A stretch of 64,000 nucleotides of DNA. Origin: Dehalobacterium formicoaceticum (GTDB lineage Bacteria; Bacillota; Dehalobacteriia; Dehalobacteriales; Dehalobacteriaceae). Made by a program: the position numbers and the translations under genes. The stretch covers positions 3,068,501 through 3,132,500 of the forward strand of contig NZ_CP022121.1 in the NCBI RefSeq assembly GCF_002224645.1, read 5' to 3'. Of the stretch, positions 1 through 64,000 are shown piece by piece. Positions within the stretch are counted from its first letter, which is position 1, and each line of letters starts with the position of its first letter. The notes below the pieces were generated by a model. It had not been told where the DNA came from. It did no database searches and saw only the letters and a program-made list of their open reading frames with translations.

Positions 1-252
1 CGTTGGTTCAGATGCCTTAGGATCGGCTTCTTGTTCCGCTTCATCGAAGAAACTTAATTGATCTGGATTGGTTTTCTCGCTGGATGCACCGAATCGCCGC
101 TTCTGGCTTAAAAGGAACTGTTCTTCGTACCATTTCAGCTTAGCGGACAACTCTTCGATTTGGTGCTCTTGAACAGAAATTTTGTCCTTAAGACTTTGTA
201 TATGTTCATCCGTTTGAGGATGGTTTGCGTCTGATTCAGTTATGTTTTCCAT
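1..252 (-). CDS. tnpC: IS66 transposase TnpC, N-terminal part (runs off the window)
   Basis: The frame starts at an ATG on the minus strand at 252 and stays open for 84 codons to the window edge. The N-terminus has the coiled-coil segment and the KRRFGASSEK motif seen near the start of IS66 transposases (TnpC, DDE type). The catalytic part lies outside the window. It follows tnpB by 72 bases in the usual B-C order. Confidence 0.8.
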   Translation of the reverse strand, partial: MENITESDANHPQTDEHIQSLKDKISVQEHQIEELSAKLKWYEEQFLLSQKRRFGASSEKTNPDQLSFFDEAEQEADPKASEPT

Positions 253-324
253 GGCTTTATTATATCATTTTTCGCTAATGAAAGATAGCCAAAAACCGCA
301 TAGAATCAAGGTTTTTCGCAGTTT

Positions 325-687
325 TTATATGATGATTCTCTCGCTTATTTCCGGATTGGCACTTGCCTGATGAAGGGGTAAACCATCGAGCAGCCATCGA
401 AATTCTCGCTGGCTGACAGCAAGTGACTGGCTATTGCCATCTGGCCACTGAAAGTGTCCTTTCTCGAGGCGCTTGTAATGGAGCCAGAATCCATCGCCAC
501 CCCATTCTAGGACTTTGACTTTGTCCTTTTTGCGATTACAAAAGACAAAAAGATGCCTAGAGAATGGATCCAAGCGGAAATGCTCTTGCACGATTACAGC
601 CAAGCCATCGATAGACTTGCGAAGATCCGTTGCGCCGGCTGCAAGATAAACCGTGTCTACTCGGCCTAACATCATAGCCACACTCAC
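325..687 (-). CDS. tnpB: IS66 accessory protein TnpB
   Basis: This 120-residue protein has the IS66 Orf2 signature: a VDTVYLAAGATDLRKSIDGL segment followed by FVFCNRKKDKVKVLEW and a GFWLHYKRLEKGHFQWP segment. TnpB is needed for transposition of IS66 elements, but its biochemical role is not settled. The listed GTG start is one of several (GTG, GTG, ATG within six codons). An AAGGA lies just upstream, and the third codon or the first ATG may be used. Length is normal for the family (about 115-120). Confidence 0.85.
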   Translation of the reverse strand: MSVAMMLGRVDTVYLAAGATDLRKSIDGLAVIVQEHFRLDPFSRHLFVFCNRKKDKVKVLEWGGDGFWLHYKRLEKGHFQWPDGNSQSLAVSQREFRWLLDGLPLHQASANPEISERIII

Positions 688-786
688 TTCCTTGTGATTG
701 TCATGGAGGAGGTTTTGTCCCTCTTTTCGAATTCATTATCTCATAGTAAGAAAAGGACGAATATGTGGGTTTGATTTGACGCTTAC

Positions 787-1124
787 ATTACAGGAGAAAA
801 AAGTAAAAATGTAGTGGTTAAGATGAGCATAAGCAGGGATTGGATAATTCTTCTCATTATTAATATTCTCCCGAAAAATAAATTAATTTTTAACCTAAAT
901 TCCCGAAAATTTTAGCTTTGTTTTGTCTGCGCTAATTTAATGGAGAATTTAGGCCTTAATTAGTATTCCAATATTAATTTCCTCCAAACTTGAAATATTT
1001 AACATCTTTTTATCACATCTTTTAATTCTTTTCGTCCAATAATATCAAGAATTTCTGGAATGGTTTGTTTCAGGAAGAATATTAATAGCATTAGTAACAA
1101 ACATTTATGAGGGATGGATGAATT
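787..1124. other. Intergenic, A-T rich, no gene seen
   Basis: No coding frame is convincing here. The only structure noted is a 9-bp inverted repeat, CCTAAATTC near 895 and GAATTTAGG near 951. The right part holds the ribosome site of the next gene. Confidence 0.5.
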
Positions 1125-1553
1125 TTGTATACCTTTTTACTTGCACTTTTTGGAGCGATATGTTGGGGAATTGCCCCAGCGTTTGGAAAAATAGGTTTAA
1201 GAGGAATTCATCCAATGGATGGCCTGGCGGCAAGAACATTAATTACATTGCTGCTGGTAGGAACTTGGGCAGGGTTTAGCGGTAGCCTGTTTCGACTACA
1301 TTCTATACCTTCCCGGGCTTGGTTTTTTCTAGCTATAGAAGCATTTTTTGCGACCTTTGCCGGTGATTTAGCATATTATGCAGCCATAAAATGGGGTAAT
1401 ATCGGCAATACATCCTTGGTATTATCCGTTTCGCCAATAATCACCTTACTCATAGGCTGGTTTTTTATGGGGGAAAGTATCTCATTTTTAGAAACTTTAG
1501 GTGCTTTTTTTATTTTGACCGGACTGATTTTGGTGGCATCCAATTCACTGTAG
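1125..1553 (+). CDS. Small EamA/DMT-superfamily permease
   Basis: This 142-residue, very hydrophobic protein has about five predicted membrane segments and one EamA repeat, with AICWGIAPAFGKIGLRG at the start and a terminal MGESISFLETLGAFFILTGL. Full DMT permeases carry two such repeats in about 300 residues. Single-repeat proteins of about 140 residues exist and probably work as dimers. The start is TTG at 1125 behind GAGGGATGG; the nearby ATG at 1118 is out of frame. The substrate cannot be told. The gene stands alone. Confidence 0.75.
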   Translation: MYTFLLALFGAICWGIAPAFGKIGLRGIHPMDGLAARTLITLLLVGTWAGFSGSLFRLHSIPSRAWFFLAIEAFFATFAGDLAYYAAIKWGNIGNTSLVLSVSPIITLLIGWFFMGESISFLETLGAFFILTGLILVASNSL

Positions 1554-1704
1554 CAAGCACTTGTGCCATATCGATTTATTTCATCAAATTCACCCTTCCA
1601 TTGGGCGAACCTTCCCCTTGCATACACCCTTGCATATAATTGTTTTTCTTTTCGCTCAAGCTTTTGCTACACTTATCACGGCTGATCATATATAATAAAT
1701 ATGT

Positions 1705-1733
1705 TTGACAGCACATCTATCGTGTTACATATT
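1705..1733 (+). promoter_or_regulatory. Possible sigma-A promoter of the cysteine synthase gene
   Basis: TTGACA at 1705-1710 is followed after 17 bases by CATATT at 1728-1733 (4 of 6 matches to TATAAT). The leader would be short, starting close to the ribosome site at 1740. Confidence 0.35.
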
Positions 1734-1755
1734 AAATCAGGGAGGGAAAAAGCTT

Positions 1756-2655
1756 ATGTACGATAATATTATCGAGACTATTGGCCGCACGCCAATCGTT
1801 AAGATAAATAAATTAAACCCCAAACCACACATTCCGCTTTACGCCATGTTAGAGGGCTTTAACCCCACAGGGAGCATTAAAGATCGTATTGCAATAAAAA
1901 TGATTGAACAGGCTGAGGCTTGCGGCGCTCTCACACCTGGCAAAACCATTATTGAACCCACCTCAGGCAACACAGGGATTGGGTTGGCGATGATCGGTGC
2001 CGTAAAGGGATATGCGGTTGAAATAGTGATGAGTGAAGCGGTTTCGGTGGAACGTCGGAAAATGATTGAGGCTTTTGGAGCCAAGACTACTCTGACGGAT
2101 CCCTCCAAAGGAACGGATGGAGCCATCATGAAAGCTCATGAACTTTGCCGCAGCTATCCTGAAAAATACTTTATGCCCAACCAGTTTTCCAATGAATATA
2201 ATAAGCTTGCCCATTATGAAACAACCGCCCATGAAATCTGGGAGGACACCGAGGGCAAGGTTACCCATTTTGTTTCCGCGCTTGGCACCTCAGGCACACT
2301 CATGGGCGTAGGCATGGGCTTAAAAGCAAAAAATCCTGATATCCAGATCGTTGAGGCACATCCGGTTTTGGGCCATTATATACAGGGCCTCAAAAACATG
2401 CAGGAGGCTATTGTCCCGGCGATATATGATCCCACCCAGATCGACCGCAGTGTGATGGTTGAATCCGAGGAAGCTTTTGCGATGGCTCGAAAAATCGTTG
2501 CGCAGGAAGGTATGTTTGTCGGGATGAGCAGTGGAGCAGCTATGGTGGCTGCCTTGGCATGCATCAAAGATATAGAAGAAGGCTTTGTGGTGGTCATATT
2601 CCCTGACCGGGGTGAAAAATACCTTAGTACGGGTTTATTCCAATTAGCCCCCTAA
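1756..2655 (+). CDS. cysM: Cysteine synthase, CysM-like (PLP-dependent beta-replacement enzyme)
   Basis: The 299-residue protein is a fold-type II PLP enzyme of the cysteine synthase/cystathionine beta-synthase family. The PLP lysine lies in NPTGSIKDRIA, the substrate loop is PTSGNTGIGLA and the phosphate loop is ALGTSGTLMG. The LKNMQEAIVPAIYDP and GEKYLSTGLF segments resemble CysM and O-phosphoserine sulfhydrylases more than CysK. The sulfur donor and acceptor therefore remain open (O-acetylserine or O-phosphoserine with sulfide, thiosulfate or a carrier). I choose ATG 1756 behind GGGAGGG. The frame opens 17 codons earlier, but that part overlaps the promoter and ribosome site. The gene ends at repeat R1 copy 1. 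Confidence 0.85.
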   Translation: MYDNIIETIGRTPIVKINKLNPKPHIPLYAMLEGFNPTGSIKDRIAIKMIEQAEACGALTPGKTIIEPTSGNTGIGLAMIGAVKGYAVEIVMSEAVSVERRKMIEAFGAKTTLTDPSKGTDGAIMKAHELCRSYPEKYFMPNQFSNEYNKLAHYETTAHEIWEDTEGKVTHFVSALGTSGTLMGVGMGLKAKNPDIQIVEAHPVLGHYIQGLKNMQEAIVPAIYDPTQIDRSVMVESEEAFAMARKIVAQEGMFVGMSSGAAMVAALACIKDIEEGFVVVIFPDRGEKYLSTGLFQLAP

Positions 2656-2670
2656 TCAGGTAGAACAGGG

Positions 2671-2737
2671 GTAGAACAGGGGACGGTTCTTTGTTTTGAA
2701 TTCTGCGGATAAAACAAAGAACCGTCCCCTGTTCTAC
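2671..2737. repeat. Palindromic repeat R1, copy 1
   Basis: Two perfect 27-base arms (2671-2697 and 2711-2737) enclose a 13-base loop. The arm contains AGAACAGGGGACGGTTCT and a TTTG run. It lies between two convergent genes, so it may also stop transcription from both sides. Related copies are at 6637 and 11020. Confidence 0.85.
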
Positions 2738-2740
2738 TCC

Positions 2741-3856
2741 CTAAAAAGAATCATCCATGATCTCCGGATAGGTTAACGTCATCCCTATGACCTTATTATC
2801 TGGTTTGATCTGTCTTGGATATTGAGCTGGGTCTGTATCAAAGTTAAAGGCTAAAGCAGCGGCACCTTCCACTTTAAATATCCCATAAAGCTTGCCGCCA
2901 TGAATGCTTTCCGGTTCAATATATTTGCCTCGATAGGCTTCAAATACGTTTTCCGCACGATCCCCTATCTTGATCCCTAAATTGGTCTCAGCCTGGGGCG
3001 AGGTAGTATAGATCTCTAATACTTTTCCAGAATCAGTCCCGATAAACACCCTGGTTCCATCATAATCCCAACGGTAAACTAGCTCAGGAAAATGTCCTAA
3101 TTCTTCGCTGGGTGCAATTTCAATATAATCCTTGCCCATGGCGGCAATTACCTGTTCCCGAGTATCTTCCAAGTGGACACCGGATATGCTGGGTCTGATA
3201 TTCGGGGTACTTTTCTTAGATTCCTGTCCCTGGTTATCGGTTTCGATGTAATTGATATTCCCATCTTGGTCCCAGGATTCTACTTTATAGAGATAATTTT
3301 TGGTTTTCCAGAGATAGCCATTCTTTTCTTCCCCGATTTTGTATATTTCCAGGAAGCCCCAGCTTTCACCATACTCATGAAACTCATTCCCATAGGCAAT
3401 AGCGGTACTATCTGGACTCCAGACTGGGATGTGCATGCTTTTGGGCTTAAATGAGCCTTCCTTCATCGTTTCCGCATTGACAATGCTATTCACGGCCCCT
3501 TCACCCAATTTTTCACTGATTATAAAATACTTGCTGTCGGGAGACCAAGAAAATCCAAGGGTTGTGGGTTGAACGTCTCTGACTGACTTTGCCTCTTCCT
3601 CCCCTACCTTCCAATAATAGGCTTCATCCATCCCCTGTTTCTCTTCGTTGCCGCTCTGGATAAAAAGAACCATTTGATCGTCGGGAGACCAGGTTATCTG
3701 AAAAACCTCTTCATTAGCCTCCAGAGTCCCGTTGATCTTCTCTTTGGTGAACTCATTTTGATCACCATTATTATTTGAATTGGCAGCGCATCCAGTCACT
3801 AAGAGCAATGTGACCATGGTCAGCAAGCTTACAATTTTTAATAATTTACTCATCAT
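2741..3856 (-). CDS. Lipoprotein with TolB/WD40-like (PD40) repeats
   Basis: The 371-residue protein begins with a signal peptide and a lipobox (LLLVTGCAAN), so it should be lipid-anchored outside the membrane. At least three WSPD motifs (ITWSPDDQ, FSWSPDSK, PVWSPDST) mark PD40-type beta-propeller blades in residues 45-170. The C-terminal part has two repeats of the GVHLEDTREQVIAAMGKDY / GIKIGDRAENVFEAYRGKY kind, seen in other Firmicute lipoproteins. Function is unknown; a sensing or binding role is only an inference. It converges on the cysteine synthase gene, with R1 between them. Confidence 0.7.
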   Translation of the reverse strand: MMSKLLKIVSLLTMVTLLLVTGCAANSNNNGDQNEFTKEKINGTLEANEEVFQITWSPDDQMVLFIQSGNEEKQGMDEAYYWKVGEEEAKSVRDVQPTTLGFSWSPDSKYFIISEKLGEGAVNSIVNAETMKEGSFKPKSMHIPVWSPDSTAIAYGNEFHEYGESWGFLEIYKIGEEKNGYLWKTKNYLYKVESWDQDGNINYIETDNQGQESKKSTPNIRPSISGVHLEDTREQVIAAMGKDYIEIAPSEELGHFPELVYRWDYDGTRVFIGTDSGKVLEIYTTSPQAETNLGIKIGDRAENVFEAYRGKYIEPESIHGGKLYGIFKVEGAAALAFNFDTDPAQYPRQIKPDNKVIGMTLTYPEIMDDSF

Positions 3857-3928
3857 TTCCTCCTTGCAAAATCATTTTGAAATAATTTTAAAAACATTTG
3901 TCTTCAATGAACCAGTGCAGGTAAAAAT

Positions 3929-3980
3929 TTTCATTGGTATTTTAGGGGGCAGTATTTTTCATTGGTATTTTAGGGGGCAT
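3929..3980. repeat. 28-bp tandem duplication upstream of the lipoprotein gene
   Basis: TTCATTGGTATTTTAGGGGG occurs twice with a 28-base spacing (near 3930 and 3958), in the space between the glgP stop and the lipoprotein start. Confidence 0.7.
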
Positions 3981-4029
3981 TATATCAGATTAAAAATCAG
4001 GAAGCAAGAGAAACACTCCCCCTGCGCCG

Positions 4030-6456
4030 TTACCGTTCTGTCTTCCAAATCAAATCCGCGTATTCATGGATGGCTCGGTCACTGGAAAAGATACCGGCTT
4101 TTGCGATATTATACAAGGCACTTTCCAGCCACTTTTCTTGTACGGCATATTTATTATTTAACCTTTCCCAAGTCTCCGTATAAGAGCTAAAATCCCTTAA
4201 GACAAAATATTGGTCATTTTCCTGCAAAAGAGAATCATAGATACCCTGAAAACTATAATCTGTCTGTAAAAAACCATTGACCAGCTGATCCACTACTCTT
4301 TTCAGATTGGGTGTACCTGCGTAATCATTCCACGATTTATACCCGGGATCACCATAAAGCTCCATAGCCTGATCCGCCGTGATACCAAAAAGAGCAATAT
4401 GCTCATCTCCCACAGCCTCAGCAATTTCCAAATTAGCACCGTCTCGGCTGCCGATGGTAAGTGCTCCGTTAAACATAAATTTCATGCACCCTGTACCGGA
4501 GGCTTCCTTGCCGGCGGTGGAAATCTGTTCGCTGATATCCGCTGCCGGATAAATGATTTCTCCCAGGGAGACATTAAAATTCTCCAGAAAGATAACACGA
4601 ATATACTCTTTGACATAGGGATCACGATTAACAATATCTGCGACAGTATGGATTAATTTGATCGTGTCCTTAGCACGCCAATAACTGGAAGAAGCTTTCC
4701 CCCCAAAAATAAAGGTGGTGGGCTGGATAGTTTTCCCTTCCTTGAAGCGATTATAAAGATCTAAAATTTTTAAGACATTCAAATGCTGTCGTTTATATCC
4801 ATGAAAGCGTTTTACTTGAATATCGAAAATGGAGGCGGGATCAATCTTGATTCCCTGCTGCTGGGAAACGAAATTTGCCAATCGTTCCTTGTTTTTGTAT
4901 TTTGCCTGGGCCAGCCCTTCCAAAAAACCACGGTCCCCTTTAAACTCTAATAATTTCTCCAGTTCATTGGCATCGGAAAGCCATTCCTCACCGATGGCTC
5001 GAGAAATTAAATCCGATAAGGGTTTATTGGCCAGATGAAGAAAACGCCGATAACTGACGCCATTAGTAACATTACAAAATTTTTCCGGGGTAATGCGATA
5101 AAAAGCGGCTAAGATCTTCTCTTTCAGGATTTGGCTGTGAATTTTGGAAACCCCATTGACGGAATAAGAGCCTATGACCGCCAAACGGGCCATATGGATC
5201 CTGCCATCAACGATAATAGCAGTATTCATGAGCAAATTTTCATCTCCGGGATAGTTAACCCTGATTTCCTCTTGAGATCGCCGGTCAATCTCTTCAACAA
5301 TCATATAAATTCTGGGCAGTAAGGTACGAAATTGCTCCACAGGCCAAGTTTCCAGGGCCTCCGGCAGAATAGTGTGGTTGGTATAGGAAAAGACATTCCT
5401 GCTAATCGCCCAGGCCTTATCCCAATCCATGCCCTCCTCATCAATCAGGATGCGCATCAATTCTGGGATGCTGACTGCGGGGTGGGTATCATTAATATGA
5501 AAGGCCATTCTTTGAACAAATTTATCATCCACTGAACCATAAACCGATTTATAATAGGAAACACTATCCCCGATACTGGCCGCTGATAAGAAATACTCCT
5601 GCTTCAAGCGCAGCTCCTGGCCGGAAGCAGTTTGATCCTTTGGATACAGAATGCTGCTGATGGCTTCTACCTCCGCCCGGTATGCGGAGGCTCTCTCGTA
5701 GTCCCCTTGATTAAACACATCAAGATCGAACTGCCGCGTCATAGGCTCCGCACTGTATAATCTGAGATAGGTAACCTTTTTCTCATCATGATAACCTAAA
5801 AAGGAAATATCATAAGGAACCGCCCATATGGGATCATAATTTTCATGAATAAATACCAGGCGGTCATCCTTGATTTCAGACCGGACATTCCCTTTGAATT
5901 TAACGGTCATCATTCGGTCTGTTTTGATTGTTTCCCAGACATACCCGTTACTCAGCCAGGTATCCGGCTCTTCCACCTGCATCCCATTGACGATTCTTTG
6001 ATTAAAGAGGCCATATTTATAGCGGATCCCAAAGCCGAAGCCATAACCGGCTTTTTGATCATGGGCCATGGAATCCAAATAGCAGGCAGCCAATCTTCCC
6101 AAGCCGCCATTCCCCAAGGGTGCTTCTTCTTCTTCATGCAAAAGTTGGTCATAGGATATATTTAAGTCGGCCAATCCTTCCCGCACAGTATCTTCGATCC
6201 CCAAATTTGTCAGATGGTAGGAAAGCATTTTTCCAATTAAAAACTCCATGGATAAGTAATAAATACGCCGTTTATCTGCTTTAATGTTGGATTGAATGTT
6301 ATTAACCCATTGCTTATTCATCACTTGTTTGATTAAGGTCACCAAGGCATGGTATTTTTCAGAGTTGTTTGCTAATTCCAGAGGGCTGCTTTCCACACGG
6401 CTGAATATTTCCACATACTGATTTTTAAAATCTTCTTTATCCTTTATAGGCAGCAA
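4030..6456 (-). CDS. glgP: Glycogen/maltodextrin phosphorylase
   Basis: The 808-residue protein matches the usual length (about 800-840) of alpha-glucan phosphorylase (EC 2.4.1.1). This cytoplasmic enzyme releases glucose 1-phosphate from alpha-1,4-glucans. Landmarks are YYLSMEFLIGK near residue 67, the glycine-rich EEEAPLGNGGLGRLAACYLDS, the NVTNGVSYRRFL segment and the PLP lysine motif EASGTGCMKFMFNGALTIGS near the C-terminus. The start is TTG 6456 with AGGGGG eight bases upstream. No other glycogen gene is next to it. A 9-bp tandem array lies just upstream. Confidence 0.93.
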   Translation of the reverse strand: MLPIKDKEDFKNQYVEIFSRVESSPLELANNSEKYHALVTLIKQVMNKQWVNNIQSNIKADKRRIYYLSMEFLIGKMLSYHLTNLGIEDTVREGLADLNISYDQLLHEEEEAPLGNGGLGRLAACYLDSMAHDQKAGYGFGFGIRYKYGLFNQRIVNGMQVEEPDTWLSNGYVWETIKTDRMMTVKFKGNVRSEIKDDRLVFIHENYDPIWAVPYDISFLGYHDEKKVTYLRLYSAEPMTRQFDLDVFNQGDYERASAYRAEVEAISSILYPKDQTASGQELRLKQEYFLSAASIGDSVSYYKSVYGSVDDKFVQRMAFHINDTHPAVSIPELMRILIDEEGMDWDKAWAISRNVFSYTNHTILPEALETWPVEQFRTLLPRIYMIVEEIDRRSQEEIRVNYPGDENLLMNTAIIVDGRIHMARLAVIGSYSVNGVSKIHSQILKEKILAAFYRITPEKFCNVTNGVSYRRFLHLANKPLSDLISRAIGEEWLSDANELEKLLEFKGDRGFLEGLAQAKYKNKERLANFVSQQQGIKIDPASIFDIQVKRFHGYKRQHLNVLKILDLYNRFKEGKTIQPTTFIFGGKASSSYWRAKDTIKLIHTVADIVNRDPYVKEYIRVIFLENFNVSLGEIIYPAADISEQISTAGKEASGTGCMKFMFNGALTIGSRDGANLEIAEAVGDEHIALFGITADQAMELYGDPGYKSWNDYAGTPNLKRVVDQLVNGFLQTDYSFQGIYDSLLQENDQYFVLRDFSSYTETWERLNNKYAVQEKWLESALYNIAKAGIFSSDRAIHEYADLIWKTER

Positions 6457-6490
6457 TATGATTTCCCCCTTTGCATTTTCCCTATGTCTG

Positions 6491-6540
6491 CTATGTGCTA
6501 TGTGTGCTATGTGTGCTATGTGTGCTATGTGTGCTATGTG
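6491..6540. repeat. 9-bp tandem array (CTATGTGTG) upstream of glgP
   Basis: Four perfect CTATGTGTG units occupy 6498-6533 and are flanked on both sides by 7-base CTATGTG variants. The array lies about 25 bases upstream of the glgP ribosome site, inside its leader or promoter region. Confidence 0.85.
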
Positions 6541-6636
6541 CTATAGGTACTATGTATTATGTAGTTCTACATAAAAATATAATTCCCTTTATAGATTTAC
6601 CAAAATACTAACAACTCGAGTAGAACAGGGGTAGGC

Positions 6637-6703
6637 GTAGAACAGGGGACGGTTCTTTGTTTTAAATTCTGCGAATCAAACAAAGAACCGTCCCCTGTTC
6701 TAC
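6637..6703. repeat. Palindromic repeat R1, copy 2
   Basis: Perfect 26-base arms (6637-6662 and 6678-6703) with a 15-base loop. A partial extra copy of the outer tip (TAGAACAGGGG) precedes it at 6620. It sits between glgP and the IS21 element. Confidence 0.85.
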
Positions 6704-6863
6704 TCCTGTTCTATTATTCTATCAATTAAAATATTAAATAAATATAGAAAATGAAGTTAACTGTCTATGGTAATCTAATAGTAGGCCACCGTAGTCATTG
6801 AAAAACCGGCCACAATAGATTAACCTACTTGAGAGGAAATTCAACAGGTAGGGGCTGGGAGAG

Positions 6864-8453
6864 ATGATCACAATGAACATCAAGCAACAAATTTTAATGA
6901 TGCATATTCATGAAGGGAAATCGCGCCGGGAAATTGCGAAAATAACAGGGATCAATCGGGACACCGTAGGAAAGTACATTGGACAATATGAGGAAGGGAG
7001 ACAGCAATTATTGTCGAGCGGGTCGGCAGATATCCAGGCACTAGTCGACACCCTCACTTCTGCCCCCAAGTATACTGTGGGCATTCGACCCAAAAGAAAA
7101 ATGACTGACGAGGTTGTGAACAGGATCCAGTTCTATCTTGACGAGAATGAAACTAAGCGAAATCAGGGGCGGCACAAGCAGCAAAAAAAAGCCATTGATA
7201 TCTTTGAAGCACTGGAAGCCGAGGGTACTCAACTAAGTTACAGTACCGTTCTTCGAACCATTAGAAGCTTGGAACGGAAACCAAAGGAAGCGTTTATTAA
7301 GGCTCTGTATGAACTTGGAGACATTTGCGAATTTGATTGGGGTGAGGTTAAACTAAAAATTAATGGAAAATTTCAAGTTTTTCAGATGGCCGTATTCACA
7401 ACGGCTTACGGGAACTATCGCTTTGCTTATCTGTTCACCAAACAAACAACAGAGTGTTTTCAGGAAGCACACGCCCTGTTTTTCCAGCATATCGGCCAAG
7501 TGTATCGTACCATGGTGTACGATAACATGAAAGTCGCGGTGAAAAGGTTTATTGGAACGGAGAAGGAGCCGACGCAAGGATTGCTTCAATTGTCGCTCTA
7601 CTATGGTTTTCAGTATCGGTTTTGCAATATTCGCAAGGGCAACGAAAAAGGTCATGTGGAGCGAAGCGTCGAGGTCGTTCGCCGAAAAGCCTTCGCTTTT
7701 CGGGACGAATTTGAATCCCTGGAGGAGGCAAATCAATATTTGCAGGATGTGTGCACTAAGCGTAATCGTAAGTCCCATGATGAGTACAACGGCCAGACGG
7801 CGGAGGAACGATTGGAAGAAGAGCGCCCCGCATTGCTGCCCACCCTTCCACCATTTGATGCAGCTCGCGTGATTTATGGACGGGTGAACAAATATTCCAC
7901 CATCATCGTTGATCAGAATCGTTACTCAGTACCGGATCATTTGGTAGGTGAATCGATCATGATTAAAGCATATGCGACCCGGGTGCGATGCTTCCATCAG
8001 GAATCCTTGGTAGCGGAGCATGTGCGATTAACCGGCAACCACGAGTGGCGGCTTGATCTGAATCATTATTTGGATACGCTAAGGAAAAAACCTGGTGCAT
8101 TTGCCGGTAGTGCGGCATGGCAGCAGGCTCCTAAAAGGATAAAAGAAATATACGAAACATATTATACCAAACAAGACAAGGAATTTATACAGCTATTGCA
8201 ATATATTCGAGACGATGTCCCATTTGCGGAAGTCGAGCAAGCTATTCGGGAGCTGGAGAAAATTCATCCGGCTCAAGTGACTACGGATAAAATTAAAGTG
8301 CTTTGTGCTAGGAATCGTGACGCGATGCCTGTTGTTCAACCAAATCTCTCGAAAACGGGAAAAGAGATTGTAGAGCGGTCAGCACAGCAGCTTCGCATGT
8401 ACGATGACATGTTTGATACCCATACACCAAAAGCAAAGGAGGACGTTGCATGA
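6864..8453 (+). CDS. istA: IS21 transposase IstA
   Basis: The 529-residue protein has an N-terminal helix-turn-helix (HEGKSRREIAKITGINRDTV), then an RNase H-like DDE core: Asp in CEFDWGEVKL, Asp in MVYDNMKVAVKR, and Glu in NEKGHVERSVEVVRR. The C-terminal Mu-type beta-barrel region contains KYSTIIVDQNRYSVP. It cuts and joins the element ends, helped by IstB. Its stop overlaps the istB start by four bases (ATGA), a sign of coupled translation. Confidence 0.95.
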   Translation: MITMNIKQQILMMHIHEGKSRREIAKITGINRDTVGKYIGQYEEGRQQLLSSGSADIQALVDTLTSAPKYTVGIRPKRKMTDEVVNRIQFYLDENETKRNQGRHKQQKKAIDIFEALEAEGTQLSYSTVLRTIRSLERKPKEAFIKALYELGDICEFDWGEVKLKINGKFQVFQMAVFTTAYGNYRFAYLFTKQTTECFQEAHALFFQHIGQVYRTMVYDNMKVAVKRFIGTEKEPTQGLLQLSLYYGFQYRFCNIRKGNEKGHVERSVEVVRRKAFAFRDEFESLEEANQYLQDVCTKRNRKSHDEYNGQTAEERLEEERPALLPTLPPFDAARVIYGRVNKYSTIIVDQNRYSVPDHLVGESIMIKAYATRVRCFHQESLVAEHVRLTGNHEWRLDLNHYLDTLRKKPGAFAGSAAWQQAPKRIKEIYETYYTKQDKEFIQLLQYIRDDVPFAEVEQAIRELEKIHPAQVTTDKIKVLCARNRDAMPVVQPNLSKTGKEIVERSAQQLRMYDDMFDTHTPKAKEDVA

Positions 8454-9229
8454 GTAACGCGCCGCGCAAGGCGTTTAAGGAAGCGATATTGGAATATAGC
8501 AAAGAACTGAGACTCCCTATGATTCGTAAGCATTTGGATGAGCAAGTTCGGGAGTCAACGCAGCAGGATGCCAGTTATGAAGCATTTCTGGCGCAGTTAC
8601 TGGAGAAGGAATGTGATGCTCGTCGGGAAGCCTCGCGGCATAATCGCATTCGTCTGGCTGAATTTACACATAAAAAGTACCTTGAAGATTTGGTCATCGC
8701 GGATTTGCCAGATGATGCCCAAAAGAAGTTAAAGCAGCTGAAAACATTAGAGTTTATTCAGGAGGGGCGCAACATTATTCTGGCGGGGAACCCGGGAACA
8801 GGCAAGACGCATGTGAGTATTGGGCTAGGCTTAAAGGCCTGCCTGGAGGGATATAAAGTATGGTTTACAACTGTTCCCCTCCTCATTAACCGGATTAAAG
8901 AATGCCGAGCAGAGCAAACTCTTCGAGCCTTCCAGAACCGCTTTGAAAAATATGATTTGGTTATTGCCGATGAAATGGGTTATATATCTTTTGATAAGGA
9001 AGGATCTGAATTATTGTTTACCCATTTGTCGCTGAGGGCTGGTCGCAAATCGACAATCATCACAACCAACTTATCCTTCGAACGATGGGGTGAAATTTTT
9101 CAGGATCCCGTGATGACGGCGGCCATGATTGACCGGTTGACGCATCAGTCATACATCGTCAACATGAATGGAAACTCGTACCGCATGAAAGAAACGAAGG
9201 AGTGGTTACAACAACAGCAACTGGCATGA
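8450..9229 (+). CDS. istB: IS21 helper ATPase IstB
   Basis: The 259-residue AAA+ ATPase is related to DnaC. Walker A is AGNPGTGKTH near residue 108 and Walker B is LVIADEMGYI near residue 170, followed by IITTNLSFERWGEIF (sensor 1). IstB binds DNA as filaments and presents the target to IstA. It is intact and translationally coupled to istA. Confidence 0.95.
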   Translation: MSNAPRKAFKEAILEYSKELRLPMIRKHLDEQVRESTQQDASYEAFLAQLLEKECDARREASRHNRIRLAEFTHKKYLEDLVIADLPDDAQKKLKQLKTLEFIQEGRNIILAGNPGTGKTHVSIGLGLKACLEGYKVWFTTVPLLINRIKECRAEQTLRAFQNRFEKYDLVIADEMGYISFDKEGSELLFTHLSLRAGRKSTIITTNLSFERWGEIFQDPVMTAAMIDRLTHQSYIVNMNGNSYRMKETKEWLQQQQLA

Positions 9230-9244
9230 AGAAAAAAACAATAA

Positions 9245-9290
9245 CCCTGTATAAAGGTTTATCATGTTTTTGATAAACATTTATACAGGG
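9245..9290. terminator. Hairpin after istB
   Basis: CCCTGTATAAA and TTTATACAGGG pair, with an inner TTTATCA/TGATAAA stem. There is no clear T-run, so termination is likely but not certain. Confidence 0.55.
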
Positions 9291-9421
9291 TGTAACAAGC
9301 GATAGCGCGTTAGCATTCATCGTGAAACAATGCTCTTTGAAAACTAAATATGCTTATGAAACGACTAAATTTTTTTTTCTTAGTGGCCGAAAATTAAATG
9401 ACTATATGGCCTAATTTTAAG

Positions 9422-9451
9422 TTGACAAATACAGTTAACTTCTGTTATATT
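9422..9451 (+). promoter_or_regulatory. Hybrid promoter formed by the IS21 right end
   Basis: TTGACA at 9422-9427 lies inside the IS21 end, which stops at 9433. TATATT at 9446-9451 lies in the flanking DNA, with an 18-base spacer (or TTATAT at 9445 with 17). It points at the MFS gene. IS21 elements are known to carry an outward -35 box at one end. Confidence 0.6.
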
Positions 9452-9503
9452 GATACCATAAGGTGACAATATAATGTAAATTAAGGTAATGGAGGTGATA
9501 AAT

Positions 9504-9530
9504 ATGTATTCCGGATCTCCATTCACATAA
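9504..9530 (+). CDS. Possible 8-codon leader peptide
   Basis: An ATG follows a near-consensus site (GGAGGTGAT, four bases before) and opens a frame MYSGSPFT that stops at 9528. It lies 118 bases upstream of the MFS start and downstream of the hybrid promoter. Translation could influence the downstream gene; nothing more is known. Confidence 0.35.
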   Translation: MYSGSPFT

Positions 9531-9648
9531 CATAACAATTTATAAATAATTTTTAAGCTTTTTAAGAGGGAAAAGGGAAATAGAAATATATCGTTTCCCG
9601 ATCGATTAGGTAGAACAATTAGAATAGGCAGAATAGGAGGGGGAAAAA

Positions 9649-10986
9649 ATGTCGAAAATAACTGCGCGAATTGATAATTTGCCAAATACTCCAATGATGT
9701 GGAAAATTCTCATCATTGTTGGATTTGGTTGGATGTTTGATGCCATGGATCAAGGTATGGTAGCCGGGGTTATGGCGGCGATTGGCAAGGACTGGCAGAT
9801 AAGTACCGGGCAATTGGGACTTCTGGGAAGCTCAGGTATGTTAGGAATGGCAATAGGCGCAGCTCTGTCCGGTATGGCTGCAGACAGATGGGGCCGCAAA
9901 AAAGTAATTACCTGGACTTTAATTATCTACGGTCTGGCGAGCGGTCTTTCCGGTTTTTCTACTAACTTTACCATGCTCTTGGTGTTAAGGTTTATTACAG
10001 GTTTTGGCCTGGGAGGAGAATTGCCGGCTGCTTCTACTTTGGTTAGCGAGTTTTCTCCCACCAGGGTTAGAGGGCGCAATGTCATATTTTTAGAAAGTTT
10101 CTGGGCCTGGGGTTGGATTGTTGCATCATTGGTAGCTTATCTGCTGATTCCTGTTTATGGCTGGAGGGTAGCTTTTTGGATTGGTGCTGTACCGGCCCTT
10201 TTTGCAGCATATTTAAGAAGGGTGGTACCGGAATCACCCCGTTATCTGGAAGCAGTAGGTAAAATTGAAGAAGCCGATGCCCTGGTAAGACGTATGGAAG
10301 AAGAGGCAGGCATAGTTTGTGAAGTAAATAGTTATGAGGAAGAGCCGGAGGTAGTTAAAACTCAACGTATAACTTTTAAGGATTTATGGTCCAAGAAATA
10401 TATCAGGAGCACAATTGTCTTATGGATCATTTGGTTTGGGATTAATTTTGGTTATTATGGATTTGTTTTATGGACCCCAACACTTCTGGTGGATCGGGGC
10501 TTTGACTTGGTGAAAAGCTTTGAATATACACTGATTATGTGTTTGGCGCAGCTTCCCGGATATTTTAGTGCGGCTTTTCTGGTAGAGCGGATTGGTCGTA
10601 AGAAGGTCCTTTCAGTTTATTTTGCTGGTACTGCTATTGCAGCCTGGCTGTTTGGGCATGCAGGCAGCACAAACGAAGTACTCCTCTTTGGCTGTTTGCT
10701 TTACTTCTTTAGTTTAGGTGCATGGGGATGTGTTTATGCATATACACCGGAGGTTTACCCCACTGTTGCCAGGGTTAGCGGGGCTGGCTGGGCTACTGCT
10801 TTTGGCCGCGTGGGAGCTTTTACAGCGCCATTTATTGTTCCGATTATTTACAATTACTTTGGAACAGATGTTGGTTATACCTATGTATTTATCATGTTAA
10901 CGCTGGTTTTTATCCTGGTAGCTTTGGTTGTCGCAATCTTGGGGAAAGAAACTATGGGCAAAACACTGGAAGAGATTAGTGGTTAA
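9649..10986 (+). CDS. MFS transporter, NiaP/aromatic-acid-symporter type
   Basis: The 445-residue protein has about 12 membrane segments. It shows the MFS A-motif loop between TM2 and TM3 (GMAADRWGRKK) and its counterpart between TM8 and TM9 (VERIGRKK), the FDAMDQG motif in TM1 and PESPRYL after TM6. These are typical of proton-driven importers of organic acids or nicotinate. The exact substrate is unknown. The start is ATG 9649 behind AGGAGGGGG. Expression may come from the IS21 hybrid promoter. R1 copy 3 lies after the stop. Confidence 0.85.
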   Translation: MSKITARIDNLPNTPMMWKILIIVGFGWMFDAMDQGMVAGVMAAIGKDWQISTGQLGLLGSSGMLGMAIGAALSGMAADRWGRKKVITWTLIIYGLASGLSGFSTNFTMLLVLRFITGFGLGGELPAASTLVSEFSPTRVRGRNVIFLESFWAWGWIVASLVAYLLIPVYGWRVAFWIGAVPALFAAYLRRVVPESPRYLEAVGKIEEADALVRRMEEEAGIVCEVNSYEEEPEVVKTQRITFKDLWSKKYIRSTIVLWIIWFGINFGYYGFVLWTPTLLVDRGFDLVKSFEYTLIMCLAQLPGYFSAAFLVERIGRKKVLSVYFAGTAIAAWLFGHAGSTNEVLLFGCLLYFFSLGAWGCVYAYTPEVYPTVARVSGAGWATAFGRVGAFTAPFIVPIIYNYFGTDVGYTYVFIMLTLVFILVALVVAILGKETMGKTLEEISG

Positions 10987-11019
10987 TATTAGACTATAGA
11001 ACTGGGTATAGAACAGGTA

Positions 11020-11084
11020 TAGAACAGGGGACGGTTCTTTGTTTAGAATTCTGCGAATCAAACAAAGAACCGTCCCCTGTTCTA
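11020..11084. repeat. Palindromic repeat R1, copy 3
   Basis: Perfect 25-base arms (11020-11044 and 11060-11084). The right arm supplies the stop codon of trpF (TAG, 11084-11082 on the minus strand). The copy sits between the convergent MFS gene and trp operon, where trpB would be expected. Confidence 0.85.
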
Positions 11085-11684
11085 CCTGACACGGTTGATG
11101 AATTTTTGCATTTTAGCGTAATCCTTAATATTATTCGTTTCTACACCAGAGCTAATGTCAACGGAATAGGGGTTTGACAGGCGGATTGCCTCATCAACAT
11201 TATCCGCATTAAGTCCACCCGCCAGGAAAAAAGGACGCTGGATGTTTTGAATCAGGGTCCAATCAAAGGTAGTACCTGTTCCACCGGCTCCATTATCCAA
11301 AAGTATGAAATCCGCCGAGGACTGAGCTGCTCTGATTACATCATCAGGACGATCGATCCTGAATGCCTGGATGACCGGGTTGCCGGTCAATTGTCTGAAA
11401 GCAGCGATGTAATCCTCATTTTCCTGACCATGAAACTGGGCGATCTCAATGATACCTCTTAGCATGAGCCCGGCCACTTTTTCCACATATTCATTGACAA
11501 AAACACCAACCGGGGTGATACCGGGCAACAGCTTCTTGCGCAGCATAGCGGCCATATCAGGAGTAATATATCTTCGACTCTGCTTAGCAAATACGAAACC
11601 GATATAGTCAGGCTTTAGCATGTTCACATAATCAATATCTTGTTCTCTTTTTATGCCGCATATTTTAATTTTTGAATTTTTCAT
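11082..11684 (-). CDS. trpF: Phosphoribosylanthranilate isomerase
   Basis: The 200-residue TIM barrel performs the Amadori rearrangement in tryptophan synthesis (EC 5.3.1.24). The catalytic cysteine is in KICGIKRE, the general acid region is LLDNGAGGTGTTFDW, and the phosphate sites are GVFVNE and LAGGLNADNV. It overlaps trpC by 20 bases. Its ribosome site GAGGTG is one unit of a 9-bp array. The stop codon lies inside repeat R1, so the end of the gene was set by that insertion. It is the last gene of the operon here. Confidence 0.93.
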   Translation of the reverse strand: MKNSKIKICGIKREQDIDYVNMLKPDYIGFVFAKQSRRYITPDMAAMLRKKLLPGITPVGVFVNEYVEKVAGLMLRGIIEIAQFHGQENEDYIAAFRQLTGNPVIQAFRIDRPDDVIRAAQSSADFILLDNGAGGTGTTFDWTLIQNIQRPFFLAGGLNADNVDEAIRLSNPYSVDISSGVETNNIKDYAKMQKFINRVR

Positions 11685-12516
11685 TTTGCACCTCTCGCAC
11701 CCCTTGTACCTCTTGCACCTCTTGACCCCCTTTACCTCTCAAATCATCCAGCATCGCTTTTTTGTCCGTTGCTCGCATCAGCGTCTCACCTATCAGCACA
11801 CTGTTAATTTTTGCCCGTCTCAGCAGATCGATGTCTGCCGATGATCTGATGCCGCTTTCCGCGATAACCAGCAAGTTATGCGGCACGAGTTTGCGCAGTC
11901 TTTCGCTGTTATGCACATCGACTGTAAAATCCCGAAGATTGCGATTGTTTATGCCGATTATCCTTGCTCCTGCTTCTAATGATTCAGAGATTTCATACTC
12001 GTCATGGACTTCGACAACTGCCGAAAGCCCCAGGCTATCGCAAATATCAAGATAGGATCCGATGATTTCCCGATCAAGAAGGGAGCATATCAGCAACACC
12101 GCCGATGCACCAAGTATTTTTGCCTCATAGATCATGTACTCATCAATCGTAAAGTCTTTACGGAGACACGGAATCGAAACAGAGTCTGCTATTTCCTTAA
12201 GATGATGATCCCGTCCCATAAACCATTTCGGCTCTGTCAAAACTGAAATACACGCTGCACCAGCCTTTTCGTACTCCTTGGCAATTTCCAGATAAGGGAA
12301 CTCCGGTGCAATGAGGCCCACTGACGGTGAAGCTTTTTTACATTCACAAATAAATCCAATATCGTCACCCTTAAGTGCCTGTTCAAAGGGGAATCCGGTT
12401 CTGCAGTCCATGGAAAGAGCTGCCTCTTTCATCTTGATCAAGGGTATGATTTTCTTTTTCTCCGCCACACGCACCCTTGCGTGCTCAGCGATGGTACTCA
12501 GTATGTTTTTCATCAT
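11665..12516 (-). CDS. trpC: Indole-3-glycerol phosphate synthase
   Basis: The 283-residue TIM barrel (EC 4.1.1.48) has the catalytic lysine motif FICECKKASPS, SVLTEPKWF, LRKDFTID and VIAESGI. The family usually ends near residue 260. Here a tail GQEVQEVQGVREVQ is added, encoded by the 9-bp array at 11686-11739. ATG 12516 follows GAGGAG; a second ATG follows at once. There are 16 bases between trpD and this gene. Confidence 0.93.
   Translation of the reverse strand: MMKNILSTIAEHARVRVAEKKKIIPLIKMKEAALSMDCRTGFPFEQALKGDDIGFICECKKASPSVGLIAPEFPYLEIAKEYEKAGAACISVLTEPKWFMGRDHHLKEIADSVSIPCLRKDFTIDEYMIYEAKILGASAVLLICSLLDREIIGSYLDICDSLGLSAVVEVHDEYEISESLEAGARIIGINNRNLRDFTVDVHNSERLRKLVPHNLLVIAESGIRSSADIDLLRRAKINSVLIGETLMRATDKKAMLDDLRGKGGQEVQEVQGVREVQNEKFKN
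11686..11739. repeat. 9-bp tandem array at the trpC-trpF junction
   Basis: Six degenerate units of the type TTGCACCTC (plus strand) run without a break. On the coding strand each unit contains GAGGTG or a variant, so the array makes several ribosome-site-like sequences before the trpF ATG and encodes the QEV tail of TrpC. Confidence 0.8.
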
Positions 12517-12532
12517 TTATTTAACTCCTCAT

Positions 12533-13561
12533 TTATTTGACGCCACCTTTATTTGACTCCTCCTTGAATTCTTCAAGCTTTGCCATTGCCTGACCCGAAG
12601 CGATTATCTCAGCGGAAAGATGCACGCCGTCGGCGATGGACGCTGCCTTGCCGGCAATATAAAATCCTGCTCCCGCATTCATCAGGACGGTATCCCGCTT
12701 TGGCCCTTGCTCCCCTCGCAGAATGCCCCGGGTGATTTCCGCATTCTCCTCCGGTGTGCCGCCGGCAAGATCTGCCTTAGCTGAGCGCACAAATCCAAAA
12801 TCTTCCGGATTGATATCATAGGTCTTGTAGTAGCCATCCTTGATTTCACATATAGTTGTTGGGGCACAGGTCGTGATCTCATCTAGGTTATCCTGGCAAT
12901 AAACAACAAGACCACGTTTTACACCCAGGCTTGAGATCACTTTCGCCAGGGGTTCCACCAAGGCTTCATCATAGACGCCCAGCAGCTGCATGGTGGGGGA
13001 TGCCGGGTTTGTGAGGGGACCCAGGATGTTCAGTACAGTCCTGATCCCCAGTTCTTTGCGTATCGAACCAACATGCTTCATGGCAGTATGATAATTCTGG
13101 GCAAACATAAAGCAGATATTTACTTTACGAAGAAGCTCCTCACACTGCACAGGATCTTGGTTGATGTTGACCCCTAGTGCCTCTAGACAATCAGCAGTGC
13201 CGCTGGCGGAAGACGCAGCGCGGTTACCGTGCTTGGCTACTTTGACCCCGCCCGCCGCAAGAACAAGAGCTGCCGTGGTGGATATGTTAAAACTGCATGC
13301 TCTGTCACCGCCGGTGCCCACGATGTCCAGAACATCCATGCCGTGTTCCACCTTTGTGGCAAAGCTGCGCATTGCTGCAGCACATCCTGAGATTTCGTTG
13401 ATCGTCTCCGCTTTTGTGCTTTTGGTGGAAAGAGCACTTAAGAAAGCAGCATTTTGCACCTGGCTGGTCTCGCCACCCATTATTTCACTCATTACGGCAT
13501 AGGCTTCATCAAAGGTAAGATCCTGTTTATCAACGATCTTGACGATTGCTTCTTTAATCAT
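12533..13561 (-). CDS. trpD: Anthranilate phosphoribosyltransferase
   Basis: The 342-residue protein (EC 2.4.2.18) shows the PRPP-binding [18 protein letters not shown] motif, [21 protein letters not shown] and the [10 protein letters not shown] segment. I choose the ATG at 13561, which follows GGAGGAG. An in-frame ATG six codons earlier would place the ribosome site inside the gene. A 9-bp array fills the space between this gene and trpG. Confidence 0.93.
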
Positions 13562-13592
13562 GATCTGCTCCTCCTTCATTTATTAATTATAT

Positions 13593-13727
13593 TTGTTCAA
13601 TTTTCCCTATTTGTTCTATTTGTTCAATTTTCTCTTTTTGTTAGATTTTCTCTATTTGCTCAATTTGTTCAATTTTCTCTGCTTGTTCTATTAGTTCTAT
13701 TTGTTTTATTTGCTCAATTTGTTCAAT
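13593..13727. repeat. 9-bp degenerate array between trpG and trpD
   Basis: Fifteen consecutive 9-base units (TTGTTCAAT, TTTCTCTAT, TTGTTCTAT, TTGCTCAAT and similar on the plus strand) fill the trpG-trpD space, and looser units continue to about 13760. No stable hairpin is apparent. The length of the intercistronic leader probably varies among relatives. Confidence 0.8.
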
Positions 13728-13764
13728 GCTTTATATTCATTTAATTTGCTTCATTTAATTTGCT

Positions 13765-14349
13765 TCAGTAATTTCTTTCAGAAATTTCTTTCAGAAAATT
13801 TCTCAGCATCTGCGGGCCATCCGGTGTCATGATGGACTCCGGATGAAACTGCAGCCCGAAAAGGTTATATTCTTGATGCTTTACACCCATTATTTCACCG
13901 TCCTCTGTACGGGCGATGATCCTTAGACATTGGGGGATCGTGTCCTCAATAACGGCCAGAGAGTGGTATCTCGCCACCGGAATGACCTCCGGCAAACCCT
14001 TAAACAAGGCGCTGTCCGTATCAAGAAATGTCCTGGATTGCTTACCGTGCATCAGCTCTTTTGCGTAAGATACCGTGGCGCCGAATGCTTGGCAAATGGC
14101 CTGATGGCCCAGACAAACGCCCAGTATTGGATATTGATCACCAAAGCGAAGTACAGTTTCAATACAGATCCCAGCAGCCTCCGGTCTGCCGGGACCGGGC
14201 GAAATGATGATCGCTTCCGGTCGCAAAGCATCAATTTCATCTGTCGTCATATCATCGTTTCGGATCACTTTAATATCGGGATTAATTGAGCCGATCAGCT
14301 GATAAAGGTTATAAGAAAAGCTGTCATAATTATCGATCAAGAGGATCAT
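13765..14349 (-). CDS. trpG: Anthranilate synthase glutamine amidotransferase subunit
   Basis: The 194-residue class I amidotransferase supplies ammonia to TrpE. The nucleophile is in GVCLGHQAICQAFG, and the His/Glu pair is in LFGLQFHPESI. The N-terminal ILLIDNYDSFSYNLYQ and IISPGPGRP motifs are typical of TrpG/PabA. It overlaps trpE by four bases (ATGA). Confidence 0.94.
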   Translation of the reverse strand: MILLIDNYDSFSYNLYQLIGSINPDIKVIRNDDMTTDEIDALRPEAIIISPGPGRPEAAGICIETVLRFGDQYPILGVCLGHQAICQAFGATVSYAKELMHGKQSRTFLDTDSALFKGLPEVIPVARYHSLAVIEDTIPQCLRIIARTEDGEIMGVKHQEYNLFGLQFHPESIMTPDGPQMLRNFLKEISERNY

Positions 14350-15815
14350 GATTCCACCTCCTCCGCCATTTTAATAGCATTGACAACTACCGTCGCCTTG
14401 TTGATGCATTCCTGATATTCATTCTCCGGAACAGAATCGGCGACAATCCCCGCGCCGCTTCGGATAAAAACCTTGTTGTTTTTCTTATAAGCGATGCGGA
14501 TGGCGATGCAGGTATCCAGATTTCCGGTAAAATCAATATACCCGATGGCTCCGCCATAAATTCCGCGCCTGTTGTTTTCCAGGTCATTGATCAGCTGACA
14601 GGCACGTATTTTCGGCGCCCCGGAAAGGGTACCTGCGGGAAGTATGGCATCTACCGCATCCAGGGCATCTTTATCTTCCCGTATTTCACCGCATACAGTT
14701 GACCCGATGTGCATGACGTGGGAAAATCGTTCAATGGTGTGCAGCTTACTCACCTCAACGGTGCCGAATTTACTGATTCTGCCGAGATCGTTTCGTCCCA
14801 GATCCACCAGCATGTTGTGCTCCGCCAGCTCCTTGGGGTCACTAAGAAGGCTCTCTTCCAAGGCTTTATCCTCTGCCTCCGAATTACCCCGGAGACGCGT
14901 ACCGGCAAGGGGAAAGGTGTGCAGCACCCCGTTTTCCAGTTTGACCAGGGTTTCCGGTGATGCCCCGGCAATTTCAATGTCCGAGGAAGCGAAAAAAAAC
15001 ATATATGGTGAGGGATTAATCGTCCGCAACATCCTGTAAGTATTGAGCAGGCTGCCCTCAAATCCGGCCTCGAGGCGATTGGAAAGCACGATCTGGAAAA
15101 TATCTCCTTCACGGATGTGATGCTTTGCTTTCTCGACCATAGCGCAATACCGGGCCTCATCAAAAAGTGGATTAAATTCACTGGTGAGCTTACCGGGCTC
15201 ATCCAGACAGGGTTTCCCATTTTTGATCAGCTTCTTCAGGTTTTCCAGCTCCATCATGGCCTTATTGTAATTTTTCTCAAGATCCGCAAGCTCTATATTT
15301 GCGATCAGGGTTATTTTCTGCCGAAAATTATCAAATGCGATCACTTTATCAAAGAGCATCAGGTCAACATCCTTAAACCCCTCCGGATCCTCGACATCAG
15401 AGGTAAAGGCCGGTTCCGAATATTTCAGATAATCATAGGAAAAGTACCCCACCAGCCCACCGGTAAAGGATGGAAGATCATCGAACCTAGGGCTTTTATA
15501 TTGATCAAGCACCTGACGGATATATTTTCCGGGATCTTCCGTCTCAAAAGAAAGCAGACCAATCTTCATCTGACCGTTAATGCAGGTTATTTCAAGCTTT
15601 GGATCAAAGCCGAGAAAAGTGTATCGTCCCCATTTTTCATCACCTGTGACGGATTCCAGCATATAGCAGTTGTTTGAGACATTTTTCAGGATTTTGAGTA
15701 CTTCTATCGGTGTCTTGATGTCGGACATCATCTCTGTACTCACAGGAACAACATTGTACTTTCCCGTTTCGGCAATTTTTCTGACTTCCTTAAGGCTTGG
15801 TTTTACCATGACCAT
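14346..15815 (-). CDS. trpE: Anthranilate synthase component I
   Basis: The 489-residue chorismate enzyme (EC 4.1.3.27) has the feedback-site motif YMLESVTG near residue 53 and the C-terminal ILPAGTLSGAPKIRA and YGGAIGYIDFTGNLD motifs. ATG 15815 follows AAAGGAGGG. It is the first gene of the trp operon, directly behind a T-box leader, so transcription should rise when uncharged tRNA-Trp accumulates. Product inhibition by tryptophan is likely from the LES motif. Confidence 0.95.
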   Translation of the reverse strand: MVMVKPSLKEVRKIAETGKYNVVPVSTEMMSDIKTPIEVLKILKNVSNNCYMLESVTGDEKWGRYTFLGFDPKLEITCINGQMKIGLLSFETEDPGKYIRQVLDQYKSPRFDDLPSFTGGLVGYFSYDYLKYSEPAFTSDVEDPEGFKDVDLMLFDKVIAFDNFRQKITLIANIELADLEKNYNKAMMELENLKKLIKNGKPCLDEPGKLTSEFNPLFDEARYCAMVEKAKHHIREGDIFQIVLSNRLEAGFEGSLLNTYRMLRTINPSPYMFFFASSDIEIAGASPETLVKLENGVLHTFPLAGTRLRGNSEAEDKALEESLLSDPKELAEHNMLVDLGRNDLGRISKFGTVEVSKLHTIERFSHVMHIGSTVCGEIREDKDALDAVDAILPAGTLSGAPKIRACQLINDLENNRRGIYGGAIGYIDFTGNLDTCIAIRIAYKKNNKVFIRSGAGIVADSVPENEYQECINKATVVVNAIKMAEEVES

Positions 15816-15853
15816 GATCTCCCTCCTTTTGGCAATAAATGAGCAATAAAAAA

Positions 15854-15896
15854 GTCCCTGACCGATCTTATCTTAATGAAATGATCGGTCAAGGAC
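15854..15896 (-). terminator. Intrinsic terminator of the T-box
   Basis: GTCCTTGACCGATC (15896-15883) pairs with GATCGGTCAGGGAC (15867-15854), then TTTTTT. The 5' arm overlaps the region that would form the antiterminator with the T-box core. Confidence 0.85.
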
Positions 15897-16135
15897 GAAT
15901 TAATAATCAATATTATCCGCGGTGCCACCTTGTTTTACAGCAAAGCTGTACACTTAACAGGATACCATCATATCCCTGGCAACTTACGTATGCCTTCACG
16001 TCGCAGAATACTCGGCTTTCGCCTTTGACTGCGCCCTCAGCGGTCCATTTGATGACTTGTTTTCCACCCGACTCTCAGCACCACGGGCTCTCTTTGGGAT
16101 CATGATCACCGTTATCTCCGCTTCAACGGTTTGGT
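15854..16135 (-). promoter_or_regulatory. T-box leader (tryptophan) of the trp operon
   Basis: On the minus strand the leader contains the T-box core AAGGTGGCACCGCGG (15933-15919), the stem I motifs GGTGCTGAGAG and GGGTGG, and a TGG (16047-16045) in CAAATGGACC that fits a tryptophan specifier codon. A terminator hairpin with a T-run follows the T-box core. The leader matches the downstream trpE. Confidence 0.9.
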
Positions 16136-16155
16136 AAAGCTATTAAATTTTAACT

Positions 16156-16185
16156 AAAATATCATAAAACTGATGTGTTTGTCAA
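16156..16185 (-). promoter_or_regulatory. Promoter of the trp operon
   Basis: TTGACA (16185-16180) and TATTTT (16161-16156) on the minus strand are 18 bases apart and lie just upstream of the T-box leader. Confidence 0.6.
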
Positions 16186-16330
16186 GCATATATTTTACCC
16201 ACTGCCACCTTCTGTTATATTTCATTTTATATTTGATTTGTCATCCTATTATTTATTTTTTTCTACTATACTCGGATAATTATTGATATATTTTAATTTT
16301 TTGGTTATACTCTTAGAAAGAGGTGGCTTC

Positions 16331-17533
16331 ATGAAAAATCGAGATCTTTATCTCATACAGCTAATCCAATACAGGGATAAGCCATTAATAAAAGTCATAA
16401 CCGGATTGAGGCGTTGTGGTAAGTCAACCCTACTTTCTCTTTTTGAGAACTATTTAATAGAAAACGGTGTAGTCAAAGACCATATTATTCGTATGAATTT
16501 TGAATCCTTTGAGTTTGATGAAATAACTAGCTACAAAGAACTACATGCCTATATAAAAGAACGACTTATTAATAACCGTGATAAGCATTATATTCTTCTT
16601 GACGAAGTACAACAGGTATCATCATGGGAAAAGGTTGTAAATTCATTTCTTGTCGATGCAAATGTCGATATCTATATTACTGGATCCAACGCATACTTAC
16701 TATCTTCCGAGCTTTCCACATTGCTATCTGGTCGATATGTTGAAATCAAAATGCAGCCATTGTCCTTTAAAGAGTATTTAGATTTCACTGAAAATGATAA
16801 AATCTGCAATCTTCAAGAAAAGTTTAATCAATACCTTAAGTATGGTGGACTTCCCACTGTAGTTGATTTAATGGATAATCCAGATACAATAGGTCCCTTC
16901 CTGGAAGGGATATACAATACTGTGCTGATCAAAGATGTTATTAAAAGAAATGGTGTAAGAGATGCAGCCCTTCTTGAAAGTATATTAAAATTTATAGCTG
17001 CTAATATCGGCAGTATTGTCTCAACTAAAAAAATAAGTGATTATCTGACCAGCAGTGGCAGAAAGACGACCAGTGATACGATCGATAATTATCTTAGAAT
17101 GCTTGAAAATGCATTCATTATCTACAAAGCAAATCGTTATGACTTAAAGGGGAAGATGTTTCTAAAAACCCTTGAAAAATACTATATTGTAGACATGGGC
17201 ATTCGCAACCAACTTGCAGGACTGCGTAATACCGATTATGGCCATATTTTAGAAAATCTTGTTTATCTGGAACTATTAAGACGGGGCTACGACGTCACAA
17301 TTGGAAAAGTTGGTAAATTAGAGGTTGATTTTGTCGCAACTAAAGCAGATGAGAAAATCTATTATCAGGTCTCAGCTACAATTTTAGATGAGAAAACAAG
17401 AGAACGAGAATTACGTCCTCTTGAGTCCATATCTGATAATTATCCAAAATATATTCTTACCATGGACCAAACCGTCTTTAATGACTATTCTGGGATCAAA
17501 GTAAAAAATATCATAGACTTTCTGCTTGAATAG
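16331..17533 (+). CDS. ATP-binding protein with DUF4143 (AAA_14 type)
   Basis: The 400-residue protein has Walker A in ITGLRRCGKSTLL (residues 23-35) and Walker B in HYILLDEVQQ near residue 90, then a DUF4143 half. The C-terminal segment (HILENLVYLELLRRG ... KLEVDFVA) resembles a PD-(D/E)XK nuclease fold. Such proteins are common and variable in bacteria, and their biological role is not established. ATG 16331 follows AAGAGGTGG. A copy of its 3' end and terminator lies at 33264. Confidence 0.85.
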   Translation: MKNRDLYLIQLIQYRDKPLIKVITGLRRCGKSTLLSLFENYLIENGVVKDHIIRMNFESFEFDEITSYKELHAYIKERLINNRDKHYILLDEVQQVSSWEKVVNSFLVDANVDIYITGSNAYLLSSELSTLLSGRYVEIKMQPLSFKEYLDFTENDKICNLQEKFNQYLKYGGLPTVVDLMDNPDTIGPFLEGIYNTVLIKDVIKRNGVRDAALLESILKFIAANIGSIVSTKKISDYLTSSGRKTTSDTIDNYLRMLENAFIIYKANRYDLKGKMFLKTLEKYYIVDMGIRNQLAGLRNTDYGHILENLVYLELLRRGYDVTIGKVGKLEVDFVATKADEKIYYQVSATILDEKTRERELRPLESISDNYPKYILTMDQTVFNDYSGIKVKNIIDFLLE

Positions 17534-17542
17534 TAATAATTT

Positions 17543-17562
17543 AGCCCCTTAATCGGGGCTTT
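17543..17562 (+). terminator. Terminator of the DUF4143 gene
   Basis: AGCCCC and GGGGCT pair around TTAATC, followed by TTCTTC. The T-run is cut short compared with the second copy at 33343, where the stem is followed by TTTTT. Confidence 0.7.
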
Positions 17563-17628
17563 CTTCAATCTGCTTCCAGTCAGCTACCCGAAACGGATAT
17601 CCGTCATAGAAATTACAGAACGTGCACC
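17561..17628 (-). pseudogene. Internal fragment of a radical SAM gene
   Basis: About 68 bases nearly match 32594-32662, the region of the radical SAM gene that encodes its CTFCNFYDGYPFRVADWKQI segment. It is fused directly to the terminator of the DUF4143 gene, so it marks a rearrangement junction. Beyond it, to 17712, there is no gene; a short R2-like piece lies near 17668. Confidence 0.7.
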
Positions 17629-17712
17629 TGCTGTCCTTAGGGGCTTGTTTAATCGCCGAATCAAAGCATTGCAATCTGCATTTATTGATAAATTTATACC
17701 GGCCTTTCGAAT

Positions 17713-18270
17713 TTATTTTGATGATTCTGTTGTAATTGCTGCTTCGTTTCTGGCAGTATAATACTCTAGTTCTTGCCGTACAAAATCTAGTGATAATAGT
17801 CTTTCTTTTATCTGCTCAATATTTAACCTATCGGTGTTATCGGAATTGTATTCTATCTCAGCAGAAAGTTTTTGGTCCCCCTCAATAAAATACTTATCAT
17901 AATTAAGATCTCTTTTGTCTGCGGGTACTCTGAAAAAACCACCCATATCTTCTGCTTTTATATATTCTTCCTTTGTTAAAAGGGTTTCATATCTTTTTTC
18001 ACCATGACGTGTGCCAATGATCTTTATTTCATTATCAGCATTAAATAGTTCCTTTATCGCCAGTGCCAAATCACCTATAGTAGATGCCGGTGATTTCTGA
18101 ACCATAATGTCTCCTGCTTCCGCATTTTGAAATGCAAAGACTACAAGCTCTACCGCTTCATCGAGGCACATTAAAAACCTCGTCATATTGGGGTCTGTAA
18201 CAGTTAATGGTTGTCCACTTTTTATCTGTTCGACAAATAAGGGTATTACGGAACCCCTGGAACACATCAA
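17713..18270 (-). pseudogene. C-terminal part of a CapE/FlaA1-type nucleotide-sugar dehydratase
   Basis: The 185 codons correspond to the second half of UDP-GlcNAc 4,6-dehydratase/epimerase proteins used in capsule or surface polysaccharide synthesis. Typical segments are CSRGSVIPLFVEQIKSGQPLTVTDPNMTRFLM and ETLLTKEE. The N-terminal Rossmann half with the NAD motif and active site is missing, and nothing upstream continues the frame, so the gene is dead. It lies next to an MFS gene, not in a polysaccharide cluster. Confidence 0.75.
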
Positions 18271-18315
18271 TGATTATTTAGCACCGAAAGAGCTAACTAC
18301 TGAACAAAAAAACAA

Positions 18316-19512
18316 CTATAAATAATTTTGTCCGGCTTTCACCGGTTTCAGCCCCAGCCAGGTAATAAGAATGATAATTAATGATACCAGTGACAATCCC
18401 ATAAAGGCAATAGAGAAATTCCCCGCTGTGAGGTCAAGGATGGATCCCAGTGCTGGTGGCCCTATTGTTGTACCTAAATTCGAGGCCACTGTCAGTATCC
18501 CCATACCCATTCCTATCTGGTGCGGTTTAACTATTTGCGGGAGATAAGCAAAAACAAAAACAGGTATCGGAGTGAATCCTATCCCGAGGCCCAGAGCCAA
18601 CAAGGGTAAGGGCAGGATATTTTTTGCCAAGAAAGCAAAAGAAACTAAGGAGATGAAAGACCCAATAAGTAAATACGGCTTCTTGCGACCGGTTTTATCA
18701 AATATTATCCCTATGATAGGTGCAAGAAAAATCGAAACAAGCATGATTAAGCTAGTGAGAAATCCGGCACTTTGGACAGATATCCCCAGGGACTGATACA
18801 ACTTGGAGCCAAAGGTCATATAAGATAACAGCTGAAGGTTTGCTAAAGCCCAGATAGCAGCAAGCAGCCAAACACCCAAATTGCCACCGATATTTGAGGA
18901 TGACCCCGAGCTACTGGAATTATTCCCGATTTCATTTTTAGGTAAATAAAGTGCGAAGAATACCAGAGCTAAAACCACTGCCAAATAGCCGGCAATTATC
19001 CACATAATGCCTCTCCATCCTACAACTCCTCCAAGATAACCGAAGAGATTAGCCGCCAAAACAGTACCTGTTGGTACGGCTATGTTAAAAATACCCATAC
19101 CAAGACCGATATTCTTTTCGTCAAAAAACATAGTAATTAATATGGGAGCAAGTACTATTACTACCGTCGCTCCTACCCCGGCTATTAATCTGCAAAAAAA
19201 CAATAGTGAAAAAAAACCGGCTAAAGAAAATGCTGTTACTCCCACAATCATAATTAGTAACCCTGCAAGTATCATTGCCTTCATATCAAATCGGTTGGCC
19301 ATATAAGCTATTAAAAGGGGCAGAAAAATCCCTGGAATAGCGTAAGCACCCATTAACATACCTTCCTGGGAGTTAGAAAAAGATACATCCTTTGCAATTT
19401 GACTAAATAAAGGCGGCAGTGCCTGCAAGGAAAAAGCAAAACCCATCATTATTAAAAAAGAGATCGCCAGAATAACCCATTTATACGAGTCATTCACATG
19501 ATTATTACCCAA
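18316..19512 (-). CDS. MFS transporter
   Basis: The 398-residue protein has about 12 membrane segments. The first loop is degenerate (MANRFDMKAM), while the second-half loop IIFDKTGRKKP is a good MFS motif. The architecture fits exporters or oxalate/cyanate-type carriers; the substrate is unknown. The start is TTG 19512 with GAGGGGG nine bases upstream; an overlapping ATG leads to a stop after four codons. It diverges from the ArsR gene and shares the spacer with a candidate ArsR operator, so it may belong to the same regulon. Confidence 0.8.
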   Translation of the reverse strand: MGNNHVNDSYKWVILAISFLIMMGFAFSLQALPPLFSQIAKDVSFSNSQEGMLMGAYAIPGIFLPLLIAYMANRFDMKAMILAGLLIMIVGVTAFSLAGFFSLLFFCRLIAGVGATVVIVLAPILITMFFDEKNIGLGMGIFNIAVPTGTVLAANLFGYLGGVVGWRGIMWIIAGYLAVVLALVFFALYLPKNEIGNNSSSSGSSSNIGGNLGVWLLAAIWALANLQLLSYMTFGSKLYQSLGISVQSAGFLTSLIMLVSIFLAPIIGIIFDKTGRKKPYLLIGSFISLVSFAFLAKNILPLPLLALGLGIGFTPIPVFVFAYLPQIVKPHQIGMGMGILTVASNLGTTIGPPALGSILDLTAGNFSIAFMGLSLVSLIIILITWLGLKPVKAGQNYL

Positions 19513-19714
19513 GTTTCATTTCCCCCTCGTCTTTTGAAGATATTCCCTTCATAATTCCCATTTTTCATGGTGTCTGAAACAATTATGCGTATTTAAATAG
19601 ATGATTTTCGACGTTATTGAAATAGTTTATTTTTAACATGATGAATTCTTCTTTTCTTCTCCTGTTTTTTTAAAGTATATCACAAATTACACTTGATTAA
19701 AATTGGTTAGTGCA

Positions 19715-19744
19715 TAAACAATCATTGATATAAATGATCGTTTA
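19715..19744. promoter_or_regulatory. Candidate ArsR operator
   Basis: TAAACAATCATT (19715-19726) and AATGATCGTTTA (19733-19744) form a 12-bp inverted repeat with one mismatch and a 6-base spacer. It overlaps a possible -10 box (TATGAT 19743-19748), 33 bases before the ArsR start, and resembles A-T rich ArsR/SmtB sites. Confidence 0.55.
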
Positions 19745-19777
19745 TGATATTCTAAAAAAAAACAACTGAGTGATGAA

Positions 19778-20065
19778 ATGGAAAATTACATCGAAGAGCA
19801 GAACTTTTTTAAAGCCTTTGCAGATGCTAGCCGACTTAAGATAATTGAAGTTCTTTCCTTAGAGTGCAAAAGCGTCAACGAGATAGCGAGGTTGGCGGGT
19901 CTTTCCCAGCCCTTAACATCTCACCATCTAAAGGTCTTGACTAAGGCAGGGATAGCCCGTGCGGAAAGCCGCGCAAGCTTTAACTATTACTGAATAGTTG
20001 ACCCGGTGATCTGGAAGATCATCAAAGACTGTAGATATTTTTTGCTAGCTATTCAACAAAAATAG
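19778..20065 (+). CDS. ArsR-family regulator interrupted by in-frame UGA
   Basis: The frame begins MENYIEEQNFFKAFADASRLKIIEVL and continues through the winged helix (VNEIARLAGLSQPLTSHHLKVLTKAGI) to SRASFNYY. A UGA follows at 19991-19993. The same frame then encodes IVDPVIWKIIKDCRYF and stops at 20063, which completes a normal ArsR length (about 95). Family members usually have Arg or another residue after the YY, so a CGA-to-TGA mutation is possible. A 7-bp hairpin with loop TGGAA begins 12 bases after the UGA, so selenocysteine insertion or other readthrough is an alternative. If read to UGA only, a 71-residue protein with the intact DNA-binding part is made. Confidence 0.7.
20005..20023 (+). 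promoter_or_regulatory. Hairpin downstream of the ArsR UGA (possible SECIS)
   Basis: GGTGATC and GATCATC pair (7 bp, one G-T) around loop TGGAA. The loop starts 18 nt after the UGA and contains GG, which meets the general bacterial SECIS pattern. Confidence 0.4.
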
Positions 20066-20141
20066 AGATTTAATCATTAATCATTTAATCCTCTTATCGA
20101 TTATGCCCACAAAACAAAAAGAAAAAGGAGTGGTGATTGTT

Positions 20142-21560
20142 ATGGTTGAAATGTTAAACAATACTCAGTCGACGGAAAGCTGCTGACCTCCGAAGAAGGA
20201 TGTTGGTCAACACCCTATGGAGACAAATGCTAATACTAAGACTAATACTAAGACTAATGCCATTACTAATACTGAGCACTGTCAAATGTGCGGTCAACCT
20301 CTAACCTATTTAAGTGTGGGCAAAGAATTGACCTGCCATCAATGTGGCAAAACTGAAATCGGCAATATTTATTGTCCTAACGACCACTATATTTGTGACG
20401 ATTGCCACGGAAAAGACCTTTTTGAGGTCATTTTGCAGGTGATTGAAACCACACCGGAAAAGAATCCATTTATGATTGCCGAGGAATTGATGGGTCATGG
20501 ACGAGTGCCCATGTTGGGTTGTGAGAATGCCTGGATTGCCGCCGGATCATTCCTCGCAGCGCTGAAAAACGAAGGAACACTCAAAGTAACCGACGATCAG
20601 ATTCATGAGGCTTTGCAGCGCACGAGAAAACAAGCCCTTGGCGGGTATTGCGGATTAACCGGTGTCTGCGGCATTGCTCCAGCCATGGGAGCCTGTTTTA
20701 GCGTGATATTAGGAGCATCCTGTCCCAAAGACCAGGAAACATCAAAGACCATGAGCGTGGTCGGGGATGTCATTCATGCCATTGCCTCCCATACGGGCCC
20801 ATGCTGCTGCAAGGCTTTTGTCAGGGTTTCCCTGGATCAGGCAGTTGAATACGCCCAAAAGTACTTCAATGTTTCCTTGGAAACCGCAGACAAGGATCTG
20901 GTATGCACCTATGTGACACGCCATCCCCACGGGTGCCGCATGGAGAAATGCCCTTATTATCGGCCGGATGAAACGGCAGAAATTCATTGTCATTCAAATA
21001 ATAACTATTATGCGGAAGAGATACAAAGTTTAAGCAAAATGGAACAACTACAGAAAAAAGCACTGGAATTGGGTGCTCAAAACGCCAAGATCATTCAGAC
21101 AGATACAATTGCCGTTGCAGAATGGGTGCAATTGAAGTGTAAATATGGATGCCCCTTATACAACAAAGATACTTTACATCCTCCATTTGCACCCAGTGCA
21201 GAAGAAACCAGGAAAGTAATTAAAGAATATGATTATGCCCTATTACTTGCCGGCCCCGATGGACCTAAACTATCTCAAAAGGCCATTATGATTGAGCATG
21301 AGGCCTATGCTATAGGATATTATAAAGCATTTGCTCTATTATCATTGCCCTTTGGTACCAGCCCCACTTGACAATCCGACCAAAACACGACTCAGGCTGA
21401 GTCATCCGTACCCCAAGGAAAAAACAAAGATGCCAGACCCTTAATGGAGGCTTGCGGAATTGATGTGTTCAAAACCGCTAGAGATAATGGCTTCCAGATC
21501 GATACAAAAAAAGAAACCTATGGTCAATGGAACTTTTTTGCCTTGGTATTGCTTGATTAG
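20142..21560 (+). CDS. Candidate selenoprotein: DUF5714-DUF2284 fusion with two UGA codons
   Basis: Read through UGA at 20184 and 21369, the gene encodes 472 residues. Order: an N-terminal tail with Ser-Cys-Sec-Pro-Pro (Sec15); a Thr/Asn-rich linker; a DUF5714 domain (about residues 45-275) with paired zinc-ribbon cysteines (CQMCG, CHQCG, CDDCHG), GGYCGLTGVCG and HTGPCCCK; and a DUF2284 metal-binding domain (about 285-470) with LKCKYGCPLYNKD and, after Sec410, RPLMEACGIDVFKTARDNGF. AAAGGAG 11 bases before ATG 20142 is a good start. The next ATG, 20217, has no ribosome site. Sec410 falls at or beside the first cysteine of the C-terminal cluster of DUF2284, and conserved sequence continues for 63 codons after it. 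Conventional reading gives only 20217-21371. The function is unknown; a redox or metal(loid) role is an inference from the cysteines and ArsR. Confidence 0.7.
20198..20214 (+). promoter_or_regulatory. SECIS-like hairpin after the first UGA
   Basis: GG, a bulged A, then TGTT pair with AACA and CC around the loop GGTC. The E. coli fdhF SECIS has GG, a bulged U, TGCA, loop GGUC, TGCA, CC. In both, the loop begins after 18 nt from the UGA. Only the stem bases and the bulge differ. Confidence 0.75.
21389..21403 (+). promoter_or_regulatory. SECIS-like hairpin after the second UGA
   Basis: GACTCA and TGAGTC form a perfect 6-bp stem with loop GGC. The loop begins 23 nt after the UGA and starts with G, within the range of bacterial SECIS elements. 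Confidence 0.55.
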
Positions 21561-21626
21561 ACACAAAGAAATAAGCAATAGGAATTATGTTCAAATTGAT
21601 TCAAGTAAAATGAAGGAGGATCCAGA

Positions 21627-21791
21627 ATGCCTAAATGCGAAAAATGTGGACTTGAAGTTTCTAATGATGAACCTTATGAAGACAACGGCCAAAAGATTTG
21701 CGAAGATTGTAAGATAGAAGGTATTCAACACCCTGACATTCATCCGTATTTCAGTCGCATCAAGAAATCCAATGAGGAAACATCCGAATAA
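21627..21791 (+). CDS. Small zinc-ribbon-like protein
   Basis: The 54-residue protein MPKCEKCGLEVSND... has CEKCG near its start and CEDC near residue 25, a four-cysteine zinc-ribbon arrangement, and ends in a charged tail. ATG 21627 lies 6 bases after GGAGGA. It follows the DUF5714 gene by 66 bases and is probably in the same transcript. The role is unknown. Confidence 0.65.
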   Translation: MPKCEKCGLEVSNDEPYEDNGQKICEDCKIEGIQHPDIHPYFSRIKKSNEETSE

Positions 21792-21915
21792 TGAGCTTAA
21801 AAGACACAGGGGAAGGGCACAAGAAAAATGAAGTGCTATTAGATACAACAAAGACAGCGATCAATGGTTTTGTGTTATGAAACTGAGTGCACCTGCTCCT
21901 GTTTGTCTTTTAACA

Positions 21916-22071
21916 TTAATACTTCCTGGTATTAAAAGCACTGCGAATCATTTTATAGACTTCTTTGTTTTCTCTCTTTAAGTTTGCTTTTGTTGCTAAT
22001 TGCTCATGACAATTAGGGCAAAACAATGCTCCATGTGTAGGTATATGTTTGCCAAAATCGGTGAACAGCAA
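21916..22071 (-). pseudogene. Fragment with a CPNCH motif
   Basis: About 50 codons read LLFTDFGKHIPTHGALFCPNC..., then a Lys/Glu-rich end. There is no suitable start codon (an AAGGAGG is directly adjacent, with no spacing). It looks like the C-terminal end of an unknown zinc-binding protein. The surrounding 21792-22350 holds no other supported gene. Confidence 0.3.
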
Positions 22072-22157
22072 CCTCCTTGCGGGGTTCCTTCCGGCGTGTC
22101 GTGTTTTATTCCGGCGCTACGAAGTCAAAAAATCAACAGTAAAAGCTTTATAAACAG

Positions 22158-22182
22158 AGCGCAACCGTCCTCCGGTTGCGCT
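22158..22182. terminator. Strong hairpin in the gene-poor stretch
   Basis: AGCGCAACCG and CGGTTGCGCT form a perfect 10-bp stem with loop TCCTC. T-rich sequence follows on both strands, but no long T-run. Confidence 0.5.
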
Positions 22183-22374
22183 ATTTATATGACCTCCTTT
22201 AATAAATCTCAATTTCACCATAATGATCTTATTACGTGTAAATCCATTTTCTATCACATCTATATTATACCAGAAAATAAGTCCTTGCCAAATAATTCCA
22301 TTAGCCGTAATCTTTTGCTATTGATCTTTCCTCTAATAATCCAATAGGTTTCAGTAATGAATTTCATGGGATAT

Positions 22375-22587
22375 TTAGCCGATAATCACATACACCAGCT
22401 CCGGAGGATTTCCAAGACGAGGAATCCACCGATCGCCCGGAACCGCTATGATGTCCGGCTTTCGGGAGTCCAACGATTCCCGCATTGCCTCCCAGCTTCT
22501 ATCATGGAGATCGGCGACTATTGCGATGGTGAGCTGTTTAGACACATCAGCTGCTATTCTGTAATCCGTTACTACCAGTCGCTGCAT
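22375..22587 (-). pseudogene. N-terminal fragment of a metallophosphoesterase
   Basis: About 50 residues resemble the start of calcineurin-type phosphoesterases: TIAIVADLHDRSW, then KPDIIAVPGDRW, where family members have D-x-H and GD motifs. After GDRW the sequence loses similarity and the frame stops, so the catalytic domain is absent. Confidence 0.5.
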
Positions 22588-22638
22588 TACTCGCCACCTT
22601 CCTTTAAATCAAATGTAAAGCATACTTGCCAAAACATT

Positions 22639-22850
22639 TCACAAAAACACAGCTTTAATAATCAGCCAAATTATAAACAGCCAAATCACGGCAATCGGAA
22701 TAGCGTAATACCACTTTTTTGGTTTCCCGTTTTTCCATATCTCCTCGGCTTCATTCCTGAATCGCTCAAAAGTATCATGGGGAATGAGCCTAATTGTTAA
22801 CGCGATTAACGCAGGCAAGATGATAATGTCGTCGAGATAACCAAGTACAG
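22639..22850 (-). pseudogene. C-terminal part of a DUF1232 (YkvA-like) membrane protein
   Basis: KLPVLGYLDDIIILPALIALTIRLIP is the DUF1232 core, and a C-terminal membrane segment follows. The upstream conserved part (usually P-x-D-x-I-P-D-F) is missing. The frame begins at an ATG that overlaps the stop of the neighbouring YHYH fragment, so this is a fusion junction. Confidence 0.55.
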
Positions 22851-22883
22851 GTAGCTTTCTTTCAGATTCATAGCACCATCTCA

Positions 22884-23012
22884 TTAAAAGTCTCCACTTT
22901 TCCTCACATAATGACCACCGTTGCTATCCAAACGCCCCGGGTGAGCTAATCCAATAGATGATAACGATAATATAGCAAATAACAAAATAACCAGAGGAAT
23001 TTTCCTTGGCAT
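22884..23012 (-). pseudogene. N-terminal fragment of a YHYH-domain secreted protein
   Basis: A 42-codon frame starts with a signal peptide (PRKIPLVILLFAILSLSSIG) and continues AHPGRLDSNGGHYVRKSGDF, the usual start of short YHYH-domain proteins. It stops before the YHYH motif, at the junction with the DUF1232 fragment. Confidence 0.55.
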
Positions 23013-23120
23013 TTATTACTACATCCTTCGTGTTTATCCATTATATCAGGCATTAAATATGGAAGCAAAAAGAATGTAACCTCTGCCACTACTTATGCTA
23101 AAACTGGTCCAGCACCATTA

Positions 23121-23184
23121 AACCCACCAATATCCTTTCTATCTTCGACATCATTTCCGAACATAGATGGTTTACTGGTGGGTT
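23121..23184. terminator. Inverted repeat downstream of hcp
   Basis: AACCCACCA (23121-23129) and TGGTGGGTT (23176-23184) can pair around a 46-base loop. On the plus strand TTTTT follows; on the minus strand there is no T-run, so its role for hcp is doubtful. Confidence 0.35.
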
Positions 23185-23248
23185 TTTATTTGTCATCTGT
23201 CACGTGTCACGAAGACGTCGTGGATATCAAGCATTAAATAAGGAAGCA

Positions 23249-24952
23249 TTACTGAGCCATGAAGAGAGCGATATCTTCGTCAACAGAGCCGATACCGGCG
23301 ATGCCGAAGTTTTCTACCAGTACCTTGGCCACATTAGGTGATAAAAAGGCCGGAAGTGTCGGTCCCAGGTGAATGTTTTTCACGCCCAGATACAGTAGAG
23401 CCAGCAAAACGATAACAGCCTTCTGCTCATACCAAGCGATATTATAAGCGATGGGTAGATCGTTTATATCTTTAAGATCGAATACCTCTTTTAGCTTCAG
23501 CGCAATCAGGGCCAGGGAGTAAGAGTCGTTGCACTGTCCCGCATCCAATACTCTGGGAATGCCGCCAATATCACCCAAATCCAGCTTATTATATTTATAT
23601 TTGGCGCAACCTGCAGTCAGAATGATGGTATCCTGGGGCAACTTTTTGGCAAAATCAGTGTAGTAGTCTCTGCTCTTCATTCTGCCATCGCAGCCTGCCA
23701 TCACGAAGAACCTCTTTACGGCACCGGATTTCACTGCATCTACCACTTTGTCTGCCAAAGCAAAAACCTGTTCATGGGCAAAACCACCGACGATGGATCC
23801 CGTTTCGATTTCCTTAGGTGCTTTTAGAGTTTTGGCCAGCTTGATGATTTCGGAAAAATCCTTTTTGCCCTGGACATCTGCTTCAATATGCTGGCAGCCG
23901 GGAAAGCCGGAAGCACCGGTGGTGAAGATTCTGGCTTTTAATTCCTCACTTTTCGGCGGAACGATGCAGTTGGTGGTAAAGAGAATCGGCCCGTGGAAGG
24001 ACTCAAACTCCGTTGCCTGTTTCCACCAAGCGTTGCCGTAGTTACCTACCAGATGATCGTACTTTTTGAAGGCCGGATAGTAGTGGGCAGGAAGCATCTC
24101 GCTATGGGTGTAGACATCCACCCCGGTACCTTTGGTCTGCTTCAAAAGCTGTTCCAGATCCGTCAGATCATGGCCGGAAACCAGAATAGCCGGATTCTTT
24201 CTTACACCTATATTCACCTGGGTGATTTCTGGATTGCCGTATTTGGAAGTATTGGCTTCATCCAGCAAAGCCATCACGCTCACACCGTGTTCACCTGTTT
24301 TTAGGGTCAAGGCCACCAGATCATCAGCAGAGAGGCTGTCATCGAGGGTGGCAGCCAAAGCCTGGTAGGTAAAGGCATAGAGTTCATCCTTTTCTTTGCC
24401 CAGGTTTACCGCATGATGGGCATAAGCCGCCAGACCTTTCAAGCCGTAAGTGATTAGTTCTCTCAAAGAGCGTACATCTTCGTTTTCAGTGGCAAGTACG
24501 CCTACTGTGCCTGATTTTTTCAGCATATCCTCTCTGGTATTAACCTCAAAAGTAGCGGCATCATGAAGTTTATACACCACAGCCGGATCAGGAGCTTCGC
24601 TTTTGCCGCCGAAAATTCTTTGGAAAAATCCGCTCTTTGGGGTCTCCACAAAGAGTCTGCCTCTCAGATCATTTCTCATGGCAATCATTTTCTTGATTTC
24701 TTTTTCAATGGCATTTTCATCAAAATTGGCATTGGTTATCGTCATAAACAAGCTGTTAAATACTTGCTGATTTACCTGTCTGAAATCCCTTACATCCAAA
24801 TTTCCTTTAACAACGATTTCCGCAACACCTTTGAGGGTGTAAATTAAAATATCCTGAAGATTGGCCACCTGTTCGTTTTTCCCGCACACGCCCTTCACTT
24901 TGCAGCCGGTTCCCTTTGCGGCTTCCTGACATTGATAACAGAACATACTCAT
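23249..24952 (-). CDS. hcp: Hybrid cluster protein (hydroxylamine reductase / NO reductase)
   Basis: The 567-residue protein has the N-terminal cluster motif C-x2-C-x8-C-x5-C ([21 protein letters not shown]), the class I spacing of anaerobes. Ligands of the hybrid 4Fe-2S-2O cluster are visible in [32 protein letters not shown] and LDAGQCND. Hcp acts in the cytoplasm against hydroxylamine and NO. ATG 24952 follows GGGGAGG. The gene upstream is a Crp/Fnr regulator, and a palindrome is centred at -41.5 of the predicted start, so NO or redox control is likely. Confidence 0.95.
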
Positions 24953-25034
24953 TGATCTTCCTCCCCAAATTTTTTAATTTTTTATCATAGCAGCTTAATT
25001 TATTGCTGCACACAGGTTCTCTCTGACAATTTGG

Positions 25035-25076
25035 ATTATATTCGATTTCGTGAAAGTGGTATGTTGCCTAGGCAAC
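25035..25076 (-). promoter_or_regulatory. hcp promoter with Crp/Fnr-type operator
   Basis: TATAAT on the minus strand (25040-25035) puts the start near 25028. The perfect 14-bp palindrome GTTGCCTAGGCAAC (25063-25076) is then centred at about -41.5, the class II activator position. The adjacent regulator gene is the obvious candidate to bind it. Confidence 0.7.
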
Positions 25077-25139
25077 GTATTTGCCGCAAATATGGAAAAG
25101 GGGATTTCGCCAGAAAAAGAGCTGCTGCTTTTTTTTAGT

Positions 25140-25805
25140 TTACTTTCCTAAAAGCCTGAAGGTATTTCTATCGTAATCGATCAGGCCGTCCTTCTTCATC
25201 CGTGATAATTCCCGGGACAAAGCACTTCGTTCCGCACCCAGGTATTCCGCCATTTCTAGTCTACTCATAGGGATGGTAAAATAAAGCCTGTTGTTTCGCT
25301 GTGCCTGCAAGGAAAGATAAAGCAGGATCTTTTCTCTCAGGGTTTTCATCGAAGTTAATTCTATCTTCTCCATCAGTTGAATATTCTTCTGGGCAATCAT
25401 GATCACAACATTGTCAATCAAACGGTGATGAAAGGTACAGGCTTTGGCGCAGGAATGGAGGATCCGGTCAAAAGAAAGAAAAAGAATCGTGCAGTCTGCA
25501 GCTGCCTGAAAGGAAACGGTGCTGTTATAATATCCGCTGCAGACAAAAGTTTCCCCAAAAATGCTCTTTTCCGGCATTACCGTCAAAATAGTTCTGTTAC
25601 CCCAGACATCTTCCTTCAGCATTTGCACCATGCCCTGCAAAACAACACCGATGGCATGGATATTTTCCCCGGAGCGAGTGATATAATTGCCTTTAGCATA
25701 GGATTTTGTCGTGGGTGTAAGGCAGATAAGAAGATCCTTCGCATCATTGGGGTTTATATTTTGAAATAACGGTGTATCAAACAGTTGGTCCAGGTATGCT
25801 TTCAT
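25140..25805 (-). CDS. Crp/Fnr-family regulator, HcpR-like
   Basis: The 221-residue protein has an N-terminal cyclic-nucleotide-binding fold (SGENIHAIGVVLQGMVQMLKED, KSIFGETFVCSGY) and a C-terminal winged helix (MSRLEMAEYLGAERSALSRELSRMKKDGLI). It lacks the N-terminal Fe-S cysteines of FNR. Clostridial regulators of this type next to hcp (HcpR) respond to nitrosative stress. ATG 25805 follows GGAAGGTG. Confidence 0.8.
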   Translation of the reverse strand: MKAYLDQLFDTPLFQNINPNDAKDLLICLTPTTKSYAKGNYITRSGENIHAIGVVLQGMVQMLKEDVWGNRTILTVMPEKSIFGETFVCSGYYNSTVSFQAAADCTILFLSFDRILHSCAKACTFHHRLIDNVVIMIAQKNIQLMEKIELTSMKTLREKILLYLSLQAQRNNRLYFTIPMSRLEMAEYLGAERSALSRELSRMKKDGLIDYDRNTFRLLGK

Positions 25806-25838
25806 CCTTCACCTTCCTTTCTCCCTCCGTTGCACACT

Positions 25839-27530
25839 TCATTCAACACCATCTGATATCGATGCATCATAGTTGTCAATAATATTTTTGACGGCATCAT
25901 TCATATATAGAATTTCTCCACTTTTTCCATATACAGTTAAACCATCAGGTACTGCGTCGACGATAGCATTCCATTCGGCTGACTTTTGCTCAGCTAGGTG
26001 CAGCGCATTTGTTAATTCTTCTTTCGCTTGATTCAGTTTATCAACTAATTCTAAGGCATTATTTTCACTTTTCTTAAGAGCTTTTTCTGCCTCTCTTAGG
26101 GGAGTTATATCCATTGCAACAACCACATAGTTGATAATATTTACTTCCTTATCACGTAGAGCTTCGGTTGAAGCGACTTGGGTCCCCCTCGTGCCGTCAA
26201 ACCGTTCAAAATCCAAGACCACACCAATCAGTGCTTCCTTCGGTTGGAATGGTTTAAATACTACCGGTTCGTCGGTGCCGGGCAGGAATAATTTATGTGA
26301 AGTGTATTCTTCAAGGCTACCGAACAAGGGAGAACTGCCCCTATACATATTTACCGTTTCTTGATTCACCATAACCACTTTTCCCGTATGATCCGAAACC
26401 CAAATACCGGCAGGTATTAAATCCATTATGGCTTGAAGCCAATCAGCTCTTTCTTCTGCGATTTTCATATAATGATCTTTTTCTATCTCGGTTTTTTTGC
26501 GATCGGTGATGTCGGAGAACATAGCAATCGAACCATCAAATTTGCCGTTTTTATCAAATAACGGTGTTGAGGAGAGGATACACCACAGAGAGCTTCCATC
26601 TTTCTTAATGAATCTGTAGTCTATTACTTGCTTGTTTTCTTCCATATGATCAGCCAGTCTCTCATTAGCCGCGGCTTGAAATTCCGGGGCCATAAATGCC
26701 TGGGGAGACCGGCCCATCAATTCATCAAAGGAGTAGCCGAGCATCTGCTGAAGTCTTTCGTTTACCAGTATGGTTTGATCGTTGCCGTTTATTACCCAGA
26801 TACCTTCTTGTGATGTTTCAAAAATAGTGCGATATTTTGCTTCACTCTCCCGCAGCGCATCCTCCATGTGCTTACGCTCGGTAATATCAAATGTGACTCC
26901 ATAGACCTTGACCGCTTGCCCCTTCTCATTATAAACGATCTTCCCCCGGTGCTTCGCCCAGATATATCCGCTGTCCACGGTCTTTATGCGGTATTCCAGA
27001 TCAAACCTGGCGGCTCCGATTTCTATGTAATAAGGAATAGAGTTGCCCCCTGTTGTATCGTCGGGATGGATCAGTGTATGCGTATATGCCAGACGTTCTT
27101 CCTCGGGCACAAGGTCGAGACCGATGCACTTGGCCCGAAAAGTACGGAGATAAAGTGCGCCAAGAGCACACGCACAAGGTCGAGATCGATGCACTTGGCC
27201 CACTTTTCCGAGCACATTATCGTGCCCGCCACAGGGTCTACGATCCAGCTGCCTTCTGTAAAACTGTCAATCAGCTCAAGCGTCTCCTTTTCCTTCCGCT
27301 TTAGTTCGTCCGAATAGCGCTGAAATTCTTCTTCCGCCTTCTTTTGCACAGTGATGTCACTCGCCATACCGAACCATTCTTTTATCTCCCCTTTTTCGTC
27401 AAATGTAGGCACCGCACAGGAATGAGTCCATCCAATGCTGCCGTCGTCCTTAAGGACAGGATGTTCAAGGTCAAAGGTCTTTTTTTCATTAATGCATTCA
27501 TGATTCCACTGCTGAAAGCAGTAAAACCTA
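25839..27530 (-). pseudogene. Broken multi-PAS sensor protein
   Basis: At least four PAS/PAC modules can be read (MASDITVQKK, VTFDITERK, MFSDITDRKK, VAMDITPLRE). The N-terminus is cut near 27530, where no start exists. No histidine kinase or GGDEF domain remains; the frame ends at 25839 inside a further PAS. Between 27107 and 27202 a 65-base insertion flanked by 31-base direct repeats shifts the frame. Removing it restores KWAKCIGLDLVPEEERLAY. Confidence 0.75.
27107..27202. repeat. Direct repeats that break the PAS gene
   Basis: Two 31-base copies (27107-27137 and 27172-27202, one mismatch) are 65 bases apart. Recombination between them would delete 65 bases and restore the reading frame. 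Confidence 0.8.
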
Positions 27531-27668
27531 ACTTTCTAACCACATTATTGGTAGTAAATTAAGGATAACGTTCTTTAAAAATCCCATATGCGCGATATAA
27601 AAAGGTAATATTTAAGTTTACAATGCATATTTATTCACCTTTTCCATCAAGTTCTTTATTTTTCTTTG

Positions 27669-28798
27669 TTAAATAGCGACAGGTATCCCTTGGTTTGGTT
27701 TGAGTGATTCTTTTACTTTTTTGCGGATATCTCCGTTAAAGAATATAGTTAACTGGCGAAAATTATGGGCGATTAACTTTTTTCCTACAACTAGATGGCC
27801 TTTTATGATACCCCTTACACTAAGTTTATCCATTTCTTGTGCTCTTTTTAATGTTGAGTTTGTTCCTTCAATAGCGGCTCTTTTACTTGTGGCTTCTTTT
27901 CGTTCTTCTTTAGCTTCAAGCTTTAAGCGAGTTTCTTCGGCAACTAAGGCCTTTTGGGTTACCCGTACGACAGTATCTTTTTTCTGGAATTTGACTCGGC
28001 AATTTTCTTTAAGGGGGCATTCATTACAAATTTCACGGTTGAAATGGGCACTCAGTGTTTTGCTTTTTTCATTAAATTCCGATCTGATGGACTCTTGACC
28101 TGCAGGACAACGAAGAATATTTTCTTTATTCTCAATCTCAAAATCATTGTAAGGAAGTTTATCGCTGGTTTTTTTGCGGCCAGTCATATCTGTGTAATGG
28201 ATTTCAATCCCTTGGGTCTTTGCATCTTCAACGATATCGGAACCTTTATTCCATTGACTAGAACATCGTAAGCCAGTGAGATACGGCCAGCTAGTTTTAT
28301 ATTGGACATAATTTGGGTGGAATCCATACGTGCTTCATCGGTATCAAGTCCGGCAACTTTAATAAAATGATCTGTAAGTTTTTCAAACTGAGTAAAAATA
28401 AGGTCTGCTTCTTCCGGATGTTCAAGAGAATAATTGTAAAGCCTGGCTCTAAACTCATATAGAGTTCGGGATGCAAAGTAGCGTTCCTCTAAGGTTCTAA
28501 GGCCTAAAGCATATGAGATTTGAAAGTTATAGGCGTATTCTTCAAGAAGAACTTCATCTGTATATCCACGAATTTCTTTGATTAGATCCAGACCCATTAA
28601 AATATTTACAGGGAAGTTGGGACGTCCGTTATCACTACAGTATAACGGAGAAAACAAGCTTTCATCTATTTTGCAAAAAACATGTTCATAAAAGAATGCT
28701 GGCCAGGACTTTTCAAGTTTTTTAGCAAGTCGTGAATCCATAGTAAAAAGATTATTAAATAAGTTTTGTTGTAAATGTTCATTGTTTTCTCTAAACAT
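27669..28798 (-). pseudogene. IS1182-family transposase, internally deleted
   Basis: The N-terminal part (28798 down to about 28260) has PLYCSDNGRPNFPVNILMGL and GRPNFPV-type IS1182 motifs. The C-terminal part (to 27669) has NEKSKTLSAHFNREICNECPL and RAAIEGTNSTLKRAQ. A middle piece of roughly 100 residues, with part of the catalytic core, is missing, and the halves are out of frame. The copy is inactive. The spacer 27531-27668 holds nothing recognisable. Confidence 0.8.
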
Positions 28799-28931
28799 CT
28801 GCTAACACCCCAAATAATTTATTTATCTCTTTGTTTCTTCTATTTTCTAATCATTACTTGTTTATTCGATATGAAGAGATTAATTTCCTCCTGGAAATGA
28901 GGATTTTATTGGGGTTTTCGCAGTGGAATCA

Positions 28932-29312
28932 TATTATAGGTTTTTTTCTTTTAGATGAAGGCAAAGCGAATTTCATATAACCTATGCTCAAGGTACTAAC
29001 AAGCTCATATTCTTCAGAAATGCCATGTTTTATCTTAAATTCCTTAGTATTTAAAATTGGTTCTGCAAAGCCGATCCAACAAGTTCCTATTCCCATGCTA
29101 TGAGCAGCTAACATGATATTACCTGCTGCAAGGCTGCATTAATAAACATGCCAATGCGATTCTGCATTACCATAAATAACCAAAACAGTATTTGCATGAT
29201 TAAAAACATGAAACTTAGGGTTCGTTAACCAGCTTTCGAATTGACGAAAATATGGATCATTCCTGCTAATTTTACTATTGCTTTCTAACTGAAGTAAGCT
29301 TACACTGGTCAT
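28932..29312 (-). pseudogene. Nitroreductase-like gene, decayed copy
   Basis: It nearly matches the C-terminal two thirds of the intact gene at 53528 (FESWLTNPKFHVFNHANTVL, MLAAHSMGIGTCWIGFAEP). The N-terminal FMN-binding part is replaced by an unrelated stretch beginning at ATG 29312. A TAA interrupts the frame after SHWHVY, where the intact copy has DCSLAAG. Confidence 0.8.
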
Positions 29313-29639
29313 AAAATAGTTTCTCCTTTGTTTGTGATTTGTTTATCGACTTCATTTTAACAAAATTAGAACTCTTTTTCTATTTATTGAGCTTCACTTT
29401 TTAGGTGAAAGCAATAAAATCGCGAAACACTTTAACTAAGCAGTACAAGGTACTATTTGATGAGCCCTTATGAATAATTAAGGTTCATCTATATAGTTCA
29501 TCAAAAAACTAAATAAGTTCACACGAAAGCAGATAATCTATACCCTATTTTCATTCTCCTTTTGTGCCGCAAGTCATGATGGTTGATAAGTTGGTGTCAG
29601 GCACGCAACTTCATTTATTTTTAAAGGACGGTAAGATAA
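29313..29639. other. Intergenic, with an R2 repeat at the right end
   Basis: No gene is seen. The last 65 bases (29540-29604) match a sequence at 61760-61800 on the other strand and contain the R2 core. Confidence 0.5.
29582..29604 (+). repeat. Dispersed repeat R2 core
   Basis: GTTGATAAGTTGGTGTCAGG and CAC. It is preceded by AAGTCATGATG, which it shares with the long copy near 61775. Confidence 0.75.
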
Positions 29640-30440
29640 ATGAGAAATCATATAAAAAATAAGATATACCTTGTTGAAACACTTCCCCCAAAACAAGATA
29701 CCGAAAGGCTGGAAGATGATCTTCAACTTTTTGCTAAAAAATTCAATAAAGTTATGAAAAGTGGTTATTGTGCTTGTATTGGAGATAACCCTATGGGAAA
29801 TCTTTATTTTAAAGGCATAGAAATTATAGAAGAGTTAAAACTTGATATAAATCCTGAACAGGTAATAATTCACCTTAATACATTCCATACCAAAGAAGAC
29901 TTACACAGCATCCTTGATAGATGCGAATCCAAAGGAATCAAATATCTGTTAGTTTTGAGTGGTGATGGTTCAGAACGTCTGCCAAAGCTTCAACCTTCAG
30001 AATTGGGAATTGAAGGAATGGCAGAGTTAGTTACCTCTGTTGAATTATTAAAATATATAAAAGAAAAATATCAAGATACTTTTATTCTAGGTGTAGCTTT
30101 TAATCCATATAAACCGAAAGAACCTGAGTTTAATAAACTACAAAAAAAGATAGACGCTGGTGCATCATTTATTATAACTCAGCCAATTATTGAGAGAAAC
30201 GCTGTCGTTGATGAAGTATTAGAAAAATATTTGGATGTACCCCTTATTGTAGAAGCATGGATGAGTAAAAATCTTCGCCTGCTCTCTGACATAGTTGGAT
30301 ATGAGGTCGTAGAAAATACGCAATTCAACCCTATCGAAACACTAAAAATGCTCCATACATTTTACCCTAAATGTGGCTTTTATTTATCATTTCTAGGATT
30401 TAAGTCACAATATCATCTAATAGAAAATATATGGATCTAA
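29640..30440 (+). CDS. Methylenetetrahydrofolate reductase-like protein (MetF family)
   Basis: The 266-residue protein has the size and segments of the MetF TIM barrel: PPKQDTERLEDDL at the start, IIHLNTFHTKEDLHSILDRC, KYLLVLSGDG, LGVAFNPYKPKEPEFNKLQKKIDAGASFIITQPI. Classic MetF enzymes reduce methylene-THF with FAD. This one diverges from the canonical form and stands alone, so the substrate is uncertain. Base composition is A-T richer than in the left part of the window. ATG 29640 has a weak AAAGGA upstream. Confidence 0.65.
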   Translation: MRNHIKNKIYLVETLPPKQDTERLEDDLQLFAKKFNKVMKSGYCACIGDNPMGNLYFKGIEIIEELKLDINPEQVIIHLNTFHTKEDLHSILDRCESKGIKYLLVLSGDGSERLPKLQPSELGIEGMAELVTSVELLKYIKEKYQDTFILGVAFNPYKPKEPEFNKLQKKIDAGASFIITQPIIERNAVVDEVLEKYLDVPLIVEAWMSKNLRLLSDIVGYEVVENTQFNPIETLKMLHTFYPKCGFYLSFLGFKSQYHLIENIWI

Positions 30441-30542
30441 TTTTCCCTAAATTCACTGAAACAGTTCCGCTGTTGGGAGCCACCTTTGAAAGTATTACAA
30501 TTATCCTGAGGATATTACCGTAATACTTTAAGAGAGACATCC

Positions 30543-30720
30543 CTATGTCGTCATCTCCTCATCAACCCAGTCTTCCTCGACATACACCCTCCCGTTCCGA
30601 CCTTGGACTTTTCAGTTAGGCCCGGCCTTATACAACTTACATCTCAAAGGACCATAGCAGAAGGTCTCAAACCCGTACTTCTTCCGGCCTCTCGGGTTCC
30701 AATTGGGCTGCTTTTCCGAT
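30543..30720 (-). pseudogene. Transposase-like C-terminal fragment
   Basis: A frame reads KQPNWNPRGRKKYGFETFCY...LRCKLYKAGPN, one UGA, then KVQGRNGRVYVEEDWVDEEMTT and stop. It looks like the end of a transposase of unknown family. The region from 30441 to 30542 holds no gene. Confidence 0.35.
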
Positions 30721-30722
30721 GC

Positions 30723-30750
30723 CAATAATAAGTTGGTGTAAGGCACCGGC
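30723..30750 (+). repeat. Dispersed repeat R2, partial
   Basis: AATAATAAGTTGGTGTAAGG followed by CACCGGC; one base differs from the core. Confidence 0.7.
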
Positions 30751-30853
30751 TCGTACTCGATTTCGCCCGCCCTATTTCACCTTCAAATTAGTTGATAAAT
30801 ATTCATTATTAGCATATAATATTAGTAAAGTAGGGAAAGTAGGGGGCAGGATT

Positions 30854-31129
30854 ATGGAATTAGCAAAAGTAATGTCTAAAGGGCAAGTAACAATTCCAAT
30901 TAATATCAGAAAAAAACTCAACCTTAAAGAAGGTGATAAGGTAGTATTTATTGAGAAGGATGGAAACATCATTGTGGTAAATTCAGCTATGTTGGCTCTT
31001 CAAAAGATTCAATCTTCTTTTGAGGGTGAAGCAGAAAGATTAGGTCTAGGAACAGAAGATGACGTTGTAGACTTAGTAAAAGAAATTAGAAGAGAAGCAC
31101 ATCAAGAAAAGCAGGGAAATAACATATGA
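30854..31129 (+). CDS. AbrB/MazE-family antitoxin
   Basis: The 91-residue protein begins MELAKVMSKGQVTIPINIRKKLNLKEGDKVVFIEKDG, a swapped-hairpin AbrB DNA-binding domain, with an acidic C-terminal part that should bind the toxin. ATG 30854 follows AGGGGG; the longer frame from 30719 includes an R2 repeat and is not used. It overlaps the PIN gene by four bases, as is usual for such pairs. Confidence 0.85.
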   Translation: MELAKVMSKGQVTIPINIRKKLNLKEGDKVVFIEKDGNIIVVNSAMLALQKIQSSFEGEAERLGLGTEDDVVDLVKEIRREAHQEKQGNNI

Positions 31130-31529
31130 GGATAATGCTGGATACAAATGTTTTAATTTCTGCTTTCATATTTAAAAGCAGTGCTATGAATAAGGTTATT
31201 GAAACTATTTTACTTGAGCATAGACTTGTTTTATCTTCATTTGTAGTCGATGAGTTGAAACGGGTTGTTTTGAAAAAGTTTCCAGGAAAATTGGGCGCGC
31301 TTGATGATTTTTAACTGTATTACCCTATGAGTTAGTTTATACTCCTGAAGTTATGAAAGAAAATTTGTTTAAGATTAGGGATAAAATGGATTATCCCGTG
31401 CTAAACACAGCAATAATTGAAGATGTGGATATCTTAGTTACTGGAGATAAGGATTTTTCAGATGTCGAGATTGAAAAACCTGAGATATTGACTCCAAGTG
31501 AATTTGCTGAAAAATATATTATACAATAA
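31126..31529 (+). pseudogene. PIN-domain toxin with a one-base deletion
   Basis: The first frame gives MRIMLDTNVLISAFIFKSSA...LDDF and stops at 31314. One more T in the run near 31309 would continue it as LTVLPYELVYTPEVM...VDILVTGDKDFSDVE...TPSEFAEKY to 31529. The acidic PIN residues (LDTN, DELK, TGDKDF) are all present across the two frames. The antitoxin gene upstream remains intact. Confidence 0.8.
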
Positions 31530-31573
31530 CAATAATGGAGTACCCACAATAAAAGTGCAATCCAAAATCATAA

Positions 31574-31723
31574 GCGGTTGAAAAAATCTATGTTTATAAG
31601 GCAGAGCGCATTAACGGCAGACGAGTACAGCGTATCAAAATAGTTTATAACTGTATTGGCGAATTTGACCCATCGGTTTCTACATCCACCACTGAACAAG
31701 AAAAATATCGGCATAGCCGGTAA
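31574..31723 (+). pseudogene. C-terminal fragment of a large serine recombinase
   Basis: AVEKIYVYKAERINGRRVQR and IKIVYNCIGEFDP match the DUF4368-type C-terminal end of TnpX/Tn4451-like serine recombinases. There is no start codon and no catalytic domain. Confidence 0.55.
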
Positions 31724-31795
31724 ATATATACCAAACTATGCCGATATTTTTCCGGGATTAAAAATCCCTAAGACGCACCCTCTAATCGGGGCTAA

Positions 31796-31842
31796 CAAGC
31801 TCATATTCTTCAGGAACGCCATGTTTTTTCTTAAATTCCATA
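31796..31842 (-). pseudogene. Short nitroreductase fragment
   Basis: About 45 bases match 53601-53650 of the intact nitroreductase gene almost perfectly. It is the third copy of this sequence in the window. Confidence 0.65.
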
Positions 31843-31861
31843 CTCAAACGCCCCTTTCCCT

Positions 31862-32746
31862 TTAGACTGACCTCATTGCATGTCTTCTTGCATTGAAATA
31901 CGCTTCGTCTTCCGCGCTAAATGTAGAAATTGCCTTATCGAACTTTTTCAGCACTTTATCTTTATCCTCCGGGAAATGTGCCGTAAATGCGAGTACATCC
32001 GTAGAGGTAGCAGAAAACACCCCAATTGGGTTCTTCATATCCTGAATCAGCCTGCGAAATTCCTTTAACCGCTCCAACTCGGTCTCTTCTTTGAAAGTAC
32101 CGTCCAGCATTTCCTGATGGAGCTTTGTACCCGGAAGAATTGCAACTGTTGTCAGGAACATGTAATACGGATGCAGCTGATTCAGAACCGCCGCCGTCCT
32201 TCTTGCACTCTCTTCGCCGTTTCCGGCACCTGCAAGTCCTCCGAGATAGATGATGCGGTAGGGCATCCCAGCTTCTTCCAACTTCTTACACTCCCTCAGA
32301 ATGTCCTCTGCTGTGTATCCCTTCTTCACATGGGAAAGAACGTCGTCATCCGCACTTTCAATTCCAAGAACGATATTATCGTATCCTGCCTCGTGGAGAA
32401 TATGGATTTCCTCCGCGCTTTTATGATACAGGTCATTCACCCGTGCATAGGTTCCAATCCTTGCTTCCGGCAGGTATTCTTTTGTCAGATCAGCAAACCG
32501 TTTCAACTTATCCACAGAAAGCGCAAACGGATTACCGCCCGTCGCCCATACCTTCGTCGTATGGGGATAAACCGCTGCCGCCTCCTGCAAATCTTCTTCA
32601 ATCTGCTTCCAGTCAGCTACCCGAAACGGATACCCGTCATAGAAATTACAGAACGTGCAACTGTTGTGTGTGCAGCCTACAGTGAGTTCAATAAACAGGT
32701 CGTTTGCGTCCGTCTGAGGACGGACGATGGGACTATTGTAATGCAT
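31862..32746 (-). CDS. Radical SAM protein
   Basis: The 294-residue protein has the iron-sulfur motif C-x4-C-x2-C in GCTHNSCTFCNFYDG and further barrel motifs (WATGGNPFALS, VLGIESADDDVL, IIYLGGLAGAGNG). It belongs to a common family of putative radical SAM enzymes of unknown reaction. I choose the ATG at 32746, 8 bases from GGAGG, rather than the one at 32752, which is too close. It is preceded by an ArsR gene on the same strand, probably one operon. Confidence 0.85.
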   Translation of the reverse strand: MHYNSPIVRPQTDANDLFIELTVGCTHNSCTFCNFYDGYPFRVADWKQIEEDLQEAAAVYPHTTKVWATGGNPFALSVDKLKRFADLTKEYLPEARIGTYARVNDLYHKSAEEIHILHEAGYDNIVLGIESADDDVLSHVKKGYTAEDILRECKKLEEAGMPYRIIYLGGLAGAGNGEESARRTAAVLNQLHPYYMFLTTVAILPGTKLHQEMLDGTFKEETELERLKEFRRLIQDMKNPIGVFSATSTDVLAFTAHFPEDKDKVLKKFDKAISTFSAEDEAYFNARRHAMRSV

Positions 32747-32863
32747 GATCATTTCCTCCGTTTATTCATTTATTCAACTACTTATCTCGTTTTGTCGATA
32801 TGATATGCCCGAGAAAAAGCAGATTTCTCTGCCTTTCTTCCTCCGAAAAATTATCAACCGCTT

Positions 32864-33178
32864 CTACAATTCGTGCGCCACATAATCTGCAGTCCGCTGA
32901 ATTGTTTCCTCGTTCCGGCGATAATATGTCCATTTGCCTCTGCGCTCAGCAATCAGGAGTCCTGCTCTCTGCATGATATCCAAATAATGTGAAATGGTAG
33001 ACTGTGATACATTTGCTTTTTTCTGTATGCTGTCCACACATACCCCAATGTCCCAGTCAGTCCTTTCATCCACCTGATATTCCTGCCGGGTGAAATAGTT
33101 TTCGGGTTCTTTCAACCATTTCAAAATATTAAGTCTCGTTTCATTGCCTAACGCCTTGCAAATTTCTAAAATATCCAT
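32864..33178 (-). CDS. ArsR-family transcriptional regulator
   Basis: The 104-residue winged-helix protein has LGNETRLNILKWLKEP at the start, the recognition helix KANVSQSTISHYLDIMQRAGLL and the wing ERRGKWTYYRRNE. No metal-binding CxC motif of classic ArsR is seen. It lies 111 bases upstream of the radical SAM gene and likely controls it. Confidence 0.85.
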   Translation of the reverse strand: MDILEICKALGNETRLNILKWLKEPENYFTRQEYQVDERTDWDIGVCVDSIQKKANVSQSTISHYLDIMQRAGLLIAERRGKWTYYRRNEETIQRTADYVAHEL

Positions 33179-33263
33179 GCTTCTATTATATCTACAATTA
33201 TAGATATGTCAATATGTAACTTTGATTTTTCCTACTAAATATTTAACCTGACCGCTTGACTAT

Positions 33264-33360
33264 CAAACCGTCTTTAATGACTATTCTGGGATCAAAGTAA
33301 AAAATATCATAGACTTTCTGCTTGAGTAGTAATAATTTAGCCCCTTAATCGGGGCTTTTT
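33264..33360 (+). repeat. Copy of the DUF4143 gene 3' end and terminator
   Basis: This stretch matches 17468-17562 almost base for base (one difference in the last codons) and includes the AGCCCC/GGGGCT terminator. The rest of the ATPase gene is missing here. Confidence 0.85.
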
Positions 33361-33394
33361 ATCTGTATATGCTTTATATCAAGCTAAAATCCTG

Positions 33395-34621
33395 CTATAT
33401 CGTCAGCTCTTTAACCTCAGCTCGATTAGCTCGATTAACTTGCAGTTCTAGTCTCCCAGCTTTTCTGCCATACAGGGAAAAATATAAGAACAGGCAGGCA
33501 AAAACGATGACCGCAATTGCCATATACAAACCCCTATAACCTATGAACGGGATAAACAATCCCATGATATAAGGACCGATACCCAATCCTCCATCCAAAA
33601 AGATAAACCAGGTCGAAGTTGCTAATCCAATTCGGTCCTTCGGCGAAACTTTCACGGAGATGGCCTGACCGCTTGAAGTTAATGTTCCATATCCTAGACC
33701 GACCAAGGCCCCGGCTGTTAAAAGGGCAAAGCCTTGATGAACTTGGCTTAATATCGCTAACGCAATCGCAAACAATAAAAATGATGGATACATGACACTA
33801 TTTTCCCCTTTTAGATCAAACCGGCGGCCGGTAAGGGGTCTTGAAATGAGAATGAATACTGCATACACGATAAAGAAGAAACTGCCGGCACTTTCTAAGT
33901 TAATCTCCTGCATATAGGGAGTGAGGAAAGTAAGGATACTTGAATAGCAAAAACCAATGAAAAAGCCAATCATTGAAATTGGAAAAGCCTTGGCTTCAAT
34001 GAAATTGTGAAGAGAAAATCCTTTCCTTTTTTCAAGTTGTTCCGGTGTTATTTCTACATTGGGGACCTTTATAAAAAAGGACGTCATTAAACCGATTACT
34101 AATAAAATAATACATAGTATGTAATTCATCGTATAACCGGCATGCTGAATAAAAAACATTCCTAAGAAAGGCCCCATCGCAGCCGCAAGAGTTACACTCA
34201 GCGCGTAATAGCCTGTTCCTTCGCCGCGCCGCTCATTTGGAATAATCCTTGCAACAATTGTACCTGTTGCGGTCGATGTTATACCAAAGGTAATTCCATT
34301 CAATAAACGGTTGAACAAAAGTAAAGTCATATTGTTAACTATAAAATAAAAGCATGTCGTGATGATAAAGAGAATAAAACCGGAATAAAGCATCTTCTTC
34401 CACCCCACCCGATCAATCGACCTACCGGAAAAAAGACGGGCGATCAGTGCTCCAAGGACGAATATGCCGGAAGCAATGCCAGCCTCACTTGGTGTTGCTG
34501 CAAATTTTTTCGTTGCAATAACAGTAATCGATACCATCAATAAGTAAAAGGTAAAGTAAAGAAAAAAGTTGGCTATTGAGATAATTAAAAAATCCTTTGT
34601 CCATAATTTAGGGTTATTCAT
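33395..34621 (-). CDS. MFS transporter, probable drug exporter
   Basis: The 408-residue protein has about 12 membrane segments with motif LFSGRSIDRVGWKKML between TM2 and TM3, and RPLTGRRFDLKG in the second half. Such MFS proteins encoded with a MarR regulator are usually multidrug exporters. It overlaps the marR stop by eight bases and so is probably translated with it. Confidence 0.85.
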   Translation of the reverse strand: MNNPKLWTKDFLIISIANFFLYFTFYLLMVSITVIATKKFAATPSEAGIASGIFVLGALIARLFSGRSIDRVGWKKMLYSGFILFIITTCFYFIVNNMTLLLFNRLLNGITFGITSTATGTIVARIIPNERRGEGTGYYALSVTLAAAMGPFLGMFFIQHAGYTMNYILCIILLVIGLMTSFFIKVPNVEITPEQLEKRKGFSLHNFIEAKAFPISMIGFFIGFCYSSILTFLTPYMQEINLESAGSFFFIVYAVFILISRPLTGRRFDLKGENSVMYPSFLLFAIALAILSQVHQGFALLTAGALVGLGYGTLTSSGQAISVKVSPKDRIGLATSTWFIFLDGGLGIGPYIMGLFIPFIGYRGLYMAIAVIVFACLFLYFSLYGRKAGRLELQVNRANRAEVKELTI

Positions 34622-35045
34622 GATTGACTCCTTTTAGGTTTTGAATGTTTTTCCGTAGTTTAGGGAGAGCCTCAAAGACAGCAATTTGTTCGGATTCCGG
34701 AATACCCTCCATGACTTCAGCCTCCAGATTCGTTATCTTTTCCCGACAATTTTGATAAAGGCTTTCTCCGTACTCCGTCAATTGAATTATTTTTTCGCGC
34801 CGATCTTTACCCGGTAAAACATTTATGATGAGTTTCTCCTCTAGACATTGGACTCTCCTTGTTATCGTTGGATTTTCTACGTTATAGTGGGCAGAAATTT
34901 CAACAAGTGTGGATGGCCCATTATTTTTAACATAAAGAATAACCTGCCATAGCGAGTAGGACAACTCATATTCGCCCAGTAACTCGTTTAACTTACTGAT
35001 CAGCGGTCGATACAATAAAAAATAACGTTGAAAGAATCCTTGCAT
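34614..35045 (-). CDS. MarR-family regulator
   Basis: The 143-residue protein has the MarR winged helix (STLVEISAHYNVENPTITRRVQCLEEKLI and the wing VLPGKDRREKIIQLTEYG). It sits directly upstream of and overlaps the MFS gene. A 15-bp operator-like palindrome lies between its promoter and its start, so autorepression with release by a ligand is likely. ATG 35045 follows GAGGAGAGG. Confidence 0.88.
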   Translation of the reverse strand: MQGFFQRYFLLYRPLISKLNELLGEYELSYSLWQVILYVKNNGPSTLVEISAHYNVENPTITRRVQCLEEKLIINVLPGKDRREKIIQLTEYGESLYQNCREKITNLEAEVMEGIPESEQIAVFEALPKLRKNIQNLKGVNHE

Positions 35046-35155
35046 TTTCTTTCCTCTCCTCTAAAGAAAATTGGCTTATGCCCAGCATAGCGAAAGGCAT
35101 CCGCCTTCACGGACCATGTCCAACGGAAGCCCCAGTTATACTTTTATAAAAATTA

Positions 35156-35215
35156 GTTACCCAAGGTAACCATTTAAATACTTTTTTATTCTACTCTTTT
35201 TAATCGATTTGTCAA
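35156..35215 (-). promoter_or_regulatory. Promoter and operator of the marR-MFS operon
   Basis: On the minus strand TTGACA (35215-35210) and TAGAAT (35193-35188) are 16 bases apart. Just downstream, GTTACC-CAA-GGTAAC (35156-35170) is a perfect palindrome in the early transcribed region. Confidence 0.7.
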
Positions 35216-35429
35216 CAAATTCGAGATAAAAAAACTGGCGGGATATTCTATTATCCTTTGGAAAACAAGATCCGCCATAGCCGATACCGGCATTTAAGAA
35301 CTTGCTGCCAATATGCTGATCAAAGCCCCCCTTTGGAAAAATTTCCTTGACAGGGGATCATATATTCGGTAAAATCAAGTTATGGAACATATGTTCTGAG
35401 AGAAGAAAGGAAGGACAGGGATCAATAAT

Positions 35430-35690
35430 ATGGAAAAAACGGACAAGTCAATGAATGAAACAATTAAAGAAACGACGAATCAAATGATGGATCAAACCAT
35501 GATTATGGGGGAGCGATTAATTAATACCAAAACTGCTTGCAAAATACTGGGTGTCAGCTCCAGAACTCTGCGCCGCTGGTGCAAAGATGGTTTTCTCCCT
35601 TATTTCAACACTGTAGGAGGGCACAAAAGGTTCTCTTTAAAAGAAATCAAGAAATTTTTGGCTAATAATCATGTTAATTCTGACACCTAA
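35430..35690 (+). CDS. Small MerR/excisionase-type DNA-binding protein
   Basis: The 86-residue protein has a Met/Thr-rich N-terminal part (residues 1-30) and a MerR-like helix-turn-helix (NTKTACKILGVSSRTLRRWCKDG) with the wing YFNTVGGHKRFSLKEIKKFL. It resembles the BldC/excisionase group rather than ligand-binding MerR. ATG 35430 has GGAAGGAC upstream. A strong terminator follows the stop. Confidence 0.8.
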   Translation: MEKTDKSMNETIKETTNQMMDQTMIMGERLINTKTACKILGVSSRTLRRWCKDGFLPYFNTVGGHKRFSLKEIKKFLANNHVNSDT

Positions 35691-35696
35691 AAGAAG

Positions 35697-35721
35697 ACTA
35701 CCGCTGTCGGTAGTTTTTTTT
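35697..35721 (+). terminator. Intrinsic terminator
   Basis: ACTACCG and CGGTAGT pair around CTGT and are followed by eight T residues. Confidence 0.85.
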
Positions 35722-36493
35722 ATCCTCATTTGTCCCTCTTGTCCTCTTTTTCCGGAGATGTCCTGATATGCCCATCTGGAAAATCATACCTCCCAGAATT
35801 ATAATGAACAAAACGAACAAACATTCATATTTATGATAAAAATACAACTTAACGTTTATGAGGAGGAAAAGTAACATGGCCCGTTCTCGCAATATTAAAC
35901 CAGGATTTTTTGTTAATGACCAGTTGGCAGAGATAGCACCTTTGGGGCGTATTCTTTTTGCCGGCCTTTGGACCATTGCCGATCGGGAAGGCCGTCTGGA
36001 AGATCGGCCCAAAAGAATCAAAGCTGAGCTTTTGCCCTATGATGATTGTGATGTGGATGGATTGCTGGAGGATCTGTTCCAACATGACTTGATCCAAAGA
36101 TATCAGGTGGGGGGAAAGGCTTATATCTGGGTGATTAATTTCAAGAAGCATCAAAATCCCCACAAAAACGAAGTGGAGAGCAGTATTCCTGCGCCGACGG
36201 AAAAATCGGGAAATATCGCGATAAGTCCTGAAAAGGCGGAAACCACTCCGGCTGATTCCTTTAAATTGATTCCTGATTCCCCTATCCTGATGCCGGATTC
36301 CTTTAACCCTATTTCTGATTCCCTTAACCTGAACTCCGATACTCCTCGAGAAATAGAGGCAGCGGCAGCGGCGGCGATGGAAGAAATGGAAATAACGGAA
36401 ACAACTGTGATTACAGCAAGGTCAGAGGGGGCACCAGCGACAGAATTGGCAGCAACGAAAAAAGGGGCAGAAAAGAGAGAAACAGCAGAACTG

Positions 36494-36556
36494 GCTGATA
36501 TGGCTGATGTTGCTGATGTTGCTGATGTTGCTGATGTTGCTGATGTGGCTAAAGTG
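36494..36556. repeat. 9-bp tandem array coding for ADV repeats
   Basis: Seven units of the GCTGATGTT type (four perfect) are in frame and encode Ala-Asp-Met/Val repeats in the linker of the replication protein. Confidence 0.85.
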
Positions 36557-36664
36557 TCAGGTGTGGCCAAGATTGCAGAAACGACTGCAGCTGCAGCAGT
36601 AATGGCAGCAAGGGAATTTAGGCGCCCTTTACGTCCCTTGGAGCTGGACCAAATCCGGTCATGG

Positions 36665-36870
36665 GTGGAAAGCTACGGGCGGTTGGTCTACCTTGCCCGC
36701 TGGGATTCTCATCCCCATATTTCACAACCGATCACATGCGCTCTGTCAGACACCACCCGGAGCCGCCCATTGATAATAGAATCCTTCTCTTTACATGCAA
36801 TTCCGATAATACAACTTATGTTGGCTATCTTGGATGCCAATAAGTTGATAAGTTGGTGTCGGGCACCGGC
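36665..36870. repeat. Long copy of the R2 repeat
   Basis: It contains GCGGTTGGTCTACCTTGCCC near 36680, CCGATAATACA and TTATGTTGG near 36800, and the R2 core (AAGTTGATAAGTTGGTGTCG) at its end. The first part recurs inverted near 61650 and the last part near 54770. Confidence 0.7.
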
Positions 36871-36904
36871 TATTGATCTTTTACAGATGGCCTTGCAACC
36901 GTGA

Positions 36905-37175
36905 AAATGGCTCTAATTTCATGTAAAAGTGGTTAAGTTTTAGCGATAAGGTAGAGCTATTAAAGAGTGAAATATTCAGATGGCTCCCACCATCAACTCA
37001 ATGGCTCTATATTACGGATTGTGTAGCTCTATTTCAGGAGATTTGGTGGCTCCTCCAACACGTAATATTCAATCGAAGACGCTAACCGGGGACACTTGAC
37101 GGCCAGACAATACCAAAACCCTTAAGGCAAGGGCCATTACAAAATGGCCCCCTGCCATCCGGCAACATTGACCGA
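36905..37175. other. Intergenic, no gene seen
   Basis: It contains several variants of GGTGGCTC and TAGCTCTAT, as also found near 60350, and GACGCTAACCG as near 43900. These are probably remains of mobile-element ends. Confidence 0.4.
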
Positions 37176-37430
37176 ATTGCAGATTACCACTTACTTGCAG
37201 CCGGATCGGTATCAGCAGAGAAAATTACTTATAGGTTGCTTGATTCCATAGTAAAGCTTGGTGAGTATCTTTTACTTGGCACTGAGCATTCGGACCCTGT
37301 TCTGCAAGAGAAAGGATATCGCAAGCTGGTATGCGGTGAATACATTTGTGTATACCGACTAATTGACGACACGATCTATGTTTATAGGATAGTCCATGGC
37401 ACAACCGATTATCCGAAGTTGTTTCGCTAG
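37176..37430 (+). pseudogene. RelE/ParE-type toxin fragment
   Basis: The frame DYHLLAAGSVSAEKI...LLDSIVKLGEYLLLGT...RKLVCGEYICVYRLIDDTIYVYRIVHGTTDYPKLF matches the last 80 residues of ParE-like toxins. The start is missing. No antitoxin gene is next to it. Confidence 0.6.
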
Positions 37431-37442
37431 TTGAAACTGCTA

Positions 37443-37522
37443 TTGACAATTAATAAAAAAATAAAGTATGATACTATATGATACATTAGTAAGGAAACCA
37501 AGTTTCCTTACTAATGTATCAT
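37443..37522 (+). promoter_or_regulatory. Promoter with a 21-bp perfect palindrome (toxin-antitoxin operator)
   Basis: TTGACA (37443-37448) and TATGAT (37467-37472) are 18 bases apart. The predicted start coincides with the left arm of a palindrome whose 21-base arms (37478-37498 and 37502-37522) are perfect, with spacer CAA. This suits autorepression by the antitoxin encoded just downstream. Confidence 0.7.
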
Positions 37523-37580
37523 TTTAATAAAAGGAGCATATAATATTTTATTAGATAGAAAAAGAGAGGATAAAAATCCT

Positions 37581-37937
37581 ATGGAAAAGCGTCGTATTCA
37601 CATATCATCAAAACGGCAAATCACCATTCCTGCTAAATTCTTTGAAGCTTTAGGCCTTTCAGACGAAGTAAATTGCATCTATTCAAATAATATGTTGATT
37701 CTCACACCCGTAAAAAATGAAGATTCAGCATTTGCAGAAGAGATATTATCAGACCTTATAGATCAGGGTTATAGTGGTCAGAAATTATTAAATGAATTTA
37801 AACGCATTAACCGCCAGATACGTCCAGCCATAGAAAAGGTTATCGAACAAGCTGACGCATTGGCAAGGGAAGTCTCTGTTAACTATGTAGACCGTACTGA
37901 TGAAATTTTCGGCTTAGATAGTGAAACGGAGGACTAG
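37581..37937 (+). CDS. AbrB-type antitoxin
   Basis: The 118-residue protein starts with an AbrB/MazE-like domain (RRIHISSKRQITIPAKFFEALGLSDEV) and has a helical acidic C-terminal half that should neutralise the toxin. The RelE-type gene follows 3 bases after its stop. The promoter and operator lie directly upstream. Confidence 0.85.
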   Translation: MEKRRIHISSKRQITIPAKFFEALGLSDEVNCIYSNNMLILTPVKNEDSAFAEEILSDLIDQGYSGQKLLNEFKRINRQIRPAIEKVIEQADALAREVSVNYVDRTDEIFGLDSETED

Positions 37938-37940
37938 AAA

Positions 37941-38237
37941 ATGCTTCCTGTAATTTATACACCTGTAGCTGAAAAGTACTTTAAGAAGCTAAAAGATAAC
38001 GGCTTAAAAAGAGCCTTTCAGGAAGCAATAACTAGCATACGTAAAAATCCATATGTTGGACAAGCAAAAACTGGTGACTTAAATGGATTATTTAGCATGG
38101 ATATTTATTATAATCGCACCAACTACGAACTGGCCTATCGAGTTTCCGCATTAGAAAATGGTGATATTGTGGTTATTATCATGGCTGGCACTAGAGAAAT
38201 TTTCTATAAGGAACTTAAGCGTTACTTAAACTTCTAA
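37941..38237 (+). CDS. RelE/ParE-superfamily toxin
   Basis: The 98-residue protein has VAEKYFKKLKDNGLKRAFQEAITSIRKNPYVGQAKTGDLNGL, then NYELAYRVSALENGDIVVIIMAGTREIFYKELKRYL. This is the layout of RelE/YafQ-like mRNA interferases. It overlaps none of the antitoxin gene but follows at once. Confidence 0.8.
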   Translation: MLPVIYTPVAEKYFKKLKDNGLKRAFQEAITSIRKNPYVGQAKTGDLNGLFSMDIYYNRTNYELAYRVSALENGDIVVIIMAGTREIFYKELKRYLNF

Positions 38238-38287
38238 AAAATGCAGCTGTTTCGCTTCCCAGTACATCAGTTATTGAACTTGGCTTT

Positions 38288-38480
38288 TTTTAGTCTCGTT
38301 TCATCGGCAGCATAGTCCATGGTGGAGCGGCTACAGCCTCTTCCCCCACCTCTTTAGTAGAATTAATACCACTATTTGCATGCCGACATAGCCCAGGACC
38401 ATTAGACTGATTTCTTTCTTTCCAGCTAACAGCAGGTTGTCAACAACCCCGTCCCTCCGACAATCCCTCCGACAATCTAT
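38288..38480. repeat. Repeat R4, copy 1
   Basis: It is about 75-80 percent identical by eye to 41232-41405. On the minus strand this copy has an open frame VDNLLLAGKKEISLMVLGYV... ending RWGKRL, interrupted in the other copy. The family is not recognised. The rest of 38238-38549 shows no gene. Confidence 0.6.
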
Positions 38481-38549
38481 GCAACACTGTTGTTACCAGG
38501 CAGTGCTTAAGGTTTAAGTACTGGTGGTAGGCTAGACCTTTCCATGCAT

Positions 38550-38837
38550 CTATTTATTTTCACCCGGGAATAACACCCCAATAATAACGATATCATTATC
38601 AAACTGTTTATAATAAATCTTAAACTTATTAACAACAATCCTTGATACACCTTTATATCTTCCGAATTCTTCTGTGTAAGTCTTGCCGATAATAGGATTT
38701 TTTAAAAAATCTTCAGTTTCTATGATAATCTGAGAAATAAAATTCAATGTTTCCTCTGGAGTAAATCTTTCACTCCTAAATTCAATAATTTTTCCCCTAA
38801 CAACAGGAGTCCATATAACATTACGATAATCCATCAC
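38550..38837 (-). CDS. RelE/ParE-type toxin
   Basis: The 95-residue protein has an N-terminal helix pair (RFTPEETLNFISQIIIETEDFLKNPIIGKTY), then YKGVSRIVVNKFKIYYKQFDNDIVIIGVLFP, the pattern of ParE/RelE toxins. It overlaps the upstream gene by four bases. Confidence 0.75.
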   Translation of the reverse strand: MMDYRNVIWTPVVRGKIIEFRSERFTPEETLNFISQIIIETEDFLKNPIIGKTYTEEFGRYKGVSRIVVNKFKIYYKQFDNDIVIIGVLFPGENK

Positions 38838-39100
38838 ATAAAATCCTTTTCCGAAAGTGTTTTTAAAAGGTCGGAGGTCGTAATTCCAAGTCCTTTCTTG
38901 TATTGTTCTTCACCGTTTTTAAACATATGCTCAAGCGTTGGATTTACCTCGACATCGGCTTTTATTGATTGCACATTTTCTTCTTGCAAAACAAGAGTAA
39001 ACTTACCTTTACCTGGTATTGTAAACTGAAAAACCGAATTTTCACTATCCATATTAAAAATGTATTTCATGAGTTCCTCCGAAGATAGAATCTTACCCAT
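38834..39100 (-). CDS. Antitoxin of the ParE-type pair
   Basis: The 88-residue protein begins MGKILSSEELMKYIFNMDSENSVFQF and has an acidic middle part. It is not a recognised DNA-binding family, but its size and overlap with the toxin gene support the role. The ATG at 39100 has GGCGGTG six bases upstream; a TTG at 39115 would add five residues. Confidence 0.6.
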   Translation of the reverse strand: MGKILSSEELMKYIFNMDSENSVFQFTIPGKGKFTLVLQEENVQSIKADVEVNPTLEHMFKNGEEQYKKGLGITTSDLLKTLSEKDFM

Positions 39101-39336
39101 TAAAGTCACCGCCAATTAAATAGTTTTCTGTTCACATCATATCATACGAATTAACTTTTATAAAGTGATTACACTAGCCTTAGACAAACTTCTTTTCATT
39201 TAATGTGGCAAATAAAATGTCCTAACACTATCTTTAACACGTACGGGAACCCATAACGATCTATTTTAAATTTAAATTAGACTCATCATATTCTTGAAGA
39301 TCATTTTCTGAGAGAAGGAACGATATGTAGGATGTC

Positions 39337-39365
39337 AATAAGTTGATAAGTAGGTGTCAGGCACG
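39337..39365 (+). repeat. Dispersed repeat R2
   Basis: CAATAAGTTGATAAGTAGGT followed by GTCAGGCAC close to the next gene's ribosome site. Confidence 0.7.
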
Positions 39366-39406
39366 GATCCCTACGGATCCCTAAATGGAGGGCATATGGT
39401 GCTTTT

Positions 39407-40042
39407 ATGAAAATTGCTTTAATAAATGCAAGCCCAAAGCGCGGGAATAGCGCAAGCAAAATCATTTTGCAGACGCTGGAAAAGCGCTTGACCGATGTTG
39501 AAATCACATTGGATGTTGAGATCACATGTTATGATAGTGCGTCCGGAGATGCGTCGGCATTGCTTCACGCCATGAGCGGGTGCAACGCCCTCGTGTTTGC
39601 CTTTCCTTTGTATGTGGATGGCATTCCCGCCAACCTGCTGCGCCAGCTGGAGCAAATTTGCCCATCTATTGCGCAGGCTGCCCCGCAGGCAAAGGTATAT
39701 ACGCTTGTGAATAACGGGTTTTATGACGGCTGCCAAAATACCTTGGCTTTAGAGATGATGCAGCATTTTACACAGGAAGCCAACTTGACATGGGGGCAGG
39801 GCATCGGGATCGGTGCCGGAAGTATGGTGCAAGGTATTCCAATCGGTTCAGGACCGTTCACCCGACTGGGGAAAACACTAGATGCACTGGCAGAAACCAT
39901 TTTGCAAAGACGCTCATTTGAGAACATTACCCTTGACCCCAACCTTCCTCGCTTCTTATATAAGCAGATCGCTAATATGAGCTGGCGGCCGCAGGCTAAG
40001 AAAAACGGGCTAAAGAGAAGCGAGTTATATAAGCGGCATTAA
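39407..40042 (+). CDS. Flavodoxin-fold NAD(P)H-dependent oxidoreductase
   Basis: The 211-residue protein begins MKIALINASPKRGNSASKIIL, the FMN phosphate loop of flavodoxin-like reductases, and has ALVFAFPLYVDGIPANLLRQLEQI and YTLVNNGFYDG. It probably reduces quinones or other small substrates. GGAGGG lies 18 bases before ATG 39407, which is long, so a coupled short frame (ATG 39395, four codons) may help initiation. Confidence 0.8.
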   Translation: MKIALINASPKRGNSASKIILQTLEKRLTDVEITLDVEITCYDSASGDASALLHAMSGCNALVFAFPLYVDGIPANLLRQLEQICPSIAQAAPQAKVYTLVNNGFYDGCQNTLALEMMQHFTQEANLTWGQGIGIGAGSMVQGIPIGSGPFTRLGKTLDALAETILQRRSFENITLDPNLPRFLYKQIANMSWRPQAKKNGLKRSELYKRH

Positions 40043-40099
40043 CCCCCATCCCTACCAAAGATAATTATGTTTCCTTAGTTGAGAAAGAGGTAAAATAAA

Positions 40100-40171
40100 C
40101 GTAAAAATAAGATTGCTAGTAAAAATGATAACTTTTTTATCATTTTTGAATGATTTTCACTTATTTTTACG
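40100..40171. repeat. Nested palindrome
   Basis: Outer arms CGTAAAAATAAG and CTTATTTTTACG (perfect, 12 bp) enclose an inner perfect hairpin AAAAATGATAA/TTATCATTTTT (40121-40147). Confidence 0.75.
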
Positions 40172-40229
40172 AATATTTATCATTGAAAATAGTGAATAAT
40201 AATATTAAACTTAAATAAAGTTGAAATGT

Positions 40230-40325
40230 ACAGTATGGTCAGCCTGCGGGAGTGGGCAGAGGTGCAGTGGTAAATCCTTGGAACCAAGGTACCTGTGACA
40301 CAAACGACCATACTGTTTTATTTTT
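40230..40325 (+). ncRNA. Candidate three-way-junction RNA with terminator-like end
   Basis: A perfect 11-bp closing stem (ACAGTATGGTC at 40230, GACCATACTGT at 40306) encloses a CTGC/GCAG hairpin and a GGTA-CCTTGG / CCAAGG-TACC hairpin. A T-rich run TTTTATTTTTTTATT follows directly. No protein frame fits. It could also be a structured end of a mobile element. Confidence 0.45.
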
Positions 40326-41079
40326 TTATTCTTTTCACATCGTCACAGATCTGGTCAATTATAATAACGGCATGAGATGTTTCGTAATCACCCGAAATAT
40401 ATTCCCGCGATATACTGCCTGCTATTGCATCAGCTATTTGAAGACCTTTTTCCTTTTGCGAATCATTAAATCCTATATTTAAACGGGGCATCTGAAGTAT
40501 TTCTTTTATATTGTTTATATACCGGTTCATATACCGATCAACTTTTTCAACTCTATCGACCGCAATTACGCAATCATTCACTGTTACATTACAATGTTTT
40601 AATAATTCCGCAATAGTTTCTGCATAAAGTTCTTTATGTTTTCCATTGTAATTTTCACGAATAATAGCCCAGAATTTAATCTGATCCCCGAACTTGGCAA
40701 GGCCAAATTTCTGGCACACTCTCAAAGCAGCCTCCCTCATGCTGATTTTTGAGGTGAAATACAGTGCTATTCCATAAAGATATACATTCACAGGGTATTT
40801 TCTGTTTGGTAGTTTAATGGATGGCCAAAGGACAACTTCTTTCTTATCAGGAAACTTAAGCATAGGGCAAGTAAGTTGTTTCTCCTGACTATTAATGACA
40901 AATTTATAACTCAGATTTTTTCGCCTGAGCAGTGAACAGCTTTTAAGCTCATCCAAAATTTCTTGTTCTAAATTGCAGTAAAAATTGTTGCTGTATATAT
41001 TGATTTTCGTATCAATTAATGTTATTATCATTTTGTTTTTGGGAATCTTGAAGGGTTGAATGCTGGTAACATATAACAT
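40318..41079 (-). CDS. Hypothetical protein, DUF3800-like C-terminal half
   Basis: The 253-residue protein is not firmly recognised. The middle (RKYPVNVYLYGIALYFTSKISMREAALRVCQKFG) resembles a helix-turn-helix of transposase-like proteins. The C-terminal part (VIAVDRVEKVD ... NDSQKEKGLQIADAIAGSISREY) resembles DUF3800, a putative RNase H-like nuclease domain. I choose ATG 41079, five bases after GAAGG; TTG 41091 would add four residues. It converges on the candidate RNA at 40230, whose T-run overlaps its stop. Confidence 0.55.
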   Translation of the reverse strand: MLYVTSIQPFKIPKNKMIITLIDTKINIYSNNFYCNLEQEILDELKSCSLLRRKNLSYKFVINSQEKQLTCPMLKFPDKKEVVLWPSIKLPNRKYPVNVYLYGIALYFTSKISMREAALRVCQKFGLAKFGDQIKFWAIIRENYNGKHKELYAETIAELLKHCNVTVNDCVIAVDRVEKVDRYMNRYINNIKEILQMPRLNIGFNDSQKEKGLQIADAIAGSISREYISGDYETSHAVIIIDQICDDVKRIKK

Positions 41080-41150
41080 TAAAACCTTCAAGACTTTTTC
41101 TATATTTTAGTGGTTATTTTTGTGGTAATAAATTCCCTTAGCACGCTAAA

Positions 41151-41180
41151 AAAAGCATACCATAGATTTGGTATACTTTT
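41151..41180. terminator. Bidirectional terminator
   Basis: AAAAGCATACCA and TGGTATACTTTT pair (one mismatch, a G-U on the minus strand). A-runs and T-runs flank both sides. Confidence 0.65.
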
Positions 41181-41231
41181 CTCATATCACTGGTGACGTT
41201 TTTGGTAAGCTTAATTTGTAGCGTATCCATC

Positions 41232-41405
41232 TTTTAGCCTCGTTTCATCGGCTGTAAAGTCCACGGTGCAAGTGGCTATAGCCCTATCCCCTACCTCTTT
41301 GGTAGGATCAATATCACTAATGGTACGTCGACATAGCCCAGGACTGTTAGACTGATTTATTTCTTTCCAGCTAACAACAGATTGTCAACACCCCCCCTGA
41401 CAATC
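41232..41405. repeat. Repeat R4, copy 2
   Basis: It matches 38288-38480. Another minus-strand frame reads SWKEINQSNSPGLCRRTISD and CTVDFTADETRLK, but neither frame is open in both copies. Confidence 0.6.
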
Positions 41406-41407
41406 CC

Positions 41408-42079
41408 TTAACTTATTTTTTCAATTCCACCGGTGTCAACAGTATCAGCGTTAACTACTAATTCTACTTTCAAACATTCACGACACTGATGTTCTTTATT
41501 TACTTCTAATACGGTACAATTATAACTGGTCCCATGTTTAAGGAGATTAGTCATGCTCTTACTGTAGTACCTTGGTAAAAAGCCCACATGGTCCCCCTTT
41601 GTATCCATAATTTTAATTGCATATTTATCAAACTCATTTTCAGGCTCCAGTTCAAATTTTAATTTATCCCCAGCGTCCAAATTAAATGTCTTATCACAAT
41701 CTTCCCCATCACAACCAAAATAATGTCTCACACCTTCAATATAAAAGATTCTATTAATTGTAATGTCATACTCTTCAAATATCGGGTCAATAAATTCCAG
41801 GGTATCAATTGGTAATCTGGCACCACTTCTTTTTAATAATTTAAACTCATCATATTCTTGAAGATCATATTTTGAGAGAATCTTTTCAATACCCCTTCGT
41901 TTTCTATCTGGCAATCTACTGGAGAATATAGGAAATAAAGTATTAATTTTGTATACTTTATTAATATTCTCGAAAGGTATTAATAATTCAAACCCATCTT
42001 TAATGGCCTCCGCTACCTCGTGTCCATAAGAGAACTCAAATTGACTGTTCTTAGATAATTCACCAACAATAGGAAATTC
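41408..42079 (-). pseudogene. HIRAN-domain protein, 5' end cut by a transposon
   Basis: The open frame reads EFPIVGELSKNSQFEFSYGH, NKVYKINTLFPIFSSRLPDRKRRG and then a HIRAN domain (YIEGVRHYFGCDGE, LDAGDKLKFELEPENEFDKYAIKIM, GFLPRYYS). HIRAN domains bind DNA ends or single strands. The normal start is missing: the frame meets a stop at 42080, at the edge of the adjacent transposon. Translation from the internal start at 41914 would give 168 residues with the HIRAN domain intact. Confidence 0.7.
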
Positions 42080-42086
42080 CTATCAA

Positions 42087-42458
42087 TTGAAGCATCCACC
42101 TGTCGATACCCTTCAAGAAGCCTTTCTTTGGAAAGACGAAAGAACAGTCTCTCTTACAGGTATTATCTCAGTGGATACAAATCAATATGAAGTGGAACCT
42201 TTTCTTTGTGGTAAAAAAGTTACCCTCCGTTACGATCCCTATGACTTTTCATGCGGAATTAGGGTTTTCTATGATGGCCGACAATTTAAGGATGCCGTAC
42301 CTGCTAAAATTCACCGTCATAGCAAGAAAGGGTTTCAAAAAGAGCTTTCTTCTACACCTCCTGTTACTGGATTGAATTTTCTGGAACAGCTGGCCGAAAC
42401 TAAACTAACTAAGAAACAAGCCCTTTCTTTTTCCGGGTTGGAAGGTGATTTAAAATGA
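42087..42458 (+). pseudogene. Transposase C-terminal domain (Mu/TniA type)
   Basis: About 124 codons match the C-terminal beta-barrel of Mu/IS481-like transposases: LQEAFLWKDERTVSLTGIIS, VDTNQYEVEP and GKKVTLRYDPYDFS. The DDE core is missing. The 5' halves at 50021 and 59369 carry the complementary N-terminal part of the same family. It overlaps the ATPase start by four bases. Confidence 0.8.
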
Positions 42459-43234
42459 TGGCTCAACTTTCTTTTTTACGGGAAATCCCCACGGAAGGTT
42501 TACTTTCTCTCCCACAGCACAGGGAAGCTCTTGCCCGTCTTAAATACATAATTGCATCGAAAGGTTTTGGTGTTATGACCGGGTCCCCAGGTATGGGAAA
42601 ATCCTCAATTTTACGCACTCTTGATGCTTCCCTGGATAAATCACGGTTTCTTTTTTGCTATATCAATGATGCAGATTTAAAACCAAAAAACCTGTATAGC
42701 AAAATTCTTTATTATTTATCCGTACAGCCATCAACCTATCTGGATCGGATGAAAAAACAGTTTCGTGATGCCGTAGTTAATTTATATGATACTCATGACC
42801 GCCTACCCATCATCGTTATTGATAACGCTCAAGATTTACCTATCCAGACTATTAAGGAGATACGTTACCTACTAAACTTTGAAATTGATGCCAAAAGTTT
42901 ACTGTCCCTTATCCTCGTGGGCCACCCTGAATTAAGGGATACTTTAAAACTTCGTTCCTTTGAGGCAGTTTCCCAGTGTATTACCGCTCACTACCGTCTC
43001 TCACCTTTGGATGAGAAACAAACATACGAATATATTTCGCATCATCTCAATCTTTCTCAACTTAAGATGCTATTTCCTGAGGATGTTGTTAACCGTATCC
43101 ATCAGTTTACTTCCGGGATTCCCAGGGTCATTAATCAGATTTGTCGACACTGTCTCATTGATATGGATTCCAATCAACTGGAATTGGCAGATCACCAAGT
43201 ATTAGAACGGGTTCTTTCTGAGTTCCAGTATTAA
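42455..43234 (+). CDS. Transposon AAA+ ATPase (ExeA/TniB-like)
   Basis: The 259-residue ATPase has Walker A in VMTGSPGMGKSSIL near residue 45, Walker B in LPIIVIDNAQDL near residue 128, and SGIPRVINQICRHCL (sensor 2 region). Such proteins choose and activate targets for the partner transposase. It is intact although the transposase upstream is truncated. Two ATGs start the frame; the first overlaps the transposase stop. Confidence 0.88.
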   Translation: MMAQLSFLREIPTEGLLSLPQHREALARLKYIIASKGFGVMTGSPGMGKSSILRTLDASLDKSRFLFCYINDADLKPKNLYSKILYYLSVQPSTYLDRMKKQFRDAVVNLYDTHDRLPIIVIDNAQDLPIQTIKEIRYLLNFEIDAKSLLSLILVGHPELRDTLKLRSFEAVSQCITAHYRLSPLDEKQTYEYISHHLNLSQLKMLFPEDVVNRIHQFTSGIPRVINQICRHCLIDMDSNQLELADHQVLERVLSEFQY

Positions 43235-43252
43235 TGGAGGGAGTGGATTTTA

Positions 43253-43567
43253 ATGAATTTTTCATGTTCCTGTTGTTGGGAAAATGGTAAAAAAGAAAAT
43301 TGGACGGGACGTATTGCTGACATCTACTCTTATGGCAGCCATTATGAAATTTCCATCCAAAGTCGTTCCAGCATTCGTATCCTTATTGGCCAAACGTGTT
43401 CCGGATTCTTTGCCTGCATCCCTGATTTCCAGGCCGGATGCCACTTAGGTTCCTTAGAGGACATCTTTTACAATCAAGAAAAGTTAACGTTCGCTATGGA
43501 AAATGTTATTGATGCTGCTACCGTAGCCTCGGCCCTTAGGTATTTATCCGGTATTTTATCATTTTAA
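43253..43567 (+). CDS. Small accessory protein of the transposon
   Basis: The 104-residue protein has WTGRIADIYSYGSHYEISIQSRSSIRILIGQTCSGFFACIPDF and a helical C-terminus. A divergent homologue lies at 62220 with the same order behind an ATPase gene, so it is a conserved part of these elements. The function is unknown. ATG 43253 follows GGAGGG. Confidence 0.75.
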   Translation: MNFSCSCCWENGKKENWTGRIADIYSYGSHYEISIQSRSSIRILIGQTCSGFFACIPDFQAGCHLGSLEDIFYNQEKLTFAMENVIDAATVASALRYLSGILSF

Positions 43568-43587
43568 TTTCTTTCTATATTTTTAAA

Positions 43588-43715
43588 GCAGATGGGTTTT
43601 CCTCTCACGGAGAGGGTAGGGCAATGTCTTGGGGATGACAACCTGAGCGCTCTGTGGGAGGCCTGGAGTAATTCCTCCCACCCTTACCGGGTGGGGAAAG
43701 CCCATCTGCCTTTTT
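43588..43715 (+). ncRNA. Candidate structured RNA at the transposon 3' end
   Basis: A 15-bp closing stem pairs 43588-43602 with 43695-43709 (one T-G). Inside are CTCTC/GAGAG (43602-43614), TGTC/GACA (43625-43640), and a perfect 8-bp GTGGGAGG/CCTCCCAC (43654-43681). ACCC/GGGT is an alternative pairing. TTTTT follows. It lies between the small protein and the transposon end and no frame crosses it. It may be a processed RNA or only an elaborate terminator. Confidence 0.55.
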
Positions 43716-43960
43716 ATATTACTCTGGGCCTTTAAAGCGTTAATTCCCCCCATCTTTTTCCGTATTTATACGTCAAAAACTATATATCCGTCACTTATCA
43801 TGGAATTATCCGCCATTTTAGATTGGAGTCAATACAGTAAAAAATCACATACATGGCGGCTGTCAAGGGCGCAGTGTTAGCGGAGTTCATCGAAAACGCT
43901 AACCGAAGACCCTTGAGGGCTAGGCGGCAACAAGGTTACATATCAAGGTTATCTTAAAAT

Positions 43961-44956
43961 CTATTCTTCAATTGTTGGTAGTTCACCTACTATTTCATCT
44001 TCTGGTGGAGTCTTTAGTCTCCTAGTATTATAGATTGCATACTCCTGTAATACTTTACGCTCCATATCTTCACGAGAAACCTTTCCTTTTCCCTCTAAGA
44101 TTTCTCTACGTCTAAACTGCAAGAATTCATTGAGGGAGTTTTCCCAGTCTTTCATTGACATAGGAGTTTTCCCTCTTGCCATATCTTCCGCATGGTCAAG
44201 AAACATAGTTACAATTCGATTAAGATCGGTTATCTCATCTTCTTGTAAGTAATTTTTTGAAATATTAATATCTCCTTTACGAACAACAGCTCCTTTAAAA
44301 GCAGTAAGACCCATATTGTCTTTGGAGCTATCTACTCTTTCTGTAATAAGTTCAGCTGCAGTTTGTCCTGTAACAGCATAGAGTAATTTATTCTGAACAG
44401 TTGCAAAGAAATCTTTTGTACTTTCAAGAGCAGGATTATAATCAACAGACAGGCTATAAATATCCTTAATCTTCTGATAGAACCTTTTTTCAGATGCCCT
44501 GATATCACGAATACGTTCTAACAGTTCATCAAAATAATCTTCACCAAACTTTTTAGGATTCTTTAATCTCTCATCATTCATTACAAATCCTTTTTGCATA
44601 TATTCTTTAAGGATTTTGCTTGTCCAAGTACGAAACTGTACCCCGATATTAGAACGAACACGATAGCCAATGGCAAGGATCATATCAAGGTTGTAGAATT
44701 TTGTATCTCTTGCAACCTCGCGCCCACCTTCATTTTGAACTAGTAAGTAATTCTTACTTGTTGAACTTTCCTCAAGTTCTCCTTCTTCATAAATATTTTT
44801 TATATGCATTGTTATATTTTGCGGCGATGTTCCATAAAGTTGTGCAATATTAACACGACTCAGCCACATAGTACCATCTTCCATATATACATCAATTTTT
44901 GTTTCACCTTTTTCAGTTTGATAGATAAGAATTTCGCCTTTTTGATTTTTATCCAA
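43961..44956 (-). CDS. RhuM-family protein
   Basis: The 331-residue protein matches the RhuM (virulence-associated) family: MEDGTMWLSRVNIAQLYGTSPQNITMHIKNIYEEGEL, FYNLDMILAIGYRVRSNIGVQFRTWTSKILKEYMQKGFV, and AVTGQTAAELITERVD. The N-terminal part looks like a DNA-binding domain. The cellular role is unknown; members occur in mobile or defence regions. I choose TTG 44956, 8 bases after GGAGGGG. Between the transposon end and this gene (43837-43960) lie only inverted GTTAGCG/CGCTAAC sequences. Confidence 0.85.
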   Translation of the reverse strand: MDKNQKGEILIYQTEKGETKIDVYMEDGTMWLSRVNIAQLYGTSPQNITMHIKNIYEEGELEESSTSKNYLLVQNEGGREVARDTKFYNLDMILAIGYRVRSNIGVQFRTWTSKILKEYMQKGFVMNDERLKNPKKFGEDYFDELLERIRDIRASEKRFYQKIKDIYSLSVDYNPALESTKDFFATVQNKLLYAVTGQTAAELITERVDSSKDNMGLTAFKGAVVRKGDINISKNYLQEDEITDLNRIVTMFLDHAEDMARGKTPMSMKDWENSLNEFLQFRRREILEGKGKVSREDMERKVLQEYAIYNTRRLKTPPEDEIVGELPTIEE

Positions 44957-45149
44957 AAGTACCCCTCCAATTTTCTCATAACTCCAATAATTTATTCCGC
45001 ATATTTTAAGGATAAGTTTCCTTACCAGAAATATTTTATAAACGTACATGTTTCATATGATGCGACTCTTCTCGGCCGCACTGCCTGGCACCGAAGCTTT
45101 ATTTTACTTTTTACTTTTAATGTTATAATAAATTCCAGAGGTGATTATT

Positions 45150-45485
45150 TTGTCAATACCATCACGCTTAAAACTAAAAGTAAGTCCCAAGGGGCAGATA
45201 ACACTGCCTAAAAAGATAAGGCAAGATCTCAGAATTTCTGATTATGTCTATCTGGAAATAAACGGTGAAAAAGCCTATTTGAAGCCAACGGGGTTTCTGG
45301 ATGATTTAAATTCCATTATTGCCAAAGAAGTTAAGGCGGAAGGCTTTGAAGGCAAGGAAGCAGAAGCTAAAATCCTTGAAAAAAAGAAACTTCTCGTAAA
45401 AAACTTAAAGCAAGAGTTGGATGAGCGAAAAAGCGAAGAGGTTATATCTTTTGATGATGCCATTACGGAATTGGAGCTAGACTGA
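45150..45485 (+). CDS. AbrB-type antitoxin
   Basis: The 111-residue protein has the AbrB-like start RLKLKVSPKGQITLPKKIRQDLRISDYV and a helical tail. I choose TTG 45150, six bases after GAGGTG; a GTG at 45141 is also possible but overlaps that site. The toxin gene starts two bases after its stop. Confidence 0.83.
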   Translation: MSIPSRLKLKVSPKGQITLPKKIRQDLRISDYVYLEINGEKAYLKPTGFLDDLNSIIAKEVKAEGFEGKEAEAKILEKKKLLVKNLKQELDERKSEEVISFDDAITELELD

Positions 45486-45486
45486 A

Positions 45487-45771
45487 ATGTATGAAATAAG
45501 TTTTCGCCGTTCCGCATTAAAAGAAATTAAAAAATTAGATAAGCCTATCCGACAAAAAGATTTAGCTAAAATTGAAGAATGTGCAGAGAACCCCTTTTTA
45601 TTTAAACGTCTGACCGGTGACCTGCGCAGCTATTATAGTGCACATTGTACTATTCAGCGTACACAATACCGCATTATTTATGAAATTTTTGAAGAAACTA
45701 TCATGATAAATATTTTAATGGTTGGGACCCGTGAAAACTTATATGAGGCTCTGAAAAAGAGAATTGATTAA
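45487..45771 (+). CDS. RelE/ParE-superfamily toxin
   Basis: The 94-residue protein reads EISFRRSALKEIKKLDKPIRQKDLAKIEECAENPFLFKRLTGDLR, then YRIIYEIFEETIMINILMVGTRENLYE. This is the RelE/YoeB-like layout with basic residues in the strands. It forms a unit with the AbrB gene in front. Confidence 0.83.
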   Translation: MYEISFRRSALKEIKKLDKPIRQKDLAKIEECAENPFLFKRLTGDLRSYYSAHCTIQRTQYRIIYEIFEETIMINILMVGTRENLYEALKKRID

Positions 45772-46655
45772 ATAAAGTAATAAGCTGAACCCAGTTCCAC
45801 TTGTCTTATTATTTTGTCCCTCGGTACACGCCCCAACCCCTGTAACCCCTTGCAATTTGAAGCATCACCTTTTAGATTGGAGTCAACGCCCGGCTATCGC
45901 CCGGCTATTACATAAAAATTATTCCGATAATACATCAAATGTTGACTGTCTTAACTGTTGATTCCACTGCAAAAAGTACAATTTAGCGATTTTCTACCCT
46001 ATATGTGGTATCCAACAATAACTCATTATGCTATATATGGCCTGAATCAGACAAAAATAGTGGTTTCTGCAGCAGAATCATAATTCTGTTAGTGAATCCA
46101 AAATAAAAAGATAAGTTTCTTTAAATTCGCTAAAAATTAGGAAAATATCCTTTGTTTTGAAGTGAATATTTTCTCCAGTAAGAGAAGTTCTTAAGCAAAA
46201 TCTTTTTAATTTAGATTTGTTTGAATAGTTAAGGCGTCGATGAGTTTTATTTTGGTATGGGATGTGCCGTCAGGTTCCTAAGCCTTACCAATTCTTCTTT
46301 GAGTCGTCCGATTCACCTTTATTGTCACCAAATTCCGACATAATTTTTTCTGTTCTCCAAAAATCTGCAATTATGATTTCTTAGACTATTTACTCTTTCC
46401 CAAATGTGGCAAACGAAACGTCCCCATGCCACGTCCCCATGCCACTTCCCATGCCACTTATAGCTAGCTTTAGAAATCGTAGCTTCAATACTACTAATAT
46501 TTTTGTGCATTGCCGCGATATAAACCTTGTTATTAAGCGAATGAATTTTATCGTAAAGAAGTTTAGAATTTCCTTCACAAAAAGGAAAGAGAACACCCGT
46601 CTTGCATTTCTTAATGAGAAGATTACCTATCCTGATCTAGTTGGATAGTCATGTA
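45772..46655. other. Long gene-free stretch with mobile-element remains
   Basis: Near 45880 lies TTTTAGATTGGAGTCAA, a solo copy of the TniA-type transposon right end. Near 45915 lies an R2-flank (CCGATAATACA ... GTTGACTGTCTTAA). Near 46381 lies R3. On the minus strand a short frame MSEFGDNKGESDDSKKNW (about 46342 down to 46286) follows GGAG at a long distance and is not convincing. Confidence 0.5.
46381..46432. repeat. Repeat R3, copy 1
   Basis: It contains GACTATTTACTC, CAAATGTGGCAAACGAAACG and TCCCCATGCCAC. The last unit is repeated in part twice more (to about 46460). It resembles 53465-53524. Confidence 0.7.
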
Positions 46656-47147
46656 CTATAATTTAAATTTCGTCTCTCTCATAAACTGGAATAAGTCGAT
46701 ACATTCTATTTTGAATTCTCTACAAATATTTGGTATTAAAATTCTTTTCTTTGAATTAGCCTGATATTTTTCTAATGTTAACACCGGGTGTTTGTAAGCT
46801 AGTCCATATGCGCATAACCAAGAATCAGCTAGTGTGGCAAATTCATCTTTTGCGGATTGCTTATATTGAATGTTGCTATTTATGCTATTAATTATTCTGC
46901 TATAAGAATTAATTACATTAGTATCAGGAATTTTCATTAAAATGAAATTAGCACTGTTTTCCTGATACCAGTCTGATAACTGATCCTCACCTCTCAAAAT
47001 CTCATCGCTGACTTTTTCAATAAAGATAACCTTACTAGAAGCTTTTTCAATAAATTGATCCCAAAACCCCGGTGCAATGTCAAATGGATAATATGAACGA
47101 TGAGCAGTAATTAATATATTTGCATCAATAAAATATTTTCTATTCAT
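46656..47147 (-). CDS. DUF4411 protein (PIN-like)
   Basis: The 163-residue protein begins RKYFIDANILITAHRSYYPFDIAPGFWDQF and has ILRGEDQLSDWY and FATLADSWLCAYGLAYKHPVLTLE, the conserved blocks of DUF4411. The acidic residues fit a PIN-like nuclease fold. It overlaps the ImmA/IrrE-type gene by eight bases, a known pairing thought to be a toxin-antitoxin or defence unit. Confidence 0.85.
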   Translation of the reverse strand: MNRKYFIDANILITAHRSYYPFDIAPGFWDQFIEKASSKVIFIEKVSDEILRGEDQLSDWYQENSANFILMKIPDTNVINSYSRIINSINSNIQYKQSAKDEFATLADSWLCAYGLAYKHPVLTLEKYQANSKKRILIPNICREFKIECIDLFQFMRETKFKL

Positions 47148-48291
47148 ATCTGACCATGCTCTCTTTCAGAACATCGTACGATTTTGCCTTAACATTCAGT
47201 AAACTGAATGCATAATTATAACTTATTTTACCAGTTTCTGCACCTTCGATTACTGTATCTATAAAGCTATTACTAAACCGCGATTTATAGGTATTCCAGT
47301 AGTTTCCACCATTTGAGGTCTTGCTTTTATCCACTAGATCCATCTCAGTTAAATCATTTACGTCTTTTACTAAAGATTGATTAATAAAGCCAAGATCCTT
47401 TAGTCTAATAGACAAGGCTATCCTGCTAACCTTAAACAGTTTGCTAAGATTATCAATTTGATCCAGTCCAGGATATTCTTTATCCCAGTGCTCTATTATG
47501 TGCGATTCAGGCATTAAGAATTCAGCTGTTACCTTATTTATATATTTTTCAACTTTGCTACTATTGCTGAGATCTGTTTCTATGAAAATATCGCTTTCGC
47601 CATATAAAATATGAATATATTCATGAATCAAGGTAAAAATCCTGCCAGCATGACTATCATTGGAATTAACAAATATCAAAGGAGCATACTCGTCATAAAG
47701 CATAAATCCTCTAAATTCACTAATTTCAAGACTTCTATGAGTATTGGAGCCAACTATACCACTTTGCATGACAATTATCCCCAAGGACTCAACTTTTTCT
47801 TTTAATAAATTAAAGGCTATTCGATAATCATGAACCTTTTTATACCAATAATCATCAAGCTCCAATAACCTCTTAGCTGTCTCTGCAGACTCTTTTCTGT
47901 TGTTATTTTTTAATATGGATGCATCATGATCAAGAATTTTATCCCAACCGTTATCTTTTCTGTAGTCACTAATCCAATCTTGTTTTCTGCTCATTTCGAA
48001 TATAACATCTTTGAGGTTTTTACTCATATTCGGCAACATATTGCCAATAGTTCTATAATCTCCTTCGATTATATTCGTTTTAGGAGGTTCGTCCAAAAAC
48101 ATATAGCCAAATGGTATTCTTAAAAATTTAGCTAGTTCTTCCAATTGTCTATAAGTTGGCATCGATGTCTGATTTATCCATTCTTCAATATTTTTGAATC
48201 TTAAATAGATCTCTTTGAAATCAATCTGAGATTCACTTATTGCCCATTCATATATCTGTTTCTTCACTTGAACCCTGGTTAATTCAGCCAT
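47140..48291 (-). CDS. ImmA/IrrE-family metallopeptidase with N-terminal XRE-like part
   Basis: The 383-residue protein has an N-terminal helical part (LEELAKFLRIPFGYMFLDEPP) as in HTH-fused members and the zinc motif HEYIHILYGES near residue 245. Then comes KVEKYINKVTAEFLMPESHI. Such proteins cleave repressors or act as antitoxins. ATG 48291 follows GGAGGGGG; the longer frame upstream is not needed. It is cotranscribed with the DUF4411 gene. Confidence 0.85.
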   Translation of the reverse strand: MAELTRVQVKKQIYEWAISESQIDFKEIYLRFKNIEEWINQTSMPTYRQLEELAKFLRIPFGYMFLDEPPKTNIIEGDYRTIGNMLPNMSKNLKDVIFEMSRKQDWISDYRKDNGWDKILDHDASILKNNNRKESAETAKRLLELDDYWYKKVHDYRIAFNLLKEKVESLGIIVMQSGIVGSNTHRSLEISEFRGFMLYDEYAPLIFVNSNDSHAGRIFTLIHEYIHILYGESDIFIETDLSNSSKVEKYINKVTAEFLMPESHIIEHWDKEYPGLDQIDNLSKLFKVSRIALSIRLKDLGFINQSLVKDVNDLTEMDLVDKSKTSNGGNYWNTYKSRFSNSFIDTVIEGAETGKISYNYAFSLLNVKAKSYDVLKESMVRYE

Positions 48292-48485
48292 ATAACCCCC
48301 TCCTCCTCTATTATTCAACATTTGATTAAATGATTTCAAGATCTTTAGTATGCTTTGATAGAAACCACGCTTTTTGTAGTTATCCGCACAGAAGCACCTT
48401 CTACCTTATATTGATATTATATGCGCCTTTTAGGATAAATCAAACTGTATTTTAAGTATCCTGAGGAAATAATAATCCAGGCACA

Positions 48486-48806
48486 CTTCATCATGATGCT
48501 TTAGAAATCAGAATAACCACTTTGAGAAAGTGAGCGTCAAATGTACAGGCACTGGCTGATCTCATTTCTAAAAGCAGCCGGAAAAGTCCTGAATGGGTAG
48601 CCAAGAAGGTGAAAAAGCTCCAGGAAATTTCTTGCTTGGCTTCGTCCATGTCTTCTGAGTTTTCATTAATTACCGCTAAAATCAATATTCATCTTGACGG
48701 TATCGAAAACTTACAAAAGAGCCTTACCGGCTTGGAAGATCAACTCCACGAAATGATTCAGTCAGATGATTTTCCTGCTGCTTCACGCCGGCAAAAAACC
48801 CAGTAA
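48486..48806 (+). pseudogene. Transposase-like fragment (possibly IS110)
   Basis: One frame reads NVQALADLISKSSRKSPEWVAKKVKKLQEI, then a long heptad-like helix (ITAKINIHLDGIENLQKSLTGLEDQL). It may be the linker helix of an IS110-type transposase. A TGA lies upstream (near 48532) and there is no start. The remaining 48292-48485 and 48807-48970 show nothing. Confidence 0.35.
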
Positions 48807-48970
48807 TACATGACTTTGTTGTTACTCTATTTGTCTTTAATAATATAGTAACAACTATCGAAGAATTAAAGGATTTTGTAGATATACGATTCATTTCTAA
48901 CAAAGATTTTTTTCAAAAGAACCAGCTATTAAGCTATTAAGATCATATTATCATTTTGTAAAAAAAATCA

Positions 48971-49000
48971 TTGACCATCTGTATGATTTATGTGTATAAT
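48971..49000 (+). promoter_or_regulatory. Orphan promoter next to a transposon end
   Basis: TTGACC (48971-48976), an 18-base spacer and TATAAT (48995-49000). No host gene follows; the transposon 5' half begins at 49072. Confidence 0.5.
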
Positions 49001-49192
49001 GCTAGCCATTATCTTCTGACTTGTATAGTTCTCGATAGAATCCCCTTTAGAACCATACCTAAACTGCCAGTTGTTTCCGCTAATCTAACTTGGCGGAAAA
49101 TTTTTCTTTTATTAGGCAGATATTCCATGTGAAATGGGTAAAAAAGGGGAAGCTGAATAAATATATAGATCAGCTTCCAAATTACACTTCGC

Positions 49193-49759
49193 ATGACAAT
49201 TTTAACACTGATCAAGCCCTTATTCAAGAAACAAACTAAAAGAATCTATGGGCCGCAGGAAATCCCCCCATGGCATTTTTTGTACGGCAAGAAGTGCTGG
49301 CGTTGTGGCCACTATGAGCGCAAACTGCGCCTTTACGATAAATCCGTTATTATTGTTGTGGTCTATCGGTTTTATTGCCCCGAGACCAGAAGGACATATT
49401 CCTTATTGCCTTTTTTCATTTCCCGTTATGAACGGCATATTAATACCGTGTTGGAGGATGTTCTTTATGGTCGCCTGGTAGACGGCCTACCTATAGAAAA
49501 ATTATCTGAAGAACCAGCCCCTTCCCCTTGGACTGTCCGTAGGTGGATTCATAAATTCGGTGCTATTTTAGAGAATTCCAAACAATCAGTAGAGATTTTT
49601 CTGATCCGCAATATTCCTGATTACCACCCGGCAACTGTTTCGATGAGTTCACATCCTTTTAAAACGTTATTGGAAAAAGCCTCTCATTTGGAGGCTAACC
49701 AAAGCCACTTATCCTTTTTTAGTCCTTTAAGCTATATTTTTTATGTCAATGCTATGTAA
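49193..49759 (+). CDS. DUF6431-type transposon protein
   Basis: The 188-residue protein has two CxxC-like sites (KKCWRCGHYERKLRLY and VYRFYCPETRRTYSLLPFFISRYERH) and a later helix-turn-helix-like WTVRRWIHKFG. It precedes the transposase gene in both 5' halves. The role is not known; DNA binding is an inference. Confidence 0.7.
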   Translation: MTILTLIKPLFKKQTKRIYGPQEIPPWHFLYGKKCWRCGHYERKLRLYDKSVIIVVVYRFYCPETRRTYSLLPFFISRYERHINTVLEDVLYGRLVDGLPIEKLSEEPAPSPWTVRRWIHKFGAILENSKQSVEIFLIRNIPDYHPATVSMSSHPFKTLLEKASHLEANQSHLSFFSPLSYIFYVNAM

Positions 49760-50020
49760 GCCATTCTTTTTAAGCTTGGTCTTCTTTTTTCCGCCTTCAT
49801 TTTTCTTATTTCCGTCAATCAACCGTAGTTATCCGCATGTTGCCCTCTCACTGATAGATTTCCGCCTTTGGGGCGGATCTCCGAAGATTAGTTTTGTTGA
49901 TTTTATGGATTTTTTCCCCAGATATTTCCGGTACTTTATGATTAATAACAGAATTCTATCTTTTCCTTTATCATCCTTTCGAATATTATTCATTCTAATA
50001 CCAGAAAAGGATGTGTTTTT

Positions 50021-50713
50021 TTGATAGAGATTGAACGTGAAAAAATCGCCCAGCAAAGATATGATCTCATTGCCCCTATTGTCAAACACCCTGCTGAAAA
50101 TATGGGTCGTGGAGAACGATATGCCATCCTTCGGTCTATTGCGGAAGGTAGATATCCTAACCTTTTGCCCGAGGGAAAAAAGGTTGGTCTTCGTACCTTG
50201 GAACGTTATCTCCAACTCTACGAACAAGGGGGCTTCGAAGCACTAAAGCCTAATATGCGCGGCCGTTCCCGTAAAATCCCCTCCGAATATCTAGAAGCGG
50301 CAGCTGAATTAAAACGGGAAAATATGCAGCGTAGTATTAATACGATTATTACTCTCCTGGAACAGGCCGGGAAAGTTCCTAAGGGTGTTTTAAAACCTAG
50401 TACGGTTTATGATTTTTTTAGTCAGGAACGGCTTACCCGTCCCTTTCTTTTACCCACTAAAAATGGCCAATACACTAAATTTGGTGCACAGTTCCGGGGA
50501 GAAATCCTTCAGGGAGATGTTCATCATACCATGAAACTTCCTGATCCCTCCCGCCCAGGACAGGAACGTCAGGTCTATCTTTTTGCTTGGCTGGATGATT
50601 ACTCCCGCCTGGTGTTTGGCCAATTTTATTGGAAAGAAAAACTCCCTGCGTTGGAAGATTCCCTAATGAAATGGGTTTCCCTTTATGGTGTTCCCCTTAG
50701 TATTTATTGCGAC
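50021..50713 (+). pseudogene. Transposase N-terminal part (copy 1)
   Basis: It has helix-turn-helix domains (YAILRSIAEGRY, VGLRTLERYLQLYEQGGFEALKP) and the start of the DDE core (ILQGDVHHTM, LFAWLDDYSRLVFGQFYW, YCD). The frame leaves the family sequence after YCD and ends at 50806 in unrelated DNA, so the last acidic residue and the barrel are missing. The start is TTG 50021. Confidence 0.8.
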
Positions 50714-50807
50714 TATGCCGAAGATTTGACTATGCCGAAAGATTTTCCAAACTCATATGAATGCTTGCTTAAGCCAAAGAAACTTCGGCATAGTTTTTCT
50801 TCCTAAT

Positions 50808-51712
50808 CTATAGTCTTAAAAGCTTCTCCATAACTGTCTTGTTATTCCATTTCTTATCAGGCGAGGCTTCCTCATTTAATTTTTTCATTGCTTTTGCCAA
50901 AGTATCCAGAGTTGCAAAAGCATAAAAGCCCGAAGTAGTTGCTAAATCTTCATGACCAAGCAATTGCTGGATATGTGTAAGGGGAACACCGCTTTGATAC
51001 AGATCCATTGCCCTTGTCTTCCGGATCATATGACAATGAGGGATGTCAGGCATTTCAAGGCCTGATCCGGTGCATTTCCTCACATACTTTTTAAGCATGG
51101 TCTCCATAGTATCGGCGGAAAGGCGATGTCTTTTGCTATATGTGGTGGCATAAAACAGCGGCTCATCTTTTCTCATTGCCGGATGGAACTCGTTGAGATA
51201 TCGCTTCAAGTGTTGCTGTGTTTTATCCATCAGGGGAATATTTCGGTATTTGCGCCCTTTTCCATATATTGTGACATACGGAATCTCCGAGTTCATGTGC
51301 AGACTTCCTACTGTCAATTCCAGTAATTCAGTTACCCTTGCTGCGGTATCATACAGGAGGATGAGCATCATCTGGTTCCTCCGTTCCGTCTTCCTATCTA
51401 TATCAGGTGCTGACAAAAGCATCTTCATCTGTTTTCTCTCAAAGAATTTGATTGGTCTAGAGGGAACTTTTACTCCCTTTACACTGCATGAATTAAGATA
51501 AAGTGCCATCAGCTCACCATGCTCATTGGATGCGTATTCCAGCATTGAATGTATCGCAGTAAGCCGAAGATTGCACGTTTTTTCAGCCAGCTTACACGCG
51601 TTCATCATCCAGTCAAGATAATCATTTATGTTTTCACGGCTGCAGTCCGAAAAGGAAATGACCTTTCTGCTCAGGTTCTTCTGCTGCTCCAGATTGGATT
51701 TGTCAATATTGG
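50808..51712 (-). pseudogene. Tyrosine recombinase, N-terminally truncated (RitC-like)
   Basis: It has LLYDTAARVTELLEL with the first Arg, YGKGRKYRNIPL, CHMIRKTRAMDLYQSGVPLTHIQQLLGHEDLATTSGFYAF with His/Arg and the Tyr nucleophile. It is a homologue of the RitC protein at 56504. The frame has no start and meets a stop at about 51713. A shorter protein from 51608 could be made. Confidence 0.7.
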
Positions 51713-51900
51713 TTCAGTAAAAAAGCGCAAGGATAAAATATTAGTTTAATTGAAAATGGAAATTTACTCTTCCTAAAATAGCACCACCATTGAAAACATG
51801 TTTAAGAATTAATGAAAACTATTAATGTTTTTTGGTGAGCCCAGAGATAATTACCACTTGGGCTACTTAGGTGCCGAAGGGGAGCCTTTACAGACGGGGT

Positions 51901-52017
51901 CCCCAAGCGTGTTAAAATAGTTTTTAGACGGGCTTATATGAAACATTATGTTTCTCGGAGCCGCCCGTCGGTAATTTAATAACGACACGCGTGGGGTGGA
52001 TGTCAAGGCCACCGGGG
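51901..52017. repeat. Large nested palindrome near a mobile-element end
   Basis: The outer arms CCCCAAGCGTGT and ACACGCGTGGGG pair at 11 of 12 positions. Inside, GACGGGC and GCCCGTC pair, with GAAACAT/ATGTTTC at the tip. The flank 51713-51900 shows no gene. Confidence 0.65.
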
Positions 52018-52055
52018 TTTCATAAAATAATCGGACTATATTTTAAAAAGTCAAT

Positions 52056-52934
52056 TTAGGCTGCTATTTGATTTTGGTAATACATTCCCCTAAATATCAT
52101 TGGGGGCCATCCATTGTTCGTACTATAAATACGCCTTAAATTATAGTAACAAATATACCTGTATATTACTGTTTTAACCTCTGCTGTAGTCATTTTTGTA
52201 GTATCCATCTGATATAGTTTTTCTTTTTTTAGGGTGGCAAAAAAGCTCTCCATTCTAGCATTGTCATAACAACGGCCGACACTGCTCATGCTTTGTATTG
52301 CCCCATATTGAGTTAAGGTGTTTCTGAAGATACCGCTGGTAAATTGGCTTCCCCTGTCTGAATGCAGGATCATTCCCCTGGCCCCATCATTGCGACAGGC
52401 ATGTTTAAAAGCCTCTACGCAAAGTTCGGCTTTCATATTAGTATCCATTTTAAAACCACGTATGCTGCCGTCGTAGCAGTCAAGTACTGGCGCAAGATAG
52501 AGCTTCCCGTTTTTTACAAGGTATTTCGGTAATATCCATTAACCATTTTTCATTGGGATTTTGTGCTGTAAAATCCTGGTTTATGAGGTTCTCTGCTTTT
52601 TGTGCCTCAGAATCGGCTTTCGTTATTCCTTTTGGCCTTCTTTTACAATGGATCATTAGATTGTTTTCTTTACATATTCTGTATATAGTGCTATAGCTAC
52701 CTTCATAATTTTTATTATTCATTAGGTATTGATATATTCTTTTAACTCCATAATTTGCGTTTTCCGGATCTTCTTTCAAGAGATCATAAATCTGTTTTAA
52801 TAGATCAGCATATTTGTAGGGTTTACTTTTTTTCTAAGGTATTTATAATAGCCGGATTCGCTTACCTGAAGTACCCGACATAATGCCGCTACGCTCCATT
52901 TTCTTTCCTGGCTGCGTAATTCAATGTACTTCAT
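52056..52934 (-). pseudogene. IS3 transposase OrfB with two frameshifts
   Basis: Pieces in three frames give the OrfB parts: YIELRSQERKWSVAALCRVL; ENANYGVKRIYQYLMNN; EKWLMDITEIPCK; MILHSDRGSQFTSGIF; RCYDNARMESFFATLKKE (DDE residues D, D, E). One A is missing in the A-run near 52828 and one A too many is present near 52515. Correcting both gives one frame. Confidence 0.82.
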
Positions 52935-52948
52935 CCGCTGATCCTTTT

Positions 52949-53239
52949 TTACTTCCTCCGGCTTTTTGCGAAAAAACCTAAAGCATCCTGAAGTATTTCT
53001 ATGTCTTCCCGGGCTTGTTTTAATTCCTTGCGAAGTCTGTCATTTTCTGCTTTGATTTCTTCTTCGCTCATTTGCCGGCCGTTACTATCAAATACCATTT
53101 TTTGTTTCTTGGCTCGGGCTTTCCAACCGTAAATTGTACCTTCTTTAATTCCCAATCGTTGGGCTGCTGCCGCTGCCCCTATTTCATTAGCTAGTTTTAG
53201 AGCTTCAATGCGTTCCTCTTTTGTGTAACTTTTTGCCAT
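52949..53239 (-). CDS. IS3 protein OrfA
   Basis: The 96-residue protein has a helix-turn-helix (TKEERIEALKLANEIGAAAAAQRLGIKEGTIYGWKARAKK) and a leucine-zipper-like C-terminus (EIKAENDRLRKELKQAREDIEIL). ATG 53239 follows AAAGGAG. A TTTTTTC near its 3' end could support the -1 frameshift that makes the OrfAB transposase. Confidence 0.85.
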   Translation of the reverse strand: MAKSYTKEERIEALKLANEIGAAAAAQRLGIKEGTIYGWKARAKKQKMVFDSNGRQMSEEEIKAENDRLRKELKQAREDIEILQDALGFFAKSRRK

Positions 53240-53360
53240 CCAAAATCGCTCCTTTGTATTTTTAGTATATCATTTCCTTGCGATTTTGGACTGCACTTTA
53301 ATTATAGCACTCCATAGTACTCCAACCATAACCAGAACTGCAGGGGTGAATGGCTGCAAT

Positions 53361-53386
53361 ATGTTGATAAGTTTGTGTCAGGCACC
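53361..53386 (+). repeat. Dispersed repeat R2
   Basis: ATGTTGATAAGTTTGTGTCA followed by GGCACC. Confidence 0.65.
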
Positions 53387-53464
53387 CACTCGTTCCTTCT
53401 TATCTTCTTCTAATAAGTACATTCCCTTCACCCTCTCATAATTTTCTACAATATACAATATATT

Positions 53465-53524
53465 AAGACTATTTACTCATTTCTCATTTCTCCAAATGTG
53501 GCAAACAAAGCGTCCCCATGCCAC
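53465..53524. repeat. Repeat R3, copy 2
   Basis: It contains AAGACTATTTACTC, then CAAATGTGGCAAACAAAGCG and TCCCCATGCCACC. It is 12 bases longer in the middle than copy 1. Confidence 0.7.
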
Positions 53525-53527
53525 CTT

Positions 53528-54085
53528 TTATTTGTTAAATATTATAGGTTTTTTTCTTTTAGGTGAAGGCAAAGCGACTTTCATATATCCCATGCTCAAG
53601 GTACTAACAAGCTCATATTCTTCAGGAACGCCATGTTTTTTCTTGAATTCCTTAGTATTTAAAATTGGTTCTGCAAAGCCGATCCAACAAGTTCCTATTC
53701 CCATGCTATGAGCAGCTAACATGATATTGCCTGCTGCAAGGCTACAGTCATAAACATGCCAATGTGATTCTGTATTACCATAAATAACTAAAACAGTATT
53801 TGCATGATTAAAAACATGAAACTTAGGGTTCGTTAACCAGCTTTCGTATTGATGGAAATATGGATATTTCTCAAGATTATCCGCTAAATATTGTTTTGTT
53901 CTTTCAGATAAGGAGTCTATTTCTGCTTTATCCTGCATAATTACAAAACCCCAAGATTCAAGTCCTGAACCATTTGATGCTTTTGTCCCCAGCTCTATAA
54001 GATTATGTAACGTTTCTTGAGATATTAATTCATCTGTATATGCTCGACCACTTCTTTTAGTATTAATACATTCTAAAACTTCCAT
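53528..54085 (-). CDS. Nitroreductase-family protein
   Basis: The 185-residue protein has the FMN-binding start MEVLECINTKRSGRAYTDELISQETLHNLIELGTKASNG and AAGNIMLAAHSMGIGTCWIGFAEPILN near the C-terminus. Members reduce nitro-compounds, quinones or act as dehydrogenases, with NAD(P)H. I choose ATG 54085, eight bases after AAGGGGG. Two degraded copies of parts of it lie at 28932 and 31796. Confidence 0.85.
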   Translation of the reverse strand: MEVLECINTKRSGRAYTDELISQETLHNLIELGTKASNGSGLESWGFVIMQDKAEIDSLSERTKQYLADNLEKYPYFHQYESWLTNPKFHVFNHANTVLVIYGNTESHWHVYDCSLAAGNIMLAAHSMGIGTCWIGFAEPILNTKEFKKKHGVPEEYELVSTLSMGYMKVALPSPKRKKPIIFNK

Positions 54086-54148
54086 TTTTATTTCCCCCTT
54101 CGGTATAATTAAACACAACGACTACCTTTGAAATAGCGGGACGTGATA

Positions 54149-54457
54149 TCATAAAAGAAAACATCCGGTATGGGCATAACCATCAACCCCTTTCGCTATG
54201 CCGCTAATCACCGGAATATGATGTTGGACCAAGAACTTGGCAGCCTCTACTGCCACTCCTTTGCCATAAACTATGCACCTCCGGGAACCAAAGATGGCTA
54301 CGCCGATGCTAAATTTTTCCAGTTTCCCCCTATAATGTAAAAGTGTCGGAGCTGCAGAATATTCTTTCGCTACGACAGGATATAAGAGGTCATGATAGGT
54401 TAATAATTTTATTTCGTGCTTTATGGCTTCTTCCAATATTGTCCTGGCTTGATCCAA
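54149..54457 (-). pseudogene. dprA: DprA/Smf fragment
   Basis: About 100 codons match the beginning of the Rossmann-like core of DprA (DNA loading in transformation): LLTYHDLLYPVVAKEYSAAPTLLHYRGKL, VAIFGSRRCIVYGKGVAVEAA and PVISGIAKGVDGYAHT. Both ends of the gene are missing. Confidence 0.75.
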
Positions 54458-54838
54458 GGATCATCTCTTCCCTGAAAAATGTATTCCCGATTATTACCTC
54501 GCTTGATGACATGGTATATGGATGGCTCCTTTGAATTCCAATCTTAGCCTTCTTCCCATCGCAACCCCCGCCATCACAAAATAAACATTAACATTAAGTA
54601 AGCAATTAAGTTAACGATGCTAAAATGCTAATAATTAAACTACCAATAACAATTATGTTAATATTTTACTATCTTTATCGTAAAAATACTACCTTTATCC
54701 CTAAAATAATGATTAAATCACAAAATTAGATAATTAACGAAGCAAATTAACTCAATGCAATCTGCATTTATTCCGATAACATATCTTATGTTGATAGTCT
54801 TAAATGTCAATAAGTTGATAAGTTGGTGTCAGGCACCG
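54458..54838. other. A-T rich stretch ending in an R2 repeat
   Basis: No gene is seen. 54769-54838 matches the end of the long R2 copy at 36795-36870, including CCGATAAC, TTATGTTG and the core AAGTTGATAAGTTGGTGTCA. Confidence 0.55.
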
Positions 54839-55027
54839 GCCCTTTATAACAAGTATCTTTCAATTGTAAAACCAGATGAAGACGATGATCCAATCTATGT
54901 TAAACTTCCACCAGAAGGGTTTCATAATCTTATTTCATTACAGGACCATCTTAAGAGCATGATATTTTGGATGTTAGATGCTTCTGCAGAACGTGTCCCT
55001 AGCTCCGTGGAATTTACGATTTCATAG
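54839..55027 (+). pseudogene. C-terminal fragment of an unknown protein
   Basis: About 62 codons (ALYNKYLSIVKPDEDDDPIY, FHNLISLQDHLKSMIFWMLDASAERVPSS) follow directly after the R2 repeat. The composition looks coding, but no family is recognised and there is no start. Confidence 0.35.
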
Positions 55028-55059
55028 GATTGCTCCAAATATCTTCTGAAAGATGCAAC

Positions 55060-55660
55060 TTACGCGGTTTCGATTTCTATAGTGCCGGTTGTTTGGTTCT
55101 CAAGCATTGCCATAAGTACTGTCAATTGCCGATACCCTTTGATTCTTCGGAACCCACGTTCCGCTTCGATGAAGCCTGCTGCTGCGTGCCGAAGTGCCAT
55201 TTCACCGTCCCTGAAATTGGATACCCTACGGATAATACCACGGCAGGCGGAGTTGGCTGATTCCATGGGGTTCGTGCTGCACAATGTTTCACGAAGCATA
55301 CCAGGGATTTTGAGCCTATGGACAGCCAACGTCTCCTCAAGCCCTTCCAGAAGGCTTGCCGCTGCTTTCGGATATCGATATTCAAGGTTATTGGCAATGC
55401 CCATAAGCTTGCCTTTTGCAGCCTCGTACTCGAACTCCCTGTAGGCCATGGTCATGGCGACAGATACATTCGCCTGTTCCGATTCTGGCAGGTATGACAG
55501 TACGTTGCGTTTCTTGTGCACTTGACAGCGTTGAATAAGAGCCTCTTTGCCGAATATGTCCCTAACGGCTTTGTGGATGGCTTTTCCACCGTCTAGTACA
55601 TAAAGCCTTGGGCGAGCGGGATCCAGTCCCCTACGGATTAAGTCTTCAAGCAAGCCCTTT
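55060..55660 (-). pseudogene. IS256-family transposase, C-terminal part
   Basis: It has LYVLDGGKAIHKAVRDIFGKEALIQRCQVHKKRNVLSYLP and LCSTNPMESANSACRGIIRRVSNFRDGEMALRHAAAGFIEAERGFRRI, the C-terminal half of mutator-type transposases (later Asp and Glu of DDE). The N-terminal half is cut by the IS21 end at 55661; the first 40 codons of the open frame come from IS21. Confidence 0.85.
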
Positions 55661-56424
55661 TGTCTATGGTAATCTAATAGTAGGCCACCGTAGTCATTGA
55701 AAAACCGGCCACAATAGATTAACCTACTTGAGAGAAATTCAACAGGTAGGGGCTGGGAGAAATGATCACAATGAACATCAAACAACAAATTTTAATGATG
55801 CATATTCATGAAGGGAAATCGCGCCGAGAAATTGCGAAAATAACAGGGATTAATCGAGATACCGTCGGAAAGTATATTGGGCAATATGAGGAAGGGAGAC
55901 AGCAATTATTGACGGGGGAGTCGGCGGATATCCAGGCACTAGTCGATTCTCTCACTTCTGCCCCCAAATATACCGTGGGCATTCGACCCAAACGAAAATT
56001 GACTGACGAGGTTGTAAAAAGGATCCAGTTATACCTTGACGAGAATGAAACTAAGCGAAATCAGGGGCAGCGCAAACAGCAAAAAAAAGCCATTGATATC
56101 TTTGGGGCGCTGGAGGCCGAGGGTGTCCAACTAAGTTACAGTACCGTTCTTCGAACCATTCACAGTTTAGAACGGAAACCAAAGGAAGCGTTTATTAAGG
56201 CTTTGTATGAGCCCGGAGATATTTGTGAATTTGATTGGGGTGAGGTTAAACTAAAAATTAATGGAAGATTGCAAATTTTTCAGATGGCCGTATTCACAAT
56301 GGCTTACGGGAATTACCGCTTTGCTTATCTATTCACCAAACAAACAACAGAATGTTTTCAGGAAGCACACGCCCTGTTTTTCCAGCATATCGGTCAAGTG
56401 TATCGTACCATGGTGTACGATTAT
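55661..56424 (+). pseudogene. istA: IS21 5' fragment with truncated istA (second copy)
   Basis: It begins with the same end TGTCTATGG as the intact element, and the istA frame from 55762 is about 95 percent identical for 221 codons to HIGQVYRTMVYD. There it changes to unrelated sequence (YAAEMIIGDVTEKPHDNEPH), so the catalytic core after the second Asp and istB are lost. 56425-56503 belongs to neither IS. Confidence 0.88.
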
Positions 56425-56503
56425 GCCGCGGAAATGATTATTGGCGACGTTACAGAAAAGCCGCATGATAACGAGCCTCATATTTTAAAGCGCGGAATAA
56501 TTT

Positions 56504-57553
56504 TTAATCCAAAGTATACAATTGTTTTCGGACATTAGGTTCCTTCCACAACATTTCACCTTCCAAGTGGTCTTCATTCGCCTTCTTCATCGCTTCGCTC
56601 ACCATTTCCCATGTGACAAAAGCATAGAAGCCGGATGTGGTATTCATGCTTGCGTGTCCCAGCAATTCCATGATCGCAGGCAAAGGTACACCTGCTATAT
56701 ACAAGTGCATAGCCCGGCTCTTCCTTAACAAGTGACAATGAATTCTTTCCGGAATGTCTGGAACGCGCAAACGAGCTTTATCCGCGTTTTCTTTTAAAAT
56801 TCTGCTAACAGAGTCTACAGACAGTGGCCACAACGAACCGGCCCTCTTTGTATAAAACAACGGCGCGCCCCGATTCTCCCTGGGGTGAAACTCATTCAAG
56901 TATGATTGAATGAGTTTAGCAATCTTGGGCGACAAATTGACGTTCCGCAACTTATCGCCTTTTCCACGCAGAGTAACAAATGACTCACCGTTCGCGCTGG
57001 CTTTCTCATTTAAATACAGATCGTCCACCTTGATATCTACAAGTTCCTGAACTCTGGCGGCGCTATCATAGAGCAGCGATAGCATAGCTTTGTTTCGTCT
57101 GCCCATAACTCTCCTGTTGTCTGGAGCATTCATAATAGCAGCCGCAGCTTGATTGGACATGTATTCGATCTTTTCTTTTCGAACCTTTTTCATCGGAAGC
57201 TCAAGTACTTCACGGCTGATCGATTCATTGGTGATTACATGATGACCGCAATAACGAAGAAATGTCTTAATCGCGGAAAGCCTTAAGTTACAGGTTCGCG
57301 GTTTGCAATTTTGTTCTTTAGACATCCAAACCATAAAACCTTCAATACACGCGGGTGTAAACGTTCCAATCGTGATAGTGTCTCTGGTAAATCCAGAATC
57401 CTCAAGATATTTGATTAAAGTCTCCAATGCCTGTTTGTAGGCTTTTACAGTATTCTGGGAGACTTCTCGCGCATTTGGTAAATACACTTTAAGAAATGAT
57501 CGGGCTAATGACCAGAACTCATTTACGTCAGCGTCTTGTTTTCTTTTACTCAT
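56504..57553 (-). CDS. RIT tyrosine recombinase, third gene (RitC)
   Basis: The 349-residue protein has an N-terminal SAM-like core-binding domain (residues 1-110) and the catalytic part: SAARVQELVDIKVDDL with Arg, LRGKGDKLRNVNLS with the beta-hairpin Lys, HCHLLRKSRAMHLYIAGVPLPAIMELLGHASMNTTSGFYAFVTWEM with His, Arg, His and Tyr. All catalytic residues appear present. Confidence 0.88.
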   Translation of the reverse strand: MSKRKQDADVNEFWSLARSFLKVYLPNAREVSQNTVKAYKQALETLIKYLEDSGFTRDTITIGTFTPACIEGFMVWMSKEQNCKPRTCNLRLSAIKTFLRYCGHHVITNESISREVLELPMKKVRKEKIEYMSNQAAAAIMNAPDNRRVMGRRNKAMLSLLYDSAARVQELVDIKVDDLYLNEKASANGESFVTLRGKGDKLRNVNLSPKIAKLIQSYLNEFHPRENRGAPLFYTKRAGSLWPLSVDSVSRILKENADKARLRVPDIPERIHCHLLRKSRAMHLYIAGVPLPAIMELLGHASMNTTSGFYAFVTWEMVSEAMKKANEDHLEGEMLWKEPNVRKQLYTLD

Positions 57554-58451
57554 ATGGAACCTCCGGAACGTCAGGTATCATCCAGTCCAAGCTCTTTTTG
57601 ATCTGGGATACCTCTTTTCGAATCGGTGGTGATAGATGGAAGTAATATTGGAAACTCTCCGGCAACTTATGCCCCATATGTCTCATTAAATATGGCCGCA
57701 GGGCGTATGGGACGACGTTTCCGCAGTTATGCTGACGCCACATTTTCTTAAAATTCCGCTGTACCCAGGATGCTCTATGGAAACCGCCGTTTCTTTTTCT
57801 GGCAGGAAAGAAGTAGACCCGATCAGGGTACATCTTATCAATTGCGCCGTCGTACTGGCGCATCAGCAAAAGCATGGAATGATGCAGCACAACATAATGC
57901 TGCACATGACCTTTGGAGTAGCGGATGTTCACAACACCGCTGTCAAGGTCAACGTCCTCACGCATCAGCGCCCGTGCCTCATTTGTTCTGATTCCACTTG
58001 AGTACAGCAGCCGGAAGAATACAGGGACGGTTATCCGCCGCGACAACTGTTCTTCTGTGGGCGGAGCGGCGGATATTGAATCACAAGCCGTAAAGAAGTT
58101 CTGAAGTTCCTCTTTAGTAAACGCATGAGGGATATAGGCTCTCGGCTCTTTTCGAGGGATATCGGGATCCATAACGGTTGTCATTCCGCGTTTGCGCAGA
58201 TAACGTATGAAGCTGACCACAGGATATATTCTAGATCGGCATGAATTGTTTGTTTCCGTTTCGCGCTGGGCGCACCATGAATCCGTCATATCCTGTGACA
58301 ATTCGGAAGAATTAGTGAAATGCTTATCACAATACTTGTCGAACAGACTCAGATTAACTTCGTAGGAGGCTTCATTCCAGCGTCCAGAAGCCTTCCGATA
58401 TGAAACAAACGCCCATATGAGCGGTGCAAGGGAGGATATAAATTCACTCAT
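57546..58451 (-). CDS. RIT tyrosine recombinase, second gene (RitB), probable internal deletion
   Basis: The 301-residue protein has the first Arg in LLYSSGIRTNEARALMREDVDLD and the C-terminal GHKLPESFQYYFHLSP with the Tyr region. Between them VVPYALRPYLMRHMGHK replaces the usual longer stretch with R-H-T and about 25 more residues, so the His-x-x-Arg box seems lost. ATG 58451 overlaps the first gene by eight bases. Confidence 0.8.
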   Translation of the reverse strand: MSEFISSLAPLIWAFVSYRKASGRWNEASYEVNLSLFDKYCDKHFTNSSELSQDMTDSWCAQRETETNNSCRSRIYPVVSFIRYLRKRGMTTVMDPDIPRKEPRAYIPHAFTKEELQNFFTACDSISAAPPTEEQLSRRITVPVFFRLLYSSGIRTNEARALMREDVDLDSGVVNIRYSKGHVQHYVVLHHSMLLLMRQYDGAIDKMYPDRVYFFPARKRNGGFHRASWVQRNFKKMWRQHNCGNVVPYALRPYLMRHMGHKLPESFQYYFHLSPPIRKEVSQIKKSLDWMIPDVPEVPYE

Positions 58452-58762
58452 GCACAAACACCCCCTTCGGCATCGGGAACCGTTCTATACTGAGTGCGCA
58501 CTCTTTGAGATGCTTAAAGTCAGCACTTAAATATGTTTCCAGGGAATTGGGTGATGTATGGCCAAGTGCTCTGCTGATAACCGGTTGCGGAACACCACTG
58601 CCTAGAAGTTCAGTTGCCACCCGATGGCGAAAGATATGAAATCCTCTACGGTCACCAGCGCTTTGTCTGATGTTTGCGGCTTTCATTATCTTGTTGGAAA
58701 TGTTGCCGATACTTCCGCTTAACAAACGTCTGTATGGTCGATTTTCCGAGATAAATATGAAT
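58444..58762 (-). pseudogene. RIT tyrosine recombinase, first gene (RitA), C-terminal part only
   Basis: The remaining frame reads FHIFRHRVATELLGSGVPQPVISRALGHTSPNSLETYLSADF with His, Arg, His and Tyr residues. The N-terminal part and the first catalytic Arg are missing; the frame continues upstream into an out-of-frame piece of the transposase. Confidence 0.8.
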
Positions 58763-58764
58763 AT

Positions 58765-59369
58765 AAAATTGGCCAAACACCAGGCGGGAGTAATCATCCA
58801 GCCAGGCAAAAGATAGACCTGACGTTCCTGTCCTGGGCGGGAGGGATCAGGAAGTTTCATGGTATGATGAACATCTCCCTGAAGGATTTCTCCCCGGAAC
58901 TGGGCACCAAATTTAGTGTATTGGCCATTTTTAGTAGGTAAAAGAAAGGGACGGGTAAGCCGTTCCTGACTAAAAAATCATAAACCGTACTAGGTTTTAA
59001 AACACCATTAGGAACTTTCCCGGCCTGTTCCAGGAGAGTAATAATCGTATTAATACTGCGCTGCATATTCTCCCGTTTTAATTCAGCTGCAGCTTCTAGA
59101 TATTCGGAGGGGATTTTACGGGAACGGCCGCGCATATTAGGCTTTAGTGCTTCGAAGCCCCCTTGTTCATAGAGTTGGAGATAACGTTCCAAGGTACGAA
59201 GACCAACCTTTTTTCCCTCGGGCAAAAGGTTAGGATATCTACCTTCCGCAATAGACCGAAGGATGGCATATCGTTCTCCCCGACCCATATTTTCAGCAGG
59301 GTGTTTGACAATAGGCGCAATGAGATCATATCTTTGCTGGGCGATTTTTTCTCGTTCAATCTCTTTCAA
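58765..59369 (-). pseudogene. Transposase N-terminal part (copy 2), frameshifted
   Basis: From TTG 59369 it follows the sequence of copy 1 to PSTVYDF. It then shifts frame near 58980 and again near 58820, and is joined to RitA. The tract FFLKEIEREKIAQQ marks the start; the upstream frame to 59615 is not coding. Confidence 0.8.
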
Positions 59370-59632
59370 AAAAAACACATCCTTTCCTGGTATTAGAATG
59401 AATAATATTCGAAAGGATGATAAAGAAAAAGATAGAATTCTGTTATTAATCATAAAGTACCGGAAATATCTGGGGAAAAAATCTATAAAATCAACAAAAC
59501 TAATCTTCGGAGATCCGCCCCAAAGGCGGAAATCTATCAGTAAGAGTGCAACATTCGGATAACTACGGTTGATTGACGGAAATAAGAAAAATGAAGGCGG
59601 AAAAAAGAAGACCAAGCTTAAAAAAGAATGGC

Positions 59633-60199
59633 TTACATAGCATTGACATAAAAAATATAGCTTAAAGGACTAAAAAAGGATAAGTGGCTTTGGTTAGCCT
59701 CCAAATGAGAGGCTTTTTCCAATAACGTTTTAAAAGGATGTGAACTCATCGAAACAGTTGCCGGGTGGTAATCAGGAATATTGCGGATCAGAAAAATCTC
59801 TACTGATTGTTTGGAATTCTCTAAAATAGCACCGAATTTATGAATCCACCTACGGACAGTCCAAGGGGAAGGGGCTGGTTCTTCGGATAAATTTTCTATA
59901 GGTAGGCCGTCTACCAGGCGACCATAAAGAACATCCTCCAACACGGTATTAATATGCCGTTCATAACGGGAAATGAAAAAAGGCAATAAGGAATATGTCT
60001 TTCTGGTCTCGGGGCAATAAAACCGATAGACCACAACAATAATAACGGATTTATCGTAAAGGCGCAGTTTGCGCTCATAGTGGCCACAACGCCAGCACTT
60101 CTTGCCGTATAAAAAATGCCATGGGGGGATTTCCTGCGGCCCATAGATCCTTTTAGTTTGTTTCTTGAATAAGGGCTTGATCAGTGTTAAAATTGTCAT
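59633..60199 (-). CDS. DUF6431-type transposon protein (copy 2)
   Basis: The 188-residue protein differs from the copy at 49193 by only a few residues (for example RKTYSLLPFF in place of RRTYSLLPFF). It is intact. The cysteine sites and the helix-turn-helix-like part are the same. Confidence 0.7.
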   Translation of the reverse strand: MTILTLIKPLFKKQTKRIYGPQEIPPWHFLYGKKCWRCGHYERKLRLYDKSVIIVVVYRFYCPETRKTYSLLPFFISRYERHINTVLEDVLYGRLVDGLPIENLSEEPAPSPWTVRRWIHKFGAILENSKQSVEIFLIRNIPDYHPATVSMSSHPFKTLLEKASHLEANQSHLSFFSPLSYIFYVNAM

Positions 60200-60318
60200 G
60201 CGTAGTGTTATTTGGAAGCTGATCTATATATTTATTCAGCTTCCCCTTTTTTACCCATTTTACATGGAATATCCGCCTAATAAAAGAAAATTCTCCGCCA
60301 AGTTAGATTAGCGGAAAC

Positions 60319-60349
60319 ACCTGATACCAACTTATCAACTTATTGGCTC
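60319..60349 (-). repeat. Dispersed repeat R2, partial
   Basis: On the minus strand CCAATAAGTTGATAAGTTGG then TATCAG directly at the transposon end. GGTGGCTC and AGCTCTA variants follow to 60400. Confidence 0.65.
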
Positions 60350-60400
60350 TACATAACGGAACAGGTGGCTCTGCCACCCTGGAATCTAATCAGTTATTAA

Positions 60401-61357
60401 TTAGAAATATGATTTCCAATTAGAATTAAACCCCATAATAGCTAAAATATCTACAAATGGAACTGATGAAAATTTATTTTTATAAATATTGAAAAGTTTG
60501 TCTATATTGCGTTTTAATTCTTGATGCTCTTTTTTTGGCAGTACTAACTTTAACAAAGCGAACATCGTAAATAACCTTCCATCTAATAAATTTCCTGGAA
60601 TAGTTAATAATTGTGAATTATGCCTTGTTCTTGTCTGGTGGTGAAGCTTAAAGTTATATAACCTTTCTTCATGCGCACACAAATTTCTAATTAGATTAGC
60701 AATTTTTAAGACGTCGATGATAGATTCTTTAGGAATCTGAAATGTTGCACAATAATCCCTTTTAAATTGTAAAGAAAAATCCTTTGCAATTTTATCCTTT
60801 AATGAATCGTCAATAACCTGGTAGAAATTAGAAATATTACCAAGTGTTAAATCGTTTACTAATACCCACAAAGGAACATTGCTATGAACGGTTAAATAAT
60901 GTTTGATTGAATTATTACTTTTGTCCGATGATTTTTGTTTAATTTTATTTGATATAATAGCAATAAGGTTTAATACCTGTGTTAAGTTTGCACTTAAATA
61001 GTTTTTCCATAGCAGATAAGCATGGGGTTCCTTAAACTTTTCACTAAACCTATAGGAAAGTTTAGATTTAATACTGTTTTCAAATATTAGTAGATATTTT
61101 AAGATTATATTTCTTAATTCCCGGTCAAATGTGAAAAGACTATAAATTTCTTCTATTGTGGTATTTTGTATATATGTTTCTGGTGAAACCGATTGTCCAT
61201 TTTGATTTTTCACTAAAAACAAATCTTTATAGCCATTGATGACATTGTAATAGTTTTCTCTTTCAAAAATACGCATAGCAGCGGAACCGTTATTGATGGT
61301 TAAACCTCTTCCACGTAATATTGATATTTGTTGACGATGAGTTTGAAACGGCTTCAT
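60401..61357 (-). CDS. Abi_2/AbiF-family abortive infection protein (HEPN)
   Basis: The 318-residue protein matches the Abi_2 (AbiD/AbiF) family: ILRGRGLTINNGSAAMRIFERENYYNVINGYKDLFL near the start and IANLIRNLCAHEERLYN near residue 233. The latter is an R-x4-H HEPN ribonuclease motif (Arg-Asn-Leu-Cys-Ala-His). Such proteins stop phage growth by cleaving RNA in infected cells. ATG 61357 follows GGAGTG. A good promoter and a hairpin lie between 61371 and 61449. Confidence 0.85.
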   Translation of the reverse strand: MKPFQTHRQQISILRGRGLTINNGSAAMRIFERENYYNVINGYKDLFLVKNQNGQSVSPETYIQNTTIEEIYSLFTFDRELRNIILKYLLIFENSIKSKLSYRFSEKFKEPHAYLLWKNYLSANLTQVLNLIAIISNKIKQKSSDKSNNSIKHYLTVHSNVPLWVLVNDLTLGNISNFYQVIDDSLKDKIAKDFSLQFKRDYCATFQIPKESIIDVLKIANLIRNLCAHEERLYNFKLHHQTRTRHNSQLLTIPGNLLDGRLFTMFALLKLVLPKKEHQELKRNIDKLFNIYKNKFSSVPFVDILAIMGFNSNWKSYF

Positions 61358-61370
61358 TACTTTTCACTCC

Positions 61371-61414
61371 ATAAAAATAGCCCAGTCCTCGGAAGGAACA
61401 TGGGCCTGATCACT
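61371..61414 (-). ncRNA. Candidate small RNA / attenuator hairpin in the abi leader
   Basis: From the predicted start near 61414 the transcript folds as GGCCCA..TCCT/AGGA..TGGGCT (61407-61379), followed by TATTTTTA. It ends 14 bases before the abi start codon. AbiF-like HEPN proteins have been reported with RNA partners encoded upstream, so this may be an RNA antitoxin or an attenuator. Confidence 0.45.
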
Positions 61415-61420
61415 AAGATC

Positions 61421-61449
61421 ATTATATTATATGCAATAATGGTTGTCAA
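61421..61449 (-). promoter_or_regulatory. Promoter of the abi gene
   Basis: TTGACA (61449-61444), a 17-base spacer and TATAAT (61426-61421) on the minus strand, a perfect match to the sigma-A consensus. Confidence 0.8.
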
Positions 61450-61559
61450 TAAACATAAATTTAAAATGTTTCGTTACTATTTGTATTTTGTCAACCTAAA
61501 AGTTGACCACCTTGATAACATAAAAGTTGACCTTCCCTGGCAAGAACGGGTGGGTGCTA

Positions 61560-61775
61560 GACACCAATGCGTATCGGTGCCTGACAGTGCGGATGTGCAA
61601 GGTTGTGAAATATAGTGGGTGGGAATCCCACCGGGCAAGGTAGACCAACCGCCCGTAGTTAGCCTTGGAGGAAATGGGGTAACTCATTTGTTTAAGCGTA
61701 GGCAGGCTAGGTAGTAGGCTGAAAGCCGAAAGGTTGATATTGCGGGCCGGTGCCTGACACCAACTTATCAACCAT
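61560..61775 (-). repeat. Long R2 repeat, inverted copy
   Basis: On the minus strand it has the R2 core (TTGATAAGTTGGTGTCAGGC, 61775-61748) and GCGGTTGGTCTACCTTGCCC, as in 36665-36870 but in a different order. Outside it, AAAAGTTGACC occurs twice (61498 and 61526). Confidence 0.65.
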
Positions 61776-62173
61776 CATGACTTTACGTCACAAAAGGGAA
61801 TGAAAATTAAGTGTGATACTACATAAATACATGCTCCCGTAGAAATAGCAAGCGATCCTGGTTTTTAAATTCCTTTTAATGGATACCCTAAGAATTAGGA
61901 CAAGAGTAAAGGATGTAATTAAGATTGGTGGTATTAAAACCCCGATTATCAACCTATCTTGATAGCCAAGAGCACAAAGGAGTGTTGCATCTTCTTGAAA
62001 TAGAAGATAGCATGTGTGTGAAATTACGATTTACTCAGGCTATCGGTATCTCTTTGAAGAACGGCATTTTGATTTCGGGTCAAACAGCAGATTAAAATTC
62101 CTATGAAATGTGCAAAAACGGCACATAAATATTCTATGCAGCACAATATTACCGTAAAAACTGCACTATCTCG
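61776..62173. other. Gene-free stretch
   Basis: The left 50 bases belong to the long R2 copy shared with 29540-29604. No coding frame is supported in the rest. Confidence 0.5.
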
Positions 62174-62210
62174 CAGAAAAAAGAATGACCATGATGAAGC
62201 ACCATGGTCA
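62174..62210 (-). terminator. Intrinsic terminator of the second ATPase element
   Basis: TGACCATG and CATGGTCA pair (8 bp, 9-base loop), then TTCTTTTTTC on the minus strand. Confidence 0.75.
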
Positions 62211-62219
62211 GAAGAAAAG

Positions 62220-62552
62220 TTATATAAATTTGTTAGAATTGAGTGTGCGCAGAGCTTCGGCGATAGTTGCAGCATCAACCGGGTTCATGATTGAAGCAAG
62301 ACGCTCATTATTCCAGAAATAATCACCATAATCGGCGAGATCAGATCCTACATTAAAGGCAGGAATGCTGATGAAAGCACCGTTTAAATATTCGCCAACA
62401 ATAAAGACAAAACCACTGCGGCTGCTGATATAGATTTCATAATGGCTGCCGTGATTAATAAAGCGGGTAATCGCGCCGGACCAATGTTCAAAGTGTTTGC
62501 CAATCTTTTGATGACATTCAAATCGAACAGGCGAAAAAGGTTGTTTAGACAT
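62220..62552 (-). CDS. Small transposon accessory protein (divergent homologue)
   Basis: The 110-residue protein shares HWSGAITRFINHGSHYEIYISSRSGFVFIVGEYLNGAFISIPAFN and VDAATIAEALRTL with the protein at 43253. It follows an ATPase gene by 12 bases, the same order as in the other element. GGAGG precedes ATG 62552. Confidence 0.7.
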   Translation of the reverse strand: MSKQPFSPVRFECHQKIGKHFEHWSGAITRFINHGSHYEIYISSRSGFVFIVGEYLNGAFISIPAFNVGSDLADYGDYFWNNERLASIMNPVDAATIAEALRTLNSNKFI

Positions 62553-62564
62553 GGGGAAACCTCC

Positions 62565-63195
62565 TTAATGCAGGGCCAGGTTGTTACTGGCCGCGAGAAT
62601 AATTTCAGTATCAATGGTATTTTTCTTTAGTTGTGTACCAAGAATCAAAGCATCGGTCATGAGAGGTGTTGATAAGACGCGGAGTGCCTTGACAGAAGTT
62701 AGCAACGGCATGAACAGCAGCTTCATCAATAAATGAATGAGCCCCACCGGCAGCTTCGATCCTTGAATAAATGTAATCTTTAGCCTCGTCGGGGGAAAGG
62801 CCTTCATAATTGTAGTGAACGACGATGCGCTGTTTGAGGGATTCATGAACCGGCTTTTCGAGGATAGAAGCAAGATAGGGTTGTCCGATAAAGATAAGAG
62901 CAAAGCAGTCAAAGCTGTCGAAATGAACATTCATGAGCATTTTAATATCCCGAAAAATTCCGGTGTTTAAATATTGACTTTCATCAATAGCAAGAATAAA
63001 GGTCTTGCGTTTCTCCTTAAAGAGATGCACGAGTCGTTCTTGGATGTTTCTAAACATCAGGGTTTTCTTGGTACTGTAGTCCAAGCCAAGAGCGAAGGAA
63101 AACTGATGATAGAATTCAGAAACACTGACAGTGGAGAGACAGATGTAAGAAAGTTGAAAGAGATTAGGATTTAGGTTTTTAGCGGTTCTGAACAT
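62565..63195 (-). pseudogene. Transposon ATPase (ExeA-like), truncated and frameshifted
   Basis: It has LSTVSVSEFYHQFSFALGLD, Walker B in TFILAIDESQYL, IFIGQPYLASILEKPVHESLKQRI and CQGTPRLINT. The Walker A region is missing at the start (cut near 63195). One extra T near 62662 shifts the frame; without it the protein would end LMTDALILGTQLKKNTIDTEIILAASNNLALH at 62565. Confidence 0.8.
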
Positions 63196-63254
63196 CCTTT
63201 AGTGTAAACGGAATAATCATCCAAAAATTTGTTAATACTTTTATTGTAGCATAA

Positions 63255-63395
63255 TCAGGGCAACGCTGAGGAGCGACCCCACGCTTGCTACGGACTTATA
63301 CGGTAAAACGGCGGGCTTATGTTCGCTGTTTTACATTTTACCGGTAAGTCCAATGCGTATAAACCTCGGGGGTTTGGGGGCAGAGCCCCCATGCA
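63255..63395. repeat. Palindromic region next to an IS256 gene
   Basis: GGACTTA/TAAGTCC (63287 to 63353) enclose GGTAAAA/TTTTACC stems. GGGGGC-AGA-GCCCCC follows at 63376-63390. CCCCACGCTTG near 63277 resembles the arms of the palindrome at 51901. It probably includes the end of the IS256 element. Confidence 0.5.
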
Positions 63396-63399
63396 GCTT

Positions 63400-64000
63400 T
63401 TAAGCCGTAAATCTATCTGCGAAGTAAATCATAATCTGGCTGTATGCCATCGCCCAATTACGAGCTGGCAGCGTCCATTTTTTAGCGATTTCTTTGACCG
63501 ATAGGAAAACAACCTTTCTTATCGAGTCGTCAGTGGGGAAAATCGCCTTTGCTTTCGTGAATTTTCGCACCATTCTGTGGTATGCTTCCACCGCATTCGT
63601 TGTATAAACCAAATGCCGGATTTGCTCAGGATAGTTGAAAAACGTTGTAAGTTCAGCCCAATTTGCGTCCCAGGAACGCATAATAGATGGATACTTCTTA
63701 TCCCATTTTTCCCGAAATTCCTCTTTTGCATACTCCGCATCGTCAAGATTTACCGCGCCGTAAATTTTCTTTAGATCGGCACAGACTTGCTTTCTATCCT
63801 TGTATTGCACAAACTTAGTAGAATTGCGTACTTGGTGCACTATGCATAACTGCTGCTTGGTCTCTGGGAATACCGCGTTTATGGCTTCTCCAAGCCCTTT
63901 TAGGTTATCGTGGCAAGCAATAAAAATGTCCGTAACACCGCGGTTTTTAAGGTCGGAGCAAATGCTTGCGTAAAATGAAGCTCCTTCGTTTTCGCTTATC
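63400..64000 (-). CDS. IS256-family transposase, C-terminal part (runs off the window)
   Basis: The frame is open from the window edge to 63400. It shows FIACHDNLKGLGEAINAVFPETKQQLCIVHQVRNSTKF, the D and C-x2-H region of mutator-type transposases, and LVYTTNAVEAYHRMVRKFTKAKAIFPTDDS with the catalytic Glu near NAVE. It is a different subfamily from the copy at 55060. Confidence 0.88.
   Translation of the reverse strand, partial: ISENEGASFYASICSDLKNRGVTDIFIACHDNLKGLGEAINAVFPETKQQLCIVHQVRNSTKFVQYKDRKQVCADLKKIYGAVNLDDAEYAKEEFREKWDKKYPSIMRSWDANWAELTTFFNYPEQIRHLVYTTNAVEAYHRMVRKFTKAKAIFPTDDSIRKVVFLSVKEIAKKWTLPARNWAMAYSQIMIYFADRFTA

Follow-up and report, generated by a model that had tools for sequence, protein, structure and literature searches.

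A predicted selenocysteine-containing ArsR-family repressor encoded directly before the double selenoprotein gene mbdU in Dehalobacterium formicoaceticum

The stretch of Dehalobacterium formicoaceticum DNA analysed here (the window; 64,000 nucleotides) carries two neighbouring forward-strand genes, arsR and mbdU, whose frames contain three in-frame UGA codons, each predicted to encode selenocysteine (Sec) and each followed by a SECIS-like hairpin (Table 1). The first, arsR-Sec (here arsR), encodes a member of the ArsR/SmtB family of winged-helix repressors and is placed directly before mbdU, which encodes a protein with a zinc ribbon and DUF5714 and DUF2284 domains. The mbdU start codon is preceded by AAAGGAG at 20124-20130 and opens the frame MVEMLNNTQSTESC-UGA(20184-20186)-PPKKDVGQHPM, which continues into DUF5714, as the original prediction had described. 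That prediction had considered a single UGA, and while its Sec assignment at 20184 stands, the second mbdU UGA and the arsR UGA at 19991 had been missed. Past the second UGA the mbdU frame runs for 62 more codons to a TAG at 21558-21560, and the DUF2284 domain is thereby complete. Just 3' of mbdU (21627-21791) lies a gene for a small zinc-ribbon protein of 54 amino acids with weak likeness to the YjdM/PhnA zinc ribbon. Elsewhere, the window contains a prismane/hybrid-cluster protein gene on the minus strand (23249-24952) with a Crp/Fnr-like regulator gene beyond it, and a Group II intron domain match (61622-61762; RF02005, 49.9 bits, gathering score 49).

Table 1. Features of the arsR-mbdU locus, with positions numbered from the first letter of the window.
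Feature	Position	Strand	Description
Inverted repeat CATAAACAATCATT-gatata-AATGATCGTTTATG	19713..19746		probable operator of the ArsR protein (autoregulation), inferred from position
arsR-Sec, ArsR/SmtB-family winged-helix repressor	19778..20065	+	95 aa with UGA read through, 71 aa otherwise
arsR in-frame UGA	19991..19993	+	codon 72, NYY-U-IVDPVIWKII, predicted selenocysteine
arsR SECIS-like hairpin GGTGATCT[GGA]AGATCATC	20005..20023	+	loop starts 19 nt after UGA
mbdU, Zn-ribbon/DUF5714/DUF2284 double selenoprotein	20142..21560	+	472 aa with both UGAs read through
mbdU first in-frame UGA	20184..20186	+	codon 15, after Cys14 (SC-U-PP), predicted selenocysteine
mbdU first SECIS-like hairpin GG-A-TGTT[GGTC]AACA-CC	20198..20214	+	loop 18 nt after UGA; one-base bulge, GG/CC
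mbdU second in-frame UGA	21369..21371	+	codon 410, DUF2284 part, predicted selenocysteine
mbdU second SECIS-like hairpin GACTCA[GGC]TGAGTC	21389..21403	+	loop 23 nt after second UGA

The mbdU product scores 827.8 bits with the NCBIfam model for the 'metal-binding double selenoprotein MbdU' (NF045648; cutoff 600), over residues 8-472 and profile positions 2-468 of 468, and Pfam detects PF18978 at residues 97-273 (2e-52) and PF10050 at residues 316-471 (1.3e-27). MbdU is listed with the motif CU and two Sec in Table 1 of a 2026 review of 119 prokaryotic selenoprotein families and subfamilies (PMC13188914), which credits it to Haft and Tolstoy 2025. With a score above the cutoff, the DUF5714-DUF2284 architecture and two Sec codons, one of them in a CU motif, the window protein is, judged by its sequence, the MbdU already known and does not represent a new family. 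The original prediction, made without searches, knew of no selenoprotein family with this N-terminus, but one is described, and the novelty of the locus sits in the arsR Sec codon and not in mbdU.

The genome, a single contig of 3,766,545 bp, contains selA, selB and a tRNA-Sec with anticodon TCA within 10 kb, which is in line with a check proposed with the original prediction, while the Rfam SECIS_1 model (RF00031) found no match over the genome, although this model says little about bacterial elements. We can give practically no credence to a changed code or a suppressor that would have every UGA decoded as Trp or Cys; no support for such a reading was found, 63 open reading frames of at least 60 codons in the window end in TGA, the arsR gene of Desulfosporosinus lacus ends with a true TGA stop after its internal UGA, and dedicated Sec machinery is present. 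Sequencing errors or gene decay are just as hard to sustain as the source of these codons: in isolation, three stop codons within 1.4 kb do look like decay, but UGA stands at the same positions in independent genomes from other genera, and this conservation refutes it.

The hairpin described after the first mbdU UGA is present in every detail, although its 4-bp stem is unremarkable alone, since 158 of the window's 2356 TGA triplets reach a score of 4 or more in the same hairpin scan. Its significance instead comes from the relatives, most of which keep the GGUC loop with differing stems. We recovered 25 distinct DUF5714 genes whose N-terminus is of the C-[U/C]...GQH type, and in most of them this loop is closed by a stem of 5-7 bp with changed base pairs, for example GATGCT[GGTC]AGCATC, GGTGTT[GGTC]AACACC and GGCGTT[GGTC]AACGCC. 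The UGA itself is found in 25/25 of these genes, so that of the two features expected of DUF5714 homologues the extended N-terminus is kept, while a Cys form of the N-terminal CU does not occur in any of the 25. Together with the sel genes, the retention of both the extension and the UGA in all DUF5714 relatives with this N-terminus supports the inferred Sec insertion at 20184. For the DUF2284 part, a UGA with a hairpin whose loop lies 20-23 nt downstream was found in eight genes (the window's and seven further), and a non-Sec DUF2284 protein (locus L029) has Cys, within GAGPC, at the aligned place. A standalone DUF5714 protein (L041:1420-2205) has the same Cys-Sec N-terminus without DUF2284 and scores 395.7 bits against the MbdU cutoff of 600; such single-Sec standalone proteins are probably mis-started in public annotation.

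The arsR product meets membership of the ArsR/SmtB family, scoring 68.6 bits with NF033788 (HTH_metalloreg; cutoff 55) over residues 9-81, a match that spans the UGA, and CzrA-type structures (PDB 6cda/1r1u; 61.8 bits) align across the UGA into their own C-terminal helix. The UGA lies at the end of the wing strand and precedes the C-terminal dimerisation helix. Asp84 of CzrA is a zinc ligand, and the predicted Sec72 aligns three residues before it. An AlphaFold model of ArsR (three sequences) was rejected as too poor to place Sec72, with a pLDDT of 67 and the wing modelled as a helix.

With profiles run against 398 genomes of the phylum, 154 genomes of the class to which genome G398 belongs, 83 of the class of Desulfosporosinus lacus and 26 of the class of genome G391, we found 14 Sec-ArsR genes in 12 genomes, with the UGA at the same codon in all. 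Every match of at least 110 bits had a UGA at the ArsR site, one of them also including its own terminal UGA, and every match of 93.5 bits or less had none there. This gap is partly self-reinforcing, as the profile was built from family members; a single-sequence search without a profile likewise ranked the UGA-bearing genes first. The set includes Desulfosporosinus lacus and G+C-rich drafts in which the loci have 61-69% G+C, and its tree has two supported clades, which is compatible with either one or two origins of Sec in the family. Two genomes of the 12 (G465 and G470), both fragmented drafts, yielded no tRNA-Sec, and the matches in them were tRNA-Ser.

Alignment column 72 holds U in the 14 Sec-ArsR proteins and C in a homologue from Ideonella dechloratans, the only Cys homologue found, whereas proteins outside the family mostly have S, R or T. 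Column 30 is Cys in 15/15 family members, with no Cys among the outside rows printed. The Ideonella gene is carried on plasmid NZ_CP088082 and lies in its chlorate-reductase region (L120:2959-3569), where a SHOCT gene comes after it, an arrangement shared with the G+C-rich Sec-ArsR loci. A match on an Acetoanaerobium plasmid was rejected as a Sec-ArsR, being an ordinary Ser form with a CVC motif.

A hairpin follows the arsR UGA throughout the family. The motif TCTGGVAGAT stands at the same place in 14/14 Sec-ArsR genes, with the GGV loop starting 19 nt after the UGA, and stem pairs differ between relatives by compensatory changes (GC to AU, UA to CG). Among 12 distinct sequences the proportion of paired cells is 96.9%, both sides are changed in 9 cells against 2.5 in shuffles, and covariation was 0.348 compared with 0.211 ± 0.026 in shuffled alignments (0 of 500 as high), with far lower values in slid registers. 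When the protein sequence is held fixed, a single arsR hairpin is only mildly unlikely (P 0.05-0.18), and because this test is no more than suggestive we used a pooled synonymous-codon test, in which 77 of 80 helix positions pair; the expectation was 62.7 ± 2.6, and no draw out of 20000 gave more than 73 (p about 5e-5). The ten arsR representatives were taken as independent in this test, and its significance is therefore overstated. Within the window, a hairpin of at least 8 bp by the same rule follows only 0.2% of the 2356 TGA triplets, and when the arsR and second mbdU UGAs are set against the 63 open reading frames of at least 60 codons that end in TGA, they have the best hairpins, ranking first (8 bp) and second (6 bp), respectively. 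Binding of SelB to these hairpins is inferred.

Comparison of arsR genes also indicated coding conservation after the UGA, with dN/dS below 1 in all pairs tested, and in pairs from Dehalobacterium and Desulfosporosinus dS was 0.28-0.56 after the UGA against 1.1 to saturated before it, although counts were small in both analyses. These values bear on whether mbdU alone encodes a selenoprotein, the arsR UGA being an ordinary stop that ends a short repressor of 71 residues and the stretch downstream serving as a leader or RNA element for mbdU. Such an arrangement would still leave the helix-turn-helix within the 71-residue frame, and the longer form is without protein evidence. However, the stretch beyond the UGA shows the evolution of a protein-coding sequence (dN<dS), aligns with the part of ArsR structures (CzrA among them) around the C-terminal helix and also occurs in Sec-ArsR genes that have no adjoining mbdU. 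In addition, the hairpin keeps a constant distance of 19 nt to the UGA, and the Ideonella Cys homologue has neither its motif nor its codons. We therefore regard termination at codon 72 as improbable and favour read-through of arsR with Sec, for which insertion itself is inferred.

A DUF5714 Cys-Sec gene lies next to nine of the 14 Sec-ArsR genes, namely those of the window, locus L002, Desulfosporosinus lacus and genomes G003, G591 (both loci), G600 (both loci) and G391, where the pair is divergent. The Sec-ArsR gene of G634 has no DUF5714 Cys-Sec gene beside it and is instead neighboured by genes for a TehB-like methyltransferase and a SHOCT protein, while in the G+C-rich clade the neighbouring genes encode SHOCT proteins and small proteins rich in Met. 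The TehB-like SAM methyltransferase of G634 (L169:5757-6431) is encoded directly 3' of the Sec-ArsR gene and hints at metalloid methylation as a target. In G591, G600 and G045 the DUF5714 selenoprotein gene is followed by one for a weakly Meth_synt_2-like (methionine synthase/UroD-type) protein (L170:3354-4427; also L172 and L005), which is a possible functional partner of the DUF5714 selenoprotein.

The 65 nt preceding the arsR ATG contain an inverted repeat with 14-nt arms, one mismatch and a 6-nt spacer, for which a role as operator is inferred because its position is typical of ArsR/SmtB repressors. Upstream of the arsR relatives, inverted repeats are weaker and differently placed.

Taken together, we consider it very likely that arsR and mbdU form a two-gene operon with three selenocysteines in which MbdU is under the control of a so far unlisted Sec-ArsR repressor, with a soft metal or metalloid as the probable signal. 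The support is comparative, consisting of the conserved UGA codons, the SECIS-like hairpins, coding conservation beyond the UGA, the Sec machinery, the adjacency of the genes and the one Cys homologue, and there is no protein evidence. In the proposed mechanism, the repressor would bind the palindrome upstream of its own gene and so repress itself, until reaction of Sec72 and the invariant Cys30, its partner residue, with a soft metal(loid) or an electrophile released the repressor and switched on arsR-mbdU; metal-dependent DNA binding is an inference here. In winged-helix proteins, the strand that holds the residues near position 30 pairs with the wing strand ending at position 72, and for this reason Cys30 and Sec72 could be close, which is likewise inferred. 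In MbdU, the Cys-Sec N-terminus, zinc ribbon and Cys-rich DUF5714 and DUF2284 domains probably serve to bind a soft metal or metalloid. What the inducer is can only be inferred; the metal binding of MbdU, the presence of a TehB-like methyltransferase and membership of the ArsR family suggest a soft metal(loid).

Sec insertion could alternatively act as a gate, deciding mainly if the cell makes a repressor of full length that dimerises, and the operon would then read selenium supply without any chemistry at Sec72. The alignment with CzrA is compatible with this, since the UGA stands just before the dimerisation helix and termination would remove that helix, and the target MbdU itself requires two Sec. 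The Cys that replaces Sec in one homologue and the invariant Cys30, however, point to chemistry at the residue, and genes of the second clade adjoin SHOCT proteins, which are not known selenoproteins. While a selenium gate thus remains conceivable, we think it unlikely, and we lean, with some reserve, towards the Sec-ArsR proteins being a new selenoprotein family of DNA-binding ArsR-type repressors that sense a soft metal(loid) or electrophile through Sec72 and Cys30.

Most known selenoproteins are redox enzymes or apparently redox-active, and we know of no earlier selenocysteine in a bacterial transcription factor, so that Sec-ArsR, if the prediction is true, would be the first. A Sec-using repressor would then extend selenocysteine to gene regulation and represent a compact soft-metal sensor, and MbdU, whose role is unknown, would gain a regulator whose inducer should reveal its substrate. 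Sec-ArsR genes are likely annotated as fragments of 71 residues, and the Sec form would thus be missed. Proteins of the FmdB type are small zinc ribbons and differ in this from winged-helix repressors. The FmdB family putative regulatory protein (TIGR02605) is the only selenoprotein in the PMC13188914 table with regulation in its name, and it is not an ArsR. No ArsR selenoprotein was found in that table of 119, in the NCBIfam selenoprotein models or in literature searches, although a mention among the 28 stop-split DCMF gene pairs of PMC6778437 is not excluded.

Compared with known systems, the window MbdU differs in nothing essential from NF045648, sharing the full-length match, the CU motif and two Sec. 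The ArsM/DUF2284 double selenoprotein (NF041536) has a Sec-bearing DUF2284 part in common with it (253.2 bits), but this score is below the cutoff of 575 and the N-terminus is a methyltransferase where MbdU has DUF5714. For Sec-ArsR, the ArsR/SmtB-type metalloregulator TsoR (NF045707) is among the best-matching NCBIfam models (58.5-76.1 bits), although membership of the window ArsR was rejected at 58.5 bits against a cutoff of 115, with relatives at 63-76 bits. The names TsoA/B/C/X/Y denote selenoproteins in the review table (PMC13188914), whereas TsoR is not named as one. With ArsR/SmtB proteins in general (NF033788; CzrA), Sec-ArsR shares by sequence the same winged-helix fold, with the wing and C-terminal helix aligned, but it lacks the CxC metal motif of their classical alpha3 site and instead has Sec72 where most have Ser, Arg or Thr, and Cys30 where they mostly have Glu.
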